A stretch of DNA of 64,000 nucleotides from Alphaproteobacteria bacterium. Lineage in GTDB: Bacteria; Pseudomonadota; Alphaproteobacteria; Micropepsales; Micropepsaceae. This document shows, in pieces, positions 1-64,000 of the stretch. The notes under the pieces are model-generated. The model did no database searches. It saw only the letters and a list, made by a program, of their open reading frames with translations, and had not been told where the DNA came from. The stretch is taken from contig CANJLC010000003.1 in NCBI GenBank assembly GCA_947475445.1, forward strand, positions 1 through 64,000, given 5' to 3'. The translations under genes were made by a program, and so were the position numbers. Every line of letters begins with the position of its first letter. The stretch's first letter is position 1.

Positions 1-155
1 CCCAATTCAAAGGGACGGATGACCAGCGCCAGCAGCGGGATCAGGACAATGGAAGTGAGGTAGAAAAGCGTAAAGCCCAGCGACAGGCGAAAGCCCGGCA
101 GAACCCGGCGATGGGGAAGGCGCATCGGGGGGAGGGCAAGGCCGAAGCTGCTCAT
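1..155 (-). CDS. cysT: Sulfate ABC transporter permease CysT/CysU, N-terminal part
   Basis: This is the first 51 codons of an inner-membrane permease of the sulfate/thiosulfate importer; the gene runs out of the window. The start is ATG at 155-153, and the N-terminus contains LPGFRLSLGFTLFYL followed by a hydrophobic helix, which is how CysT/CysU permeases begin. It lies 108 bp downstream of sbp on the same strand, so an sbp-cysT(-cysW-cysA) operon is expected. Only the first transmembrane segment can be seen. An ATG at 163 gives only a three-codon ORF and was not used. Confidence 0.85.
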   Translation of the reverse strand, partial: MSSFGLALPPMRLPHRRVLPGFRLSLGFTLFYLTSIVLIPLLALVIRPFEL

Positions 156-263
156 TCACTCATAATTCCGTGTGGGCCCGGGAGTGTCATGCGGATGGCA
201 CCGAAAGAAAAGTCCCAGGCTGGCATTTGGCCGACACGGGGAGTTGGGAGAGACGAAAAATCC

Positions 264-1256
264 TTATTTACCGGGCTGGTAAATCTGGTCGAAAATTCCG
301 CCATCGGCGAAATGGGTGGCCTGCGCCTTGCCCCAGCCGCCGAAATCGCCGTCAATCGTGGCCAGCGGAAGGTCGGGGAAATTCGCCTTGTATTTGGCGG
401 CCGCCGCCGCATCGCGGGGGCGATAGAAATCCCGGGCTTCAATTTCCTGCGCCGCAGGCGAGTAAAGGAAATTGAGGAAGGCTTCCGCCACTTTGCGCGT
501 GCCGTGCTTGTCCGCATTCTTGTCCAGCAGCGCCACCGGCGGTTCGGCCAGGATGGAGCGCGAGGGATAAACGATCTGATAGGCGCCCGGCGTTTCCTTC
601 ATCGCCAGATAGGCTTCATTTTCCCAAGACAGCAGAACGTCACCCAGGCCGCGCTTGGTGAAGGTGATGGTCGAGGCGCGGCCCCCGGAATCCAGCACCG
701 GGACATGTTGGTAGAGGTTGCCCACGAACGCCTTGGCTTTCGCGGCATTGCCGCCCGGACCCTTCTCGTGCGAGGCCCAGGCCGCCAGGTATGACCAGCG
801 CGCGCCGCCGGACGTTTTGGGATTGGGCGTAATCACGTGCACGCCCGGCTTGATCAGGTCGTTCCAGTCCTTGATCTGCCTGGGATTGCCCTTGCGCACC
901 AGGAACACGATGGTCGAGGTGTAAGGCGTGGAGCCGTTCGGCAGGCGCTTTTGCCAGTCGGCCGGAAGAAGCCTGGCCCGGGCCGAAATGGCGTCGATGT
1001 CGGCGGCCAGCGCCAGGGTGACGATATCGGCCTGCAGCCCGTCAATCACCGCGCGCGACTGGGCGCCCGAGCCGCCATTGGACGTGTTGACCGTAACCTT
1101 GTCGGCTTTCCACTGGGCGGCGAAGGCCGCGCCCAGATCCTTGTAGAGTTCGCGCGTGGGGTCATAGCTGACATTGAGCAGCGTGACGTCCGCCGCCTGC
1201 GCCGTGGCCGCGGCCAGAAGTCCCGCCGCCACCAGAACAGAAAGAATGCGCTTCAT
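264..1256 (-). CDS. sbp: Periplasmic sulfate-binding protein
   Basis: Soluble binding protein that delivers sulfate (or thiosulfate) to the CysTWA importer in the periplasm. The 330-residue product has a signal peptide of about 21 residues ending in an AQA site. The mature protein opens with the family signature [10 protein letters not shown] (residues 28-37) and carries [14 protein letters not shown] (147-160), part of the anion-binding cleft in Sbp/CysP proteins. Length is normal for the family. cysT follows downstream. The upstream gap holds a 15-bp motif shared with the neighbouring TonB receptor (see 1318-1340), which suggests control by the nearby Rrf2 regulator. Sulfate versus thiosulfate preference cannot be told from sequence. 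Confidence 0.93.
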
Positions 1257-1317
1257 GAAAATTCTCCGTTTGAACCCGGATCCCAGCTTTTCGCGCCGGG
1301 AGAATGCCGACTAATCC

Positions 1318-1340
1318 CTAGTGAAACAATAGACTTATAG
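1318..1340 (-). promoter_or_regulatory. Candidate Rrf2-type operator upstream of sbp
   Basis: Bases 1318-1332 read CTAGTGAAACAATAG on the plus strand, matching CTAGTNNNNCAATAG found at 4124-4138 upstream of the TonB receptor, in the same orientation relative to the gene. The following bases ACTTATAG extend the similarity to a second, weaker site at 1421-1440. The position, about 60 bp upstream of the sbp start, fits an operator overlapping a promoter. Assignment to the Rrf2 protein encoded at 4244-4678 is inference. Confidence 0.45.
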
Positions 1341-1420
1341 GAGAATAAAGGCGAGCCCTGCGGTCACAACGCGCAGTCCGGGACTTTGTGCCCGGCCGCC
1401 AGGACCCAAAATTTCTCTTT

Positions 1421-1440
1421 CTAAAACAATATCTTAGTAA
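1421..1440 (-). promoter_or_regulatory. Second, weaker copy of the sbp-upstream motif
   Basis: The stretch contains AAAACAATATCTTAG, close to GAAACAATAGACTTA at 1323-1337. It also has short dyad symmetry (CTAA...TTAG). It lies about 165 bp upstream of sbp and 40 bp past the end of the TonB receptor gene. It is probably a distal operator or a chance match, and was found by eye only. Confidence 0.25.
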
Positions 1441-1481
1441 GACGGGCCGGACGCCAAAGCGCCCTGCCCTTCCGCTTGCGA

Positions 1482-4079
1482 TCAAAACTTGAAGCCCAGC
1501 GTCAGGCCATAGGTCCGGGGATCGGCGGGCTGGCCCACGATCAGGCCGGTGTTGCTGGGGGTGACGATCAGCTGCTCGTAATAATCCTGGTCCAGGACGT
1601 TGCGAACCCAGGCGGTCAGGCTGAGCCCGTCATGGGCGCGGAAGCCCAGGCGGAAATTGTGCAGCGTGTAGCCGGCCACGTCCGTATAGCGCGAGCGCGA
1701 CGCATTCGACGAGAATTTCGAACGGTAGCTGCCATCATAACCGAGCACCACATCGCCAGCCTTGGTCGCGAACTGGGCCGGAATGTCATACTCGCCGCCC
1801 CAGGAGAAAGACCAGTGCGAGATACCGGGCAGCCACTGGCCGGAAATGTCGCAATTGGCCGGGCTGTTGCCGCCGGCCACGCCGGGCGCCGAAATCGGCG
1901 TGCCGGTGTTGCCGCCGGACAATTCCGGCGGGCACGGCGCATCCACGAACTTCACATATTTGTGATCGGTGTAGGCGCCGCTGACATAGGCGGTCAGGCC
2001 GTCGCTCAGGATTGCCGAAGCCTCGGTCTCGATGCCGCGCACTTCCACCTTGCCGGCATTGGCAAGATATCCGCGCACCAGGCCCAGCGCCCCATTGGTC
2101 ACATTGGCCTGGTAGTCCTTGATGTCGGTCCAGAAGCCCGTGACATTCAAGGTCACGCGGCGGTCCCAGAATTGCGACTTGAGGCCGGTTTCATAATGGT
2201 TTTCGCTTTCCGGCTTGATCGTAGCCGCGGCCAGGATCGGCGCGCCGGCGGCGTCCTGGGGAAGGCCGTTCAGGTTGATGCCGGCGGTCTTGAAGGTCTT
2301 GGCGTAGGTGGCATAGGCCAGCACGTCCGGCGTCCACTGATACGAAGCGTTCAGATCGTAGGACACGTTCAGCTTGTCCAGGTTCGGCGCATAGGCCTGC
2401 GGCGCGCGGATGCTGCGTTGATCGACAATCCAGGTATCGTTTGCGTAAGGCCCGGTGAACAGCACCAGCTGGCGGGTGCCGTCAGAGGCGGTGCCGGTCA
2501 CGATCGAGCTGTAGCTGCCTTTCTTTTCGTCATAGTTGAAGCGAATGCCAGGCGAGATCGTCAACTGGTCGGTGATCTTGTAGTTCAGCTTGCCGAACAC
2601 AGCGGCGCTCGTGTTCTTCAGCGTGATGTCGTTGTTGGCGGTGAGGCCGTTCAGGACCGCCGGGTTGCAGGCACGCGTGGTGGGCGTGGCGCAGCCCGGA
2701 GCGCCCGGGGCGACATTGCCCGGATTGAGCGACCAGCGGCTGGCCGCTATGCCGTTGCTTTCGAGCCCGCGGGTATGAAGCTGCTGGTAGAAGCCAAAAG
2801 CGCCGACCACGAAATCAAAAGACTGCGCGTCGTAATTGTAGCGGAATTCCTGGCTATACTGGTTCTGGTGGGTGGGGTTGTTGGAGTTCGGCGTGATGGG
2901 AAGGCCGGTATAGTCGCGGTCGTTGCGCGGCTGCCAATCCCAATAGCGCCACGCCGTCACGGACGTGAAGGTGCCAGGGCCGTCACGCCATTCGGCGCGG
3001 GTGGAAAGACCACCCAATTCGCTGCGGGCCTTGAGCGGGGCGTCCACATCGGCGAGACGGTCAAAGCCATTCTTGCTGGGAACCACGTAATTCAAGGCAG
3101 CGGCCAGCGAGGCATATTGGCGGTTCAGCGCCTTTTGCGTCGCACCTTCGCGAACATAGACCTGGCCATAGGAATTGGGCGCATCCTGCAAATTGAAGTC
3201 TGCGGAGAATGTCAGATCGAGATTCTGGTTGGCGCGCCAGGCGACCACACCGCGCAGGCCCAGATTGTCCTGGCCGTTGATCCATTGCTGCGTGGTGACA
3301 TTCCAGATGGCGCCGCGGCGGCTGGTGTGGGCGGCGCTGAGGCGGAACGCCACATCATCTGAAATCGGCGCGGACACCGAGACCTTGGCCTGTTTGAGGT
3401 TCAGGTTGCCAATGGAAAATTCGCCGCGGCCTTCGAAGTCGTCGAAGTTCGGGGCGCGGGTGGTCACGTTGAGGGCGCCGGCGGTGGTGTTCTTGCCGTA
3501 GAGCGTGCCCTGCGGGCCGCGCAGCACTTCGATCTGCTGGATGTCGACAAAGTCGAGCGTGGTGGCGGCGACGCGGTTGTAATAAACCTGATCGACATAA
3601 ACGCCTACGCCCTGCTCGATGCCGTCATTGGTCAGGCCCAGCGGCGCGCCGATGCCGCGGATGTTGACCGAGGTGTTGCGGGGGTTCTGGCTGAAGAACT
3701 GCAAGGAGGGCTGGAGCTGCGCCACCTTGGACAGATTGTATGCGCCGGCGTCCTGAAGCGTCTGGGCGCTGACGACGGAAACAGCCGCCGGAACATTCTG
3801 CAGGTTTTCCGTCTGGCGGCGGGCGGTAACGGTCACGGTTTCGATTTTCAGCGGATCTGCGCGGTAGATCGTGCTGGCCTGGGCAGGCTTCACATCGGCA
3901 AGGGCGCCCGTGCCGGGCTTTTCATTCTCGGCAAGCTTCACCAAGGCAGCCGAACTGAGCGGCTGGCCTGTTTCACCCTGCGCGTCAGCCTGGGGCTGGT
4001 CCGCAGCCAGGGCGGCCTGGGCGGAAATGATGGTGAGCGTCAGCGCTGCGCTGCCAAGAAAGAAATTGCGAAACGTCAT
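1482..4079 (-). CDS. TonB-dependent outer-membrane receptor (candidate sulfur-source uptake)
   Basis: Outer-membrane beta-barrel transporter energised by TonB-ExbBD. The 865-residue product has a signal peptide of about 25 residues, then an unusually long linker (about residues 26-79). A TonB-box-like ETVTVTA follows (80-86), then the plug domain with IEVLRGPQGTLYGKNTTAGA (183-202) and a barrel ending in aromatic FKF. The substrate cannot be read from the sequence. Its position between sbp and an Rrf2 regulator, and the operator motif it shares with sbp, suggest a sulfur compound such as a sulfonate or sulfate ester; that is inference. TonB receptors for vitamins or plant oligomers look the same at this level. 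Confidence 0.9.
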   Translation of the reverse strand: MTFRNFFLGSAALTLTIISAQAALAADQPQADAQGETGQPLSSAALVKLAENEKPGTGALADVKPAQASTIYRADPLKIETVTVTARRQTENLQNVPAAVSVVSAQTLQDAGAYNLSKVAQLQPSLQFFSQNPRNTSVNIRGIGAPLGLTNDGIEQGVGVYVDQVYYNRVAATTLDFVDIQQIEVLRGPQGTLYGKNTTAGALNVTTRAPNFDDFEGRGEFSIGNLNLKQAKVSVSAPISDDVAFRLSAAHTSRRGAIWNVTTQQWINGQDNLGLRGVVAWRANQNLDLTFSADFNLQDAPNSYGQVYVREGATQKALNRQYASLAAALNYVVPSKNGFDRLADVDAPLKARSELGGLSTRAEWRDGPGTFTSVTAWRYWDWQPRNDRDYTGLPITPNSNNPTHQNQYSQEFRYNYDAQSFDFVVGAFGFYQQLHTRGLESNGIAASRWSLNPGNVAPGAPGCATPTTRACNPAVLNGLTANNDITLKNTSAAVFGKLNYKITDQLTISPGIRFNYDEKKGSYSSIVTGTASDGTRQLVLFTGPYANDTWIVDQRSIRAPQAYAPNLDKLNVSYDLNASYQWTPDVLAYATYAKTFKTAGINLNGLPQDAAGAPILAAATIKPESENHYETGLKSQFWDRRVTLNVTGFWTDIKDYQANVTNGALGLVRGYLANAGKVEVRGIETEASAILSDGLTAYVSGAYTDHKYVKFVDAPCPPELSGGNTGTPISAPGVAGGNSPANCDISGQWLPGISHWSFSWGGEYDIPAQFATKAGDVVLGYDGSYRSKFSSNASRSRYTDVAGYTLHNFRLGFRAHDGLSLTAWVRNVLDQDYYEQLIVTPSNTGLIVGQPADPRTYGLTLGFKF

Positions 4080-4123
4080 GTCGGTCGTCCCCTGTGTGTT
4101 GGGACGGAACGTAATTTAAATCA

Positions 4124-4158
4124 CTAGTTAGTCAATAGAGATTTAGCAGATTCTATTG
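4124..4158 (-). promoter_or_regulatory. Candidate Rrf2-type operator upstream of the TonB receptor
   Basis: Bases 4124-4138 read CTAGTTAGTCAATAG, sharing CTAGTNNNNCAATAG with the sbp upstream region. Overlapping it is an inverted repeat, CAATAGA (4133-4139) and TCTATTG (4152-4158), separated by 12 bp. The site lies 45-80 bp upstream of the receptor start in AT-rich DNA unlike the surrounding sequence. A related CGATAGAG occurs at 4702-4709, in front of the Rrf2 gene itself. Confidence 0.5.
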
Positions 4159-4243
4159 GGGTGCGCCAATTCCGGCAGCAAAACGCGCAAAACCCCTTTG
4201 GTGCGGGGTTTTTCGGTATTTCACAGAAGAGGGATTGGAGTTT

Positions 4244-4678
4244 TTAAAGCGCCCCGGAACGGCGCATCTGGCTTGCTGCGGCAGCCAAAGAGCGTGATTC
4301 CAGCACCTCGGCGGTGGCATCGCGTGCCGCCAGAAGGGCCTTGCGGATGCCGCAGACCGCTTCGTCAAAACAATCGTCGCATTTGCGGTAGGCCATGACG
4401 CTGACGCAGGGGCTGAGCGCCAGGGGGCCGTCCGTGACCCGCAAAACATCCGCGAAGCTGATGTCCTTGGCGCTGCGCCCCAGGGCATAGCCGCCCAATC
4501 GGCCGCGATGGCTGCGCACGATACCGGGCTTTTTCAATTCCAGCAGGATCTGCTCCAGGAATTTGCGCGGAACTTTTGCGGCCTCTGCGATGTCCGAAAT
4601 CTGCATCGGCTGGGTGTCGCCCTTGGTCGCCAGGACCAACAGCGCACGCAGGGCATAACGGGATTTCTGGGACAGCAT
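4244..4678 (-). CDS. Rrf2-family transcriptional regulator (CymR/IscR type)
   Basis: DNA-binding regulator of 144 residues. The Rrf2 signature is clear: MLSQKSRYALRALLVLA at the N-terminus, a winged-helix region with VPRKFLEQILLELKKPGIV (36-54), and the wing RGRLGGYALG (58-67). Four cysteines at 91, 100, 103 and 109 lie where IscR/NsrR proteins hold a cluster, but the spacing differs from the IscR triad, so cluster binding is uncertain. The start is the ATG at 4678; 60 further open codons upstream look non-coding and overlap the promoter of the divergent FKBP gene. With the sulfate operon and TonB receptor downstream, a CymR-like sulfur or cysteine regulator is the best guess. Confidence 0.85.
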   Translation of the reverse strand: MLSQKSRYALRALLVLATKGDTQPMQISDIAEAAKVPRKFLEQILLELKKPGIVRSHRGRLGGYALGRSAKDISFADVLRVTDGPLALSPCVSVMAYRKCDDCFDEAVCGIRKALLAARDATAEVLESRSLAAAASQMRRSGAL

Positions 4679-4778
4679 GGCCTGAATATAGGCGATTATG
4701 CCGATAGAGTATACCAGTTGCGGCGCGGGCCGCTGGCAAGTCCTTGCAAGCGCATGATTTTCGGGTAAAACCGCCAGC

Positions 4779-5276
4779 ATGAGATTGCAAAAAACGATAG
4801 CGTTGCTCGGCGTTGGGTTCTTGTTGGCGAGTTGCGGCGAACCGGCCGCGCCAGCCAAATCCGTGCATTACACGCTGAGCCCGCAAGACAATGCCCGCTA
4901 CCTCGCCGATTACGCCGCCAGGCCCGGCGTGTTCAAGACGGCCGACGGGCTGGAATACCGCATCCTCAAATCCGGCACCGGCAAGGGGCCGCAATCCGGC
5001 GATGACCTGGTGACCGTGGATTACAAGGGCGCGCTGATTGACGGCACCGTGTTCGATCAGAGCGAGGCGGGCCAGCCCGCCACCTTCCCTGCCGGACGGC
5101 TCATACCCGGCTGGGTGGAAGCGCTTTCCATGATGAAGGAAGGCGACCAGTGGGAATTGGTGATCCCATCGGATCTTGGCTATGGCCCCGATGGCGCGGG
5201 TGACGGCGCCATTCCCGGTGACCAGACGCTGGTGTTCCAGATGACGCTGCTGGCCGTGATGCCCACGCAACCCTAG
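4779..5276 (+). CDS. FKBP-type peptidyl-prolyl isomerase, lipoprotein
   Basis: Prolyl cis-trans isomerase assisting folding of exported proteins. The 165-residue product has a lipoprotein signal (LLASC, Cys19). One FKBP domain follows from about residue 60, with VDYKG (79-83), TVFDQS (90-95), IPGWVEAL (109-116), LGYGPDG (133-139) and LVFQMTLL (151-158). These match the pocket Tyr, Phe-Asp, Ile and Trp positions of active FKBPs. It is divergent from the Rrf2 gene with 100 bp between the starts. A hairpin just past the stop closes the transcript. Confidence 0.92.
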   Translation: MRLQKTIALLGVGFLLASCGEPAAPAKSVHYTLSPQDNARYLADYAARPGVFKTADGLEYRILKSGTGKGPQSGDDLVTVDYKGALIDGTVFDQSEAGQPATFPAGRLIPGWVEALSMMKEGDQWELVIPSDLGYGPDGAGDGAIPGDQTLVFQMTLLAVMPTQP

Positions 5277-5281
5277 AAAAT

Positions 5282-5322
5282 GCAAACGCACGGCCGGAGG
5301 GACCAGCCGTGCGTTGCAAAAA
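5282..5322. terminator. Hairpin between convergent genes
   Basis: ACGCACGGC (5286-5294) pairs with GCCGTGCGT (5306-5314). On the minus strand the stem is followed by a short T-rich tract, so it is more convincing for the PQQ dehydrogenase transcript. It lies between the stops of the FKBP gene and the dehydrogenase and may act in both directions. Confidence 0.6.
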
Positions 5323-5344
5323 CCCGATCGCGGCCGGTCCGGTC

Positions 5345-7423
5345 CTAGTTGCCGGGCAGCGCGAACACTTCCACCGACTCGGTGCGGGCGGGCGGCGGCT
5401 TGATCTCGGGATGGAGATTGTCGAAGTCCACCGAATGGGTGCCGCCAGTTCCCGTCACGATGGCGATATATTCCTTGCCATTCACGCTATAGGCGACGGG
5501 GGTGCCGTTGGAGGCGTCGGGCAGGCGCGTGGTCCAAAGCTTCTGGCCGGTGCTTTCATCATAAGCGGAGAAATACCGGTTGATGTCGCCGACAAATACC
5601 AGGCCGTCCACCGACAGCACGCCGCTCTGGAACGTTGCCCGCTGGCGCGTTTTCCACAGCGACTTGCCGGTGGTGATATCGAAAGCTTCCAGCCGCCCGT
5701 AATTGCCGTCACCGTCGGGACGGGGGCGCACGCCCTGCCGGATGCCGGTGGAGAGGGTGCCGCGCACACCCGGCTCGACCGGAATGAAATCGGCGCACAC
5801 TTCCGTCAGCTGCGTCACCAGCACATGGGTGTTGGGGTTCAGCGCCGCGGGCATCAGATTCTTGGCGCCGGCGGTCGAGGGACAGATGAAATGGATCTTG
5901 CCGTCGCCCGGCAGGGTTTCCGGATTGATCTTCTTGGCCCCGGTCTTGGGATCCACCGACAGGATCACATTCTGCAGGCCCGGATCGAAGGAATAGGCGA
6001 ACTTGCCGGTACTGGCGTCGAGCACATCATACAAAGCCTGCTTGCCGGCAGTGGCCACCAGGCGCTTGCCGCCGGAATTGAACAGGATGCGCTCGAACAC
6101 CCAGTCATGGTCCCACTGGTCGTTGGGCAGATGCTGGAAATACCAGACCAGCTTGCCGGTCTCGGGATTGAGGGCCAGGGTGGTGTCCATGTAAAGCGCG
6201 TCATTGTTGCCGCCCTTGATTTTCTTGGCCAGGGGGCCGGTGTCATAGGTCTGGGCGGTGCCGAAATAGACCAGGCCGGTGCCTTCGTCATAGCTGCCGG
6301 GAATCCAGACGGTGCCGCCGGTGCGCTTTTCATAAGGCATGCCGTTCCAGCTATCGCCTTCCTTGCCGTCCTTGGCGATGGTGCCGAAGCGCCAGGCTTC
6401 CTTGCCGGTCTGGGCATTGACGGCAGCGATGAAGGGATGACCGCCGCGCGAGCCCAGGATCACATTGCCCTTGGCGATGACCGGGCCGCTGTCGGTGCCG
6501 ACACTGACGCCCTCTTCCTGGCCCAGGTCTGTGTCCCACTTCACGTTGCCGGTCTTGACGTCCAGCGCGATCAGGTGGCCGTCCGAGGTGCCGCTGTAGA
6601 GCATGTTGCCCAGGATGGCGACCGCCTTCTTGACCGAGGAATTGACCCCCTTGGGCAGGCGGCGGGTATATTGCCAGAGCAGGTCGCCATTGGCGGCGTT
6701 GAAGGCCTGGATGGTGTCGCGATAGCCGGCCACGAACATCACGCCGTCATGCACCAGGGGCGTGCCCTCGGCGGGACCCACCGGCAATGCCCAGGACCAG
6801 ACCCGCGTCAGGCCCTTCACATTGGCCTTGTTGATCTGCTTCAGGGGGCTGTAGCCCGAGCCATCGCGGGTGCGGCGCCAGTTCAGCCAGTCGGCATCCA
6901 CCGGATTGGCCAGCATGGCTTCGGTGACGGGCGTGATCTTGTCCAGCGGATTGGCAGTCGGGTTGGGATCGGGCGGCAGCTTGACGCCCGGCGCCAGCAC
7001 CGAAAGGCCGCCGACATGGCCCGGCAGGCTCATCTGCTTGGCGTTCTCCGCAGTCAGTTTGTCCGCGTGGGGGGTAATGGCGTTGCCCTGAAGCAGATAG
7101 GCCAGGATGTTGATATAGGTCTCGTCGCTGAGCGAGCCCCCCATGCCCTTGGGCATGTTGTCATGGATGAAATCATTCAGTTCGCCGGCCGGCTTGCCGC
7201 CCCAATGGGCCAGGAAGTCGGGGCCCTTGAGGGCGGGAGCGAACTGGCCGTCATCCAGCGCGGCGCCGTGGCAGGATTGGCAACTCTCGGCATAGGCGGT
7301 TTTGCCGGCCACGGCCTGTTCCGCGGAATAGCCGGGGCTGATCTGCGCGCTCGCCGAATAAATGCCAGCCAGGCACAGCGTGCTTGCGGTGAGACCCAGC
7401 GATATTTTCAGCCAGCTGCGCAT
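5345..7423 (-). CDS. PQQ-dependent dehydrogenase with N-terminal cytochrome c domain
   Basis: Periplasmic quinohaemoprotein that oxidises an alcohol, aldehyde or sugar and passes electrons to its own heme. The 692-residue product has a signal peptide (about 1-26) and a class I cytochrome c domain with CQSCH at 48-52 and a candidate Met ligand in PKGMGG (91-96). An eight-bladed PQQ propeller follows, with repeated A-x-D/N-x-x-T-G-x-x-x-W blade motifs and NDQWDHDW near the expected catalytic Asp. The start at 7423 is preceded by a good AGGAG; the longer ORF was not used. Common type II quinohaemoprotein alcohol dehydrogenases carry the heme domain at the C-terminus, so this order is reversed. 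The substrate is unknown. The gene lies downstream of a TonB receptor on the same strand. Confidence 0.88.
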   Translation of the reverse strand: MRSWLKISLGLTASTLCLAGIYSASAQISPGYSAEQAVAGKTAYAESCQSCHGAALDDGQFAPALKGPDFLAHWGGKPAGELNDFIHDNMPKGMGGSLSDETYINILAYLLQGNAITPHADKLTAENAKQMSLPGHVGGLSVLAPGVKLPPDPNPTANPLDKITPVTEAMLANPVDADWLNWRRTRDGSGYSPLKQINKANVKGLTRVWSWALPVGPAEGTPLVHDGVMFVAGYRDTIQAFNAANGDLLWQYTRRLPKGVNSSVKKAVAILGNMLYSGTSDGHLIALDVKTGNVKWDTDLGQEEGVSVGTDSGPVIAKGNVILGSRGGHPFIAAVNAQTGKEAWRFGTIAKDGKEGDSWNGMPYEKRTGGTVWIPGSYDEGTGLVYFGTAQTYDTGPLAKKIKGGNNDALYMDTTLALNPETGKLVWYFQHLPNDQWDHDWVFERILFNSGGKRLVATAGKQALYDVLDASTGKFAYSFDPGLQNVILSVDPKTGAKKINPETLPGDGKIHFICPSTAGAKNLMPAALNPNTHVLVTQLTEVCADFIPVEPGVRGTLSTGIRQGVRPRPDGDGNYGRLEAFDITTGKSLWKTRQRATFQSGVLSVDGLVFVGDINRYFSAYDESTGQKLWTTRLPDASNGTPVAYSVNGKEYIAIVTGTGGTHSVDFDNLHPEIKPPPARTESVEVFALPGN

Positions 7424-7483
7424 GATCGACTCCTGATGACGATTTTCGTTGGCGGTAATGAACAGCAAGACCCTGCAAGAAAT

Positions 7484-7507
7484 ACCCGGCGGCTTGCGCC
7501 ACCGGGT
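7484..7507. terminator. Hairpin upstream of the PQQ dehydrogenase
   Basis: A 10-bp stem (ACCCGGTGGC with GCCGCCGGGT, minus strand) closes on a GCAA tetraloop. No T-run follows directly, so it may be an RNA-stabilising or attenuating stem between the TonB receptor and dehydrogenase genes, not a strict terminator. Confidence 0.4.
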
Positions 7508-7524
7508 TTAAGTTGGAGGGTAGA

Positions 7525-7550
7525 CCGCGGGTTTGTTGCAAAACCCGCGG
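7525..7550. terminator. Hairpin downstream of the second TonB receptor
   Basis: CCGCGGGTTT (7525-7534) and AAACCCGCGG (7541-7550) form a perfect 10-bp stem with a 6-nt loop, 17 bp past the receptor stop. The tract that follows is not T-rich. It probably protects or ends the receptor mRNA so that the dehydrogenase is expressed at a different level. Confidence 0.5.
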
Positions 7551-7566
7551 GGAAACACACGAAACA

Positions 7567-10509
7567 CTAGTAACTGGCGCGCACGCCGATGCGGAATGTG
7601 CGGCCCAGCTGGTCATAGACGGAAGTGTAGGTTCCCTGCGGATGGATGGTGCTGGTCGTGAACATCAGCGCCACCGGAGGCGGGTTGCCCAGCGCGTTGT
7701 CGAGTGCGCCATAGAAGCTGATATTGTCGTTCCAGCGATAGTTGCCGCGCAGGTCCATGAAGGCCGTCAGCGGAACATGGAACCACTTCGGATCGATGGC
7801 TTCCGGATCGCCGCCTGCCTGGTTGGCCAAATTGCCGGTGTTCCACTGGTTGTTGAGGGTGCCGGTGCCGAACCAGCGGCCTGAAATGGTGGCCGTCAGG
7901 GCGCCTTCCTCATAAGACGCTTCGACAACGCCCTTCCATTTCGGCGTGCCGGTGGACAGCGGCGCTCGGCCGCCGCCCATGACGCCGGCATAGTTGTTGG
8001 TCTGGGTTCCGGGCTGGGACTGGGTGAGCTGGTCCTGGTAGGTATCGGTGCTCATCAGGTTGAGCTGTCCATTCCAGAAGTCGAAGCCGTAATTCGCCTG
8101 GATGTCGAAGCCTGAGGCCGAAATCGTGGATATATTGACGGTGTATTGGTCAACGCCGCTGAGCGCGGGACCTTTCGCGCCAACCGGACCGGCGAAGGTC
8201 AGGCGCGCGCAAAGCGGGTCGTTGATGTTGGTGGTGCAGGTGTTGGTGATAATGGTGTTGGAGATCGTGCCAAGCGCCTTGGTCAGGTTGATGCTGAAAT
8301 AGTCCACCGAGAGCTGCAGGCCGTCGATCCAGCGGGGTGACAGAACCACACCGGCTGAGATGGTGCGCGCAACTTCAGGTTCCAGGTTCGGATTGCCATG
8401 CGTGTTGGTGAAGGTGGCAACCAAAGCCTGCGTCTTCGGATCGATGTTGGTGCCGCTGGATTGGAGCGCCACGGCGAACAAATCGTTCAGCGAAGGCGCA
8501 CGAATGTCCACCGACCAGGTGGTGCGCAGCTTGACGTCGTCATTGATCTGGCTGGTGGCGCCCAGCTTCCAGGTCTCGACCATGCCCGAGGTGGAGTAGT
8601 CGGTGATGCGGCCCGCCATGGAGATGTCGAGCGACTCGACGATATTGTTCTTCAGGATCGGGGCGTCAATTTCGCCGAAGGCTTCATAGGTGATGTAGTG
8701 AACCGAGGGGAAGCTGGTCCAGTTGCCCGTGGACCATTCGGCGTTGAAGCCGCGCGGATCGGCGAAGGAGACCGCCGCTTCCATGCGGTAACCGCCACCG
8801 AACGCGACGGCGACCTTGCCGGCCGGCAATTCCCAAGGAAGGACGCCCTGGACCTGGCCGGCGACTTCGTCCTGGTTCATCTGCGTGTTCTGGTAATCTT
8901 CGTTCGGCGGCGCAACCCAGCGCAGCGATTCCGACGTGATGCCCTGCTCGCCAAAGACGCTGTAGGGGATACAGCCATTGGTGGGCGCAGTGAGGGTCGA
9001 GCGGCAGGCAATGACGCCCAGCGCAAGACCGGATGTGCCGCGGTTGGCGGTTGTGACGGTGATCGCGTCCTGCGCCAGGGCGCGGCGGGCGATCAGATCG
9101 TTGGACCAGGCATGGGTGACGTAACGCACCGTGGAATGCTGGTAGAAGGCATTCCAGGACCAGTTGTCGCCGATCGTGCCGTCCAGGGTGAAGACGCCGC
9201 GCATCAGCTGATGCTGGTTGGTGGTGATGGACGGTCCGAGGGCCTGCATTCCCTTGGAGAAGAACTCGTCATTCTTGACATTGGAGGGCACCCCGGCCTG
9301 TTCCATGATGCCCATGGTGAAGGAGGTAATGCCGCCGGTCGTCATGGCCGCGCGCACCGATGCGGGGATGTAGGCATTGTCGGACTTGATCACCAGGCCG
9401 AGCTGGTAGTTGGCCTGGCCGAAATTCTTGGCGCTGGTATTGCCATAATTGAGCTGCAGCGAGGCGCTGATGGTGTCGCTCAGCTTGTATTTGGCATAGC
9501 CGAAGAAGGTATAACGACGGTGCGGCACGCCCGAGAAGCTGACCGGGACCTGGGTGTCATTCTTGTCCAGCGATCCGCCATTGGAGATAGTGCCCAGCGT
9601 GACATTGCCAAAATCCACGCGCTGCGGATTGCCGTTGCCGACGAATTCGATGCCGCGCAGCGCATTGGCGGCCGCGGCATTGGCGCCGCTGCCGGCCGGG
9701 CTGGAGACGATCAGGCCGCCGATGGTGAAGGTGGCAAAGCCCACATTGTTGGCCACGGTGTAGCGGTATTTGCCCGTGCCGGGGACATAAGACGGATCGC
9801 TGACGATGAAGGAATCACTGAACCATTTCAGGTTGCCCTGCAGCACCAGGTCGGGACGATATTCAAACTCGGCGCCCAGGATGATGTGGCCGCGGCCGCC
9901 CAAAACATCCGAGCCATAAGCACCCGATGTGTTCAGCGTGCGGTAGCTGCCCTGCGAATTGTTGCCAACCATAAGGTTGGCTTTCCAGCCGTCGAAATTC
10001 TTGTTGAGCACATAGTTCACGACACCGGCCACGGCGTCAGAACCCCAGGTGGCCGAGGCGCCGGCCGTCACGATGTCGACGCGGGAAACCACCACGCCCG
10101 GAATGGTCGACGTATCCACGCCGCCGGACAAGGCCGACTGGACCACGCGCTGGCCGTCGAACAGCACCAGGGTGCGGTTGGCGCCGATGCTGCGCAGGTT
10201 GATGGTATTCAGGCCTTCGGTGCCGCTGATGGCGCCGCCATTGTTAATGCTGTTGGAGCTCGGGGGCGACGTCACCATCGGCAGGGCGCGCACGGAGTCG
10301 GAAATATTGGCGAAGGCCGCCTTTTCCAGCTGCGCTGTGCCGACCACCGTCACCGGGGTGGGCTGGGAATAGCCGGCGATGGAAATGCGCGAGGCGCTGA
10401 CCACCACTTGCTCGATATCGTCCTGTGCCTGTGCGCCTGTCAGCGACATGGCCGTCATCAAGGCCGCCGTCGAGCCGCCAAGCATCAGCTTCTGAAGAAG
10501 ATTATCCAT
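7567..10509 (-). CDS. TonB-dependent outer-membrane receptor
   Basis: Large TBDR of 980 residues. The signal peptide ends at AQA (about 28). A TonB-box-like IEQVVVSA follows (32-39), then a plug with NLRSIGANRTLVLFDGQRVV (104-123) and GSDAVAGVVNYVLNKNFDG (156-174), and a long barrel ending in an aromatic GVRASY. This plug type is common in Caulobacterales, Sphingomonadales and Xanthomonadales, often near carbohydrate or aromatic utilisation genes. The substrate is not identifiable. Upstream on the same strand is a two-component system and downstream a PQQ dehydrogenase, so the substrate may be the compound oxidised in the periplasm (inference). Confidence 0.92.
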   Translation of the reverse strand: MDNLLQKLMLGGSTAALMTAMSLTGAQAQDDIEQVVVSASRISIAGYSQPTPVTVVGTAQLEKAAFANISDSVRALPMVTSPPSSNSINNGGAISGTEGLNTINLRSIGANRTLVLFDGQRVVQSALSGGVDTSTIPGVVVSRVDIVTAGASATWGSDAVAGVVNYVLNKNFDGWKANLMVGNNSQGSYRTLNTSGAYGSDVLGGRGHIILGAEFEYRPDLVLQGNLKWFSDSFIVSDPSYVPGTGKYRYTVANNVGFATFTIGGLIVSSPAGSGANAAAANALRGIEFVGNGNPQRVDFGNVTLGTISNGGSLDKNDTQVPVSFSGVPHRRYTFFGYAKYKLSDTISASLQLNYGNTSAKNFGQANYQLGLVIKSDNAYIPASVRAAMTTGGITSFTMGIMEQAGVPSNVKNDEFFSKGMQALGPSITTNQHQLMRGVFTLDGTIGDNWSWNAFYQHSTVRYVTHAWSNDLIARRALAQDAITVTTANRGTSGLALGVIACRSTLTAPTNGCIPYSVFGEQGITSESLRWVAPPNEDYQNTQMNQDEVAGQVQGVLPWELPAGKVAVAFGGGYRMEAAVSFADPRGFNAEWSTGNWTSFPSVHYITYEAFGEIDAPILKNNIVESLDISMAGRITDYSTSGMVETWKLGATSQINDDVKLRTTWSVDIRAPSLNDLFAVALQSSGTNIDPKTQALVATFTNTHGNPNLEPEVARTISAGVVLSPRWIDGLQLSVDYFSINLTKALGTISNTIITNTCTTNINDPLCARLTFAGPVGAKGPALSGVDQYTVNISTISASGFDIQANYGFDFWNGQLNLMSTDTYQDQLTQSQPGTQTNNYAGVMGGGRAPLSTGTPKWKGVVEASYEEGALTATISGRWFGTGTLNNQWNTGNLANQAGGDPEAIDPKWFHVPLTAFMDLRGNYRWNDNISFYGALDNALGNPPPVALMFTTSTIHPQGTYTSVYDQLGRTFRIGVRASY

Positions 10510-10628
10510 GCTGTCCCCCTGTTTGCGCTGTTTTTCGCGCCGTTTAGGGGGCCAATGTTTGGGAATTGCCGGAAGCGATCAACATGCGCCAAAAGCATGT
10601 TTTTTGTGTAAGTGGAACACCTACAAGA

Positions 10629-11300
10629 TCAGAAGTCCGAGCTGTCATGGTGCCAGCGCGTGGCCTCGCGCAAAAGCTCCGTGGCGGTCGAAAAATGCAG
10701 CTTTTGCTTGATTCTATGGCAATAGGCCTGGACCGTCTTGACGTTGACCTGCAGGCTTTCGGCGATCTTGCGGCTGGCCAGGCCCTGGCCCAGCAAATTG
10801 AAGACTTCCAGTTCCCGGTCGCTGAGCTCGCTCAAAAGGGCCCCGCCCTCCGGCTTGCGGCCGGCCAGGAACTTTTCGGCGAAAACACTGGCGATCTGGT
10901 CGCTCACCACGGTTCGCCCCGCCAGCACTTCGTGGATGGCGTTCAGGATCTGGCGGGTGGATTCGCGCTTCATCACATAGCCATGCGCCCCCGCCCGGAT
11001 GCAGCGCTCGGCATAGAGTTTTTCGTCATGCATGGACAGGATGATGATCTTGAGGCGCGGCAGCTCCGCCTTCAGGACTTTGATCAAGTCGAAGCCGGAA
11101 CTGCCATTGAGGGAAATGTCCACGATCGCCAGGTCCGGCTTCTTGGCGATGATCTCGCGCTCGGCCCGCAGGGCGTTGTCGGATTCGCCGCAGATTGCCA
11201 GGTCCGGTTCCTGCGCGATCAGGGAGGCCAGGGATTCGCGCATCAAAGGATGGTCGTCCACCAGGTAGATAAGTGTCTTCTCAGCTTTCCCCTTAGGCAT
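10629..11300 (-). CDS. NarL/FixJ-family response regulator
   Basis: Cytoplasmic DNA-binding regulator of 223 residues. The receiver domain (about 9-125) has acidic Asp15-Asp16, phospho-acceptor Asp61, Ser89 and Lys111 in the expected places. The LuxR-type helix-turn-helix spans about 155-215, with LSDRELEVFNLLGQGLASRK. The start codon lies inside the end of the histidine kinase gene (8-bp overlap), so the two are co-translated and form a cognate pair. The next gene downstream on the same strand, 119 bp away, is the TonB receptor, the most likely target. Confidence 0.93.
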   Translation of the reverse strand: MPKGKAEKTLIYLVDDHPLMRESLASLIAQEPDLAICGESDNALRAEREIIAKKPDLAIVDISLNGSSGFDLIKVLKAELPRLKIIILSMHDEKLYAERCIRAGAHGYVMKRESTRQILNAIHEVLAGRTVVSDQIASVFAEKFLAGRKPEGGALLSELSDRELEVFNLLGQGLASRKIAESLQVNVKTVQAYCHRIKQKLHFSTATELLREATRWHHDSSDF

Positions 11301-12378
11301 CCATCAGCTCCGGTACCAGGCAGATGAGTTCGGCGCCGCCATCCTTGTTGCTGCCGAACGAAAATTCCCCGCCCATGAATTTGGCGCGCGCCGCCATGAT
11401 TTCCAGGCCCATGCCCCGGCGTTCCGGCAGCGGCTGGGCAAAGCCGCGGCCATTGTCGGAAATGCGCAAATGCAGCCCGGTGTCGGTGTCTTCCAGCAGG
11501 ATGGTGATTTGCGTGGCCTTGCCATGGCGGATGGCGTTGCTCACGCCTTCCTGGACGATGCGGTACAGATGCGCCGCCTTGGCCGGCGTCGGCACCAGCA
11601 CCGGCAGGTGGCATTCAAAGCGGCACTGGATGCCAAACAGGTTGGAGGTGGCTGTGGCATATTCCTCCAGCGCCTGCATCAGTCCGTCATCGCGCATTTC
11701 AACGGGATGCAGCCCCTTGGTGATGGCGCGCGCCAGCGGAATGGCATCTTCGATGAGATTCACGATCTGGCGGGCCTTCAGGGCCTGGGGCAAATTATCG
11801 CTCTCCAGGCTGCGGGCATGGGCGTAGCCGGCCAGCGCCGTGGCGCTCAGATGCTGGCAAAGCCCGTCATGCAGGTCGCGGCCGATGCGGCGCTGTTCGC
11901 GCTCGCTGACATTGAGCATCTCGCGCTCCAGTCTTTCACGCTCGGCGATTTCCTGCGCCAGCGCCACGCCGCGCGCATTGGCGAGATTTTCAAGATTGTG
12001 CTGCAGGTAATTCAGCCGCGCCAGCACCACGCTCAAGAACGTATAAAAAGTGATGCGCGTGAGCCCGATAAAAAAAAGGACAATCGGCGCGGCGGCAGGT
12101 CCCACCAAATGTTCCGTTGCCGCGAATAAGACCAGGCAAAGAATGGACAGTACAAAGGCTGCCAAAGAACCCACAAACCAGGCCATCACGGAAATCGGTA
12201 TGGCGTACAGAACCGTCAGCGACATCTTCATCCGCACGCTGTATTCGAGCCATGCGATTAAAAAGGCTAGCGCTATGCAGCCCAAAACGACTTGCCAGTG
12301 CGCACGCCGCGCGATCACGCTGCCAAGCGGCTTCACGCAGTCTTCCCAGAGATATCTACGAATGCGCCCAAGGCTCAT
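11293..12378 (-). CDS. Membrane sensor histidine kinase, NarX/DesK type
   Basis: Inner-membrane sensor of 361 residues. Four hydrophobic helices lie at about 30-46, 53-70, 72-88 and 98-120, with almost no periplasmic loop, so it probably senses a membrane or cytoplasmic signal. A linker coiled coil follows (about 125-160). The HisKA_3 dimerisation box is RRIGRDLHDGLCQHLSA with His170, and the ATPase has Asn280, DNGRG (307-311) and GMGL (321-324). It overlaps its regulator by 8 bp. The signal is unknown. Confidence 0.9.
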   Translation of the reverse strand: MSLGRIRRYLWEDCVKPLGSVIARRAHWQVVLGCIALAFLIAWLEYSVRMKMSLTVLYAIPISVMAWFVGSLAAFVLSILCLVLFAATEHLVGPAAAPIVLFFIGLTRITFYTFLSVVLARLNYLQHNLENLANARGVALAQEIAERERLEREMLNVSEREQRRIGRDLHDGLCQHLSATALAGYAHARSLESDNLPQALKARQIVNLIEDAIPLARAITKGLHPVEMRDDGLMQALEEYATATSNLFGIQCRFECHLPVLVPTPAKAAHLYRIVQEGVSNAIRHGKATQITILLEDTDTGLHLRISDNGRGFAQPLPERRGMGLEIMAARAKFMGGEFSFGSNKDGGAELICLVPELMDA

Positions 12379-12492
12379 CAGAACCTCCCCTTCCGGCGGT
12401 CATCTGTCGCAACCGCTCACGTCGATAATTTAGCACGGATGGAATAAAACCCAAACCCGTAATAGGATTACCGGGTTCCAGCCGGAGTTCCG

Positions 12493-13419
12493 ATGCCCGA
12501 CACGATCTTCAAAAATGTGCCCGGCATGAGGAATGCGGCTGCGGTTCCCGTGGTGGAGGTCGACAGCCTTCCCGAAAGCCTGTTCAACAGCAAATATGTC
12601 GACAAGAGCCAGCCCTGCGTCATCCGGGGCGCCGTCCGGGGCTGGCCGGCGCGGGAAAAATGGCGCGATGCGCAATACCTCAAGCGCCGCGCCGGGCACC
12701 ATCCCGTGCTGTTCTTTCCCCATGAGAACCACATCACCTATGACCGGATGATGGCGGGACGCGAGGAGATGCGCTTTGCCGATGCGGTGGACCGGCTCTT
12801 TTCAGACAAATGGAGCGTCGCCACCCTGGGGCTGCAGGAGGAACTGACCGAACTGCGCGCCGATGTGGGCCGTTTTTCCTTCCTGACCCAGGCGCAGCAA
12901 TCCTTTCTCTATCCGCCGATCCGCTTTTTCGTTTATCGCAATGCCGGCTCGACCTGGCATTACCATCCGATGGACGAGACCCTGATGTGCCAGGTGATCG
13001 GCTCCAAGCAGGTCGGACTGGTCAGCGCCAGGACGCCGTTCCAGAAAACCCTGCAGGAGATTTTCCTCAGCGAGGATTATTACGAGGACGCCTCGGCCTG
13101 CCTGCGGCTGGACAATGCCGATCTCAGCTGGTTCACCGCCACGGTGGAAGAAGGCGATGCGCTGTATATCCCGCCGCTATGGTGGCACGGCATCATTCCC
13201 AAGAGCGAAAGTTTTGGCGTGACGGCGGCGGTGCCGTGGCGTTCGCCCCTGCCCGTGATTGCCGACACCATCAGGAAGATGGCGAGCGGCGATATCGAAA
13301 TGCTGGGCGGCACCAGCGAGGCGCAGGTCCAGGCGCTGGTGGACGTGGCGAAGCAGCTGGGGCTGGAGCGCGAGCTGGAAAAAGTCTTCCAGCTCGCCCA
13401 GGTCAGGAAGCTTGGCTGA
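12493..13419 (+). CDS. JmjC/cupin-8-like putative Fe(II) oxygenase
   Basis: Cytoplasmic protein of 308 residues with the cupin_8 (JmjC-like) layout: a PCVIRGAVRGWPA entry segment (41-53), then STWHYHPMDETLMCQVIGSK (153-172) and GDALYIPPLWWHGI (221-234). Family members usually read H-x-D at the first metal site. Here the aligned bases read His156-Tyr-His158, with Asp161 three residues on and His232 as the distal ligand. Either the metal site is altered or Asp161 is used. Related proteins occur next to TonB receptors in Caulobacterales and Sphingomonadales. It converges on such a receptor with 3 bp between the stops. Confidence 0.75.
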   Translation: MPDTIFKNVPGMRNAAAVPVVEVDSLPESLFNSKYVDKSQPCVIRGAVRGWPAREKWRDAQYLKRRAGHHPVLFFPHENHITYDRMMAGREEMRFADAVDRLFSDKWSVATLGLQEELTELRADVGRFSFLTQAQQSFLYPPIRFFVYRNAGSTWHYHPMDETLMCQVIGSKQVGLVSARTPFQKTLQEIFLSEDYYEDASACLRLDNADLSWFTATVEEGDALYIPPLWWHGIIPKSESFGVTAAVPWRSPLPVIADTIRKMASGDIEMLGGTSEAQVQALVDVAKQLGLERELEKVFQLAQVRKLG

Positions 13420-13422
13420 CGC

Positions 13423-16071
13423 CTAGAATTTATATTCCAGCGACATTCCCGTCATGCGCGGCGGCAGCGGCACGCATTGCAGCACGCCGGCCGTATTGGC
13501 GATGCCAAAGGATGCGTTGGGCGCCGAATTGAGCACGCCATTATATTCCGGGTAGCAGGCTTCCGTATTCACCACATTGGTCATGAACAGCGACAGGTCC
13601 ATATGGCTGCCGGCCAGATTGACCGCCCGCATGCGCAAATTGAGCAGGCCATAAGGGCTGGTGCGCTGGCTGGGATCAAAGTTGCGCATGTCGGCCAGGT
13701 AGCGCCCCTGCCAGTAATAATGCGCCATCAGGATCAAATCATCCACGGGCAGGATGAGGTTGTGCACGCCCGTGGCGTAACTCGCCGTTCCGTTCATCTG
13801 CCATGTCGGAAGCGGGAAAGGCGTGCCGGAGAGGTTGGTGGTGCCGGACGGCAGCAGGTAACCCGGCGGCGGGCTGAAAGTGTAGTCGGTGTAACGTGCG
13901 TCGAGATAGCTGCCCGAGTAATTGAGTGTCAGGCCCGGCAGCGGAATGGCGGTGATATCCCATTCCGCGCCATAGATATGCGCCTTGTTGGCGTTGAGCG
14001 TGACATTGTCATTGGTGGCGGCGGGACAGGCGGCGGCATTGTAGAGCGCCTGGGTGCAGGGTACGCCGCCGGGGCCGGTGGCGAGCGTGACGTTCGGCAG
14101 CGACGTCAGGATCTGCAGATTGTGATAGTTCGAGAAATAGCCCGCCAGGTTGGTGCGCACGGGAATGCCCAGCAGGTCCCAGTCGGACTTGATGCCGGCT
14201 TCGTAGTCGGTGACCTGCTCCGGCGCCGCCACGATCACGGCCGGCTGGATGGCGGAACTGTTGATTGCGCCGGCGCGATAGCCGCTGCGCATGGTGGCAT
14301 AGACCAAAGTGCCATCCCACACATCATGGTCCACCGCCAATGTATAGGTCGGCTTGTGGAAGCTGCGGTTGATGTCGACGCTGCAGTTGGCCAGCGGCAA
14401 CGGCTTGCCGTTCACATCGGTAAGTGTGCAGGAGCGGGTCTGGCCGGAATAGGAAATGCCGTTGAGCACATAGGGCGTGGCAGAAAACTGGCCAAGGGGC
14501 GGCAGCGGCGCCATGGTCGCGAGGGAGGGGAAGGTGACGGTCTGTGTCGCCAGATGGGCAAAGCGTTCGTCATAGGTGTAACGCACGCCCGCGGTGACGC
14601 GGGTATCGGACCAGATACTATAAGTGGCCTGGGCATAGGCGGCGTAGCTGGTATTGCGCAGGTCGTTGGTGGTGCGGTCCTGCAGGGTGATCTGCCGGCC
14701 TGCCGCGGCCGCCGGTGTGTTGGCGCTGGGCAGATAGAGATAGAACAAGCCGCCGTCATTGGGGCTCTGCTCCTGGAAGTAGAAGGCGCCCGCCGTCCAT
14801 TTGAGCTTGTCTTCCAGCGCGGTTCCATTGACCGTCAATTCCGACTGCCAAGACGTATAGTTGGGCGTGTCATAAATATAAGTGGCGGTGTCGTAAGGCA
14901 GGCCGCGGCCCACCGAAGTGCCGGCATTGTCCCACCAGCGATAGGAGGTCAGCCACTTCACGTTGATATCGTCGCTGAAGCTCTTGTTCACTTCGCCCGA
15001 AACCGTCTGGTAGTGACCGACATCAAGATTGCTGACGGTCTGTTCCACGCTCCAGAAGCCCGCAGCCTGTTCGCGCGCAATCGAGGACAGCAGCGAATTG
15101 TAGGTGGCGGCGGCCGGGTTGAGGCCCGTGACAGTGTTCGGCAGGGCGACCGTCAGATAGCTCGGCGCAATGACATGGCCCAGCAGGTCGGTGAAGCCGG
15201 TGCAAGTGCCGGGAATGTTGCAGATCGAGGGACGGTTGTTGCGCGGCACGGTGCCTACGAAATAGCCCAGATCGTGATAGGACGAGCCGGTGTCATGCTC
15301 GCCCGCCAGGTTGACGCGCAGGATGACGTTGAAGCTTTCGTCGCCCACATATTTGAGCGACAGGTTGGCCGCCATCTTGTTGCTGCCCATCGCCGGCTGG
15401 CGATTGGTGAAGCCGGTGGCCGGGTCGGTATACATGTTGGTCAGGTAGCCGCGCTGGTTGCTGGTCAGCACCGCGGCGCGGAAAAACAAATTGTCGGTCA
15501 GCGGAATGTTCAGCGCGCCTTGCGCTTCGGCGCGGCCATAATCGCCGCCCGTCACCTTGAGGTAGCCGCCAAATGTGTCGTCGGGCTCGCGGGTCCTGTA
15601 GAGGATCGCGCCGCCGGTGGAATTGCGTCCCACCAGCGTGCCTTGCGGCCCCTTCAGCACATCCACCGAATCCACATCGAACAGCGCGCCGGTAAGGCCC
15701 ACCGGGCGGGCCATGTAAACGCCATCCACGTAAATTGCAGCGGCGGTGTCGAACGACATCACCGACTGGCCCGAACTGGAATCAAAATCGCGCTGGCCGC
15801 GAATGGTGACGTTCAGCGTGTCCTGGCGGAAGGTGGTGGGCGCGATATAGACCGACGGCGTGGCATAGCGCAGATCCTCGATGGTGCGGACGCTGAGCCG
15901 GTCAAGCGCCGCCTGGTCGAAGGCCGTGATGGAAATCGGAACGGCCTGGAGATCTTCGGCGCGCTTGCGCGCCGTGACGATCACCGTCTCAAGGCCGAGG
16001 TCCTGCGCCAACAGCGGCTGCGGACCGAGAAGGGCAACAATGCCCGCCGACAACATCATGATTTTGCGCAT
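13423..16071 (-). CDS. TonB-dependent outer-membrane receptor
   Basis: TBDR of 882 residues. The signal peptide ends near residue 22 (LLA/QD), and a TonB-box-like LETVIVTA follows at 27-34. The plug domain carries VLKGPQGTLVGRNSTGGAI (138-156). The barrel ends in YKF. The plug resembles the first receptor (1482-4079) more than the second, which is also the case for iron-siderophore-like and plant-compound receptors, so the class does not reveal the substrate. No obvious terminator separates it from the convergent cupin gene; transcripts probably overlap. Confidence 0.91.
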   Translation of the reverse strand: MRKIMMLSAGIVALLGPQPLLAQDLGLETVIVTARKRAEDLQAVPISITAFDQAALDRLSVRTIEDLRYATPSVYIAPTTFRQDTLNVTIRGQRDFDSSSGQSVMSFDTAAAIYVDGVYMARPVGLTGALFDVDSVDVLKGPQGTLVGRNSTGGAILYRTREPDDTFGGYLKVTGGDYGRAEAQGALNIPLTDNLFFRAAVLTSNQRGYLTNMYTDPATGFTNRQPAMGSNKMAANLSLKYVGDESFNVILRVNLAGEHDTGSSYHDLGYFVGTVPRNNRPSICNIPGTCTGFTDLLGHVIAPSYLTVALPNTVTGLNPAAATYNSLLSSIAREQAAGFWSVEQTVSNLDVGHYQTVSGEVNKSFSDDINVKWLTSYRWWDNAGTSVGRGLPYDTATYIYDTPNYTSWQSELTVNGTALEDKLKWTAGAFYFQEQSPNDGGLFYLYLPSANTPAAAAGRQITLQDRTTNDLRNTSYAAYAQATYSIWSDTRVTAGVRYTYDERFAHLATQTVTFPSLATMAPLPPLGQFSATPYVLNGISYSGQTRSCTLTDVNGKPLPLANCSVDINRSFHKPTYTLAVDHDVWDGTLVYATMRSGYRAGAINSSAIQPAVIVAAPEQVTDYEAGIKSDWDLLGIPVRTNLAGYFSNYHNLQILTSLPNVTLATGPGGVPCTQALYNAAACPAATNDNVTLNANKAHIYGAEWDITAIPLPGLTLNYSGSYLDARYTDYTFSPPPGYLLPSGTTNLSGTPFPLPTWQMNGTASYATGVHNLILPVDDLILMAHYYWQGRYLADMRNFDPSQRTSPYGLLNLRMRAVNLAGSHMDLSLFMTNVVNTEACYPEYNGVLNSAPNASFGIANTAGVLQCVPLPPRMTGMSLEYKF

Positions 16072-16575
16072 AATATATTCCCGCCCTATTCTTTTATGGG
16101 CGCAGATTTACAGGGGAAGGCGGCAAAAATGAAGTGCAGAACGGCAACAGGCCCCCGCCAAAGGCCCGGTTGCGCGCTTTGACCAAGCACGGCTTTCCAA
16201 AAGGCGCAGGCCTGACGGCCCTGATCCTGAGCCTTGGTTTTGGGGTTGCGGTCGTGCAAATCCCGCCTTTGGCGGAGGCGCCGCCCTTGTCCCAGAATGA
16301 TCTGGCCAGCCGCCCGGAAATCAGGTCACGCCCGGAAAATCTGATGTTGCGGAACCTGCGCCGCCATCCCGAGCCCCATCCTTGATAGCTGGGGACGAAT
16401 TGCGGCAGTGCTACCCCGTGACCTTGCCCTATGCTGCAATCGTGCCTGACATTCGGTCGCAGGGTCGAAAATGACGGAACTTCCCCTTGTTCCCGGCGCT
16501 ACCAATCCCGATATTCAACGTTAACGGAATCACCGCGTAACCATTTTTTATTGAGATTCCAGCGTATTGGTCGGC
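16072..16575. other. 504-bp intergenic region
   Basis: The gap separates a TonB receptor and mlaA, which are transcribed away from each other, so it must hold both promoters. I see no RNA gene or strong repeat. It contains one possible small membrane-protein ORF (16134-16385) and an AT-rich stretch just before mlaA (about 16530-16560) that could hold its promoter. No clear -35/-10 pair was recognised. Confidence 0.6.
16134..16385 (+). CDS. Possible small membrane protein (83 aa)
   Basis: An open frame with a GTG start encodes 83 residues: a basic N-terminus, one hydrophobic segment (about residues 26-45) and a Pro/Arg-rich tail. The basic-hydrophobic pattern fits a small membrane or exported protein. 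There is no clear Shine-Dalgarno site for the GTG and I do not recognise a family. It may be a chance ORF in a promoter region. Confidence 0.25.
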   Translation: MQNGNRPPPKARLRALTKHGFPKGAGLTALILSLGFGVAVVQIPPLAEAPPLSQNDLASRPEIRSRPENLMLRNLRRHPEPHP

Positions 16576-17304
16576 ATGAAGACGCAATTTTCCATCCTGG
16601 CAGTGCTTTGCGCGACGTTGGCGCTGAGTGCCTGCGCCTCGCCGGATCCCGCCTCGCTGGCGCAAAACGACCCGTGGGAAAAGACCAACCGCGCCGTCTT
16701 CAAATTCGACATCCAGCTCGATCACGCTGTCGCCACCCCGGTGGCGAAGTTCTACCGCGCCGCCGTACCCGAAGTGGCGCGTGACGGCATTCACAACGCG
16801 CTGACCAACCTCAATTCGCCCGTGATCTTCGTCAATGACACGCTGCAGGGCGATGGCAGCAAGGCCACCGATACGGTGGGCCGCTTTGTTATCAACTCCA
16901 CCGTCGGCCTGGCCGGCCTGATGGATGTCGCCGCCCGCATGGACATTCCCTATCATGACAATGATTTCGGCATCACCATGGGCAAGGGCGGCGCCGCCGA
17001 AGGCTCGTACCTAGTGCTGCCCTTCGTCGGCCCCAAGCCGCCGCGCGACCTGATTGGCACCGGCGTGGACATTGCCTTCGATCCCCTCACCTACATGACC
17101 TGGAACAATTCCACGCTCTACATGATCGTGCGTTCCGGCCTTGGCGTGCTGGACAGCCGCGCCGCCACTATTGACGCGGTGGAATCCATCGAGCGCTCCT
17201 CGATTGATTTCTATGCCACCACCCGCAGCCTGTACCGCCAGAACCGTGCCGCCCAGATCAATGACGGCACCGCGGCGGAAAATTCGGACCTGCCGAATTT
17301 CTGA
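16576..17304 (+). CDS. mlaA: MlaA/VacJ phospholipid-transport lipoprotein
   Basis: Outer-membrane lipoprotein that removes misplaced phospholipids from the outer leaflet and hands them to MlaC. The 242-residue product has a lipobox (LALSAC, Cys20), the family signature NDPWEKTNRAVFKFD (31-45), and the conserved GDGSKATDTVGRF and DFGITMGKGG segments of VacJ. The start is the ATG at 16576; a TTG three codons earlier was rejected. The mlaBCDEF genes are not in the window, which is common in alphaproteobacteria. Confidence 0.92.
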   Translation: MKTQFSILAVLCATLALSACASPDPASLAQNDPWEKTNRAVFKFDIQLDHAVATPVAKFYRAAVPEVARDGIHNALTNLNSPVIFVNDTLQGDGSKATDTVGRFVINSTVGLAGLMDVAARMDIPYHDNDFGITMGKGGAAEGSYLVLPFVGPKPPRDLIGTGVDIAFDPLTYMTWNNSTLYMIVRSGLGVLDSRAATIDAVESIERSSIDFYATTRSLYRQNRAAQINDGTAAENSDLPNF

Positions 17305-17350
17305 AGGCGAACGTATTAATTAAAATGAGCGCCCGCGGAACTTTGCGTTT

Positions 17351-17365
17351 TTAACGCTAGTTCAA
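17351..17365 (+). promoter_or_regulatory. CtrA-like box upstream of the Flp pilin gene
   Basis: TTAA-N7-TCAA, one mismatch from the alphaproteobacterial CtrA consensus TTAA-N7-TTAA, lies 65-79 bp before the pilin ATG. In Caulobacter the Flp pilin gene pilA is CtrA-activated, which makes the match plausible. The same stretch forms a small dyad (GCGTT/AACGC inside ACTTTG/CAAAGT). Confidence 0.35.
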
Positions 17366-17429
17366 AGTGGACGTACATCACATCACCCATCGCTGCTATC
17401 CAACCTCCCGTCAAAAGGGAGAACTTTTC

Positions 17430-17594
17430 ATGCGTGGAATTTTTGCCAAGTTTATTTCAAATGAAGATGGCGCTACGGCCATCGAATACGGCCTGATCGC
17501 AGCCCTGATCGCGGTGGTGATCATTACCGGCCTGACATCGGTCGGCACCAATTTGAACACCAAGCTGGATTCGATCGCCAATAGCCTGCGCTGA
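17430..17594 (+). CDS. Flp/PilA-family class III pilin
   Basis: Precursor of 54 residues for a Tad-type (Flp) pilus. The short leader ends in NEDG (11-14) and is cut before ATAIEYGLIA, giving the usual Glu at mature position 5 and Tyr at 6. A hydrophobic helix follows. The start is the ATG at 17430 with AAGGGAGA in front; the longer frame upstream was rejected. No tadZ, cpaF, tadB or prepilin peptidase gene is in the window, so the pilin is separate from its assembly machinery. The copy could be a second or specialised pilin. Confidence 0.9.
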   Translation: MRGIFAKFISNEDGATAIEYGLIAALIAVVIITGLTSVGTNLNTKLDSIANSLR

Positions 17595-17605
17595 TTTTGC
17601 GAAAC

Positions 17606-17628
17606 AGGCCGGCGCGGCGCGCCGGCCT
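17606..17628. terminator. Bidirectional hairpin between pilin and mdtC
   Basis: AGGCCGGCGCG (17606-17616) and its exact complement (17618-17628) form an 11-bp stem around a single G, touching the mdtC stop codon. It lies between convergent genes. There is no T-run, so termination would depend on stem strength, or Rho. Confidence 0.5.
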
Positions 17629-20600
17629 ATTCGGCGGGCGCAGCCCGCGGCCGCACCAGCCCGTGATACCAGCGGTTCCAGCCATTGCGGGCGCGCGTGC
17701 CGACGCGGTCGAGATAGAGATAGACCACCGGCGTGGTGTACAGCGTCAGCGCCTGGCTGAGGAGCAAGCCGCCCACAATGGAGATGCCCAGCGGCTGGCG
17801 CAGTTCCGAGCCCTCGCCCAGGCCGATGGCGAGCGGGATCGCGCCCAATATCGCCCCCACCGTGGTCATCATGATGGGACGAAAGCGCAGCAGGCAGGCC
17901 TGGTGAATAGCCTCGCGCGGCGGGATGTTTTTTTTCCGCTGCAGCGTGATGGCGAAATCAATCAGGATGATGGCGTTTTTCTTGACGATGCCGATCAGCA
18001 GGATGACGCCGATCATGGCGATCAGGCTGAAATCGGCCTTGAAGACCAGCAGCGCCAGCACCGCGCCCACGCCCGCCGATGGCAGGGTGGACAGAATGGT
18101 GAGGGGATGAATCAGGCTCTCATACAGGATGCCCAGCACGATATAGATCGTGAGCACGGCCGCCAGCAGCAGCAGCGGTTCATTTTCCAATGATTTCTGG
18201 AAGAGGCGGAAGGTGCCGGCGGCTTCGCCGTGCAGGCTGAGGGGAACATTGAGCCGCGCCATGGTGCGCTGGATGGCGGCCTGGGCGACACTGATCGCCT
18301 CTCCTTCCGGAATGCTGAAAGAGAAAGTGGTGGCGACAAAGGGGCCCTGGTGATTGACCGACACCGGGGTTGAGCCCGGCCCGAAACTGGCAAAGGCGGA
18401 AAGCGGGATAATCGTCTCCACCCGGGTGGAGACAGAGGCGCCGGTCGAGGCGCCGCCGCGCGCCGTGTTGGTCAGGGCATTGAGCTGCTGGTTGCGCACC
18501 GCGTCGGCAGCCGCGGCGTCACTCGTGCTGGCGCTGGTGGTGTTGCTGGCGATGACGGTGGTGCCGCCGGCAGCGGCCGTGGCCTGGGTGCCGCTGATGG
18601 CGCCCCCGGATTTGGAGACATAGATCTCGCGCAGGGTTTCGGGACTCTGCCAGAATTCCGGCGCCACGCCCATCACCACATGATACTGGTTCTTGTCCTT
18701 GTAGAGGGTCGAGACCTGGCGCTGGCCAAAGGCGTCATACAGCGTGGAATCGATCTGGCTGGTGGTCAGGCCCAGGCGCGCCGCCGTGGGGCGGTCAATC
18801 TTGAGGGCGATCTCAAGCCCCTTGTCCTGGGTATCGGAATTGACATCTTCTATTTCCGGCACATTCTCCAGCGCCTGGGTGATCTTGGGCACCCATTCAT
18901 TCAGATCCTCCAGCGTGTCGCCCAGGATGGTGTACTGGTAATTGCCGTTGCCGCCCCGCCCACCCGCGCGCACGCCGGTGATGCTGGCGGAGTTCAAAAA
19001 GGCGCGGGCGCCCGGGATAGTGGCGAGCTTGGGCCGCATGCGGTCGATCACCTGGGCGCTGGTCATGTAATCGCGCTGCGCCGGTGGCTTCAGCGTCACA
19101 AACAAATTGCCGCCATTGTTGCCGACAAAGCCGCCGCTGGATTCCACCGCCGGATCGGCGCGGATGATATCGGCGAACTGGACGAATTTCTTCTGCATCA
19201 GCTGGAAGGAAATGGTCTGGTCACCGCGGATATTGCCCTGCAGGCGTCCCTCATCCACTTCCGGGAAAAAGCCCTTGGGAACAATAGCGAGCAGGTAGAA
19301 ATTGAGCCCGATGGTAACGAACAGGATGAAAAGCACTGTCCTGGGATTGTCCAGCGCCCAGCCCACGGTGCGGCGGTAGAAATCCAGGCTCTTTTCAAAC
19401 AGCAGCCTTGAGGCGCGCAAGATGCGGCTTTCGCGCAGCGCGGGACGGATGTCGAGGAAGGCGCACATCATCGGGGTGACGCTGAGCGAAACGACCAGGG
19501 AAATGACGATGGCGATGGTCAGCGTCACGGCGAATTCATGGAAAATCTTGCCCACGATCCCGCCCAGCAGCAGCACCGGGAAAAACACCGCCACCAGCGA
19601 AATGCTCATGGACAGGACGGTGAAGGAGACTTCCTGGGCGCCCTTGAGCGCGGCGTCCATGCGGCTGGCGCCCATCTCCAGGTGCCGGGTGACATTCTCC
19701 AGCACCACGATGGTGTTATCCACCACAAAGCCGGTGGAGACGATCAGGGCCATCAGGGAAAAATTGTCCAGGCTGAAATCCACCAGGTACATGATGCCGA
19801 AGGTGCCCAGCAGGGACAGCGGCACCGACACCGCGGTGACGAAGGTGGCGCGCATGTTGCGCAGGAAGAAAAACACCACCACGACCACCAGGATGGTGGA
19901 AAGAATGAGCGTAATTTCAACGTCATGGACCGAATTTCGGATGGACACGGTGGGATCGTTGATCACCGCGAGATTGACGGCATTGGGCAGCGCCGCCTGA
20001 AGCTCGGGCTGCAGGGCGCGGATGCGGTCCACCACGTCGATCACATTGGCGCCGGGCTGCTTGGTGACCGTGACCAGGACGGCAGGTTCGCCATTGGCCA
20101 CACCCATGTTGCGGATATTCTCCACGCTGTCACTTACGACTGCGACATCGGACAGGCGCACCGCCGCATTGTTGCGATAGGCGATCACCAGGCTTTTGTA
20201 GTCCGCGGCCTCGGTGGCGGAATCATTGGCATAAAGCTGGAAACGCTGCGTGCCCTGTTCAATCGCACCCTTGGGGCTGTTGGCGTTGGCGGCGCTGACG
20301 GCGGCGCGCACATCTTCCAGGCCAATGCCGTATTTGAACAAAGCGCGGGGATTGAGGTCGATGCGGATGGCGGGCAGTGAGGCGCCGTTCAGTTCGACAT
20401 TACCCACGCCATCCACTTGCGACAGGCGCTGCTGCAATATGTTGGAGGCCTGGTCATAGATCTGTCCCGGCGTCAGCGTCCTGGACGTCAGCGCCATGGT
20501 CATGATGGGAAAATCGGACGGATTGAATTTGCGATAGGTGGGATTGGAGCGCAGCGCCGCGGGCAGATCGGCGCGCGAGGCGTTGATGGCCGCCTGCACG

Positions 20601-20914
20601 TCGCGCGCCGCGCCGTCGATGTCGCGGCTGATGTCGAATTGCAGCACCACCTGGGTTGAGCCCACCGAGGAGCGCGAGGTCATTTCCGTGACGGCGGCGA
20701 TGGAGCCCAGGTGCCGTTCCAGCGGCGTGGCCACACTGGTGGACATGGTTTCAGGGCTGGCGCCTGGCATGCTGGCCTGCACCACCAGGGTGGGGATATC
20801 GATATTGGGCAAAGGCGAAACCGGCAGCAGGAACAGCGCGCCCAGCCCCGCAAGCGCAAGGCCGAGCGCCAGCAGCGTGGTGGCGATGGGGCGGAAGATG
20901 AAAAGCCTGACCAT
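17627..20914 (-). CDS. mdtC: RND efflux transporter subunit, MdtC-like
   Basis: Inner-membrane RND pump subunit of 1095 residues with twelve predicted transmembrane helices and two large periplasmic loops. The N-terminus (FIFRPIATTLLALGLALAG, 5-23) and PGASPETMSTSVATPLERHL are MdtC/MexK-like. Two oddities are visible. TM4 reads VVDNTIVVLEN, so the proton-relay Asp pair is Asp399-Asn400. A low-complexity Ala/Thr/Ser/Gly insertion of about 60 residues (about 770-830) lies in the second periplasmic loop, which explains the extra length. The gene follows mdtB by 10 bp. In E. coli MdtB and MdtC form a B2C heterotrimer. Confidence 0.88.
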   Translation of the reverse strand: MVRLFIFRPIATTLLALGLALAGLGALFLLPVSPLPNIDIPTLVVQASMPGASPETMSTSVATPLERHLGSIAAVTEMTSRSSVGSTQVVLQFDISRDIDGAARDVQAAINASRADLPAALRSNPTYRKFNPSDFPIMTMALTSRTLTPGQIYDQASNILQQRLSQVDGVGNVELNGASLPAIRIDLNPRALFKYGIGLEDVRAAVSAANANSPKGAIEQGTQRFQLYANDSATEAADYKSLVIAYRNNAAVRLSDVAVVSDSVENIRNMGVANGEPAVLVTVTKQPGANVIDVVDRIRALQPELQAALPNAVNLAVINDPTVSIRNSVHDVEITLILSTILVVVVVFFFLRNMRATFVTAVSVPLSLLGTFGIMYLVDFSLDNFSLMALIVSTGFVVDNTIVVLENVTRHLEMGASRMDAALKGAQEVSFTVLSMSISLVAVFFPVLLLGGIVGKIFHEFAVTLTIAIVISLVVSLSVTPMMCAFLDIRPALRESRILRASRLLFEKSLDFYRRTVGWALDNPRTVLFILFVTIGLNFYLLAIVPKGFFPEVDEGRLQGNIRGDQTISFQLMQKKFVQFADIIRADPAVESSGGFVGNNGGNLFVTLKPPAQRDYMTSAQVIDRMRPKLATIPGARAFLNSASITGVRAGGRGGNGNYQYTILGDTLEDLNEWVPKITQALENVPEIEDVNSDTQDKGLEIALKIDRPTAARLGLTTSQIDSTLYDAFGQRQVSTLYKDKNQYHVVMGVAPEFWQSPETLREIYVSKSGGAISGTQATAAAGGTTVIASNTTSASTSDAAAADAVRNQQLNALTNTARGGASTGASVSTRVETIIPLSAFASFGPGSTPVSVNHQGPFVATTFSFSIPEGEAISVAQAAIQRTMARLNVPLSLHGEAAGTFRLFQKSLENEPLLLLAAVLTIYIVLGILYESLIHPLTILSTLPSAGVGAVLALLVFKADFSLIAMIGVILLIGIVKKNAIILIDFAITLQRKKNIPPREAIHQACLLRFRPIMMTTVGAILGAIPLAIGLGEGSELRQPLGISIVGGLLLSQALTLYTTPVVYLYLDRVGTRARNGWNRWYHGLVRPRAAPAE

Positions 20915-20924
20915 CAGCCCGCCC

Positions 20925-23900
20925 TCACGGCGTAGTGGGCGCGGGCTGTTCGCCCCGCCGCCGGGCGCGCCAGGCGCGGAATTCGCAGCCCCAGCGGTCG
21001 AAATAGATGTAGATCACCGGCGTGGTGAAGAGCGTGAGAAGCTGGCTCACCAAAAGGCCGCCGACAATGGTGATGCCCAGCGGATGGCGCAGTTCCGAGC
21101 CCATGCCCCAGCCCAGCATCAGCGGCAAGGCGCCGAACAGCGCCGCCACCGTGGTCATCAGGATGGGCCGGAAGCGCAGCAAGGCTGCCTGGTGGATGGC
21201 CTCGGTGGGCGACTTGCCCTCGTTGCGTTCCGCCTCCAGCGCGAAGTCGATCATCATGATGGCATTCTTCTTGACGATGCCGATCAGGAGGATGATGCCG
21301 ATAATCGAGACGATGTTGAGGTCATGGCCGGTGATGATCAGGGCCAGCAGCGCGCCCACGCCGGCCGACGGCAAGGTGGACAGGATGGTGATGGGGTGGA
21401 TGAAGCTTTCATACAGCACGCCCAGCACGATATAGACGGTGATGATGGCGGCCGCGATCAGCAGCAATTCATTGAGCAGCGCCGACTGGAAGGCCAGCGC
21501 CGAGCCCTGGAACTGGGTGGTGACGCTGCTGGGATTTCCGGCGGCGCTTTCCGCCTTTTTCACGGCGTCCACCGCCGCGCCTAGCGAATAGCCTGACGCC
21601 ACATCGAAGGAGATGGTGGCGGAAGGGAACTGGCCCAGATGGGAAATCTGCAGCTGCACCGGGCGCTGTTCCACCGTGGCGATGGTGGACAGGCGCACCT
21701 GGCCGCCGCCGGCGGACGGCACATAGATATCGTTCAGCGAGGCCACGCTGTTCTGCAGGCGCGGATCGGCCTCCAGGATGACGCGGCGCTGACTGGACTC
21801 GGTGAAGATGGTCGAGATGATGCGCTGGCCGAAGGAATCATACAGCGCATTGTCGATGGTGGCCGCCGTGATGCCGAAGCGCGCGGCAGTGTCGCGGTCG
21901 ACTTTAAGATAAGCGGACAGGCCCTTGTCGAGGAAATCGGTCGAGACGTTCGTAAGCGCGCCGGCCTTGTTCAATTCCGCCATCAGCTTGGGCACGAAGG
22001 CGTTGAGGTCGGAGGCCGTCGCGGCCTGCAGCACGAACTGGTACTGGGCGCGGCTGACAACGGAGTCGATGGTGAGGTCCTGTATCGGCTGCAGGAAAAA
22101 GCTGATGCCCGGGACCTTGCCGGCATCCGCCTGCAGGCGGGCCATCACGGCGGAGACGCCGTCACGTGTCCCCTTGGGCTTGAGATTGATGAGAAAGCGT
22201 CCGGCATTGAGGGTGGTGTTGGTGCCGTCCACGCCGATGAAGGAGGACAGGCTTTCCACATCCCTGTCCTTGAGCATCTCCGCGGCCAGTGCCTGCTGGC
22301 GCCGCGCCATTTCGTCAAAGGACACGGTGGGGCCGGCGGTGGTGATGGCCTGCACGAAGCCGGTGTCCTGAACCGGGAAAAAGCCCTTTGGGATCAGGAT
22401 ATAAAGCAGGACGCTGCAGGCCAGGGTGACGATCGCCACCAGCATGGTGAAACGCTGGTGCCGCAGGACCCAGATCAGCAACCGGTCATATTCACCGATG
22501 AAGCGCTGGTAATATGCTTCTGTGCGGCGCTGGAAAGCGCCCTGGCGCTTTTCTTCCACCTCATGGCTGCGCAGCAGCTTGGCGCAAAGCATCGGAACCA
22601 GGGTGAGCGATACCACGGCCGAAATCAAGATGGTGATGGCCAGGGTGACGGCGAATTCGCGAAACAGCCGCCCCACCACTTCCTGCATGAACAGCAGCGG
22701 GATCAGCACCGCGATCAGCGACACGGTCAGCGACACGATGGTAAAGCCGATTTCGCCCGCGCCCTTCATGGCGGCGTCGAACGGCTTCATGCCCTTTTCC
22801 AGGTAACGGGTGATGTTCTCGATCATCACGATGGCGTCATCCACCACAAAGCCGGTGGAAATGGTCAGCGCCATCAGCGACAGATTGTTGAGCGAGTAGC
22901 CCAGCAAATACATGGCCGCGAAGGTGCCGACAATGGATAGCGGCACCGACAGCGACGGGATGAAGGTGGCCGGCAGGTTGCGCAGGAAGACGAAAATTAC
23001 CAGCACCACCAGCACCACGGCCAGCAGCAGTTCGAATTCGACATCGGCGACCGAGGCGCGGATGGTGTTGGTGCGGTCGGTCAGCACCTTGACGTCAATC
23101 GAGGCGGGCAATCCGGCCTGGACTTCCGGTAGAAGCTCCTTGATCGAATCCACCACCGAAATCACATTCGCGCCGGGCTGGCGCTGGACATTCAGCAGCA
23201 CGGCCGGGGTGGTGTTGGCCCAGCTTGACAGCTTGGTGTTCTCGGCGCTTTCCACGATCTTGGCGACATCCGACAGATGCACCGGCGCGCCATTCTTGTA
23301 GGCCACCACGATGTCGGCATAGTCGCCGGCGCTTTGCAGCTGGTCGTTGGCGTTGATGGTGTAGGATTGCGCCGCGCCGTCGAAATTGCCCTTGGGCCCG
23401 TTGAAATTGTTGTTGGCGATGGTGGAACGCAGATCGTCGATGTTGAGCCCATAGGAAGCCAGCTGCTGCAGATTGGCCTGCACCCGCACGGCGGGTTTCT
23501 GGCCGCCGGAAATGCTGACCAGGCCCACGCCCGATTGCTGCGAGATTTTCTGGGCGATGCGGGTGTCGGCGATTTCCTCGACCTGCGTGATGGGCAGGGT
23601 GGGCGAGCTGACGGCAATGGTGATGACCGGCGCGTCGGCGGGATTGACCTTGGCATAGACCGGCGGCGACGGCAGCTGCGGCAACAGGCTGCCGCCGGCA
23701 TTGATCGCCGCCTGGACTTCCTGCTCGGCGATATCGAGGCTGAGATTGAGGTCGAACTGCAGCGTCACCACCGAGGAGCCCGCCGAGGAAACCGAGGACA
23801 TCTGCTTGAGGCCCGGCATCTGGCCGAACTGGCGCTCCAGGATGGCCGTCACGGAGGTGGTCATCACGTCCGGGCTGGCGCCGGGATAGAAGCTCTGCAC

Positions 23901-24038
23901 CTGGATGGTGGGATAATCCACTTCCGGCAGGGCCGACAGGGGCAGGAAACGATAACCCGCCAGGCCCACCAGCATGATGGCGATCATCAGCAGCGATGTC
24001 GCGACAGGCCTTTGGACAAAAGGTGCGGAGATATTCAT
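20925..24038 (-). CDS. mdtB: RND efflux transporter subunit, MdtB-like
   Basis: RND pump subunit of 1037 residues. The N-terminus ([19 protein letters not shown]) and [20 protein letters not shown] match MdtB closely, as does [17 protein letters not shown]4 has the intact relay pair Asp400-Asp401 in [11 protein letters not shown], and the TM10 segment [16 protein letters not shown] is present. Length is normal. It lies 29 bp after mdtA and 10 bp before mdtC, so the three are one operon. No TolC-type channel gene is adjacent; a shared outer-membrane partner must be encoded elsewhere. Confidence 0.9.
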
Positions 24039-24067
24039 GGTGCTGGACTATCCGCGCCGGGCGCTGG

Positions 24068-25531
24068 TCACGGCGGACCGCCGCCGCCACCGCGCCGTCC
24101 ACCACCGTCGCCGCGCCGTGCCGACGCCATCGCCTTGGTGCAATCGCCCGACAGGTCGGCGCGATTCTGGAACAGGCATTGCCGCGCCTCGCGCGAACCC
24201 GGCGCGGCGCCGGCGCACAGTTTGGTGATGTCGGCCTTGCAGCTTTCCATCATGGCGGCCTGCGCCTTCTGGCGCGCCGCAACGCGCGCTTCATCGCCGG
24301 CGGCGCCCGATGGCGCCGCAATCTTCACGGGCGCGGGGCCTGGAATTTCCACTTCGGCGCCATCGCGCAGGCGATCCGCGCCATCCACCACCACGGTATC
24401 GCCGGGCTTGAGCCCTTCGGTGATCGCCACCATGTCGCCATCCTGCACGCCCAGCTTGACGCTGCGCTGGTTGGCGACCTTGTCGGGCGAGACCACGAAG
24501 ACAAAGGCGGCGTCCGCGCCGCGCTGAACCGCCGAATAGGGAATCACGGTCTGGTGCTGCAGCGTGTCCACCAGCAGGTGAATATTGACGAACTGGCTGG
24601 GAAAAAGCTTGCCATCCGCATTGTCGAACAGGGCGCGCAACTTCACGGTGCCGGTGGTAGGATCGATCACATTGTCCACCGTGACGAGCTTGCCGCTGGC
24701 GAGCTTGACAGACTGGCTGCGGTCATAGGCGTCGGCGAGAAGTTCGGCGCCGGAGGAATTGCGAGCCATCACCTGGGCGATATTGTCTTCGGGCATGGTG
24801 AAAAGCACCGAGATCGGCGCCAGCTTGGTCACCACCACGATGCCGCCCGCCTGGCCCGCCGAAACGATATTGCCCACATCCACCAGGTGCAGGCCGACAC
24901 GGCCATCCACCTGCGCGGTGATGCGGGTATAGCCAAGGTTGATGGCAGCGGAATCCACATTGGCCTGGTCGGCCTGGATCACGCCCGCGGTGGAGCGCAC
25001 CAAAGCCTCCTGCGCCGACAGCTGCTGGCCGGAGATAGCGTTCTGCGCCGCCAGCGCCTGGTAGCGGGCAAGATCAACCTTGGCATTGGCGAGATTGGCC
25101 TGGTCGCGCGCCAGCTGGCCGCGCACCTGGTCCAGCGCCGCCTGGTAGGGACGCGGATCAATCTGGGCCAGCAGGTCGCCCGCCTTCACCATCTGGCCTT
25201 CGGTGAAATAGATCTTGGTCAGCATGCCGCCGACCTGCGGCCTGACGGTGGCGGTGGCCAGCGGCGTCACCGTGCCCAGCGCATTGAAGGTGATATTGAT
25301 GGGACCGTCCTTGGCGGCGGCCACGCCCACCGGCTGGGGTCCGTTGTTGAAGCCGCGCCGCGGCGCAGGCTTGGGATAGATCACCCAGATCAGCAGGGCC
25401 AACATGGCAAGACCAAGCCCGATGAAAAGCACGCGCGAGGCGCGCGGATGGGCGCCACACCAGCGCTTGAAATCGCCCCACCAGCCCGTACGTCCGGCAT
25501 GAAGGCTTTTGTTGGTGCTTTCGATATTCAT
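24068..25531 (-). CDS. mdtA: RND periplasmic adaptor, MdtA-like, with C-terminal GLG1-type Cys-rich repeat
   Basis: Membrane-fusion protein of 487 residues linking the RND pump to an outer-membrane channel. It has an N-terminal membrane anchor (about 34-52), a lipoyl half with RPQVGGMLTKIYFTEGQMVK, an alpha-hairpin coiled coil (about 125-195) and beta-barrel domains. After the normal end there is an added segment with Cys431, 439, 452 and 464 in the C-x7-C-x12-C-x11-C pattern of Cys-rich GLG1 repeats, then a Gly/Arg-rich tail. Such repeats usually occur in small periplasmic proteins. The start at 25531 was chosen over 25561 because the extra ten residues are not anchor-like. Confidence 0.85.
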   Translation of the reverse strand: MNIESTNKSLHAGRTGWWGDFKRWCGAHPRASRVLFIGLGLAMLALLIWVIYPKPAPRRGFNNGPQPVGVAAAKDGPINITFNALGTVTPLATATVRPQVGGMLTKIYFTEGQMVKAGDLLAQIDPRPYQAALDQVRGQLARDQANLANAKVDLARYQALAAQNAISGQQLSAQEALVRSTAGVIQADQANVDSAAINLGYTRITAQVDGRVGLHLVDVGNIVSAGQAGGIVVVTKLAPISVLFTMPEDNIAQVMARNSSGAELLADAYDRSQSVKLASGKLVTVDNVIDPTTGTVKLRALFDNADGKLFPSQFVNIHLLVDTLQHQTVIPYSAVQRGADAAFVFVVSPDKVANQRSVKLGVQDGDMVAITEGLKPGDTVVVDGADRLRDGAEVEIPGPAPVKIAAPSGAAGDEARVAARQKAQAAMMESCKADITKLCAGAAPGSREARQCLFQNRADLSGDCTKAMASARRGDGGGRRGGGGGPP

Positions 25532-25631
25532 GGGATGATCCCAAATGCGGGCCAAAAACAAAGGAGGCAGTACGCGGCTTTTATGGGCCTTGTATGTGTT
25601 TTGGCCCCAATCCGGCCATGTTAAGGCATGT

Positions 25632-25666
25632 AACTGGATTATGCTGTAATCCGATTATAGCCAGTT
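25632..25666 (-). promoter_or_regulatory. Nested inverted repeat over the mdtABC promoter
   Basis: AACTGG (25632-25637) pairs with CCAGTT (25661-25666), and inside it GGATTA (25636-25641) pairs with TAATCC (25647-25652). On the minus strand a perfect -10 box, TATAAT, lies at 25659-25654 within the repeat, about 120 bp upstream of mdtA. A dimeric repressor bound here would block the promoter. No regulator gene is adjacent. Confidence 0.5.
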
Positions 25667-25742
25667 TCCAGTGAATTTGCCGAAAGTAACATGAACCTGA
25701 CCTGAACAGGCCATTTTCCCAACACCAGCCTAGGCATTACGC

Positions 25743-26285
25743 GTGATCCACGATTTCGTTCATTGGCTATTTGAAAGCGTCATCCCCTGGATCACGGACC
25801 TGGCCAAGAACCACCACGCCTGGTGCTTTCCCATCGCCTTTGTCGTGGCCTTTTCCGAATCCTTTATCGGCATCTCGTTTATCGTGCCGGGCACTGTCAT
25901 TCTGGTCACCCTGGGGGCGGTGATCGGCGCCAGCCATATCAGCGTGATTCCCGCCTGGGCCGGCGCCGTGCTGGGTTCACTGGCAGGGGACTGGATCTGT
26001 TACTGGCTCGGCTGCCGTTATGGCCACCGCATCCGCCATGTCCGGCCCTTTAACCGCTTTGAGAAGCACATCGAGAAGGGCCTGCAATTCTTCCACGACA
26101 AGGGCATCTGGGCCATCATCATAGGCCGTTTCCTGGGCCCTTTTCGCGCCGTGGTGCCCCTGGTGGCGGGAATTTCCCAGGTGGAATTCTGGTCCTTCCA
26201 GATCGCCAATGGCGCGGTCGCCATGGTCTGGGCCTTTGCCGTGCTCTCGCCCGTGGGGGCGCTTTTGCGCCACCTGTTGCCCTGA
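25743..26285 (+). CDS. DedA-family membrane protein
   Basis: Inner-membrane protein of 180 residues from the DedA/SNARE-associated family, members of which support envelope homeostasis and, in several cases, undecaprenyl-phosphate or phospholipid recycling. Visible features are Glu39 in the first re-entrant segment, GSLAGDWICYWLG (78-90) and the core motif GRFLGPFRAVVPLVAG (128-143). The start is GTG at 25743; no better upstream start exists. It diverges from mdtABC with 211 bp between the starts. The next gene, gltD, converges on it. Confidence 0.9.
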   Translation: MIHDFVHWLFESVIPWITDLAKNHHAWCFPIAFVVAFSESFIGISFIVPGTVILVTLGAVIGASHISVIPAWAGAVLGSLAGDWICYWLGCRYGHRIRHVRPFNRFEKHIEKGLQFFHDKGIWAIIIGRFLGPFRAVVPLVAGISQVEFWSFQIANGAVAMVWAFAVLSPVGALLRHLLP

Positions 26286-26366
26286 GCTGTTGCGGTTAAC
26301 CCGCCAAGTGAACGGTGTTTGCATTGGCCTAAAGCGGGACTGGTAACGCCAAAATCTCGCGAAAAT

Positions 26367-26390
26367 CCCCCTTTGCGTGCCAAAGCGGGG
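26367..26390 (-). terminator. Terminator of gltBD
   Basis: On the minus strand a GC-rich stem (CCCCGCTTTG with CAAAGGGGG, one bulged base) is followed by ATTTTC, 42 bp past the gltD stop. The plus-strand side has no T-run, so it serves gltBD more than dedA. Confidence 0.55.
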
Positions 26391-26431
26391 CGCAAGCCGC
26401 GCCGCTGGGCATTATCGCCACGACCTGACGC

Positions 26432-27883
26432 TTAACGCGGCAGTTCGCTCGAACCCATCAGGAATTCATCCACCCCGCGGGCGCACTGGCGGCCTTCGCG
26501 GATCGCCCAAACCACCAGAGACTGGCCACGGCGCATGTCGCCGCAGGCGAAAATCTTCGCCGCGCTGGTCTTGTAGTTTGTGGTGGCGGCCTTGACGTTG
26601 CCGCGCGGGTCCAGCTCGACGCCGGACTGCTCCACCAGGCCCGCCGTGCGGGGTCCGACAAAGCCCGCCGCCAGCAGCACCAGGTCGGCCGGAAGGGTGA
26701 ATTCGCTGCCCGGCACTTCGACGAGAGTTATTTTCCCGCCATCGCCCAGCTTCCATTCCACTTTGACGCATTCCAGCGCCGTGATCTTGCCGTCCTTGCC
26801 CACGGCGCGCTTGGTGTGAACGGAGAAATCGCGTTCGCAGCCTTCCGCCTGGCTTGAGGAGGTGCGCATCTTGAGCGGCCAGTCGGGCCACACCAGCATC
26901 TTGTTTTCCCGGGCCGGCGGGGCGGGCATGATTTCCAGCTGGGTCACCGACAGCGCGCCATGGCGGTTGGAGGTGCCGATGCAGTCCGAGCCGGTATCCC
27001 CGCCGCCGATCACCACCACATGCTTGCCCTTGGCGCTGAGGGTGCCGCGCGGCGCGGCTTTTTCTTCCGGATCGCCGGCGACGCGCTTGTTCTGCTGGGT
27101 GAGGAAATCCATGGCGAAGTGGATGCCGGAAATCTCGCGGCCCTCGATCGGCAGGTCGCGCGGCGCTTCCGCGCCGCTCGACATCACCAGCGCGTCATAA
27201 TCGGCCAGCAGCATGTCCACCGAAATACCCACGCCCACTTCCACGCCGGTGCGGAACACCACGCCTTCCGCTTCCATCTGGCGGATGCGGCGGTCGATCA
27301 GATGCTTTTCCATTTTAAAGTCTGGAATGCCGTAGCGCAGCAACCCGCCGATGCGGTCATTCTTTTCAAACAGCGTCACCGAATGGCCGGCGCGCGCCAG
27401 CTGCTGGGCCGCCGCCATGCCGGCAGGGCCCGAGCCCACCACGGCCACGGTCTTGCCGGTCTTTTTCGGCGCGACAACGGGCTGGACCCAGCCCTCTTCC
27501 CAGGCGCGGTCCACGATCTGGCATTCGATGGTCTTGATGGTGACCGGATCGTCCTGGATGTTCAGGGTGCAGCTGGCCTCGCAGGGCGCGGGGCAGATGC
27601 GGCCGGTGAATTCGGGGAAATTGTTGGTGGAGTGCAGATTGTCCGCCGCCGTGCGCCACTGGTCGCGATAGACCAGATTGTTCCAGTCGGGGATCTGGTT
27701 GTTGACCGGGCAGCCCTGGTGACAGAAGGGGATGCCGCAATCCATGCAGCGCGCCGCCTGGGCGGAGACTTCGGCATAAGGCAGGGGGTGGACGAATTCG
27801 CGGTAATTCTCCAGCCGCTGTTCGGGCTTGTCATAGGGGCGCTCTTTGCGCTCGATCTCCAGGAAGCCGGTGATTTTTCCCAT
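26432..27883 (-). CDS. gltD: Glutamate synthase (NADPH) small subunit
   Basis: NADPH-oxidising subunit of GOGAT; it passes electrons to GltB for making glutamate from glutamine and 2-oxoglutarate. The 483-residue product has iron-sulfur cysteines 46, 49, 54, 58 and 97, 101, 105, an FAD-binding GSGPAG (150-155) and a second Rossmann motif [12 protein letters not shown]. Length matches the family. It follows gltB by 5 bp. The start ATG is 27883. Confidence 0.95.
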
Positions 27884-27888
27884 CTGCG

Positions 27889-32517
<4,629 letters not shown>

Positions 32518-32599
32518 AAAACCCCAACGACTTTATTACGTCATGAAAATCCGCCCGCCTCCTCCGAAAAGGAATGCGGCCAGACATTCAGGCCTGCAG

Positions 32600-32620
32600 A
32601 ATGCTGGATATTTCAGCATT
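32600..32620. promoter_or_regulatory. Inverted repeat upstream of gltB
   Basis: AATGCTG (32600-32606) and CAGCATT (32614-32620) form a perfect 7-bp dyad with a 7-bp AT-rich spacer, 83-103 bp upstream of the gltB start. Size and position fit a dimeric regulator site. No candidate regulator is adjacent. Confidence 0.35.
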
Positions 32621-32739
32621 TCGGGAGTTGCGCCGCAACATGACAGGTACGCGCACCTGGCTTGACGCTGCAGGACGGCAGAACCAGACTGAAACATATC
32701 ATGAACAAATCTTAGAAAATATAGGATTTACGACATTTT

Positions 32740-32984
32740 TTGGCGCGCTATGGCCTTCCCCAGGAACGGCCCTTGCTGCCCTTGGGGCTGGAGAGCCTGG
32801 ACCAGGCGCTGGGCGGCGGATTGATGCCGGGCGCCCTGCATGAAGTCCATGCCGGAGACTGGAGCGCCGGCGGCTTGGCCGCTTGTCTGGCCATCCGGGC
32901 AGCGGGCGGCAAACCCGTTTTCTGGGTGCGGCCCGATTATGAGGCGCTGGAATATGGCGCCCTCCATGCGCAGGGCTGGGCGAT
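32740..32984 (+). pseudogene. imuA: imuA fragment (SOS mutagenesis, RecA-like), 3' part deleted
   Basis: About 80 codons resemble the N-terminal part of ImuA, the RecA-like partner of ImuB and DnaE2 in SOS mutagenesis. The pattern is LPLGLESLDQALGGGLMPGA, then LHEVHAGDWSAGGLAACLA, then a beta strand PVFWVRPD. After HAQGW (near 32978) the similarity ends, and the DNA reads instead as the 5' end of a gene on the opposite strand. The remaining open frame to 33087 is not ImuA-like. The start would be TTG at 32740. No imuB or dnaE2 follows. It is best read as a remnant. Confidence 0.6.
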
Positions 32985-33107
32985 GAGCAGGCTGGCGACA
33001 AAGCCCACGCCCATGATGGTGCTTACAATGGCAACGATCCAGCCGAGCGCAGAGATGCGGGCCGCGCGCCGGCCGGTGGCATCATAGAAGACGGGTTTGC
33101 TGGCCAT
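32937..33107 (-). pseudogene. 5' fragment of a membrane-anchored polysaccharide deacetylase/glycosyltransferase-like gene
   Basis: A 56-codon frame begins ATG at 33107 with KPVFYDATGRR and then one hydrophobic helix (about residues 22-43). This N-terminus resembles the cytoplasmic tag and anchor of large bacterial polysaccharide-deacetylase/glycosyltransferase fusion proteins. The frame then runs into imuA DNA read backwards and stops after 14 unrelated residues. It is a truncated gene fused to the imuA remnant. The family call rests on a short motif and is tentative. Confidence 0.4.
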
Positions 33108-33269
33108 TGCATCTTTATGGAGCAGCCGGTTTTGCGGGTGCCCCTGTGTAGCCGAGCCGCAGCGTCAGGGCGTGGCAAAATTCCGGCAGGAACCTTAAAG
33201 AAAAGCAAGATGACCGCTGGCCGGCTGTGCTATCGGTGATTTGCCACCAACTCGGGAAGGTCATTTTTA

Positions 33270-33632
33270 GTGGGTTACAATTGTGCGAAATGTCCAGGTT
33301 ATTGCTGCTCCTATCCCGTGATCCCCCTGACCAAGAAAGACGTGACCAGGCTGGCCGATCATTTCGGGCTGGGCTTCAAGGAGGCGCGCAAGAAATTCAC
33401 CAAGGTTGATGGTGACGAGCCCTATGCCATGCGGCGCAAGGAAGACGAGCATTATGGCCGCATCTGCCGCTTCTTTGACACGGAGGCCCGGCGCTGCACC
33501 ATCTATACGGCCCGGCCCACCATCTGCCGTTCCTATCCCGGCGGCAATTCCTGCGGCTATTTCGATTTCCTGCGCGCCGAACGCAATTCGCAGGAAGACC
33601 CCACCCACGTCGCTTCCACATGGAATAAGTGA
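33270..33632 (+). CDS. YkgJ-family cysteine cluster protein
   Basis: Small cytoplasmic protein of 120 residues in the Fe/Zn-chelating YkgJ (UPF0153) family. The N-terminal cluster is C5-x2-C8-x3-C12-C13, followed by Cys66 (GRICRFFD), Cys76 (RRCTIY), Cys86 (TICRSYPGG) and Cys95. These eight cysteines are the family hallmark; function is unknown. The start is GTG at 33270. The next gene is 130 bp away and unrelated. Confidence 0.88.
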   Translation: MGYNCAKCPGYCCSYPVIPLTKKDVTRLADHFGLGFKEARKKFTKVDGDEPYAMRRKEDEHYGRICRFFDTEARRCTIYTARPTICRSYPGGNSCGYFDFLRAERNSQEDPTHVASTWNK

Positions 33633-33762
33633 GCCGGTCCTGGCCGGCCGTCCCGCCTTGCGGGAATGGTGCAGTGCAACAGCGCGATGGCCTTGGCCGC
33701 AGCGACTTTTTTTGCTCTAACGGGCTCACAAAATCGTAATGCCGAAAAGGCACGGGGAACAA

Positions 33763-33990
33763 ATGGACAATCTGCCGAAGCCGGGCCAGCCACAGGCCCA
33801 GAAATTTCATCCAGTATATCTATTCCTGGCGGTGCCGTTCGTGTGCCTGCTGTGGGTGCCGCTGTACAACCGCATCGAACCCAGCCTGCTCGGAATTCCC
33901 TTCTTCTACTGGTACCAGATGCTTTGGACCATCCTGGGCGCCCTGTGCATTTTGCCGGTCTATCTGCATGAGGAGCGTCTGCGCAAATGA
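33763..33990 (+). CDS. DUF3311 small membrane subunit of an SSS transporter
   Basis: Protein of 75 residues with two transmembrane helices (about 17-35 and 46-67) joined by a short loop with PLYNRIEPSLLGIPFFYWYQ, the DUF3311 pattern. Genes of this family almost always precede a sodium:solute symporter, as here with an ATGA overlap, and may encode an accessory subunit. The start at 33763 has GGGGA in front; an ATG 24 bp upstream was rejected. Confidence 0.88.
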   Translation: MDNLPKPGQPQAQKFHPVYLFLAVPFVCLLWVPLYNRIEPSLLGIPFFYWYQMLWTILGALCILPVYLHEERLRK

Positions 33991-35543
33991 CCGTCAATCC
34001 TGTCGCACTTACGGTATTTCTGCTGCTCTTCGCGCTGGTCGCGTGCCTGGGCTTTGTCGCCACCAAGTGGCGCAAGGCCGACCTGCACAGCGTTCACGAA
34101 TGGGGCCTGGGCGGCCGCAGCTTCGGCACCCTGATCACCTGGTTCCTGCTGGGCGGCGACCTCTACACCGCCTACACCTTCATCGCCGTTCCTGCGGCCA
34201 TGTATGGCGCGGGCGCCACCGGCTTTTTCGCGGTGCCCTACACCATACTTATGTACCCGCTGCTGTTCCTCTGCTTCCCGCGTCTGTGGGCCGTGGCGCG
34301 CAAGCACAATTACGTCACCGCCGCCGACTATGTCCGTGGCCGTTTCGGCAATCGCCATCTGGCGCTGGCTGTCGCGCTCACCGGCCTCATGGCCACCGTC
34401 CCCTATGTCGCCCTTCAGCTGGTCGGCATGCAGGTGGTGATCGCCGCCCTGGGCATCCCCTCCTCCTGGGCGCTGGGCGGCTTTGCGGTTCCCGTGCCGC
34501 TGCTGATCGCCTTCATGGTGCTGGCGGCTTACACCTACTCCAGCGGCCTGCGCGGCACCGCGCTGACCGCGGTGGTCAAGGACGTCCTGATCTATGTCAC
34601 CGTGCTGACGGCGATCATCGTGATCCCCAGCCAGCTCGGCGGCTATGAGAAAGTCTTCTCGACCATCGATACCAAGATGCTGCTGCTGGTGCCGCCCAGT
34701 GAAACCAGCGCCGGCCAGGGCATTGCCTATGCCAGCCTGGCGGTGGGCTCGCTTCTGGCGTTGTTCCTGTATCCCCACTCGCTGACGGGCATCCTGTCGT
34801 CCGCCAGCTCGTCGTCGATCCGCAAGAACGCCATCCTGCTGCCGATCTATTCGCTGGCATTGGCGCTGCTGGCCCTGCTCGGCTACACGGCGGTGGCGGC
34901 GAACATCAAGGGCATGCCGGAATATGCCGCGGGCTTCACCGCCTTCGGCAACAATTTCGCCATTCCCGCCTTGTTCCTGCACTCCTTCCCGGGCTGGTTC
35001 GCGGGCGTCGCCTTTGCGGCCATCGCCATCGGCGCGCTGGTTCCCGCATCGATCATGGCGATCGCCTCGGGCAATCTGTACACCCGCAATATCTACAAGG
35101 AGTTCATCAACCCGAACTGCTCCGAGGCCCAGGAAGGCCGCGCCGCCAAGCTGGCGTCGCTGACCATGAAGCTTTTTGCGCTGGGTTTCGTGCTGCTATT
35201 CCAGACCTCCTACGCCATCCAGCTGCAGTTGCTGGGCGGCGTCTGGATCTGCCAGACGCTGCCGTCGGTGCTGATCGCGCTTTATACGCGCGCTTTGCAT
35301 CCGGTTGCGCTGCTGGCGGGCTGGGCCACGGGCATGATCTCCGGCACCGTCATGGTGTATCAGCTGAGCCTGAAGAGCACGACCTATCCGCTCGACCTGT
35401 TCGGCTACACCGTGCCCTGCTATGCGGCGATCATCGCGCTGATCCTCAATATCGCAGTGGCCGTCATCGGCAGCGTGATCATGAACGCGATCGACAAGTC
35501 GCCCCGTCTCGACCAGACGGTGCCGTCCGACTATGTCGGCTGA
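33987..35543 (+). CDS. Sodium:solute symporter (SSS), monocarboxylate-type
   Basis: Inner-membrane Na+-coupled importer of 518 residues with about thirteen helices. SSS features include WGLGGRSFGTLITWFLLGGD near the N-terminus, TAADYVRGRFGN and SASSSSIRKNAILLPIYSL. It overlaps the DUF3311 gene by 4 bp. SSS proteins with DUF3311 partners include the MctP monocarboxylate permease of rhizobia. With lactate permease and malate synthase following, a pyruvate/lactate/acetate-type substrate is likely but not shown. A strong terminator follows. Confidence 0.88.
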   Translation: MTVNPVALTVFLLLFALVACLGFVATKWRKADLHSVHEWGLGGRSFGTLITWFLLGGDLYTAYTFIAVPAAMYGAGATGFFAVPYTILMYPLLFLCFPRLWAVARKHNYVTAADYVRGRFGNRHLALAVALTGLMATVPYVALQLVGMQVVIAALGIPSSWALGGFAVPVPLLIAFMVLAAYTYSSGLRGTALTAVVKDVLIYVTVLTAIIVIPSQLGGYEKVFSTIDTKMLLLVPPSETSAGQGIAYASLAVGSLLALFLYPHSLTGILSSASSSSIRKNAILLPIYSLALALLALLGYTAVAANIKGMPEYAAGFTAFGNNFAIPALFLHSFPGWFAGVAFAAIAIGALVPASIMAIASGNLYTRNIYKEFINPNCSEAQEGRAAKLASLTMKLFALGFVLLFQTSYAIQLQLLGGVWICQTLPSVLIALYTRALHPVALLAGWATGMISGTVMVYQLSLKSTTYPLDLFGYTVPCYAAIIALILNIAVAVIGSVIMNAIDKSPRLDQTVPSDYVG

Positions 35544-35564
35544 AGCTGCGCATAATGCATGAGT

Positions 35565-35597
35565 AAAAAGGCCGCCCGCATGGGCGGCCTTTTTTTT
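35565..35597 (+). terminator. Rho-independent terminator after the SSS gene
   Basis: AGGCCGCCC (35569-35577) pairs with GGGCGGCCT (35582-35590) and is followed by seven more Ts. The preceding A-run makes it symmetrical, but the genes on both sides read plus. It separates the SSS unit from lldP. Confidence 0.9.
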
Positions 35598-35625
35598 GAC
35601 AGACGTTGGGCCTGGGGGAATGAAG

Positions 35626-37299
35626 ATGGGTGTCTGGAATCAAGTCTATGACCCGCTGGGCAATGTGGTCCTGTCCACCATCGTGGCGGCATTTCCCATT
35701 GTCCTGCTGCTGGGGCTTATCGCCAGCGGCAAGGTCAAATCCCACTGGGCGGCGCTGATCGCCCTGGCCGCCATGATGGCGGTGGCCATTTTCGCCTATG
35801 GCATGCCGGCGCAGATGGCGGCCAAGGACGCCGCATACGGTTTCGTTTCGGGCTTCTTCCCCATCGGCTGGATCATCGTCAATGTGATCTTTCTCTATCG
35901 CCTGACGGTGGAAAAAGGCCATTTCGCGGTTTTCCAATATTCCATGGGCCGGATCACAACCGACCGGCGCCTGCAGCTGATCATCGTCGCCTTCTGTTTC
36001 GGCGCGTTCTTCGAGGGAGCGGCGGGGTTCGGCACCCCGGTGGCGGTTTCCTCCGCCATCCTGATCGGCCTGGGATTTTCGCCGCTGGCGGCATCGGGCA
36101 TTGCGCTGCTGGCTGATACCGCCACGGTGGCCTTTGGCGCCCTGGGCGCGCCCATCACCGCGCTTTCCGCCTCCACCGGGATTGATCCGTTTCTGCTGGG
36201 CAAGATGATCGGGCGCCAGTCCTGCATCTTCGCGATGACTGTTCCCTTCGTGATGGTCTTCATGTTTTGCGGCTTCCGGAAAATGCTGGAAGTCTGGCCT
36301 GCGCTGCTGGTGGCGGCGCTGGGCTTCACCATTCCGGCCTTCCTGATCTCCAACTATTCCAACCCCTATATTGTGGACGTGGTGGCGGGCGCCACGGCGC
36401 TGGCCAGCATGGTGCTGTTCCTGCGCGTGTGGCAGCCCAGGGAGATCATGACCAACGCGGCGCTGAATTTCGCCGATGACTCCCATAGCGACTTGAAGCC
36501 GCCCGTCGCCCTGGCCGTCGCGCCGACCACCCGGGAGATGGTCAATGCCTGGATTCCCTGGCTGATCCTGTGCGTCGTGGTGGCCTTCTGGTCCAGCGAT
36601 ACCCTCAAGCACCTGGTCAATCCGCTGTTCTCGCCCAGCTATCCGATCCCGGGCGTGGACAAGATGATCATCCAGATGCCGCCGGCCTTCGCCCACCCAA
36701 CGCCGCTGCGTGTGGGTTTTTTGCCCTTCGCCTTTCTCAGCTATGCCGGCACCGGCATCCTGGTGGCGGCGCTGATCGCCGGCGTGACGATGGGCTTTGG
36801 GCCGGCTGCGCTGCTGCGGCACTATCTGAAGACCTTCTATGTCGTGCGTTATCCGCTGCTCACCATCACCGCCATGCTGTCTCTGGCCGCGGTCACCAGC
36901 GCCAGCAGCGCGGACGGCACCTTGGGGCTGGCATTCGCCAACACCGGCGTCCTTTATCCCTTCTTCGGCACCTTGCTGGGTTGGCTGGGCGTGGCGGCGA
37001 CGGGGTCCGACACGGCATCCAATGCGCTGTTTGGCGGCATCCAGATGGTGACGTCCGGCCAGTTGGGAATTTCGCCCCTGCTGATGGCAAGCGCCAATGC
37101 GGTCGGCGGTTCGGCGGGCAAGGTGATCTGCATCTCCTCCATTGTGGTGGCGGTGGCGGCCACCAACTGGCATGGCGGCGAAGCGCGGATCCTGCGCTTC
37201 GTGTTCTGGGTGTCGGTGACGTTGGGTTGCGCCATCGGCGTCCTGACCATGCTGCAGGCCTATGTCTGGCCCTTCACCCTGACTGTGCCGCTGGGCTGA
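35626..37299 (+). CDS. lldP: L-lactate permease family transporter
   Basis: Inner-membrane lactate (and glycolate) permease of the LctP family, 557 residues with about fourteen helices. The family core [18 protein letters not shown] lies near residues 127-144, and [19 protein letters not shown] and a C-terminal [15 protein letters not shown] region are present. The start was taken as ATG at 35626, which puts GGGGGA at a proper distance; ATG 35620 and the upstream frame through the terminator are less likely. Glycolate import would feed the malate synthase encoded next. Confidence 0.9.
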
Positions 37300-37321
37300 A
37301 CTTCAAAACAGTAAATCCTGT

Positions 37322-37358
37322 AAAGGCCGGTGCGACATTGCCCCGGCCTTTTCTTTTT
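37322..37358 (+). terminator. Rho-independent terminator after lldP
   Basis: AAGGCCGG (37323-37330) pairs with CCGGCCTT (37343-37350), then TTCTTTTT follows. It ends the permease transcript 55 bp before malate synthase, which therefore has its own promoter or depends on readthrough. Confidence 0.8.
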
Positions 37359-37412
37359 GACCCTGATGGCTTGCCGCTTTACGGTCCAAACGAAGTCAAA
37401 AAGTCGAACGTC

Positions 37413-39584
37413 ATGACGGACAGGGTTCAAATTCACGGTCTGCAGGTCGCCCGTATCCTGTTTGATTTTGTGGAAAAGGACGTCCTGCCGGGTACGGGCA
37501 TTCCAAGCGGCAATTTCTGGAGCGGGTTCGCCGGATTGGCGAATGCCCTCACTCCAAAAAACCGGGCGCTGCTGGCGACCCGCGACCAGCTGCAAAGCCA
37601 GATTGACGAATGGCATGACGCGCGGCGCGGCAAGACGCTCGACCGCGCCGAGTACGAGGCTTTCCTGCGCGCCATCGGTTACCTGCTGCCGGAAGGACCG
37701 GACTTCACCATCACCACGCCGGACGTGGATCCAGAAGTGGCATTGCTGGCAGGGCCGCAGCTTGTTGTGCCGCTTTCCAATGCGCGCTTTGCGCTGAATG
37801 CCGCCAATGCACGCTGGGGCAGCCTTTATGATGCGCTGTACGGCACCGACGCGATTGCGCTGGACGGCGATCTGGCGCCCGGCAAGGGTTACAATGAAAA
37901 ACGCGGGGCAGCCGTGATCGCTTTCGCCCGCGCCTTCCTGGATGAAGCCGCGCCGCTGAAGGGCGCATCACACAAGGACGCGAAGTCTTACGCCGTGAAT
38001 AACGGCGTCCTGACAATCGCGCTGGGCAATGGCTCCGAAACCGGGTTGGCAACGCCCAGTCAACTGGCGGGCTATTCCGGCGACGCCGCCGCGCCCGCTT
38101 CGATCCTGCTCAGGCATCACGGCTTGCATGTCGAGATCCTGTTCGACCGCAGCTCCAAGACAGGCAAGACGGATCTGGCCGGCATCAGTGATGTGGTGCT
38201 GGAATCCGCCCTCAGCACCATTGTGGACTGCGAGGATTCCATCGCTGCCGTGGACGCCGAGGACAAGGTCGCCGCCTATCGCAACTGGCTGGGCCTGATG
38301 CGCGGCACCCTGACGGCCCGCTTCGAAAAAGGCGGCAGGGTGATGGAGCGCGCGCTCAATCCCGACCGCGAATTCACCGCGCCCGATGGCGGCACGCTGA
38401 CCCTGAAGGGCCGCAGCCTGCTGTTCATCCGCAATGTCGGCCACCTGATGACCAGTGATGCGATATTGCTGGCCGATGGCAGCGAGATTCCCGAAGGCAT
38501 GCTGGACGGCGTGATCACCAGCCTGATCGCGCTGCATGACCTGAAAGGCAATGGCAGCTTGCGCAACAGCCGCAAGAATTCCGTCTATATCGTCAAGCCC
38601 AAGATGCATGGCCCCGCCGAAGTGGCCTTCGCCGGCGAAATCTTCGATGCGGTGGAAGACCTGCTGGGCCTGCCCCGCAATACCCTGAAAATGGGCGTGA
38701 TGGACGAGGAGCGGCGCACCTCGGTCAATCTCAAGGAATGCATTCGCGCCACGGCGGGGCGCATTGTCTTTATCAATACCGGCTTTTTGGACCGCACCGG
38801 CGACGAGATGCACACCTCGATGCGGGCAGGCCCCATGATCCGCAAGGGCGACATGAAGGTGTCGGCCTGGCTGAAGGGCTATGAAGACCGCAATGTCGAC
38901 ATCGGGCTGGCCAGTGGTTTCCAGGGCAGGGCCCAGATCGGCAAGGGCATGTGGGCGATGCCCGACCGCATGGCCGACATGCTGAAGGCCAAGATCGGCC
39001 ATCCCGAATCCGGCGCCAACACGGCCTGGGTGCCCTCGCCCACGGCCGCCACGCTGCACGCCATGCATTATCACAAGGTGGATGTGAAGGCGCGGCAGGA
39101 CGCGCTTCTGTCACGCGCCAAGACGCCGGTCAGCGCCATCCTGAACATTCCCGTGGCGGACCGCCCCAACTGGTCCGAAGCCGAAATCCGCGAGGAGCTG
39201 GACAATAATATCCAGGGCATTTTGGGTTATGTGGTGCGCTGGATCGACCAGGGCGTGGGCTGTTCCAAGGTGCCGGACATCCACAATGTCGGCCTGATGG
39301 AAGATCGCGCGACTTTGCGCATCTCCAGCCAGCATGTTGCCAACTGGCTGCTGCACGGCGTGACCAGCGAAAGCGAAGTGCGCGCCGCCTTCCAGCGCAT
39401 GGCCAGGATCGTGGACCGGCAAAATGCCGGCGATCCGCTGTATCAGCCCATGGCGCCGGGCTTTGACGGCATCGCTTTCAAGGCCGCGTCTGACCTGGTT
39501 TTCAAGGGGCTGGTGCAGCCCAATGGCTATACCGAGCCGCTGCTGCACCAGGCGCGCCGGGATAAAAAGGCTAGTTCGGCTTGA
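37413..39584 (+). CDS. glcB: Malate synthase G
   Basis: Condenses glyoxylate with acetyl-CoA to malate; used in growth on acetate, glycolate or related C2 compounds. The product has 723 residues, the usual MSG length. [18 protein letters not shown] lies near 457-475, [19 protein letters not shown] follows, and the catalytic Asp is at 631, as in E. coli GlcB. The start is ATG at 37413; the open frame extends 840 bp further upstream through lldP but that part is a shadow. It overlaps the convergent dcp stop by 14 bp. Confidence 0.95.
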
Positions 39585-41670
39585 TGCCGCGATTGACCAG
39601 CATGGGGCCGATATCCGGGTCCTTGCCGTAAAAGGCGCGGAACATGGGGCCATAATCCAGGGTGTGGCCCCTGGATAAAATCAGGTCGCGGAAGCGCTGG
39701 CCGTTCGCCCTTGTCAGCCCGCCATGCTTTTCAAACCAGTCATAGCTGTCGTCATCCAGCATCACGGTCCATTGATAGGCATAATAGGCGGCCGCATAGC
39801 CATTGCCCCAGATGTGCAGGAAATAGCTGGACCGGTAGCGCGGCGGCACGTCAGGATAGTCGGTGCCAGTGCCTGCAAGCGCGGCTGCTTCAAACTTCGC
39901 AGCGTCTACGGGCGGTGCCCAAGGCCTAAGAGAATGCCATTGCAAATCCAGCTGGGACGCGGCCAGCAATTCCGCCAGGCCGTAACCCTGGTTCCATGTC
40001 TGGGATTTCTTGATCTTGTCCACCAAGGTTTGCGGAATGGGCTGGCGGGTTTTGACGTGCACGGCATAGTGTTTCAGCACATCGGGATGCAGCGCCCAAT
40101 GCTCGTTGAACTGGGACGGAAATTCGACAAAATCGCGCGCCACATTGGTGCCGGAAACCAGCGGATAGGTCTGGTCGGCGAAAAAGCCGTGCAGGGCGTG
40201 GCCAAATTCGTGGAACATGGTGGTGACGTCGTCGAAACTCAGCAGCGCGGGCTGGCCGGGCGCGGGCTTGGGGAAATTGGCGACATTGTAGATCACGGGC
40301 CTGGTGCCCAGCAGCTTTGACTGGCCGACAAAATTGTTCATCCAGGCGCCGCCGGATTTGTTGTCGCGCTTGAAATAGTCGAAATACATCAGCCCCAGTT
40401 CGGCGCCGTCCTTGTCGTAAACTGTAAAGACGCGCACATCCGGGTGATAGACCGGCAGGTCATGACGTTCCCTGAGCGTCACGCCATAGAGCCGGTTGGC
40501 CGCATAAAATACGCCATTTTGCAGCACAGCGTTGATTTCGAAATAGGGCTTCAGCTGCGCGTCATCCAGGTCATAGCGTTCCTTGCGCACCTTTTCGGCA
40601 TAGCGTTCCCAATCCCAGGGCTTCAGCGCAAAATCCTTGCCGTCCTTCTTGATCGCCGCCTGGATCAGGGCAGCTTCCTCTTTCGCCTTGACGCCGGCGG
40701 GGGCGACCAGCTGTCTCAGAAAATCATTTACCTTGGCGGGACTGTTGGCCATCTGGTCATACAGCGCATAAGCGGCGTAACTGGCATAGCCAAATAGCAT
40801 CGCCTTTTGGGCGCGCAATTGCGCGATTTCGATAATGATGGCGCGGGTGTCGTTCTTGTCGGATTTTTCCGTGGCCAGCCGGCGGGCATTGAACAGCTTC
40901 TCGCGCGTGGCCCGATCCGACAGCGATACCAGCAAGGGCTGCTGCGTGGTGTTCTGCAGCGGAATGACGAATTTGCCCTTGAGGCCGCGGCTTGCCGCCT
41001 CATGGGCGGCGGTTGCGATCTCGTCGGCGCTGAGCCCGGCAAGCTGCGCCTTGCTGTCCAGCACAAGCGCGCCGGCCTTGGTCGCGGCCACCAGCCTTTG
41101 CTGGAAACCTGTTTCCAGGCTGGCCTCGCGCTTGTTGATACCGCGCAGTTTGGTCTTGTCAGCTTCGGACAAGTTGGCGCCGGCATGGATGAACTGGCGA
41201 TAGTAAAGGGTGAGGACTTGCAGCGCCTCGCCGTCCAGCTTTAGCGCGGCGCGCTTGTCGTAAAGCGCCTTGATCCGCGCGAAAAGTTTGGCGTTGAGAT
41301 AAATGGCGTCCTGGTGCGCCGCCAGCCTGGGCGCCATCTCGCTCTGGATTTTATCGAGCGCATCATTGGTATTGGCGCCCTGGACATTGAAGAAGCTGGA
41401 AGCAACCCGGTCCAGCATGCGGCCGGATTTTTCCAGAGCCACGATGGTGTTGTCGAATGTGGGTGCGGCAGGATTGGCGGCAATGGTGTCAATCTCGGCC
41501 TGCTGCTCCTGGATGCCCTGGGCAAAGCCGGGGGCGTAATCGCTGTCCTTGATCTTGTCGAACTGTGGCGCGTGGAACGGAAGCGGGCTGGGCGCGGCAA
41601 ATATGTTGGCGGCGAGGCAGGCAGGCGCGGAGAGGACCCAGAACAGGCCGGCGAAAAGAAATGTCTTCAT
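39571..41670 (-). CDS. dcp: M3-family peptidyl-dipeptidase, exported
   Basis: Zinc metallopeptidase of 699 residues, probably removing C-terminal dipeptides from peptides in the periplasm. A signal peptide (about 1-20, ending ACLA) precedes the mature enzyme. The zinc site is HEFGHALH (His487, Glu488, His491), followed by [20 protein letters not shown] with the third ligand Glu. Start ATG 41670; a TTG four codons earlier was rejected. It is the last gene of a three-gene minus-strand run after an antiporter and a small membrane protein. Confidence 0.92.
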
Positions 41671-41674
41671 GGCC

Positions 41675-42163
41675 TCAGGCAAAGATCACGGGGCGAAAGC
41701 GCTTATAGGCCATAGCGCCGATCACGATGAAAAGCAGCAGCACGGCGCCCTGGGTTTCGGCAAAGGCGGGCTCGGTGGTTTGCGTGGGCGCCAGCGCGTT
41801 GAGGAATGGTATTTTCTGGAAGGACTGGATCACCAGCACAAAGACATTGAGGTAAAGGCTGACCACCGCGCCGATGATATAGACGCCGCGCCAGATGCCC
41901 CGCAGGTTTTGCAGGTACAATCCATACATGGCAGGCAGCAGGGTCACCGCCAGGATGACGCCAGTGATCTGCGCCGGCGTGAGCTGATCGCGATGGAAGA
42001 AGAAAAAGCCGGTGATGCCGGTGAGCAGCGTGAAGACCAGGAAAATGGCGGTGAGGATTGTCATGCGCTGGTCGGTAACCAGGCCATAGGCCACGACCAG
42101 TCCGCTGAGGATTGCGATCAGCGTGATGGCGACATGAAGCAGGGTTAAAATCTGCGAATCCAT
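41675..42163 (-). CDS. Four-helix membrane protein of unknown function
   Basis: Protein of 162 residues with four predicted membrane helices (about 7-27, 34-53, 66-84 and 91-114) and a fifth hydrophobic stretch at about 139-152. I see no catalytic motif and cannot name a family. The stop lies 4 bp before dcp and the start 17 bp after the antiporter gene, so it is co-transcribed with both. Confidence 0.75.
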   Translation of the reverse strand: MDSQILTLLHVAITLIAILSGLVVAYGLVTDQRMTILTAIFLVFTLLTGITGFFFFHRDQLTPAQITGVILAVTLLPAMYGLYLQNLRGIWRGVYIIGAVVSLYLNVFVLVIQSFQKIPFLNALAPTQTTEPAFAETQGAVLLLFIVIGAMAYKRFRPVIFA

Positions 42164-42180
42164 GGAGCCCCCTCCAAACC

Positions 42181-43830
42181 CTATACTCGAAAAGTCAGTA
42201 TGCGCGCGGCAATGCGCCTAGACAAGGCGGCCAGAACCGCTGGTGGCGGCATGACGGATTCGTGAATCATCCAGGTCCAGCTCGCGCTCGATGCGCCGCC
42301 GGGCCTCGTCATCCAGCGCCCCCTGGCGTAAAGCTCGGCGATGCTTGCGCGCTCGGCCTCAAGGAAACGCAATTGCAGCGCGGAATAGGCGGTTGAAACC
42401 TCGCCGCTTTCCAGGTCCTGGCAGGCGGCGACAAAATAGGCGCGCCGGTCGCCATGGCGCCGCTTGATGGCCTCGACCGCGGCCGGCGAGGCGCCCGCCC
42501 CTTCCAGTTCTTCCAGCTTGGCCAGCGCCGCATCGATGCCGGCGACACGGGCGGCAACTTCGCGGCGCTTGGCCTCTGCCGCTTCCTTTTCGCCGGCTGC
42601 CACCAGGCCCAGCGCCTGGATCAGCCATTTGAAGGTCAGGCCCTGGCCCACCAGCGTCAGCAAAATTACCGTGAAGGTGACAAGCAGCAGCATGGCGCGT
42701 TCGGGGAAAGGCCCGTCCGCCGCCATCAGCGGAATGGACAGGGCGGCCGCCAGGCTGACCACGCCGCGTATGCCCGTAAAGCCCACCACGAAAACCTGCT
42801 GCCAGGGCGGCGCCGGAGCGCGGGCGCGGCGGGAGGGCGCAAGGCGCGGCAGATAGGTGGCGGCAAACACCCAGGCAAAGCGCACCAGGACAATCACCAC
42901 CGCGACAAGGACGGCTGCCAGCGCCAAACGGCCCCACTGCCCGCCGTGCAAATCATCCATGATGACGGGCGCCTGCAAGCCCATCAGCAGGAAGACCACG
43001 CCTTCGATCAGATAAGTGACCAGGCCCCAGACGAAAAATCCCTGAAGCCGGGTGGCGGGCGAAATAAAGCGCGGACCGTTCCAGCTGACGAACAGTCCCG
43101 CCGTCACCGTCGCCAGCACGCCCGAGCCGCCCAGCGTTTCGGGCACCCAGAAAGCGGCAAACGGCGTCAGCAGCGCCAGCACCATTTCAATCTGCGGTTC
43201 CTTCACCCAGCGGCGCAGCGCCAGCGCGCCCCAACCGACCAAAAGTCCCCAGCCGATTTCGCCCGCCACCACGGCGGCGAATTTTCCGCCCGCGGCGAGA
43301 AACGTGAAATTCTGTCCTTCCACCACTGCGCCGACCGCGAAGCTGAACAGGATCAGGGCGGTGGCGTCATTCACCAGCCCCTCGCCTTCCAGGATGGTGA
43401 GGATGCGCCCTGGCACCGCAAAGCGCCGCGCAATCGCCATGGGCGCCACGGCATCGGGCGGCGAGACCACGGCGCCCAGCACAAAACCCACGGCCCAGGG
43501 CAGGTTCAGGAAATGGTTGAGGACAAATGCCGTTGCCGTGGCGGTGAAGATCACGCAGCCCACGGCCAGTGAAAGGATCGGGCGCAGATTTTCCTTGAAG
43601 CCCCGCCAGCTCATGCCGACGCCCGATGTATAGAGCAGCGGCGGCAAAAGCAGGTTCAGCACCAAGTCGGGCCGCAATTCCACGCGCGGCACGCCGGGGA
43701 CAAAACCCAGCGCGAGCCCCACCAGCACCAGGAATATGGATGGCGGCGCCAGGGAACGGCGCGCCAGCGCCGCCGCGGCAGCGGTGACGGCGACCAGTCC
43801 AAAACCGATGGGCAGCGCTCCAGGCAGCAA
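42181..43830 (-). CDS. CPA1-type Na+/H+ antiporter, C-terminus frameshifted
   Basis: Inner-membrane Na+(K+)/H+ antiporter of the NhaP/CPA1 family with about twelve helices. Conserved ion-site motifs are present: SPPDAVAP with Asp126 and EGEGLVNDATAL with Asn154-Asp155. The frame as read gives 549 residues, but the last 45 (from about residue 505) are unlike the family. Adding one G to the run at 42319-42323 restores ALDDEARRRIERELDLDD and a stop at 42218 (537 residues), a typical helical C-terminus. This is a recent frameshift or a sequencing error; the transport domain is intact. First gene of the operon with the membrane protein and dcp. Confidence 0.88.
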   Translation of the reverse strand: MLPGALPIGFGLVAVTAAAAALARRSLAPPSIFLVLVGLALGFVPGVPRVELRPDLVLNLLLPPLLYTSGVGMSWRGFKENLRPILSLAVGCVIFTATATAFVLNHFLNLPWAVGFVLGAVVSPPDAVAPMAIARRFAVPGRILTILEGEGLVNDATALILFSFAVGAVVEGQNFTFLAAGGKFAAVVAGEIGWGLLVGWGALALRRWVKEPQIEMVLALLTPFAAFWVPETLGGSGVLATVTAGLFVSWNGPRFISPATRLQGFFVWGLVTYLIEGVVFLLMGLQAPVIMDDLHGGQWGRLALAAVLVAVVIVLVRFAWVFAATYLPRLAPSRRARAPAPPWQQVFVVGFTGIRGVVSLAAALSIPLMAADGPFPERAMLLLVTFTVILLTLVGQGLTFKWLIQALGLVAAGEKEAAEAKRREVAARVAGIDAALAKLEELEGAGASPAAVEAIKRRHGDRRAYFVAACQDLESGEVSTAYSALQLRFLEAERASIAELYARGRWMTRPGGASSASWTWMIHESVMPPPAVLAALSRRIAARILTFRV

Positions 43831-43920
43831 CGAAAGACCCTCTTTGAGGTGTCATAATGCCCCCCGTTTCCCCAAATGCAAAACTTCTGTAGGTTGACGG
43901 CGCTTATTTGAAGGCTGCCG

Positions 43921-45009
43921 ATGCAACGAATTTTGCCCAACTGGTCGCCGCAGCAAGCCGCCCGCATTGTCCTGGGCGGGCTCATCATCATTGCGGGCCT
44001 GTATGTCCTGAGCGAATTTTTCGCACCGATGGGCTGGGCCATTATCCTGGCCATCGCGACCTGGCCCATGTACCAGCGCTTCTGCCTGAGGCTTCCGGTC
44101 AAGGCACGGCGCGATGTGGCCCCCCTGATTTTCACCAGCGGCATCACGCTGCTTTTCGTGGTGCCGCTTTTCATCGGCGTCATCGAGGTCGGACGCGAGG
44201 TCAATGGGCTGGTGGCCTGGCTGCGCGACGCCGATCATGGCGGCGTGGTGGTGCCCAACTATCTCGAAAAAGTTCCCATGATCGGCACCATGATCGCCGA
44301 CTGGTGGCGCGCCAACATGGTGAGCGAGGATGGAGCATCCAATTTCGCCAAGCTGGATACCGCCACCATCGCCATGGTAACGCGGCGCACCGCCGTGCTG
44401 ATCGCCCGCAGTTTCACATTCTTTGTCGTGACCGTATTGACGCTTTTCTTCCTGTTCCGCGATGGCGACTCCTTTGGCCGCCGGGTGCAGGTGCTGGTGC
44501 GCCGCGCGCTGGGCCGCAAGGGCCTGGAATTGTCGCAGCTGATGGTGCTGGCGGTGCGCGGCGTTTCCGACGGCGTGGTGCTGGTGGGCATCGGCGTGGG
44601 CACATTGCTGGGGCTGGCCTATGCCCTGACCGGCGTTCCCCATGCGATCCTGCTGGGCTTTATCTCCGCCATTCTGGCGATGATCCCGTTCGGCGCACCC
44701 GCGGCGCTGGTGCTGGCTTCCTTGTTCCTGGCGGCGCAAGGCTCGATGCCGCTGGCCATTGGATTGATGGTGTTTGGCAGCGTGGTGATCTTCGCCGCCG
44801 ACCATGTGCTGCGCCCGGTGCTGATCGGCGGCAGCGCCAAGCTGCCTTTTCTCTGGGTGTTCCTGGGGATTTTCGGCGGCCTTGCAACCTTCGGCATATT
44901 GGGCCTGTTCCTGGGTCCGGTGGTGATGGTGGCGCTGATCTCGCTGTGGCGCGAATGGAGCGCGCCGCGAACCTTCCACGCCACGCTGAAACGGCCGGTC
45001 CGGCGCTAG
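43921..45009 (+). CDS. AI-2E family transporter (YdiK/PerM type)
   Basis: Inner-membrane protein of 362 residues with about eight helices, paired at the N-terminus (about 17-50) and clustered at the C-terminus. The family core GVLLGLAYALTGVPHAILLG-like segment (about 230-250) and GPVVMVALISLWREW near the end are visible. Some members export autoinducer-2, others are Na+/H+ antiporters or permeases of unknown substrate. It diverges from the Na+/H+ antiporter gene and converges on galE with a 4-bp overlap. Confidence 0.85.
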   Translation: MQRILPNWSPQQAARIVLGGLIIIAGLYVLSEFFAPMGWAIILAIATWPMYQRFCLRLPVKARRDVAPLIFTSGITLLFVVPLFIGVIEVGREVNGLVAWLRDADHGGVVVPNYLEKVPMIGTMIADWWRANMVSEDGASNFAKLDTATIAMVTRRTAVLIARSFTFFVVTVLTLFFLFRDGDSFGRRVQVLVRRALGRKGLELSQLMVLAVRGVSDGVVLVGIGVGTLLGLAYALTGVPHAILLGFISAILAMIPFGAPAALVLASLFLAAQGSMPLAIGLMVFGSVVIFAADHVLRPVLIGGSAKLPFLWVFLGIFGGLATFGILGLFLGPVVMVALISLWREWSAPRTFHATLKRPVRR

Positions 45010-46037
45010 GCCAGCCGTCCCAGGATCGCATTCCTGTAGGTTTCACTGCGGTGCCAGGCGGCCGCGGATTCAATCATCTCGCCTATGCTGCGCGTGGCGC
45101 GCCAGCCCAGCACGCCTTGCGCCTTGTCGCTGTTGGCGACCAGCATGGCCGGATCGCCGGCGCGGCGCGGCAGCGTGGGTGGAGAAAAATCGGGCCGTGC
45201 CAGCACACTGCGCGCCGCCGCCACAATTTCCTTCACCGAAGTGCCCTTGCTGCTGCCCAGATTGAAGATGTCGCTTTTCCCGCCCGCGATCAGGTAGCGC
45301 AGCGCCGCAACATGCGCCTGGGCGATATCCAGCACATGGACATAGTCGCGCACCGCGCTGCCGTCGCGCGTGTCATAATCGTCGCCATAAATCGCAAAAC
45401 CCTTGTCCAGGCCCAGCGCAGCGAGCAATTTTTCCGGCAGGCCGATCAGCGGCATCACGATGCGCGGCATCAGGTGGCTTTCAGGGAAATGGGCTTCGCC
45501 CAGCCCCGCCTCAGGCGCGGCGCCTGCCACATTGAAATAGCGCAGCGTCACCGATGCCATGCCGGGAAGGCCGCGCAGATATTCTTCCGCCGCCAGCTTG
45601 GATTGGCCGTAAGGATTGACCGGCTGCAGCGCATGCGCCTCGGTCAAAAGCCCGTCGCCTTCGCCATAGACCGCCGCCGTGCTGGAAAAAACGATCTTGT
45701 CCACGCCTTCGGACGCCAGCGTGTCGAAGAAAATTTTCGCCTTGTCGCGGTTATTCTCGAAATACTTCGCCGGCTTGGCGACGGACTCGCCCACTTCGAT
45801 GAAGGCCGCAAAATGCAGCGCCGCCACGGGCCGCAAGTCCCGCACCAGGGCGCGGATCAGGGCGGTATCGGCAATATCGCCCTGGCGAAAACCGGGACCG
45901 GCGGCAAAGCCATGGCCGTTCACCAGACTGTCCACCACCATGGGCGTGAACCCTGAGGCACGCAGGAGATGGGCGACATGGCTGCCGATATAACCGGCGC
46001 CGCCGGACACCAGGACAATGTCGGATTTTGCGCTCAT
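45006..46037 (-). CDS. galE: UDP-glucose 4-epimerase
   Basis: Interconverts UDP-glucose and UDP-galactose for surface polysaccharides. The 343-residue product has an NAD-binding SGGAGYIGSH (11-20), the catalytic Ser119/Thr120 region, and Tyr143-x3-Lys147 in NPYGQSK. DYVHVLDIAQAHVAAL is the family C-terminal signature. The start overlaps the end of the TPR/oxygenase gene by 4 bp, so the two are co-translated. Confidence 0.93.
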   Translation of the reverse strand: MSAKSDIVLVSGGAGYIGSHVAHLLRASGFTPMVVDSLVNGHGFAAGPGFRQGDIADTALIRALVRDLRPVAALHFAAFIEVGESVAKPAKYFENNRDKAKIFFDTLASEGVDKIVFSSTAAVYGEGDGLLTEAHALQPVNPYGQSKLAAEEYLRGLPGMASVTLRYFNVAGAAPEAGLGEAHFPESHLMPRIVMPLIGLPEKLLAALGLDKGFAIYGDDYDTRDGSAVRDYVHVLDIAQAHVAALRYLIAGGKSDIFNLGSSKGTSVKEIVAAARSVLARPDFSPPTLPRRAGDPAMLVANSDKAQGVLGWRATRSIGEMIESAAAWHRSETYRNAILGRLA

Positions 46038-47554
46038 AAATTCTCGGCGGAGCGACGCCCATAAAGCAGCGTGATGTTGATGCGCCGGTCGGTATAGCCG
46101 TCCTTGAAATCAATCTTGTCAGTTTCATGGAACAGGTCGGAATCGAAAATCACCGCCCGGTTGCAGCGATAGGCAATGGTGGTGGGGCGTGCGCCCGACT
46201 GGGCCAGGAAATCGCGGATTTTCTTTTCTTCGGCATTGTATTTGAAGAAATCCCAATCCAGCGGCGCGGCCTTGTCCCACACGATCAATCCGCCGCTGTC
46301 CGGATCCAAATTGGCGTCATCCGGCGTGATCCAGAAATTGACATTGACCGCCGCCTTGTCGCCATGGACCTTCACGCCTGTCAGCTTGCTGTCGAACTTG
46401 AAGCCCCACAGATAATGCAGGGCATGCTCGCCGCAGAGGGCGGGAAAAACCTGGCGCAGCTCATCGGCGATCTGCGCCAGCAGCGGACAGGCAAGGCCGG
46501 ATTCCGGCAGTGCGCCCAGATAGCCCTGGTCATAGACCTTGCGCCACACGCTCGAGCCCCAGCAGAAGTGGCGCAGCTTTTCCAGCGCCTGCGGCGTCAG
46601 CAGATTGTCGACCACCACGATCTGCGGCGTGGCTTCGCGCCAGCGTCTGGAAATGGCATCGATGTCATTGGCCGGATTGACTGCGGGACCCGGGAGCCTT
46701 TCGCCGTCTGCCAGCAGGAAGACATCATCCATGGCCGGGGCATGGGCGGGCGCTGCGCCGCCGGCGATATAATCGCGCTGCTCCCGATCATGCTGCAATT
46801 TGTGCGGCACAACGCTGCGAATGACGTCGCCGGCGCGAAAGCCCGCTTCGGCATATTGGGTGAAGGCGGCAAAACCCTCGGCGGTGCGGCCCAGCTCACA
46901 CAAGGCAGAGCCGCGATTGAACAGCGCCCTGGCATGGCCCGGCGCCAGCGAGAGCGCCCGGTCAAAGCAGCTGAGCGCTTCGTCAACACGCCTGAGGCCT
47001 TCCAGCGCCGTGCCGCGATTGTTCCAGATTTCGGCATCCTCGGGCTTCAGCGCCAGGGCGCGATCAAAGCTGGCAAGCGCTTCTTCAAAGCGCCGCTGGT
47101 CTTGCAACAGCAGGCCGCGATTGTTCCAGGCGCCTGCATTGCCCGGCGCCAGCGCCAGCGCGCGGTCAAAACTGGCCAGCGCGTCTTCGCTGCGTCCCAG
47201 GCTTTGCAAAGTGACGCCGCGATTATTATGGGCGCCGCCATGGTCAGGCTGCAACGCGATCAACCGGTCAAAGCTCGCCAGCGCTTCTGTAAAGCGGCCC
47301 ATCATCTGCAGCAGGCGGCCATGGTTGGCCAATGCGGGAATGGCGTTGGGGTCGGCCTTGAGCGCGGCGCCGACCAGTTGCAGCGCCTCGGCATGCTGGC
47401 CTTGCTGCGCCCGCATCACGCCCAAAAGATAATTGGCGTTGAAATGCGCCGGGTCCTGGCCCAGCACCTGGCGATAGAGCTGTTCGGCCTGGACAAGATC
47501 GCCCTGCTGGTGAAGGCCCATGGCTCGATTGGACAGCAGCTCAAGGCTTGTCAC
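46034..47554 (-). CDS. TPR-repeat protein with C-terminal 2OG-Fe(II) oxygenase-like domain
   Basis: Protein of 506 residues with two parts. Residues 1-240 are about seven TPR repeats, four of them near-identical (ALASFDRAL.L.P....AWNNRG). Residues 320-500 form a double-stranded-helix dioxygenase-like domain with His397-x-Asp399 in VKVHGDKAAVNVNFW, distal His476 in DSDLFHETD and Arg490/Arg491 before INITLLYG, which fits Fe(II) and 2-oxoglutarate binding. No signal peptide is seen. Similar TPR-oxygenase proteins occur near polysaccharide genes, and galE follows with a 4-bp overlap. The target is unknown; a TPR-bound protein or glycan substrate is likely. Confidence 0.75.
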   Translation of the reverse strand: MTSLELLSNRAMGLHQQGDLVQAEQLYRQVLGQDPAHFNANYLLGVMRAQQGQHAEALQLVGAALKADPNAIPALANHGRLLQMMGRFTEALASFDRLIALQPDHGGAHNNRGVTLQSLGRSEDALASFDRALALAPGNAGAWNNRGLLLQDQRRFEEALASFDRALALKPEDAEIWNNRGTALEGLRRVDEALSCFDRALSLAPGHARALFNRGSALCELGRTAEGFAAFTQYAEAGFRAGDVIRSVVPHKLQHDREQRDYIAGGAAPAHAPAMDDVFLLADGERLPGPAVNPANDIDAISRRWREATPQIVVVDNLLTPQALEKLRHFCWGSSVWRKVYDQGYLGALPESGLACPLLAQIADELRQVFPALCGEHALHYLWGFKFDSKLTGVKVHGDKAAVNVNFWITPDDANLDPDSGGLIVWDKAAPLDWDFFKYNAEEKKIRDFLAQSGARPTTIAYRCNRAVIFDSDLFHETDKIDFKDGYTDRRINITLLYGRRSAENL

Positions 47555-47616
47555 GCCATCATCTCCGGCAGCGGGACAGCGGGCCCGCGGGCTTGCCCTC
47601 TAAGCCCTTGAAAAGA

Positions 47617-47693
47617 TGGCGCGCTCGAAGAGATTCGAACTCCTGACCCTCAGATTCGTAGTCTGATGCTCTATCCAGCTGAGCTACGAGCGC
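47617..47693 (-). tRNA. tRNA-Arg(ACG)
   Basis: A 77-nt cloverleaf with acceptor stem GCGCTCG/CGAGCGC, discriminator G and encoded CCA. The D arm holds AGCTCAGCTGGATAGAGC, the anticodon stem TCAGA/TCTGA closes a loop CTACGAA (anticodon ACG, read as ICG), and the T arm has GTTCGAATC. It reads CGU, CGC and CGA after inosine editing by TadA. No integrase or repeat of its 3' end is nearby. Confidence 0.97.
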
Positions 47694-47980
47694 GCAGGCG
47701 GCGGAAACTATGGGGCGGGCCCCCCAAACGCAAGCCGGAAGCTGAACCTTTACGGTCCCTCCCCTTGGCGCGCTGCGACCCACCGTCGCGCGGACCCCGA
47801 ATCAGGTCCAAACCCGGGCCCACCCTGCAAAATCGGGCAAAGGGTGCACCGCAGCCCTTGTCCGACGAGGGTCCCCCCGTTAAGACTTAAGGACGGCGTC
47901 CTGCCCCTTCATGAGGCAGGCGGGATTGGGGTTTGGCGCGACTGGCTTTTGGGGCGCAGCGCCGGCAGCGGAGAGCAGCA

Positions 47981-49138
47981 ATGAGGGGATTTCCAGCGAA
48001 AACCAGGCTCAAAAGGAGCCTTTTCCTGGCGTTTGCGCTGACGGCCGGCATGAGCCTGGCTGCCTGTTCAGATATTGACGCGATGTTTGGCGACGATAGC
48101 GAGACCGCTGACCTGGGCGCTCCGCCCGATGCCGGTGCGGCGCCGCCCTCGGCTTTCCCGTCCGCTGGCCTGGCCGCCCCGGTTGCCACCGGCGGCATGG
48201 CCTCTGTCGCCACCATTACGCCCGTGGTTATTGAAAATGGCGCCGATACCGGCACCGCCGTCAACAAGACCATCCAGACCCTGCGCAGCCAGGTGGCCGG
48301 TCTTGAGCAGAAACTTTCGGCCAATGCCCAGCGTCTCAGCGACCTGCGCAATGCCGGTGCGGCTTCGGCCACCACCTATCAGCAGACCAAGGCGCAGATC
48401 ACCACCCGCCTGCAGGTCGGCACCACCAAGGGCAATCCCGAACTGGTGAGCCAGTGGAACGTGGCGCAGTCCTCGCTGGATTCGCTTTCGGGCAACATCA
48501 ACGGCCTCAACGCCCTTGGCACCGACGTCGCCAATGACGCATCCGCCGCCCATTTCGCGCTGGACCAGATCGGCGCCACCTTCAATGTCTCGGGCGCCGT
48601 CGATGAAGACCATCGCCAGCTCTCGTTGCTGCAGGACGAGACCAGCCAGACCCTGGTCATGATCGACCGGTTGCTCAGCGAAGTTTCCGACGCCGTGCAG
48701 CGCCAGACGTCCTATGTCGCCAATGAACGCGGCAGCCTCACCGTGCTGGCCAACTCCATCAAGAATGGCGAATTGTATGGCGGCACGCCGGGCGTTGCCG
48801 CGGCTGCGGCCACCGGCGGCATCCAGCTTGCCAGCGCCGGCTCGCCTCTGGTGGTGATCCGTTTCGACCGTCCCGATGTGGATTATCAGCAGATTCTTTA
48901 TGCCGCGCTGAACCAGGCGCTGCAGGCCCGGCCCAATGCCGGCTTTGAAGTTGTCGCGGTTTCGCCCACCAAGGGCACCGCCGCTTCGGTGCAGATTGCC
49001 CAGACCGCTGCCAAGCGTCATGCCCAGGATGTGATGCGCTCCATGACCGACATGGGCGTGCCCTCGACGCGCATGGGTGTGGCCTCGGCCACTGATCCGG
49101 GCGCCGCCGACAGCGAAGTGCGGGTTTTCGTCCGCTAA
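47981..49138 (+). CDS. Coiled-coil lipoprotein with degenerate OmpA-like C-terminus
   Basis: Envelope lipoprotein of 385 residues. The signal carries a lipobox (SLAAC, Cys29). A Pro/Ala linker follows (about 39-75), then a helical region with coiled-coil character (about 90-240). The C-terminal 100 residues (LVVIRFDRPDVDYQQILYAA and AAKRHAQDVMRSMTDMGVPS) match the strand-helix pattern of OmpA-like peptidoglycan-binding domains but lack the usual NxxLSxxRA motif. The start at 47981 has GGAGAG in front. Function unknown; cell-wall anchoring is possible. A strong terminator follows. Confidence 0.75.
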   Translation: MRGFPAKTRLKRSLFLAFALTAGMSLAACSDIDAMFGDDSETADLGAPPDAGAAPPSAFPSAGLAAPVATGGMASVATITPVVIENGADTGTAVNKTIQTLRSQVAGLEQKLSANAQRLSDLRNAGAASATTYQQTKAQITTRLQVGTTKGNPELVSQWNVAQSSLDSLSGNINGLNALGTDVANDASAAHFALDQIGATFNVSGAVDEDHRQLSLLQDETSQTLVMIDRLLSEVSDAVQRQTSYVANERGSLTVLANSIKNGELYGGTPGVAAAAATGGIQLASAGSPLVVIRFDRPDVDYQQILYAALNQALQARPNAGFEVVAVSPTKGTAASVQIAQTAAKRHAQDVMRSMTDMGVPSTRMGVASATDPGAADSEVRVFVR

Positions 49139-49159
49139 TCCTGCCGCACCGAACCTCTG

Positions 49160-49188
49160 AAAAAGCCCCGCCAAAAGCGGGGCTTTTT
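49160..49188 (+). terminator. Rho-independent terminator
   Basis: AAGCCCCGC and GCGGGGCTT form a GC-rich stem with a CAAAA loop, followed by T4-5. It lies 22 bp past the lipoprotein stop and 32 bp before ggt. Confidence 0.9.
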
Positions 49189-49219
49189 GTTTGGTGCTGA
49201 ACGGGATTAAAGTGGCCCG

Positions 49220-50920
49220 ATGAAAAGCATGCGCCTTGTCATCGCACTTGTTCTCGCTGGCCTTGTGCCGGCGCAGGCGCAGATCACCGAAACCGTCGCC
49301 AAGCACCACATGATTGCCGCCGCCAATCCCCATGCGGCAGCGGCGGGCCTGGAAATGCTGCGCGCCGGCGGCAGCGCCGTGGACGCGGCGGTGGCGACGC
49401 AACTGGTGCTGGGGCTGGTCGAACCGGAATCGTCGGGCATCGGCGGCGGCGCCTTCATGCTGGTCTATGACCGCATAAGCCGCAAAACCACCAGCTTTGA
49501 CGGGCGTGAAATGGCGCCGGCCTCGGCCACGCCGCGCATGTTCCTGGGGCCCGATGGCCAGCCGCGCACCAAGTCCGACGCCATTCCCGGCGGGCTTTCG
49601 GTGGGCATTCCCGGCGTGATCGGCATGCTGGACCTAGCGCACAAGAAATACGGCAAGCTGCCCTGGGCGCGGCTGTTCCAGCCGGCCATCAAGCTTGCGG
49701 ATAATGGTTTTGCCGTGGGGCCGAAACTGGCGCGCACTATTGCCGGATTCCGGCGCGGCGCGAACATGCCCGACATCAAGAGCCATTTTTATCATGCCGA
49801 CGGCACGCCGCTGGCCGAAGGCGAGATTTATAAAAATCCCGAATATGCGCAAAGCCTGCGCAAGATCGCGGCCGAGGGACCAGATGGCTTCTACAAGGGC
49901 GCCATCGCGCAAGCGATCGTGAATGCGGTCCAGCATGCGCCCGGCCAGACCGGCGGCATGACGCTTGGCGATCTTGCCAATTACCGCGCCCAGGAACGCG
50001 CTCCGGTATGCGGCGATTATCGCCGCTACCAGGTCTGCTCCATGGGCCCGCCTTCGTCCGGCGGCATCGCGGTGTTGCAGATATTGGGCGCGCTGCAGCG
50101 TTTTCCGTCTTCCCAGCTTCAGCCCGGCACGCTGTCCAACGCGCATCTGTTTGCCCAGGCCAGCAAGCTGGCCTATGCCGACCGCGCCAAATACCTGGCC
50201 GATCCCGGTTTCGTGCCGGTGCCGATCAAGGGACTCATCGACAAGAATTACATCGCCAGCCGCGCCGCGCTGATTGATCCGGCGAAAGACATGGGCCGCG
50301 CCGAAGCCGGCAATCCGCCCAGTGAAAAACACACGCAGCTCTCGCCGCAGAAAAGTCCCGTGCGCCACGGCACCAGCCACATGACCATCGTGGACGATGC
50401 CGGCAGCGTGGTGGCGATGACCACTTCGGTGGAATCGGTCTTCGGCGCCAACATCATGGCCGGCGGCTTCATGCTCAATAACACATTGACCGATTTTTCC
50501 TTCCAGCCGGTGCTGGACGGATTGCCGGTGGCCAATGCGCCGGCGCCGGGAAAGCTTCCGCTCAGCGCCATGTCGCCCACCATCGTGTTCAACACTGATC
50601 GCAGCTTTCTTTTGTCGGTGGGATCGCCGGGCGGACCGGCCATCATCGACTATGTCGCCCAGACCCTGTCCGGCATCCTGGACGGCAAGATGTCGCCCAA
50701 GGACGCCATCGCCATGCCGCGCGAGCTGAACATGAACGGACCCACCCAGATGGAAAATGCCCCCGGGGTGGACAAGCTGGCCGCCGGGCTCACGGCCATG
50801 GGCCATACCGTGCGGGTGTCCGACCAGGAGGGCAGCGGTCTGCACGGCATCATGAAGGTAAAGGGCGGCTATATCGGCGCCGCCGACCCCCGCCGCGACG
50901 GCATTGCCCTGGGCGACTGA
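49220..50920 (+). CDS. ggt: Gamma-glutamyltransferase
   Basis: Periplasmic, self-processing N-terminal-nucleophile enzyme that hydrolyses glutathione and transfers gamma-glutamyl groups. The 566-residue proenzyme has a signal peptide (about 1-20), the large subunit with GLEMLRAGGSAVDAAVAT, and the processing site before nucleophile Thr385 in RHGTSHMTIVDDAG. GSPGGPAIIDYV forms the oxyanion loop. All family elements are present, so it should be active. It stands alone between two terminated units. Confidence 0.93.
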   Translation: MKSMRLVIALVLAGLVPAQAQITETVAKHHMIAAANPHAAAAGLEMLRAGGSAVDAAVATQLVLGLVEPESSGIGGGAFMLVYDRISRKTTSFDGREMAPASATPRMFLGPDGQPRTKSDAIPGGLSVGIPGVIGMLDLAHKKYGKLPWARLFQPAIKLADNGFAVGPKLARTIAGFRRGANMPDIKSHFYHADGTPLAEGEIYKNPEYAQSLRKIAAEGPDGFYKGAIAQAIVNAVQHAPGQTGGMTLGDLANYRAQERAPVCGDYRRYQVCSMGPPSSGGIAVLQILGALQRFPSSQLQPGTLSNAHLFAQASKLAYADRAKYLADPGFVPVPIKGLIDKNYIASRAALIDPAKDMGRAEAGNPPSEKHTQLSPQKSPVRHGTSHMTIVDDAGSVVAMTTSVESVFGANIMAGGFMLNNTLTDFSFQPVLDGLPVANAPAPGKLPLSAMSPTIVFNTDRSFLLSVGSPGGPAIIDYVAQTLSGILDGKMSPKDAIAMPRELNMNGPTQMENAPGVDKLAAGLTAMGHTVRVSDQEGSGLHGIMKVKGGYIGAADPRRDGIALGD

Positions 50921-50976
50921 TTTTAGGCCATTTAAGGCTTTGAATTGACACGTTTTTATTTGAAATCCGGCACCCG

Positions 50977-51006
50977 TTGACAGCGGGGGCGGCCAAAGCC
51001 TAGAAA
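50977..51006 (+). promoter_or_regulatory. Promoter of the rpmH operon
   Basis: TTGACA (50977-50982), an 18-bp spacer and TAGAAA (51001-51006) make a good housekeeping promoter 47 bp upstream of rpmH. A second TTGACA at about 50945-50950 lacks a convincing -10. Confidence 0.6.
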
Positions 51007-51052
51007 CCGCCCTCTTTTCCGGCCTTTTGGCCGCATCCGGAGCCGCACGACC

Positions 51053-51187
51053 ATGAAGCGCACCTATCAGCCGAGCAAACTCGTGCGCAAGCGCCGTCAT
51101 GGCTTTCGTTCGCGCATGGCAACCGCCGGCGGCCGCAAGGTTCTCGCCCGCCGCCGGGCGCATGGCCGCAAGAAGCTCTCGGCCTGA
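51053..51187 (+). CDS. rpmH: 50S ribosomal protein L34
   Basis: Ribosomal protein of 44 residues, highly basic, with the invariant [20 protein letters not shown] start and [13 protein letters not shown] end. It opens the conserved rpmH-rnpA-yidD-yidC run. Its TGA stop overlaps the putative CTG start of rnpA. Too short for most ORF callers. Confidence 0.98.
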
Positions 51188-51552
51188 GCCAACTGATCCT
51201 CGCACACCTCACCCGGCGCGCCGATTTTCTCAGCGCTGCACGGGGCATTCGCAAAGTGGCGGGCGCCGTGACCCTGGAACTGGCCCCCACGCCGCAAATC
51301 GCATGCAAGGATGGCCAAGCGCGCATCGGCTTCACCGCCAGCCGCAAGATCGGCAATGCCGTGGCCCGCAACCGCGCCAAGCGGCGTTTGCGCGCGGCGG
51401 TGCGTGACACGCTTCCCCTTTCAGGCCGCGCCGGCCATGACTATGTTGTGGTGGCCCGCGCCAGCATCCTGACGCGGGACTTCAAGGCCCTGCTCGGCGA
51501 TCTTTCAGCGGCAATTGCAGCGGCCCATGCCAAACTGGACGCGGGAAAATGA
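51184..51552 (+). CDS. rnpA: Ribonuclease P protein component, non-canonical start
   Basis: Protein subunit of RNase P, which trims the 5' end of tRNA precursors. The family core is clear: [12 protein letters not shown], then [20 protein letters not shown] (the RNR motif) and [11 protein letters not shown]. Family alignment requires translation from about [15 protein letters not shown], but this frame has no ATG, GTG or TTG between the stop at 51001 and GTG 51256; using that GTG would drop an N-terminal strand and helix. CTG at 51184 overlaps the rpmH stop as CTGA and gives 122 residues, a normal length. I therefore annotate from CTG. The 3' end overlaps yidD (ATGA). Confidence 0.85.
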
Positions 51553-51872
51553 GACTTTTAACCGGTCGCGCAACCTCACGGAAAACCGCTGCACACTTTT
51601 CCGGGTTGCGCTCCTCCATGCGCCGCCTTGCCATTGCCGGGCTTTCCGCGCCGATCCATTTCTATCGCCGCTTCCTCTCGCCACTGTCGCCGCCATCCTG
51701 CCGCTTTCATCCCACCTGCTCGGCCTATGCGCTGGAGGCAATTGCCAGCCATGGCCCGCTGCATGGGCTGATGCTGGCCATGAAACGCATCGCCCGCTGC
51801 CATCCCATTACTTGGCTGGGCGGCCGCGAGGGCTTTGATCCTGTTCCCCATTCCAGACACCGGACGCCATGA
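51549..51872 (+). CDS. yidD: Membrane protein insertion efficiency factor YidD
   Basis: Small membrane-associated protein of 107 residues that aids YidC-dependent insertion. The UPF0161 core is [28 protein letters not shown], with Cys residues at the usual places, and [24 protein letters not shown]. The ATG at 51549 overlaps the rnpA stop; ATG 51618 would give a more typical N-terminus, so the first 23 residues may not be translated. Confidence 0.92.
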
Positions 51873-53665
51873 ACAACAAAAATCTCATTCTCGCTTTCGC
51901 GCTCTCGGCTGCTGTGCTGTTCGGCTGGCAATATTTTGTCGCCCTGCCGCAGATGAATGCCGAGAAGGCACACCAGGCATCGCTGTCCAAGCAGGAAAAG
52001 AAAGAGAATAACCAGACCGCGCCCGGCGCCGCCAATCTCGGCCTGCCGGCCCCGTCCGGCGGCTCCAGCAAGCGCATGACGCGCGAGGCGGCGCTGAAGG
52101 CTGAAGGCGCGCGCATCGCCATTGATACGCCGATGCTGGACGGCTCCATTGCGCTGAAGGGCGCGCGGCTGGACGATCTTCGCCTGAAAAAATATCACGA
52201 AACGCCTGACCCCAAGAGCCCGGAAATCGTTCTGCTGGCGCCCAAGAACACCAGCTATCCCTATTACGCCCAGTTCGGCTGGATCGGCGAAAAAGCCGCC
52301 AGCGACAGCCCCGGCGACCAGACAGTCTGGACCCAGCAAGGCGAAGGCACGCTGTCGCCCGGCCATCCGGTGACGCTGCGGTGGGACAATGGCAAGGGCC
52401 TGGTTTTCACCCGCGTCATTTCAATTGACGACCAATACATGTTCAGCGTCGCCGACAGCGTCGCCAACAGCACGCAAGCGAAGGCCACGCTTTATCCTTA
52501 CGCCTATGTGGCGCGCGAAGGCATTCCTCCCGAAGCCGGATCCATGATCCTGCATCTAGGATTTGTCGGAGTGGTCTCCGGTAAAGAAGTGGACGCTAAC
52601 TATGACGCCTTCAAGGACGCCGGCACGCCGCCCAAGACTTTCTCTTCCACCGGCGGCTGGGTTGGTATCACCGACAAATACTGGATGGCCGCCGTCGTGC
52701 CCCCGCAGGACGAGGTCTATAACGGCGCCTATTCGGCCACGGCGCTCAATTCCGGCACCAAGGCCTACCAGTCCAATTACCGCCTGAATGGCCGCACCAT
52801 CGCGCCGGGCGCGTCGGTCACCATCACCCACCGCCTGTTCGCCGGCGCCAAGGTGGTGGACATCCTGCGCTCCTATGAAAAGCTGGGCGTGGTCGGCTTC
52901 GACAAGGCGGTGGACTGGGGCTATTTTTGGTTCATCACCAAGCCGATCTTCTGGCTGCTCGACATCTTCTACAAATTCATCGGCAATTTCGGCATCGCCA
53001 TCCTGATGCTGACCGTGGCGATCAAGCTGCTGTTCTTCCCGCTGGCCAATACCTCCTTCAAGTCCATGAGCCGGATGAAGAAGGTACAACCGGAAATGGA
53101 GCGCCTGAAGAAGCTGCATGCCGAAGACATGCAGAAGCAGCAGATGGAAATCATGGCCATGTACAAGCGGGAGAAGGTCAATCCGCTGGCCGGCTGCCTG
53201 CCCATGCTGGTGCAGATTCCGGTGTTCTTCTCGCTCTACAAGGTGCTGTTCGTCACCATCGAAATGCGCCACGCACCTTTCTATGGCTGGGTGCATGATC
53301 TGTCGGCGCCCGATCCCACCTCGATCCTGAACCTGTTTGGCCTGTTGCCCTTCAACCCGCACAATTTCCTGCCGGCGTGGCTCGCCATGCTGTCCATCGG
53401 CGTGTGGCCGATCCTGATGGGCATGACCCAGTGGGTTCAGACCAAGCTCAATCCCGCGCCATCCGATCCGGTGCAGGCGCGGATGTTCTCGCTGATGCCG
53501 CTGATCTTCACCTTCATGTTCGCCACCTTCCCGGCGGGTCTGGTGATCTATTACACCTGGAACAACCTGCTCACCATCGCGCAGCAATGGTTCATCATGC
53601 ACAAGGAAGGCGTCGAGGTGCATCTGTTCGCAAACCTCAAGCGCAAGAAAAAAGCGCACAAATAA
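51869..53665 (+). CDS. yidC: Membrane protein insertase YidC
   Basis: Inner-membrane insertase and chaperone of 598 residues, Gram-negative type with TM1 (5-24), a large periplasmic beta domain (about 65-335) and five C-terminal helices (about 350-580). [39 protein letters not shown] and [23 protein letters not shown] are the insertase core. It overlaps yidD (ATGA) and, by one base, engB. Confidence 0.97.
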
Positions 53666-54282
53666 TGCGCGATGAATTTGCCCGCAAACTTTTCGCCGGG
53701 CCCTGCGACTTCTTCTGGGGCGCCAGCAGGATCGACAATCTGCCGCCCCAGAGCCTGAGGGAGGTCGCCATTGTCGGCCGTTCCAATGTGGGCAAATCAT
53801 CGCTGATCAATGCGCTCACCGGGCGCAAGACCGCGGCGCGCGTGTCGCAGACGCCCGGACGTACCCGCGAACTGAATTTCTTCAATCTGGGCGGCAAGCT
53901 GATCCTGGTGGACCTGCCGGGCTATGGCTATGCCAAGGCGTCCAAGACGCTGGCGATGGACTGGCAGACCCTGGCATTTTCCTACATGAGCGGGCGGGCG
54001 ACGCTGGTGCGGGTGCTGGTGCTGATCGACTCGCGGCGCGGCGTCATGGCGACCGACCTGGCGGTGATGGAATTGCTGGACCGCGCCGCCGTGTCGTACG
54101 AGCTGGTGCTGACCAAGACCGACGAATTGAAGCCCGCCCAGGTTGAAAGCGTGGCAGCCGCCACGGCCGCCGAAGGCCGCAAGCACACCGCCTGCCTGGC
54201 CGAAACCGCCGCGACGTCGGCCCAGAGCGGCTTCGGAATCGACCTGCTGCAGAGCCAGCTGGCCGCTTTGGCGGATCGCTGA
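53665..54282 (+). CDS. engB: Ribosome-biogenesis GTPase EngB/YihA
   Basis: Essential GTPase of 205 residues needed for 50S subunit assembly. G1 is GRSNVGKSS (38-46), the switch threonine lies in SQTPGRTREL (61-70), G3 is DLPGYGYAKA (83-92), and G4 is TKTD near 150. The start ATG shares its A with the yidC stop (TAATG), so they are translationally coupled. The open frame extends 288 bp further upstream inside yidC but that is a shadow. Confidence 0.95.
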   Translation: MRDEFARKLFAGPCDFFWGASRIDNLPPQSLREVAIVGRSNVGKSSLINALTGRKTAARVSQTPGRTRELNFFNLGGKLILVDLPGYGYAKASKTLAMDWQTLAFSYMSGRATLVRVLVLIDSRRGVMATDLAVMELLDRAAVSYELVLTKTDELKPAQVESVAAATAAEGRKHTACLAETAATSAQSGFGIDLLQSQLAALADR

Positions 54283-54351
54283 CCCCAAAAGGGGTGGAAA
54301 CATCAGCTTGCGCCGCGTATAAGGCCCCGGACTTTTGGGGCCTGATGGCCA

Positions 54352-55272
54352 ATGGCTGACGATACCGACCAGGAAAAAAATCTGCGGCAGATGGCGCGCT
54401 GGCGCCAGACCGGCCGCGTCCTGATCGAAGCGTTGCCCTACATCCTGCAATATGACCAGAAGACCATCGTGGTGAAGTATGGCGGCAACGCCATGACCGG
54501 CACCGGCACCGATGATTTCAGCCAAGACATCGTCCTGATGAAACAGACTGGCATCGATCCCGTCGTGGTGCATGGCGGCGGGCCGCAGATCGGCGCCATG
54601 CTGAAAAAGCTGGGCATCAATTCCACCTTCATCGACGGGCTGCGCGTCACCGACGAAGCCGCCGTGGAAGTGGTCGAAATGGTGCTGTCCGGCTCCATCA
54701 ACAAGCAAATCGTCACCGGCATCAATGCCGCCGGCGGGCGCGCCGTGGGCCTGTCCGGCAAGGACGGCAATCTGGTGGTGGCGCGCAAGCTGGCCATGAC
54801 CAAGACCAATCCCGCCACCGGCAAGCCCGAAGCGGTCGATCTGGGTTTTGTCGGGGAACCGGACAAGATCAATCCCGAAGTGCTGCACGCCATCATGAAA
54901 TCGGAAACCATCCCGGTGATCGCGCCCATCGGGGTCGGCCCCAAGGGCGAAACCTTCAACATCAATGCCGATACCGTGTCGGGCGCGGTGGCCTGCGCCC
55001 TGAAGGCCGAGCGCCTGATCCTGCTCACCGATGTCGAAGGCGTTCTGGACCAGGACAAGAAACTGATCCCGCGGCTTTCAGTCAGCGAAGCGCGCGGCCT
55101 GATCGCCAATGGCACCATTTCCGGCGGCATGATTCCCAAGATCCAGACCGCGATTGACGCGGTGGAAGGCGGCGTCAACGCCGCCGTCATCCTGGACGGG
55201 CGCATCCCGCACGTCCTGCTGCTCGAACTTTTCACCGAGCATGGCGCTGGAACGCTGATCACGGCGACGTGA
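54352..55272 (+). CDS. argB: Acetylglutamate kinase
   Basis: Phosphorylates N-acetylglutamate, the second step of arginine synthesis. The 306-residue product has the N-terminal helix seen in arginine-inhibited enzymes ([17 protein letters not shown], 18-34), [19 protein letters not shown], and [13 protein letters not shown] and [16 protein letters not shown] near the C-terminus. engB-argB adjacency is common in alphaproteobacteria. The stop overlaps the DUF1036 gene (TGATG). Confidence 0.95.
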
Positions 55273-56246
55273 TGCGTTATGTGCTGGCTGCCTGCCTGCT
55301 CATGATCCTGGCCGCGCCGGCCAAGGCGGATCTTCGGGTCTGCAACCGCACCAGCTACATTCTCCAGGCCGCGACCTCGACCATCAAGAATACCGATAGC
55401 CTGACCCAGGGCTGGACGCGGATCATTCCCGGCGATTGCGCAACCGTGATCAAGGGGCCGCTCGCCAACGCGTCTTATCTTGTCTATGCCCGCTCCGCTC
55501 TGGTGCATGCCGGCCCGCCGCGCGCCTGGGGCGGCGCCTTCCCGGTCTGCGTCAAGGATGCCGATTTTGTCCTGCACCAGGCCGTGACCCAGCCCTATTG
55601 CACGGCGCCCGACACTTTCGCGCTGCCCTTTGCGCCCGTGAATCTCAAAGGCGCCGACTGGCGGATGGATTTTGACGAATCCCCGGCCCTGGCGACGCTG
55701 ACCGCGGCCCAGCTGGCGGGCGTGAAGCGGCTTCTCAGCGACAATGGCTATCAGGTCGGCGCCATCAATGGCGCGACCAGCAAGCCGACCGGCGTTGCGC
55801 TGGCCGATTTCCGCAAGAAGGCGGGAATGAAACCCGTTGACGGCAACAGCCAGCTTTTTGCCGCGCTGGAAAAACAGGCCGGCGCCAAAAGCGCGCCCCA
55901 GGGCTATGCCATATGCAATGACAGCGCCGAGCCGCTTTTGGCCGCCATTGCGCTTGGCGGCACCAGGCCCAGTTCGCGCGGCTGGTGGCGCATCGCGCCC
56001 AAGGCCTGCGCCCGTGCGCTGGCCGATCCGCTGGGCGGCAATCCGGTCTACCTGCTGGCGCAAAAAATGAGTGGCGCGGTACTGGTAGGGGGCGCAGAAA
56101 AATTTTGCACCGCCGCTGCGGCTTTCGCCGTGGAAGGGCGCAATTGCACGGCGCGCGGCATGAGCGAAGCCGGCTTTGCCGTCACGGCCGGCCACGGACT
56201 GGCCGGCTATATCGCCCATATCGGGGCTGCCGGGCTGGCGCGCTAG
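55272..56246 (+). CDS. Exported protein with two DUF1036 domains
   Basis: Periplasmic protein of 324 residues with a signal peptide ending at AKA (about 19). Two DUF1036 domains are seen: residues about 21-125 (LRVCNRTSYILQAATSTIKN) and about 210-310 (YAICNDSAEPLLAAIALGG), each with the W-x-RI-x-P segment and paired cysteines. Between them (about 135-195) a helical stretch with VKRLLSDNGYQVGAINGATS resembles a peptidoglycan-binding repeat. Function is unknown. It overlaps argB by one base and converges with the DUF2336 gene. Confidence 0.8.
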   Translation: MRYVLAACLLMILAAPAKADLRVCNRTSYILQAATSTIKNTDSLTQGWTRIIPGDCATVIKGPLANASYLVYARSALVHAGPPRAWGGAFPVCVKDADFVLHQAVTQPYCTAPDTFALPFAPVNLKGADWRMDFDESPALATLTAAQLAGVKRLLSDNGYQVGAINGATSKPTGVALADFRKKAGMKPVDGNSQLFAALEKQAGAKSAPQGYAICNDSAEPLLAAIALGGTRPSSRGWWRIAPKACARALADPLGGNPVYLLAQKMSGAVLVGGAEKFCTAAAAFAVEGRNCTARGMSEAGFAVTAGHGLAGYIAHIGAAGLAR

Positions 56247-57508
56247 TCTTTGCCGGCCGGAATATCAAAGCAGGACAGCTGCCAGGTCATTTCTTCCGTG
56301 GTCAAGGGAAAGCCCACGCCGCCGCGCGCCGGCAGCAGCGCAGAGGCCGGCAACTTCATCACGTAATTCTGGATCTTCAAGGCGACGCGCATATTAAGCT
56401 TTGCGCGCCACACCAGCGCCACCAGCGGCTGGGCCCGGCCAGACGCCAGAATGCGCCGCACATTGGCGACGGGAACCTGCGCCAGTTCGGCCAGGGACAG
56501 GATAATGCTTTCGCGGTGCCCCATCAGGGCCTGGTCCTCGACATAGTTACCATTGAGCTGGCCATCCTTCCTTGCCCGTTCCACGCTGGCGGCGGCAGCG
56601 GCGGCCTGGTCGGCATGTTCGGGTTTTTCCTCAAGCCGCAGGCGCAACTGCCGGTTCAGGTGGGTGCGGGTGGCGGCGCTGAGGTCATCGCGTTCCGACA
56701 AGCGTGCAATGATCGAAGCCCCGACAAATCCGGAAATGCGCCGAATGGCGCGGGCGGAAAGATCGGCGCGCAGGGCGAGCGGCAAATGCCAGGACTGGAT
56801 TTCCTCGGCCTGTTCCACCACCCGCTCCAGTGTCTCCTTGCGGATTTTTGCATCGGGATTGACAAGCAGCGCTGCCACGGCGGGAACGTCAAGCGACTGA
56901 ACCAGATGGTCGCAGACTTTTTCACTGACGGGATGGCGGCGGGCCACGGCGCTGAGGACTTCGCGCACCTGGCCACAGGCGATGATCTCGATGAGGTCGG
57001 CATCAGACAATAGCGGCGAATATTCCAGCACCGGGGCGGCGACGATTTCTTCCACGTCGCGCGCCAGGGTCAGGATGACCTCCCTGGGTACAGTGGAAAG
57101 ATGCTTGATTTCCTCCGAAAGAATGGCGCGCACCCGCACCGCGGAATCCTCCGCCAGATATTGCAGCGTCTGGATGGTAAGGGCGACGATTTGGGCGCTC
57201 TGCCGCTCTTCCAGGCCCGGCATCAACCGCGCGATCTTGCGCGCCAGTTCAACGCGCACATTTTCGTCTTCGTCTTCGGCCAGGGATCGGTTGACGGTGG
57301 CAGGCGTGGCGACATTGGCGGCAACGGCGGCACGGGTGGCCGGCGCCCCATGCACCGCCAGATATTCCAGCACGGTGTCGCCGGCATCGGTGCGCTTGGC
57401 GAGATAGGACTGGGCCTCACGCGCGCGAATTTCCAGGATGTCCAGCGCATGGCGCGGATCAAGGCCGCCGCCGCCGCTCAAATCCCGATAGGGCGCGGGT
57501 TTTTCCAA
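56243..57508 (-). CDS. DUF2336-family helical-repeat protein
   Basis: Cytoplasmic protein of 421 residues, almost wholly alpha-helical, with the DUF2336 core in the middle (about 75-230; e.g. REVILTLARDVEEIVAAPVL and YSPLLSDADLIEIIACGQV). DUF2336 is largely restricted to alphaproteobacteria and is thought to fold as HEAT-like repeats; the function is unknown. It has no membrane segment. It converges with the DUF1036 gene (4-bp overlap) and diverges from the HAD phosphatase; the intervening 120 bp has an inverted repeat. Confidence 0.82.
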   Translation of the reverse strand: MEKPAPYRDLSGGGGLDPRHALDILEIRAREAQSYLAKRTDAGDTVLEYLAVHGAPATRAAVAANVATPATVNRSLAEDEDENVRVELARKIARLMPGLEERQSAQIVALTIQTLQYLAEDSAVRVRAILSEEIKHLSTVPREVILTLARDVEEIVAAPVLEYSPLLSDADLIEIIACGQVREVLSAVARRHPVSEKVCDHLVQSLDVPAVAALLVNPDAKIRKETLERVVEQAEEIQSWHLPLALRADLSARAIRRISGFVGASIIARLSERDDLSAATRTHLNRQLRLRLEEKPEHADQAAAAAASVERARKDGQLNGNYVEDQALMGHRESIILSLAELAQVPVANVRRILASGRAQPLVALVWRAKLNMRVALKIQNYVMKLPASALLPARGGVGFPLTTEEMTWQLSCFDIPAGKD

Positions 57509-57562
57509 GGTCCTTCCTTTCGCGCCGCCAAGTGTCCGCGCCCGGCCTTAAGGGCCGTTAAA

Positions 57563-57593
57563 CAAGTTTGGTTTCCCGCTGTTAACAAACTTG
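57563..57593. promoter_or_regulatory. Inverted repeat between DUF2336 and HAD genes
   Basis: CAAGTTTG (57563-57570) and CAAACTTG (57586-57593) are perfect 8-bp arms with a 15-bp spacer, midway between two divergent starts. Its central position suggests an operator shared by both promoters. Confidence 0.4.
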
Positions 57594-57628
57594 CCTCGCG
57601 CCCCGCTTAAGGCCATGTTTCCACCGCC

Positions 57629-58351
57629 ATGGCCGGACATCACCCCGTAAAACCCAGCGAAAAGGCGGCGGATTTGCGCCCCGATTTTCGTCATGTGACG
57701 GAATGGGTGTTCGACCTGGACAACACGCTTTATCGCGCCGATAGCGGATTGTTCGCACGCATTGACGCGCGCATGACCGAATTCGTCGCCAAATTCCTGA
57801 ACACCGACAAGGATGCGGCGCGCGCGGTGCAGAAATCTCTCTATCGCGAGCATGGCACCACGCTGAACGGATTGATCAAGCTGCATGGCATGGACCCGGA
57901 GCCTTATCTGGATTTCGTGCACCAGATTGACCTGAGCGACCTGAAGCCGGACGGCGCGCTGGCTTTCGCCATCGAACGGTTGCCGGGCCGCCGCCATGTC
58001 TTCACCAATGGCTGCGCCCGCCACGCGCAGCGCATCCTGGACCGGCAAGGGCTGTCGCACCTGTTTGAAAGCATCTGGGACATCCGAACCCTGGGCTTCG
58101 TGCCCAAGCCCGATGCGGCGGCCTATCGCACCATCCTGGCGCATGGCGGCTTTGCGCCGGGCGCAGCCGCCATGTTCGATGATATCGCCCGCAACCTTGT
58201 GGAGGCCCATGCCTTGGGCATGACCACGGTCTGGCTCAATACCGACTCCGCCTGGGCCCGGCAGGGGCCCGAATTTCCGGTTGCGTCCGCCGGGCACATA
58301 GACCATGAAACCGGGGACCTAACCCATTTTCTCGGCGCTATCAGGATTTGA
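57629..58351 (+). CDS. HAD-family phosphatase, pyrimidine 5'-nucleotidase type
   Basis: Cytosolic phosphohydrolase of 240 residues. HAD motif I is [10 protein letters not shown] (nucleophile Asp29, Asp31), motif II FTNG near 132, motif III the KPD loop near 166 and motif IV FDD near 186. The arrangement matches the Sdt1/Phm8-like pyrimidine nucleotidases found before dapD in many alphaproteobacteria. dapD begins 1 bp after the stop. The substrate is not certain. Confidence 0.87.
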
Positions 58352-58352
58352 A

Positions 58353-59171
58353 ATGAGCGATCTGGCACGCAGCATTGAAGGAGCCTGGGAACAGCGCGAA
58401 AGCCTGAATGCCGCCAGCACGGGCGCCGCCCGCGACGCGGTGGAAGCGGCACTGGACGGGCTCGACAATGGCACCTTGCGCGTGGCCGAAAAAATCGGCG
58501 GCGAATGGCAGGTGCATCAATGGCTGAAGAAAGCCGTGCTGCTGTCCTTCCGCCTCAACGACAACAAGATCATTGAAGGCGGCCCCGGCGGTTCGGTGTG
58601 GTGGGACAAGGTGGCCTCCAAATTTGCCGGCTGGGATGAAGCGCGGTTTCGCGCCGCCGGATTTCGCGCCGTGCCGGGCGCCATCGTCCGCCGTTCCGCC
58701 TTTATCGCCAAGGGCGCCGTCCTGCTGCCCAGCTTCGTCAATGTCGGCGCCCGGGTGGGCGAAGGCACCATGATTGATACCTGGGCGACGGTGGGTTCCT
58801 GCGCGCAGGTGGGAAGCCATTGCCATATCTCGGGCGGTGCGGGACTTGGCGGGGTGCTGGAACCTTTGCAGGCCGCGCCCACCATCATCGAGGATAATTG
58901 CTTTATCGGGGCGCGGGCCGAAGTGGCTGAGGGCGTGATCGTGGGCGAAGGCAGCGTGCTGTCCATGGGCGTTTATCTTTCCGCCTCGACCAAGGTGATT
59001 GACCGGGCCAGCGGCGAGATTTTCATGGGCCATGTGCCGCCTTACTCCGTGGTGGTGTCAGGCTCGCTGCCGCAGGCGAAAGGACCGTCGCTTTATTGCG
59101 CCGTGATCGTCAAGCGCGTGGATGAAAAGACCCGCGCCAAGACTTCCATCAACGAATTGCTGCGCGACTGA
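58353..59171 (+). CDS. dapD: 2,3,4,5-tetrahydropyridine-2,6-dicarboxylate N-succinyltransferase
   Basis: Succinylates tetrahydrodipicolinate in the lysine/diaminopimelate pathway. The 272-residue product has an N-terminal helical region and a left-handed beta-helix of hexapeptide repeats (about 95-235), with [20 protein letters not shown] and [20 protein letters not shown] as the family signatures. dapE follows by 1 bp. The DAP product is needed for both peptidoglycan and lysine. Confidence 0.96.
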
Positions 59172-59172
59172 C

Positions 59173-60324
59173 ATGGACGCGCTCGCGCTCTCTCAAAAAC
59201 TGATCCGCTGCGCCTCGGTGACACCCGCCGATGAAGGTGCGATCGGCGTGCTGGAAGCGGTGCTGACGGCAATGGGCTTTTCCTGCCACCGCCTGCGCTT
59301 TGAAGAGCCCGGCACTGCGCCCATTGAGAATCTCTATGCCCGCATCGGCACGCAAGGTCCGCATTTCTGCTTTGCCGGCCATACCGATGTCGTGCCGCCC
59401 GGCACAGGCTGGCAACATGATCCCTTCGCGGCCGTGGTCGAGGATGGCGTACTCTATGGCCGCGGGGCTGCCGACATGAAATCGGCCATCGCCGCCTTTG
59501 CCGTGGCGGCGGGCCGGGTGCTGGCGCAAGGCCCGCTGAAAGGTTCCATCAGCCTTCTGATCACCGGCGACGAGGAAGGCCCCGCCATCAACGGAACGCC
59601 CAAAATACTGGCCTGGCTGAAAGAACGCGGCGAGACGCTGGATCATTGCGTGGTGGGTGAACCCACCTCGTCCAGCCGCGCCGGTGACACGCTGAAGATC
59701 GGGCGGCGCGGCTCGGTCAATTTCCAGCTGGTGGTGACCGGTGCACAGGGCCATGTCGGCTATCCGCAAAAGGCAAAAAATCCCATTCCCGTGCTGGCGC
59801 AGCTGGTCAGCCAGTTGAGCGAGCATGTGCTGGACAAGGGCAACGCCCATTTTGATCCGTCCAGCCTGTCCTTCACGACATTCGACGTGGGCAACGGCGC
59901 CACCAATGTCATTCCGGGCGAGGCGCGGGCGGCGTTCAATATCCGGTTTAATGACAGGCACACGCCTGAAAGCCTGATCAACTGGGTGACGGACCGCAGC
60001 CAGCGCCTGGCCAAGGAAAGCGGTTGCACCATCACGGTGACGCCGCAGGTCAGCGGCGTGTCCTTTGTCACCGCACCGGGCAAATTCACCCAGCTGGTCA
60101 GCGACACGGTGGCTTCCGTCACCGGCCAGTCGCCGATTTTCTCCACCACCGGCGGAACATCGGACGCGCGCTTCATCAAGGATTTCTGCCCCGTGGTCGA
60201 ACTGGGGTTGGCCGGCGCCACCATGCACAAAAAAGATGAGTGCGTGCCGGTGTCGGAAATCGCGGCCCTGACCGATATCTATGCCGCGCTGCTGACCGCC
60301 TATTTCAAAAAGCCGCCACAGTGA
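59173..60324 (+). CDS. dapE: Succinyl-diaminopimelate desuccinylase
   Basis: Zinc hydrolase releasing LL-diaminopimelate, 383 residues. Metal ligands are His70 (FAGHTDVVPPG), bridging Asp101 (GRGAADMKS) and the TGDEEGPA pair near 135, with the C-terminal His in GATMHKKDE. The start was set at ATG 59173, one base after the dapD stop; the frame upstream overlaps dapD. Its stop overlaps murI (GTGA). Confidence 0.95.
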   Translation: MDALALSQKLIRCASVTPADEGAIGVLEAVLTAMGFSCHRLRFEEPGTAPIENLYARIGTQGPHFCFAGHTDVVPPGTGWQHDPFAAVVEDGVLYGRGAADMKSAIAAFAVAAGRVLAQGPLKGSISLLITGDEEGPAINGTPKILAWLKERGETLDHCVVGEPTSSSRAGDTLKIGRRGSVNFQLVVTGAQGHVGYPQKAKNPIPVLAQLVSQLSEHVLDKGNAHFDPSSLSFTTFDVGNGATNVIPGEARAAFNIRFNDRHTPESLINWVTDRSQRLAKESGCTITVTPQVSGVSFVTAPGKFTQLVSDTVASVTGQSPIFSTTGGTSDARFIKDFCPVVELGLAGATMHKKDECVPVSEIAALTDIYAALLTAYFKKPPQ

Positions 60325-61133
60325 GTGACAGCCGGTCTATCGGAATTTTTGATTCCGGTATGGGCGGGCTGACGGTAATGCGCGCCCTGAAAGCGCGGCT
60401 GCCGGGCGAAAATCTTCTCTATCTGGGCGACACCGCGCGCCTGCCTTACGGCACCAAAAGCGCCGACACGGTAACACGCTATGCCGTGCAAGCCGCCAAG
60501 GCGCTGATCGCCCGCGACATCAAAATGCTGGTGGTGGCGTGCAATACGGCTTCCTCGGTGGCGCTGCCGATTCTGGAAACCGCTTTCGCGCCTTTGCCGG
60601 TGATCGGTGTGATCGGACCGGGCGCCAGCGCGGCGGTGGCGGCCACCGATGACGGCCCCATCGCCGTGATCGCCACCGAAGGCACCGTCAAAGGCGGCGC
60701 TTATGTCCGTGCCATTCAGGCTTTGAGTCCGCGCATGCCGGTGGTGCAGCAGGCCGCGCCGCTGCTGGTGCCCTTGGCCGAAGAAGGCTTGATATCAGGC
60801 GAGATCGCGCGTCTGGCGGTGGAGCGTTATCTGACGCCGCTCTTGGCCACCGTGCCGCGACCAAAAGTTCTGGTGCTGGGCTGCACCCATTTTCCGGCCC
60901 TGAAGCAGACCATTGCCGCGGTGGCGGGCAGCGACGTCACCTTGGTGGACAGCGCCGAGACCACCGCCAAGGCGGTAGAGCAGGCGTTGAAGAGCGCGGG
61001 CCTGTTGAATGTCGGCTCCGGCGGGGTAGCGCAGTTTCTGGCCACCGATGCGCCGGACCGTTTCGCCAATGTGGGTGAGACATTCCTGGGCAGCCCGATT
61101 GATCCGGGCAGCGTTGAGGTCGTGGACCTCTAG
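60321..61133 (+). CDS. murI: Glutamate racemase
   Basis: Makes D-glutamate for peptidoglycan, 270 residues. Catalytic cysteines are Cys74 (VACNTASS) and Cys188 (GCTHFP), with Asp11 in FDSGMGGL. The start is GTG at 60321 overlapping the dapE stop, so dapE and murI are translationally coupled. It converges with truA (4-bp overlap). Confidence 0.95.
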
Positions 61134-61867
61134 TAATCGACCTTGATCAGATAAAGCCCGTCGGGCGGCGCCACAACGCCACAGGCGCTGCGATCTTTCG
61201 CGGCCAGCGCAGCGGCGACATCGGCCACGCTCCATTTGCCTTCACCCACCAATTTCAGCGTACCGGTGAAAGAGCGAATCTGGTGATGCAGGAAAGAACG
61301 CGCCGAGGCTTCGATATGGATTTCATCACCATGGCGGCTGACATCCAGCCGATCCAGCGTCTTGACCGGCGACAACGCCTGACATTCGGCAGCGCGGAAA
61401 GTGGTGAAATCATGCTGTCCCACCAAACTCTGGGCGGCGCGGTGCATGGCGTCGGCATCCAGCCCATGGCTGACATGCCAGACTTTGCCGGAGTCGAGCG
61501 CGGGCGGACTGCGGCGATTGAGAATGCGATAGCGGTAATGCCGCCCGGTGGCGGAAAAACGGGCGTGAAATTCCCCCACCGCCGGGGCGGCGTCCAGCAC
61601 CACAATGGGTGCGGGGCGCAGAAAATGATTGAGGCCGTCGCGGATTTTGCCCGGCTCGAAGCTTTTCTCCAAATCGAAATGCGCGGCTTGGCCCAGGGCG
61701 TGAACGCCGGCATCGGTGCGGCCCGCGCCGGTCACCGTCACCCGTTCGCCGGTGAGTTTTTCGAGGGCGTCTTCCAGCGCGCCTTGAATGGAGGCGCCAT
61801 TGTCCTGGCGCTGCCAGCCGACAAAATTCGCGCCGTCATATTCGATGGTCAGGCGATAGCGCGTCAC
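61130..61867 (-). CDS. truA: tRNA pseudouridine(38-40) synthase
   Basis: Modifies uridines 38-40 in the anticodon arm of tRNAs. The 245-residue product has the catalytic Asp52 in [14 protein letters not shown] and the N-terminal [19 protein letters not shown]. The start is GTG at 61867, overlapping the fmt stop (GTGA); 37 further open codons upstream are inside fmt and were rejected. Confidence 0.95.
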
Positions 61868-62796
61868 AAGAAAGAGAATCCGCGCTGCATTGGGAAGCCG
61901 CGCTGAAAAGTAATTGCATCTTGAACAGTGCTGCCAGCACGCTGCAATTTTATGATGCGCAAAGCCCCTGTGCCGCACCCAATAACTAGATTTTCACCAG
62001 CTTGAAGCACGTTGCCCGGTTGGCCAGAATCTGGAAATGGCTCTGCCATAAGTATTTTAATGCGTTCGACGCCATTTTTGCTGGACTCAGTCCAAGCGCC
62101 CGGCGCCGGTGCCAATCCGCGTATCTGCTGGTCGATTTCTTCCGCCGAATTACTCCACCAAATGCGCGTCTCGGATTTTTCAATTTTCTTAGCGTAGGTA
62201 ACGCCCACTTCCGCCTGCGCCCGTTCGCTGGCCTGACCGCGTTCCAGCGCGCCCAGCGCCCGCACCATCAGATCGGCGCCCAGACGCGACAGGATATCGG
62301 CCAGCTCGCCACTGGTCTGGCGCCCGATGGTGACGCGTTCGGCCATCAGCACCGGGCCAGTATCCAGCCCTTCATCCATATGCATCACCATTACGCCGGT
62401 CTCAGTATCGCCCGCCATGACAGCACGCTGGATAGGGGCGGCGCCGCGCCAGCGCGGCAACAGCGAGCCGTGCAGATTGAAACAACCCAAGCGCGGGGCA
62501 TCCAAAATAGCTTTGGGCAGCAGCAAGCCATAGGCCACCACCACGGCAGCATCCAGATCGAGTGCGGCGAAGGCGGCCTGTTCTTCTGTGCTTTTCAGCG
62601 ACAAGGGCGTGCGGACATCCAGCTTGGCGGTATTGGCGAATTGATGGACGGGGCCGGGGATGGTTTCCATGCCGCGCCCCTTGGGCCGGGGCGGCTGGGA
62701 ATAGACGGCGGCGATGTCATGGCCTTGCGCAATCAGTTCGGCCAGCGCCGGAACCGCGAAGTCCGGCGTCCCCATAAAGGCGAGTCTCAGAGCCAC
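61864..62796 (-). CDS. fmt: Methionyl-tRNA formyltransferase
   Basis: Formylates initiator Met-tRNA, 310 residues. Key residues are Asn107, His109 ([20 protein letters not shown]) and Asp145 (DEGLDTGP); the N-terminus has [12 protein letters not shown]. The start is GTG at 62796, preceded by AGGGG. It is followed by truA. The def gene lies 97 bp upstream, separated by a palindromic spacer. Confidence 0.95.
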
Positions 62797-62893
62797 GTCG
62801 TTACCCCTGCCGCTCGCCCAAGCTCGCGGCGTTCGCGGACTTTCGCATGTCCACTGGACATGCTCACGCGCCGTGCGCGCCGCCCGCTCACCA
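62797..62893. repeat. Spacer with a 19-bp palindrome between def and fmt
   Basis: GCATGTCCA (62845-62853) and TGGACATGC (62855-62863) form a 9-bp palindrome around one base, flanked by GC-rich CGC-rich arms. It looks like a short palindromic intergenic element. I saw no second copy in the window. Confidence 0.4.
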
Positions 62894-63409
62894 TCATGCC
62901 TCGGCCAGCTTTTTGGCTTTGGTGAGCTTCTTGAGCAGCATGGCGCGCTTGAGCTTGCTGAGATGGTCTATGAACAGCACGCCTTCGAGATGGTCCATTT
63001 CATGCTGCAGGCAGGTGGCCAGCATGCCATCGGCTTCGATCTCGATTTTCTTGCCGTCCAGATCAAGATATTCGGCGCGGATGCGGGCCGGACGTTCGAC
63101 ATCATCATAGATTTCCGGCACCGACAGGCAGCCTTCCTCGTAAACCGCCAGGTCTTCGGAAGCCCAGGTGATCTTCGGGTTGATAAAGGCGCGCCAATCC
63201 TTCTTGCCCTCCTTCTGGTCGAGATCCATGACGATGATTCGCTTGGGAACCCCGATCTGCACCGCGGCCAGCCCGATGCCGTCGGCGGCATACATGGAAT
63301 CGGCCATGTCCTGCGCCAATTTGCGGATTTCCCCATCCACCTTTTCGACATCGGTGGAGACGGCTTTGAGGCGCGGGTCGGGCGCGGTAAGGATGGGGCG
63401 GATGGCCAT
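62894..63409 (-). CDS. def: Peptide deformylase
   Basis: Removes the N-formyl group from nascent proteins, 171 residues. Motif 1 is GIGLAAVQ (44-51), motif 2 EGCLSVPE with metal ligand Cys94, motif 3 QHEMDHLEG with His136, Glu137 and His140. The start was set at [12 protein letters not shown] (63409). It diverges from rmuC with about 40 bp between starts. Confidence 0.96.
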
Positions 63410-63450
63410 GCCTTTTGAGATAGGCGAGGCCGGTGAAAGGGTCAAGAAGC

Positions 63451-64000
63451 GTGGAATTGGGCCTTATTGTTCTGGCGGTTGCGGTGGTGGCGGCGGCGGC
63501 GATTTTCGCCTTTGCGCGGCCCAGGCCCGCACCCGCCCTGCCTGCCGACCCGCGGCTGGACACCGTCATTTCCGGCCAGGGCGCCATTGCCGGCCAGTTC
63601 CAGGCGACGCTGGAAGCACAGGCGCAGCTGTCGCGCACCCTGGCCGAACGCATCGAGGCGCTGGACCAGCGGCTGGGTGAGAATCTCAAGGACAGCGCCA
63701 CCAAGACCGGCGAGACGCTGGGCGGCATCCATGCCCGGCTGACGGTGATCGACGAGGCGCAGAAGAATATCAGCGACCTGTCGGGCCAGGTGGTGAGCCT
63801 GCAGCATGTCCTGTCCAACAAGCAGGCACGCGGGCTGTTCGCCCAGACCCAGATGGAAAACATCGTGCGCGACGGCCTGCCCGCCTCGCTTTACGATTTC
63901 CAGTTCACCCTCTCCAACCGCAACCGGCCCGATTGCGTCATCCGCATTCCCGGCAACAAGGCCCTGTTGGTGATCGACGCCAAATTCCCCCTGGAAGCCT
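63451..64000 (+). CDS. rmuC: RmuC-family DNA recombination protein, N-terminal part
   Basis: First 183 codons of RmuC, a nuclease-fold protein limiting inverted-repeat rearrangements; the gene runs out of the window. It has an N-terminal membrane anchor (about 3-22), then a coiled coil (about 45-130). The start of the conserved domain follows, with [19 protein letters not shown] and [17 protein letters not shown]. The start is GTG at 63451, or GTG 63433 which adds six residues. Confidence 0.9.

Follow-up and report, generated by a model that had tools for sequence, protein, structure and literature searches.

The window, meaning the whole 64,000-nucleotide stretch analysed here, carries two gene fragments that meet head-on between gltB and ykgJ (Table 1). 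A sequence-only reading had followed imuA on the plus strand to about 32978, and comparison with a relative, G009, extends the alignable part to 32979. Its identification of imuA stands, but its frame from 32740 missed the start, an ATG at 32701 followed by TAG codons at 32713–32715 and 32722–32724. On the minus strand, the same reading had recognized the first 43 residues of a KPVFYD-type membrane protein (kpv), and 43 codons indeed run from 33107 down to 32979. This is a 5' fragment, as proposed, and its identity can now be added: the whole gene in G009 encodes a GH18/polysaccharide deacetylase/GT2 fusion of 1140 aa, of which the window keeps 4%. In the gltB–imuA intergenic region, the palindrome GTTGCGSCGCAAC (32627–32639) is a possible regulator site.

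Table 1. Features around the imuA–kpv junction in the window.
Feature	Position	Strand	Basis or remark
gltB, left neighbour, kept	27889..32517	-	Divergent from imuA; 1542-aa ORF, syntenic in relatives
Palindrome GTTGCGCCGCAAC	32627..32639		gltB–imuA intergenic, upstream of gltB; kept in most aligned relatives (8 loci aligned; exact scan)
Degenerate SOS (LexA) box AAACATATCATGAAC, 7/8 key bases	32692..32706	+	Locus alignment and scan
imuA 5' remnant, 93 codons, TAG at codons 5 and 8	32701..32979	+	Sequence comparison
Putative deletion junction, 7-bp overlap of imuA and kpv alignments (microhomology)	32973..32979		blastn against G009
kpv 5' remnant, 43 codons (MASKPVFYD...)	32979..33107	-	From a ~1140-codon GH18/polysaccharide deacetylase/GT2 gene
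YkgJ-type CxxCxxCC protein gene, right neighbour, kept	33270..33632	+	Divergent from kpv

G009 is the closest relative examined, and there imuA and kpv are whole and convergent. The order is gltB (-), imuA-imuB-dnaE2 (+), a gene for a 462-aa membrane protein (+), kpv (-) and ykgJ (+). By blastn, window positions 28894–32979 align with gltB and imuA of G009 at 87.7% identity and positions 32973–33639 with kpv and ykgJ at 78%; both alignments fall on one G009 contig, 9.9 kb apart (9891 bp between matching points). The remnant matches lie far beyond chance (E = 5e-37 for imuA, 3e-18 for kpv). Whole genes between the same neighbours also occur in G001 and G016, and imuA and kpv are convergent on one contig, some 8.6–11.7 kb apart, in G009, G014, G001, G016, G012, G017 and G022. 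Thus the predicted arrangement, imuA-imuB-dnaE2 beside gltB, exists in relatives with a full-length kpv facing it, and relatives show whole genes or different fragments rather than the same small fragments conserved as genes.

N-terminal queries matched 24 of 41 genomes for imuA and 23 of 41 for kpv (E up to 0.1). The named loci were anchored on ykgJ among the best 80 of 209 relatives, and within those 80 gltB and ykgJ are both visible in 11 loci, with imuABC whole in 8 and kpv whole in 5. L174, L190 and L217 have imuABC with kpv absent from the site, and L164, L166 and L203 are without whole imuABC. The imuA-imuB-dnaE2 cassette (imuABC) is described in a review as a LexA-controlled mutagenesis cassette (PMC3901139). 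The relatives' loci resemble it closely: the three genes follow in order behind a GAAC-N7-GAAC box, the G009 DnaE2 passes NF004225, and ImuB carries IMS and DUF6504 domains. The window, in contrast, retains just 93 imuA codons with two stops.

We conclude, with high confidence from these comparisons, that the window most probably holds a true chromosomal scar left by one ~9.9-kb deletion of an ancestral imuABC–kpv interval. Of the "deletion (or inversion)" first proposed, the deletion holds, with 9.9 kb of the G009 locus absent, and an inversion is not needed because flank order and orientation match relatives. Taking G041 as a proxy, both junction arms share TGGGCG (6 bp), so the microhomology amounts to 6–7 bp; random breakpoint pairs drawn on the G009 locus match by at least 6 bp in 0.3% of cases and by at least 7 bp in 0.1%. 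Joining would then have been by illegitimate recombination at this microhomology. A 25-nt inverted repeat (80%; 32899–32923 versus 33086–33110) also flanks the junction; it arises because both fragments encode KPVF and is probably there by chance.

The window genome, G000 (2.17 Mb, 98.4% complete), looks like a metagenome bin, with 29 contigs of which one, C21, is apparently foreign, and a misjoin of two ends during assembly or binning could in principle produce such a junction. Searches of all contigs found no second imuA, imuB, dnaE2 or full kpv; the further kpv matches in G000 reach 24–32% identity to parts of glycosyltransferase or deacetylase domains. Since the missing genes are found nowhere else in a 98% complete genome, which has only DinB and DnaE1 left, misassembly is unlikely. 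Moreover, the join unites true neighbours in correct order and orientation, the 6–7 bp common to both ends are short for an assembler merge, and no misjoin would create the nonsense codons and SOS box damage of the imuA remnant. The earlier caveat of an assembly error thus becomes highly improbable, and a true deletion remains our reading.

The removal of imuB and dnaE2, earlier made conditional on their having followed imuA, is borne out by their position between imuA and kpv in G009. G000 lacks the whole ImuA, ImuB and DnaE2 that the imuABC mutasome requires, and still has DinB, LexA and DnaE1. Its single Y-family (IMS) match scores with other DinB-class matches, and no UmuC-type polymerase was found in the genome. 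Of the 25 genus genomes (G000–G024), 20 give DnaE2-level matches; the others, G000, G006, G015, G018 and G021, have DnaE1-level matches only or, in the case of G018, none at that threshold. The missing genes and the relatives' intact cassette support the proposed loss of the SOS mutasome at this site, and we infer that ImuABC-dependent SOS mutagenesis has been lost from G000.

Two LexA copies in G000 suggested a lexA2-imuABC cassette elsewhere, a candidate we rejected: no DnaE2 or ImuB was found, and C21 looks foreign. On this 17-kb contig (G000:C21:1-12000, L100), lexA and what we take from the sequence to be trp genes are 75–84% identical to copies on contig C1. C21 itself appears to be either a foreign piece within the bin or a duplication. 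A plasmid search gave no match, and rpoB had no match in G000 and several relatives despite the 98% estimated completeness of G000.

The imuA remnant shows decay of its own. An SOS box GAAC-N7-GAAC with 8/8 key bases is present at imuA in every one of 14 distinct loci from relatives that keep the gene whole here (6 aligned and 8 scanned; G012 and L167 included though gltB is off the contig or locus; L165 and L176 left out as duplicates of G017 and G014). By scan, the G002 and G023 boxes are 8/8. The box is 7/8 in all three truncated-imuA loci (G000, G015 and G018), and the window has no GAAC-N7-GAAC at imuA. The scan window showed no full box in L003, L007, L009, L010, L011, L013, L014 and L016: three of these eight (G009, G012 and G015) are covered by the alignment or other loci, the scan having covered the wrong flank or overlooked the start, and the other five (G013, G011, G003, G007 and G004) have another gene order or short contigs and lie outside the 14-locus count. 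G014 has no LexA match in its whole genome, though its imuABC and SOS box are intact.

An AAAC box is common to G000 and G015. A shift in LexA specificity behind it was considered and rejected: the lexA box reads GAAC-N7-GAAC in both G000 copies, G015 and G006, and intact loci show the middle T as well. The box of lexA itself is intact in 11 of 11 loci checked; LexA specificity is therefore unchanged. Changes by codon position in the imuA remnant gave no signal of relaxed selection (8/5/12 versus 4/5/9 and 9/4/20), so the case for its decay is made by the pair of TAG codons and a single base of the box. With two nonsense codons, a weakened SOS box and 4% of kpv, the leftovers are, to judge from sequence, non-functional. 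The relatives' SOS box (at the site corresponding to window 32692–32706) overlaps the first imuA ATG, an arrangement that would fit a leaderless transcript or a start located upstream.

We also considered that the fragments are retained as a new small gene or regulator, such as a 115-aa fused frame at 32740–33087 or an SOS-controlled small RNA. From a TTG at 32740 this frame is indeed open, and codon changes in the imuA remnant are no more relaxed than those in relatives. Yet the original imuA start meets a TAG after four codons, there is no Pfam match, and no fused product is conserved because the relatives' scars have different breakpoints. This possibility is barely credible, and we return to a deletion with non-functional leftovers.

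In the model we favour, the ancestor would have carried gltB (-), imuA-imuB-dnaE2 (+), a membrane glycosyltransferase-like gene (+), kpv (-) and ykgJ (+), as G009 does. One illegitimate ~9.9-kb deletion, or several nested ones, joined at the microhomology, would have taken out imuB, dnaE2 and the membrane gene whole, together with imuA beyond codon 93 and kpv beyond codon 43; loss of the 462-aa membrane gene presupposes a G009-like order in the ancestor. Both endpoints would fall only just within the divergent promoters of the kept gltB and ykgJ. Because gltB/imuA and kpv/ykgJ are divergent pairs with shared promoter regions, the reach of a tolerated deletion would be limited, and both 5' ends probably survive since deeper deletions would cut the gltB and ykgJ promoters.

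Locus comparison indicates that at least four relatives have undergone similar losses here, with breakpoints other than those of G000. The cassette is lost from the gltB-flanked site in G041, G015, G018 and G006, in genomes all of 2.5 Mb or less. In G041 (the genome of L164, CANJIS010000015.1), imuA is whole with an intact SOS box, and imuB, cut near codon 137, is fused to kpv cut near codon 103; no DnaE2 was found there, and its Y-family matches are DinB and the imuB fragment only. G015 joins a frameshifted imuA remnant to dnaE2 codons 854–891, and G018 joins an imuA remnant with a TAG to the dnaE2 3' end. In G006, ~410 bp separate gltB from ykgJ, and at most a short trace of imuA is left. 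G021 also lacks imuABC, and gltB was not seen beside its kpv.

The scar of G041 raises the alternative that both it and the G000 form descend from a common ancestral scar, later enlarged: G041 is a close relative with an imuB–kpv fusion at the same site, and a nested second deletion would yield the G000 form. A likelihood tree built from window genes in place of rpoB, which has no match in G000 (12,530 columns; G018 left out), groups G009 with G041 at 100/100, with G000 outside, and places G015 with the intact L217 and L190 (97/90) and G006 alone. Because G009 has the whole locus and yet groups with G041, the G000 and G041 deletions are separate in this tree; in G041, moreover, imuA and its SOS box are still intact. 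Under parsimony, the site patterns for the G000/G009/G041 trio are nearly even (173:156:156), so the independence of the two deletions rests on the likelihood tree. A shared scar is thus very unlikely, and we keep to separate deletions.

Genomes without imuABC (n = 6; 2.17, 2.2, 2.2, 2.3, 2.5 and 3.0 Mb) are smaller than the 23 with it (Mann-Whitney, one-sided p = 0.0019, kinship ignored), as they are among genus genomes alone (5 versus 20; Mann-Whitney p = 0.0016, kinship ignored). Sizes are rounded, bins differ in completeness, and G045 was left out of the size test. The exceptions are G042, with imuABC at 1.8 Mb, and G021, without it at 3.0 Mb. Some of the named bins are presumably of freshwater origin, to go by isolate names.

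Two genomes without imuABC, G006 and G015, carry adjacent umuD and umuC (L102:4997-8925 and L103:1591-3301), an alternative inducible mutator (DNA polymerase V) after imuABC loss that is, in contrast, absent from the window genome. Transfer is the likely origin of these umuDC genes, because a phage-type integrase lies nearby in G006 and the two copies are more alike (91.8% DNA identity over 1710 bp) than gltB (83.3%). UmuC scores 385, below the NCBIfam cut-off of 431. G000, G041 and G018 have a DinB-class match only, imuB remnants aside. A review describes UmuDC and ImuABC as mutually exclusive (PMC3901139); in G005 and others UmuC-like matches occur alongside DnaE2, and the exclusion may not be strict in this genus.

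Deletion scars associated with microhomology and paired pseudogenes occur in reducing bacterial genomes, and the window resembles them in its small genome, 5' remnants and 6–7 bp junction overlap. It differs in that five genomes have lost the same cassette at one site through differing breakpoints. Taken singly, the scar is a commonplace case of reductive gene loss; what is new is that such loss recurs at one site. Perhaps, and we offer this tentatively, the gltB–ykgJ interval is, in this alphaproteobacterial genus, a recurrent promoter-bounded deletion site at which shrinking lineages repeatedly discard the inducible mutasome, some then gaining polymerase V on mobile DNA and some having no SOS mutator. 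If so, nature has supplied a series of knock-outs. Through the repeated, structurally distinct losses, closely related genomes exist both with the cassette and without it, and natural comparisons among them could test how mutation spectrum, GC content and genome size respond when SOS mutagenesis is lost. Literature searches found nothing for imuB with genome reduction and, judged by abstract, nothing on the subject for streamlining with SOS. One study ties the presence of DnaE2/ImuB to genomic GC and infers that losses took place in parallel on deep branches (PMC9927291); compared with those deep-branch losses as described there, the losses here are recent enough to show scars.

To the right of the scar, window positions 33731–35641 hold two genes between ykgJ and a lactate permease gene, which we take from their sequence to encode a DUF3311-type small membrane protein and a sodium:solute symporter. 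In G009 and G041 the corresponding stretch is only ~40–50 bp long.
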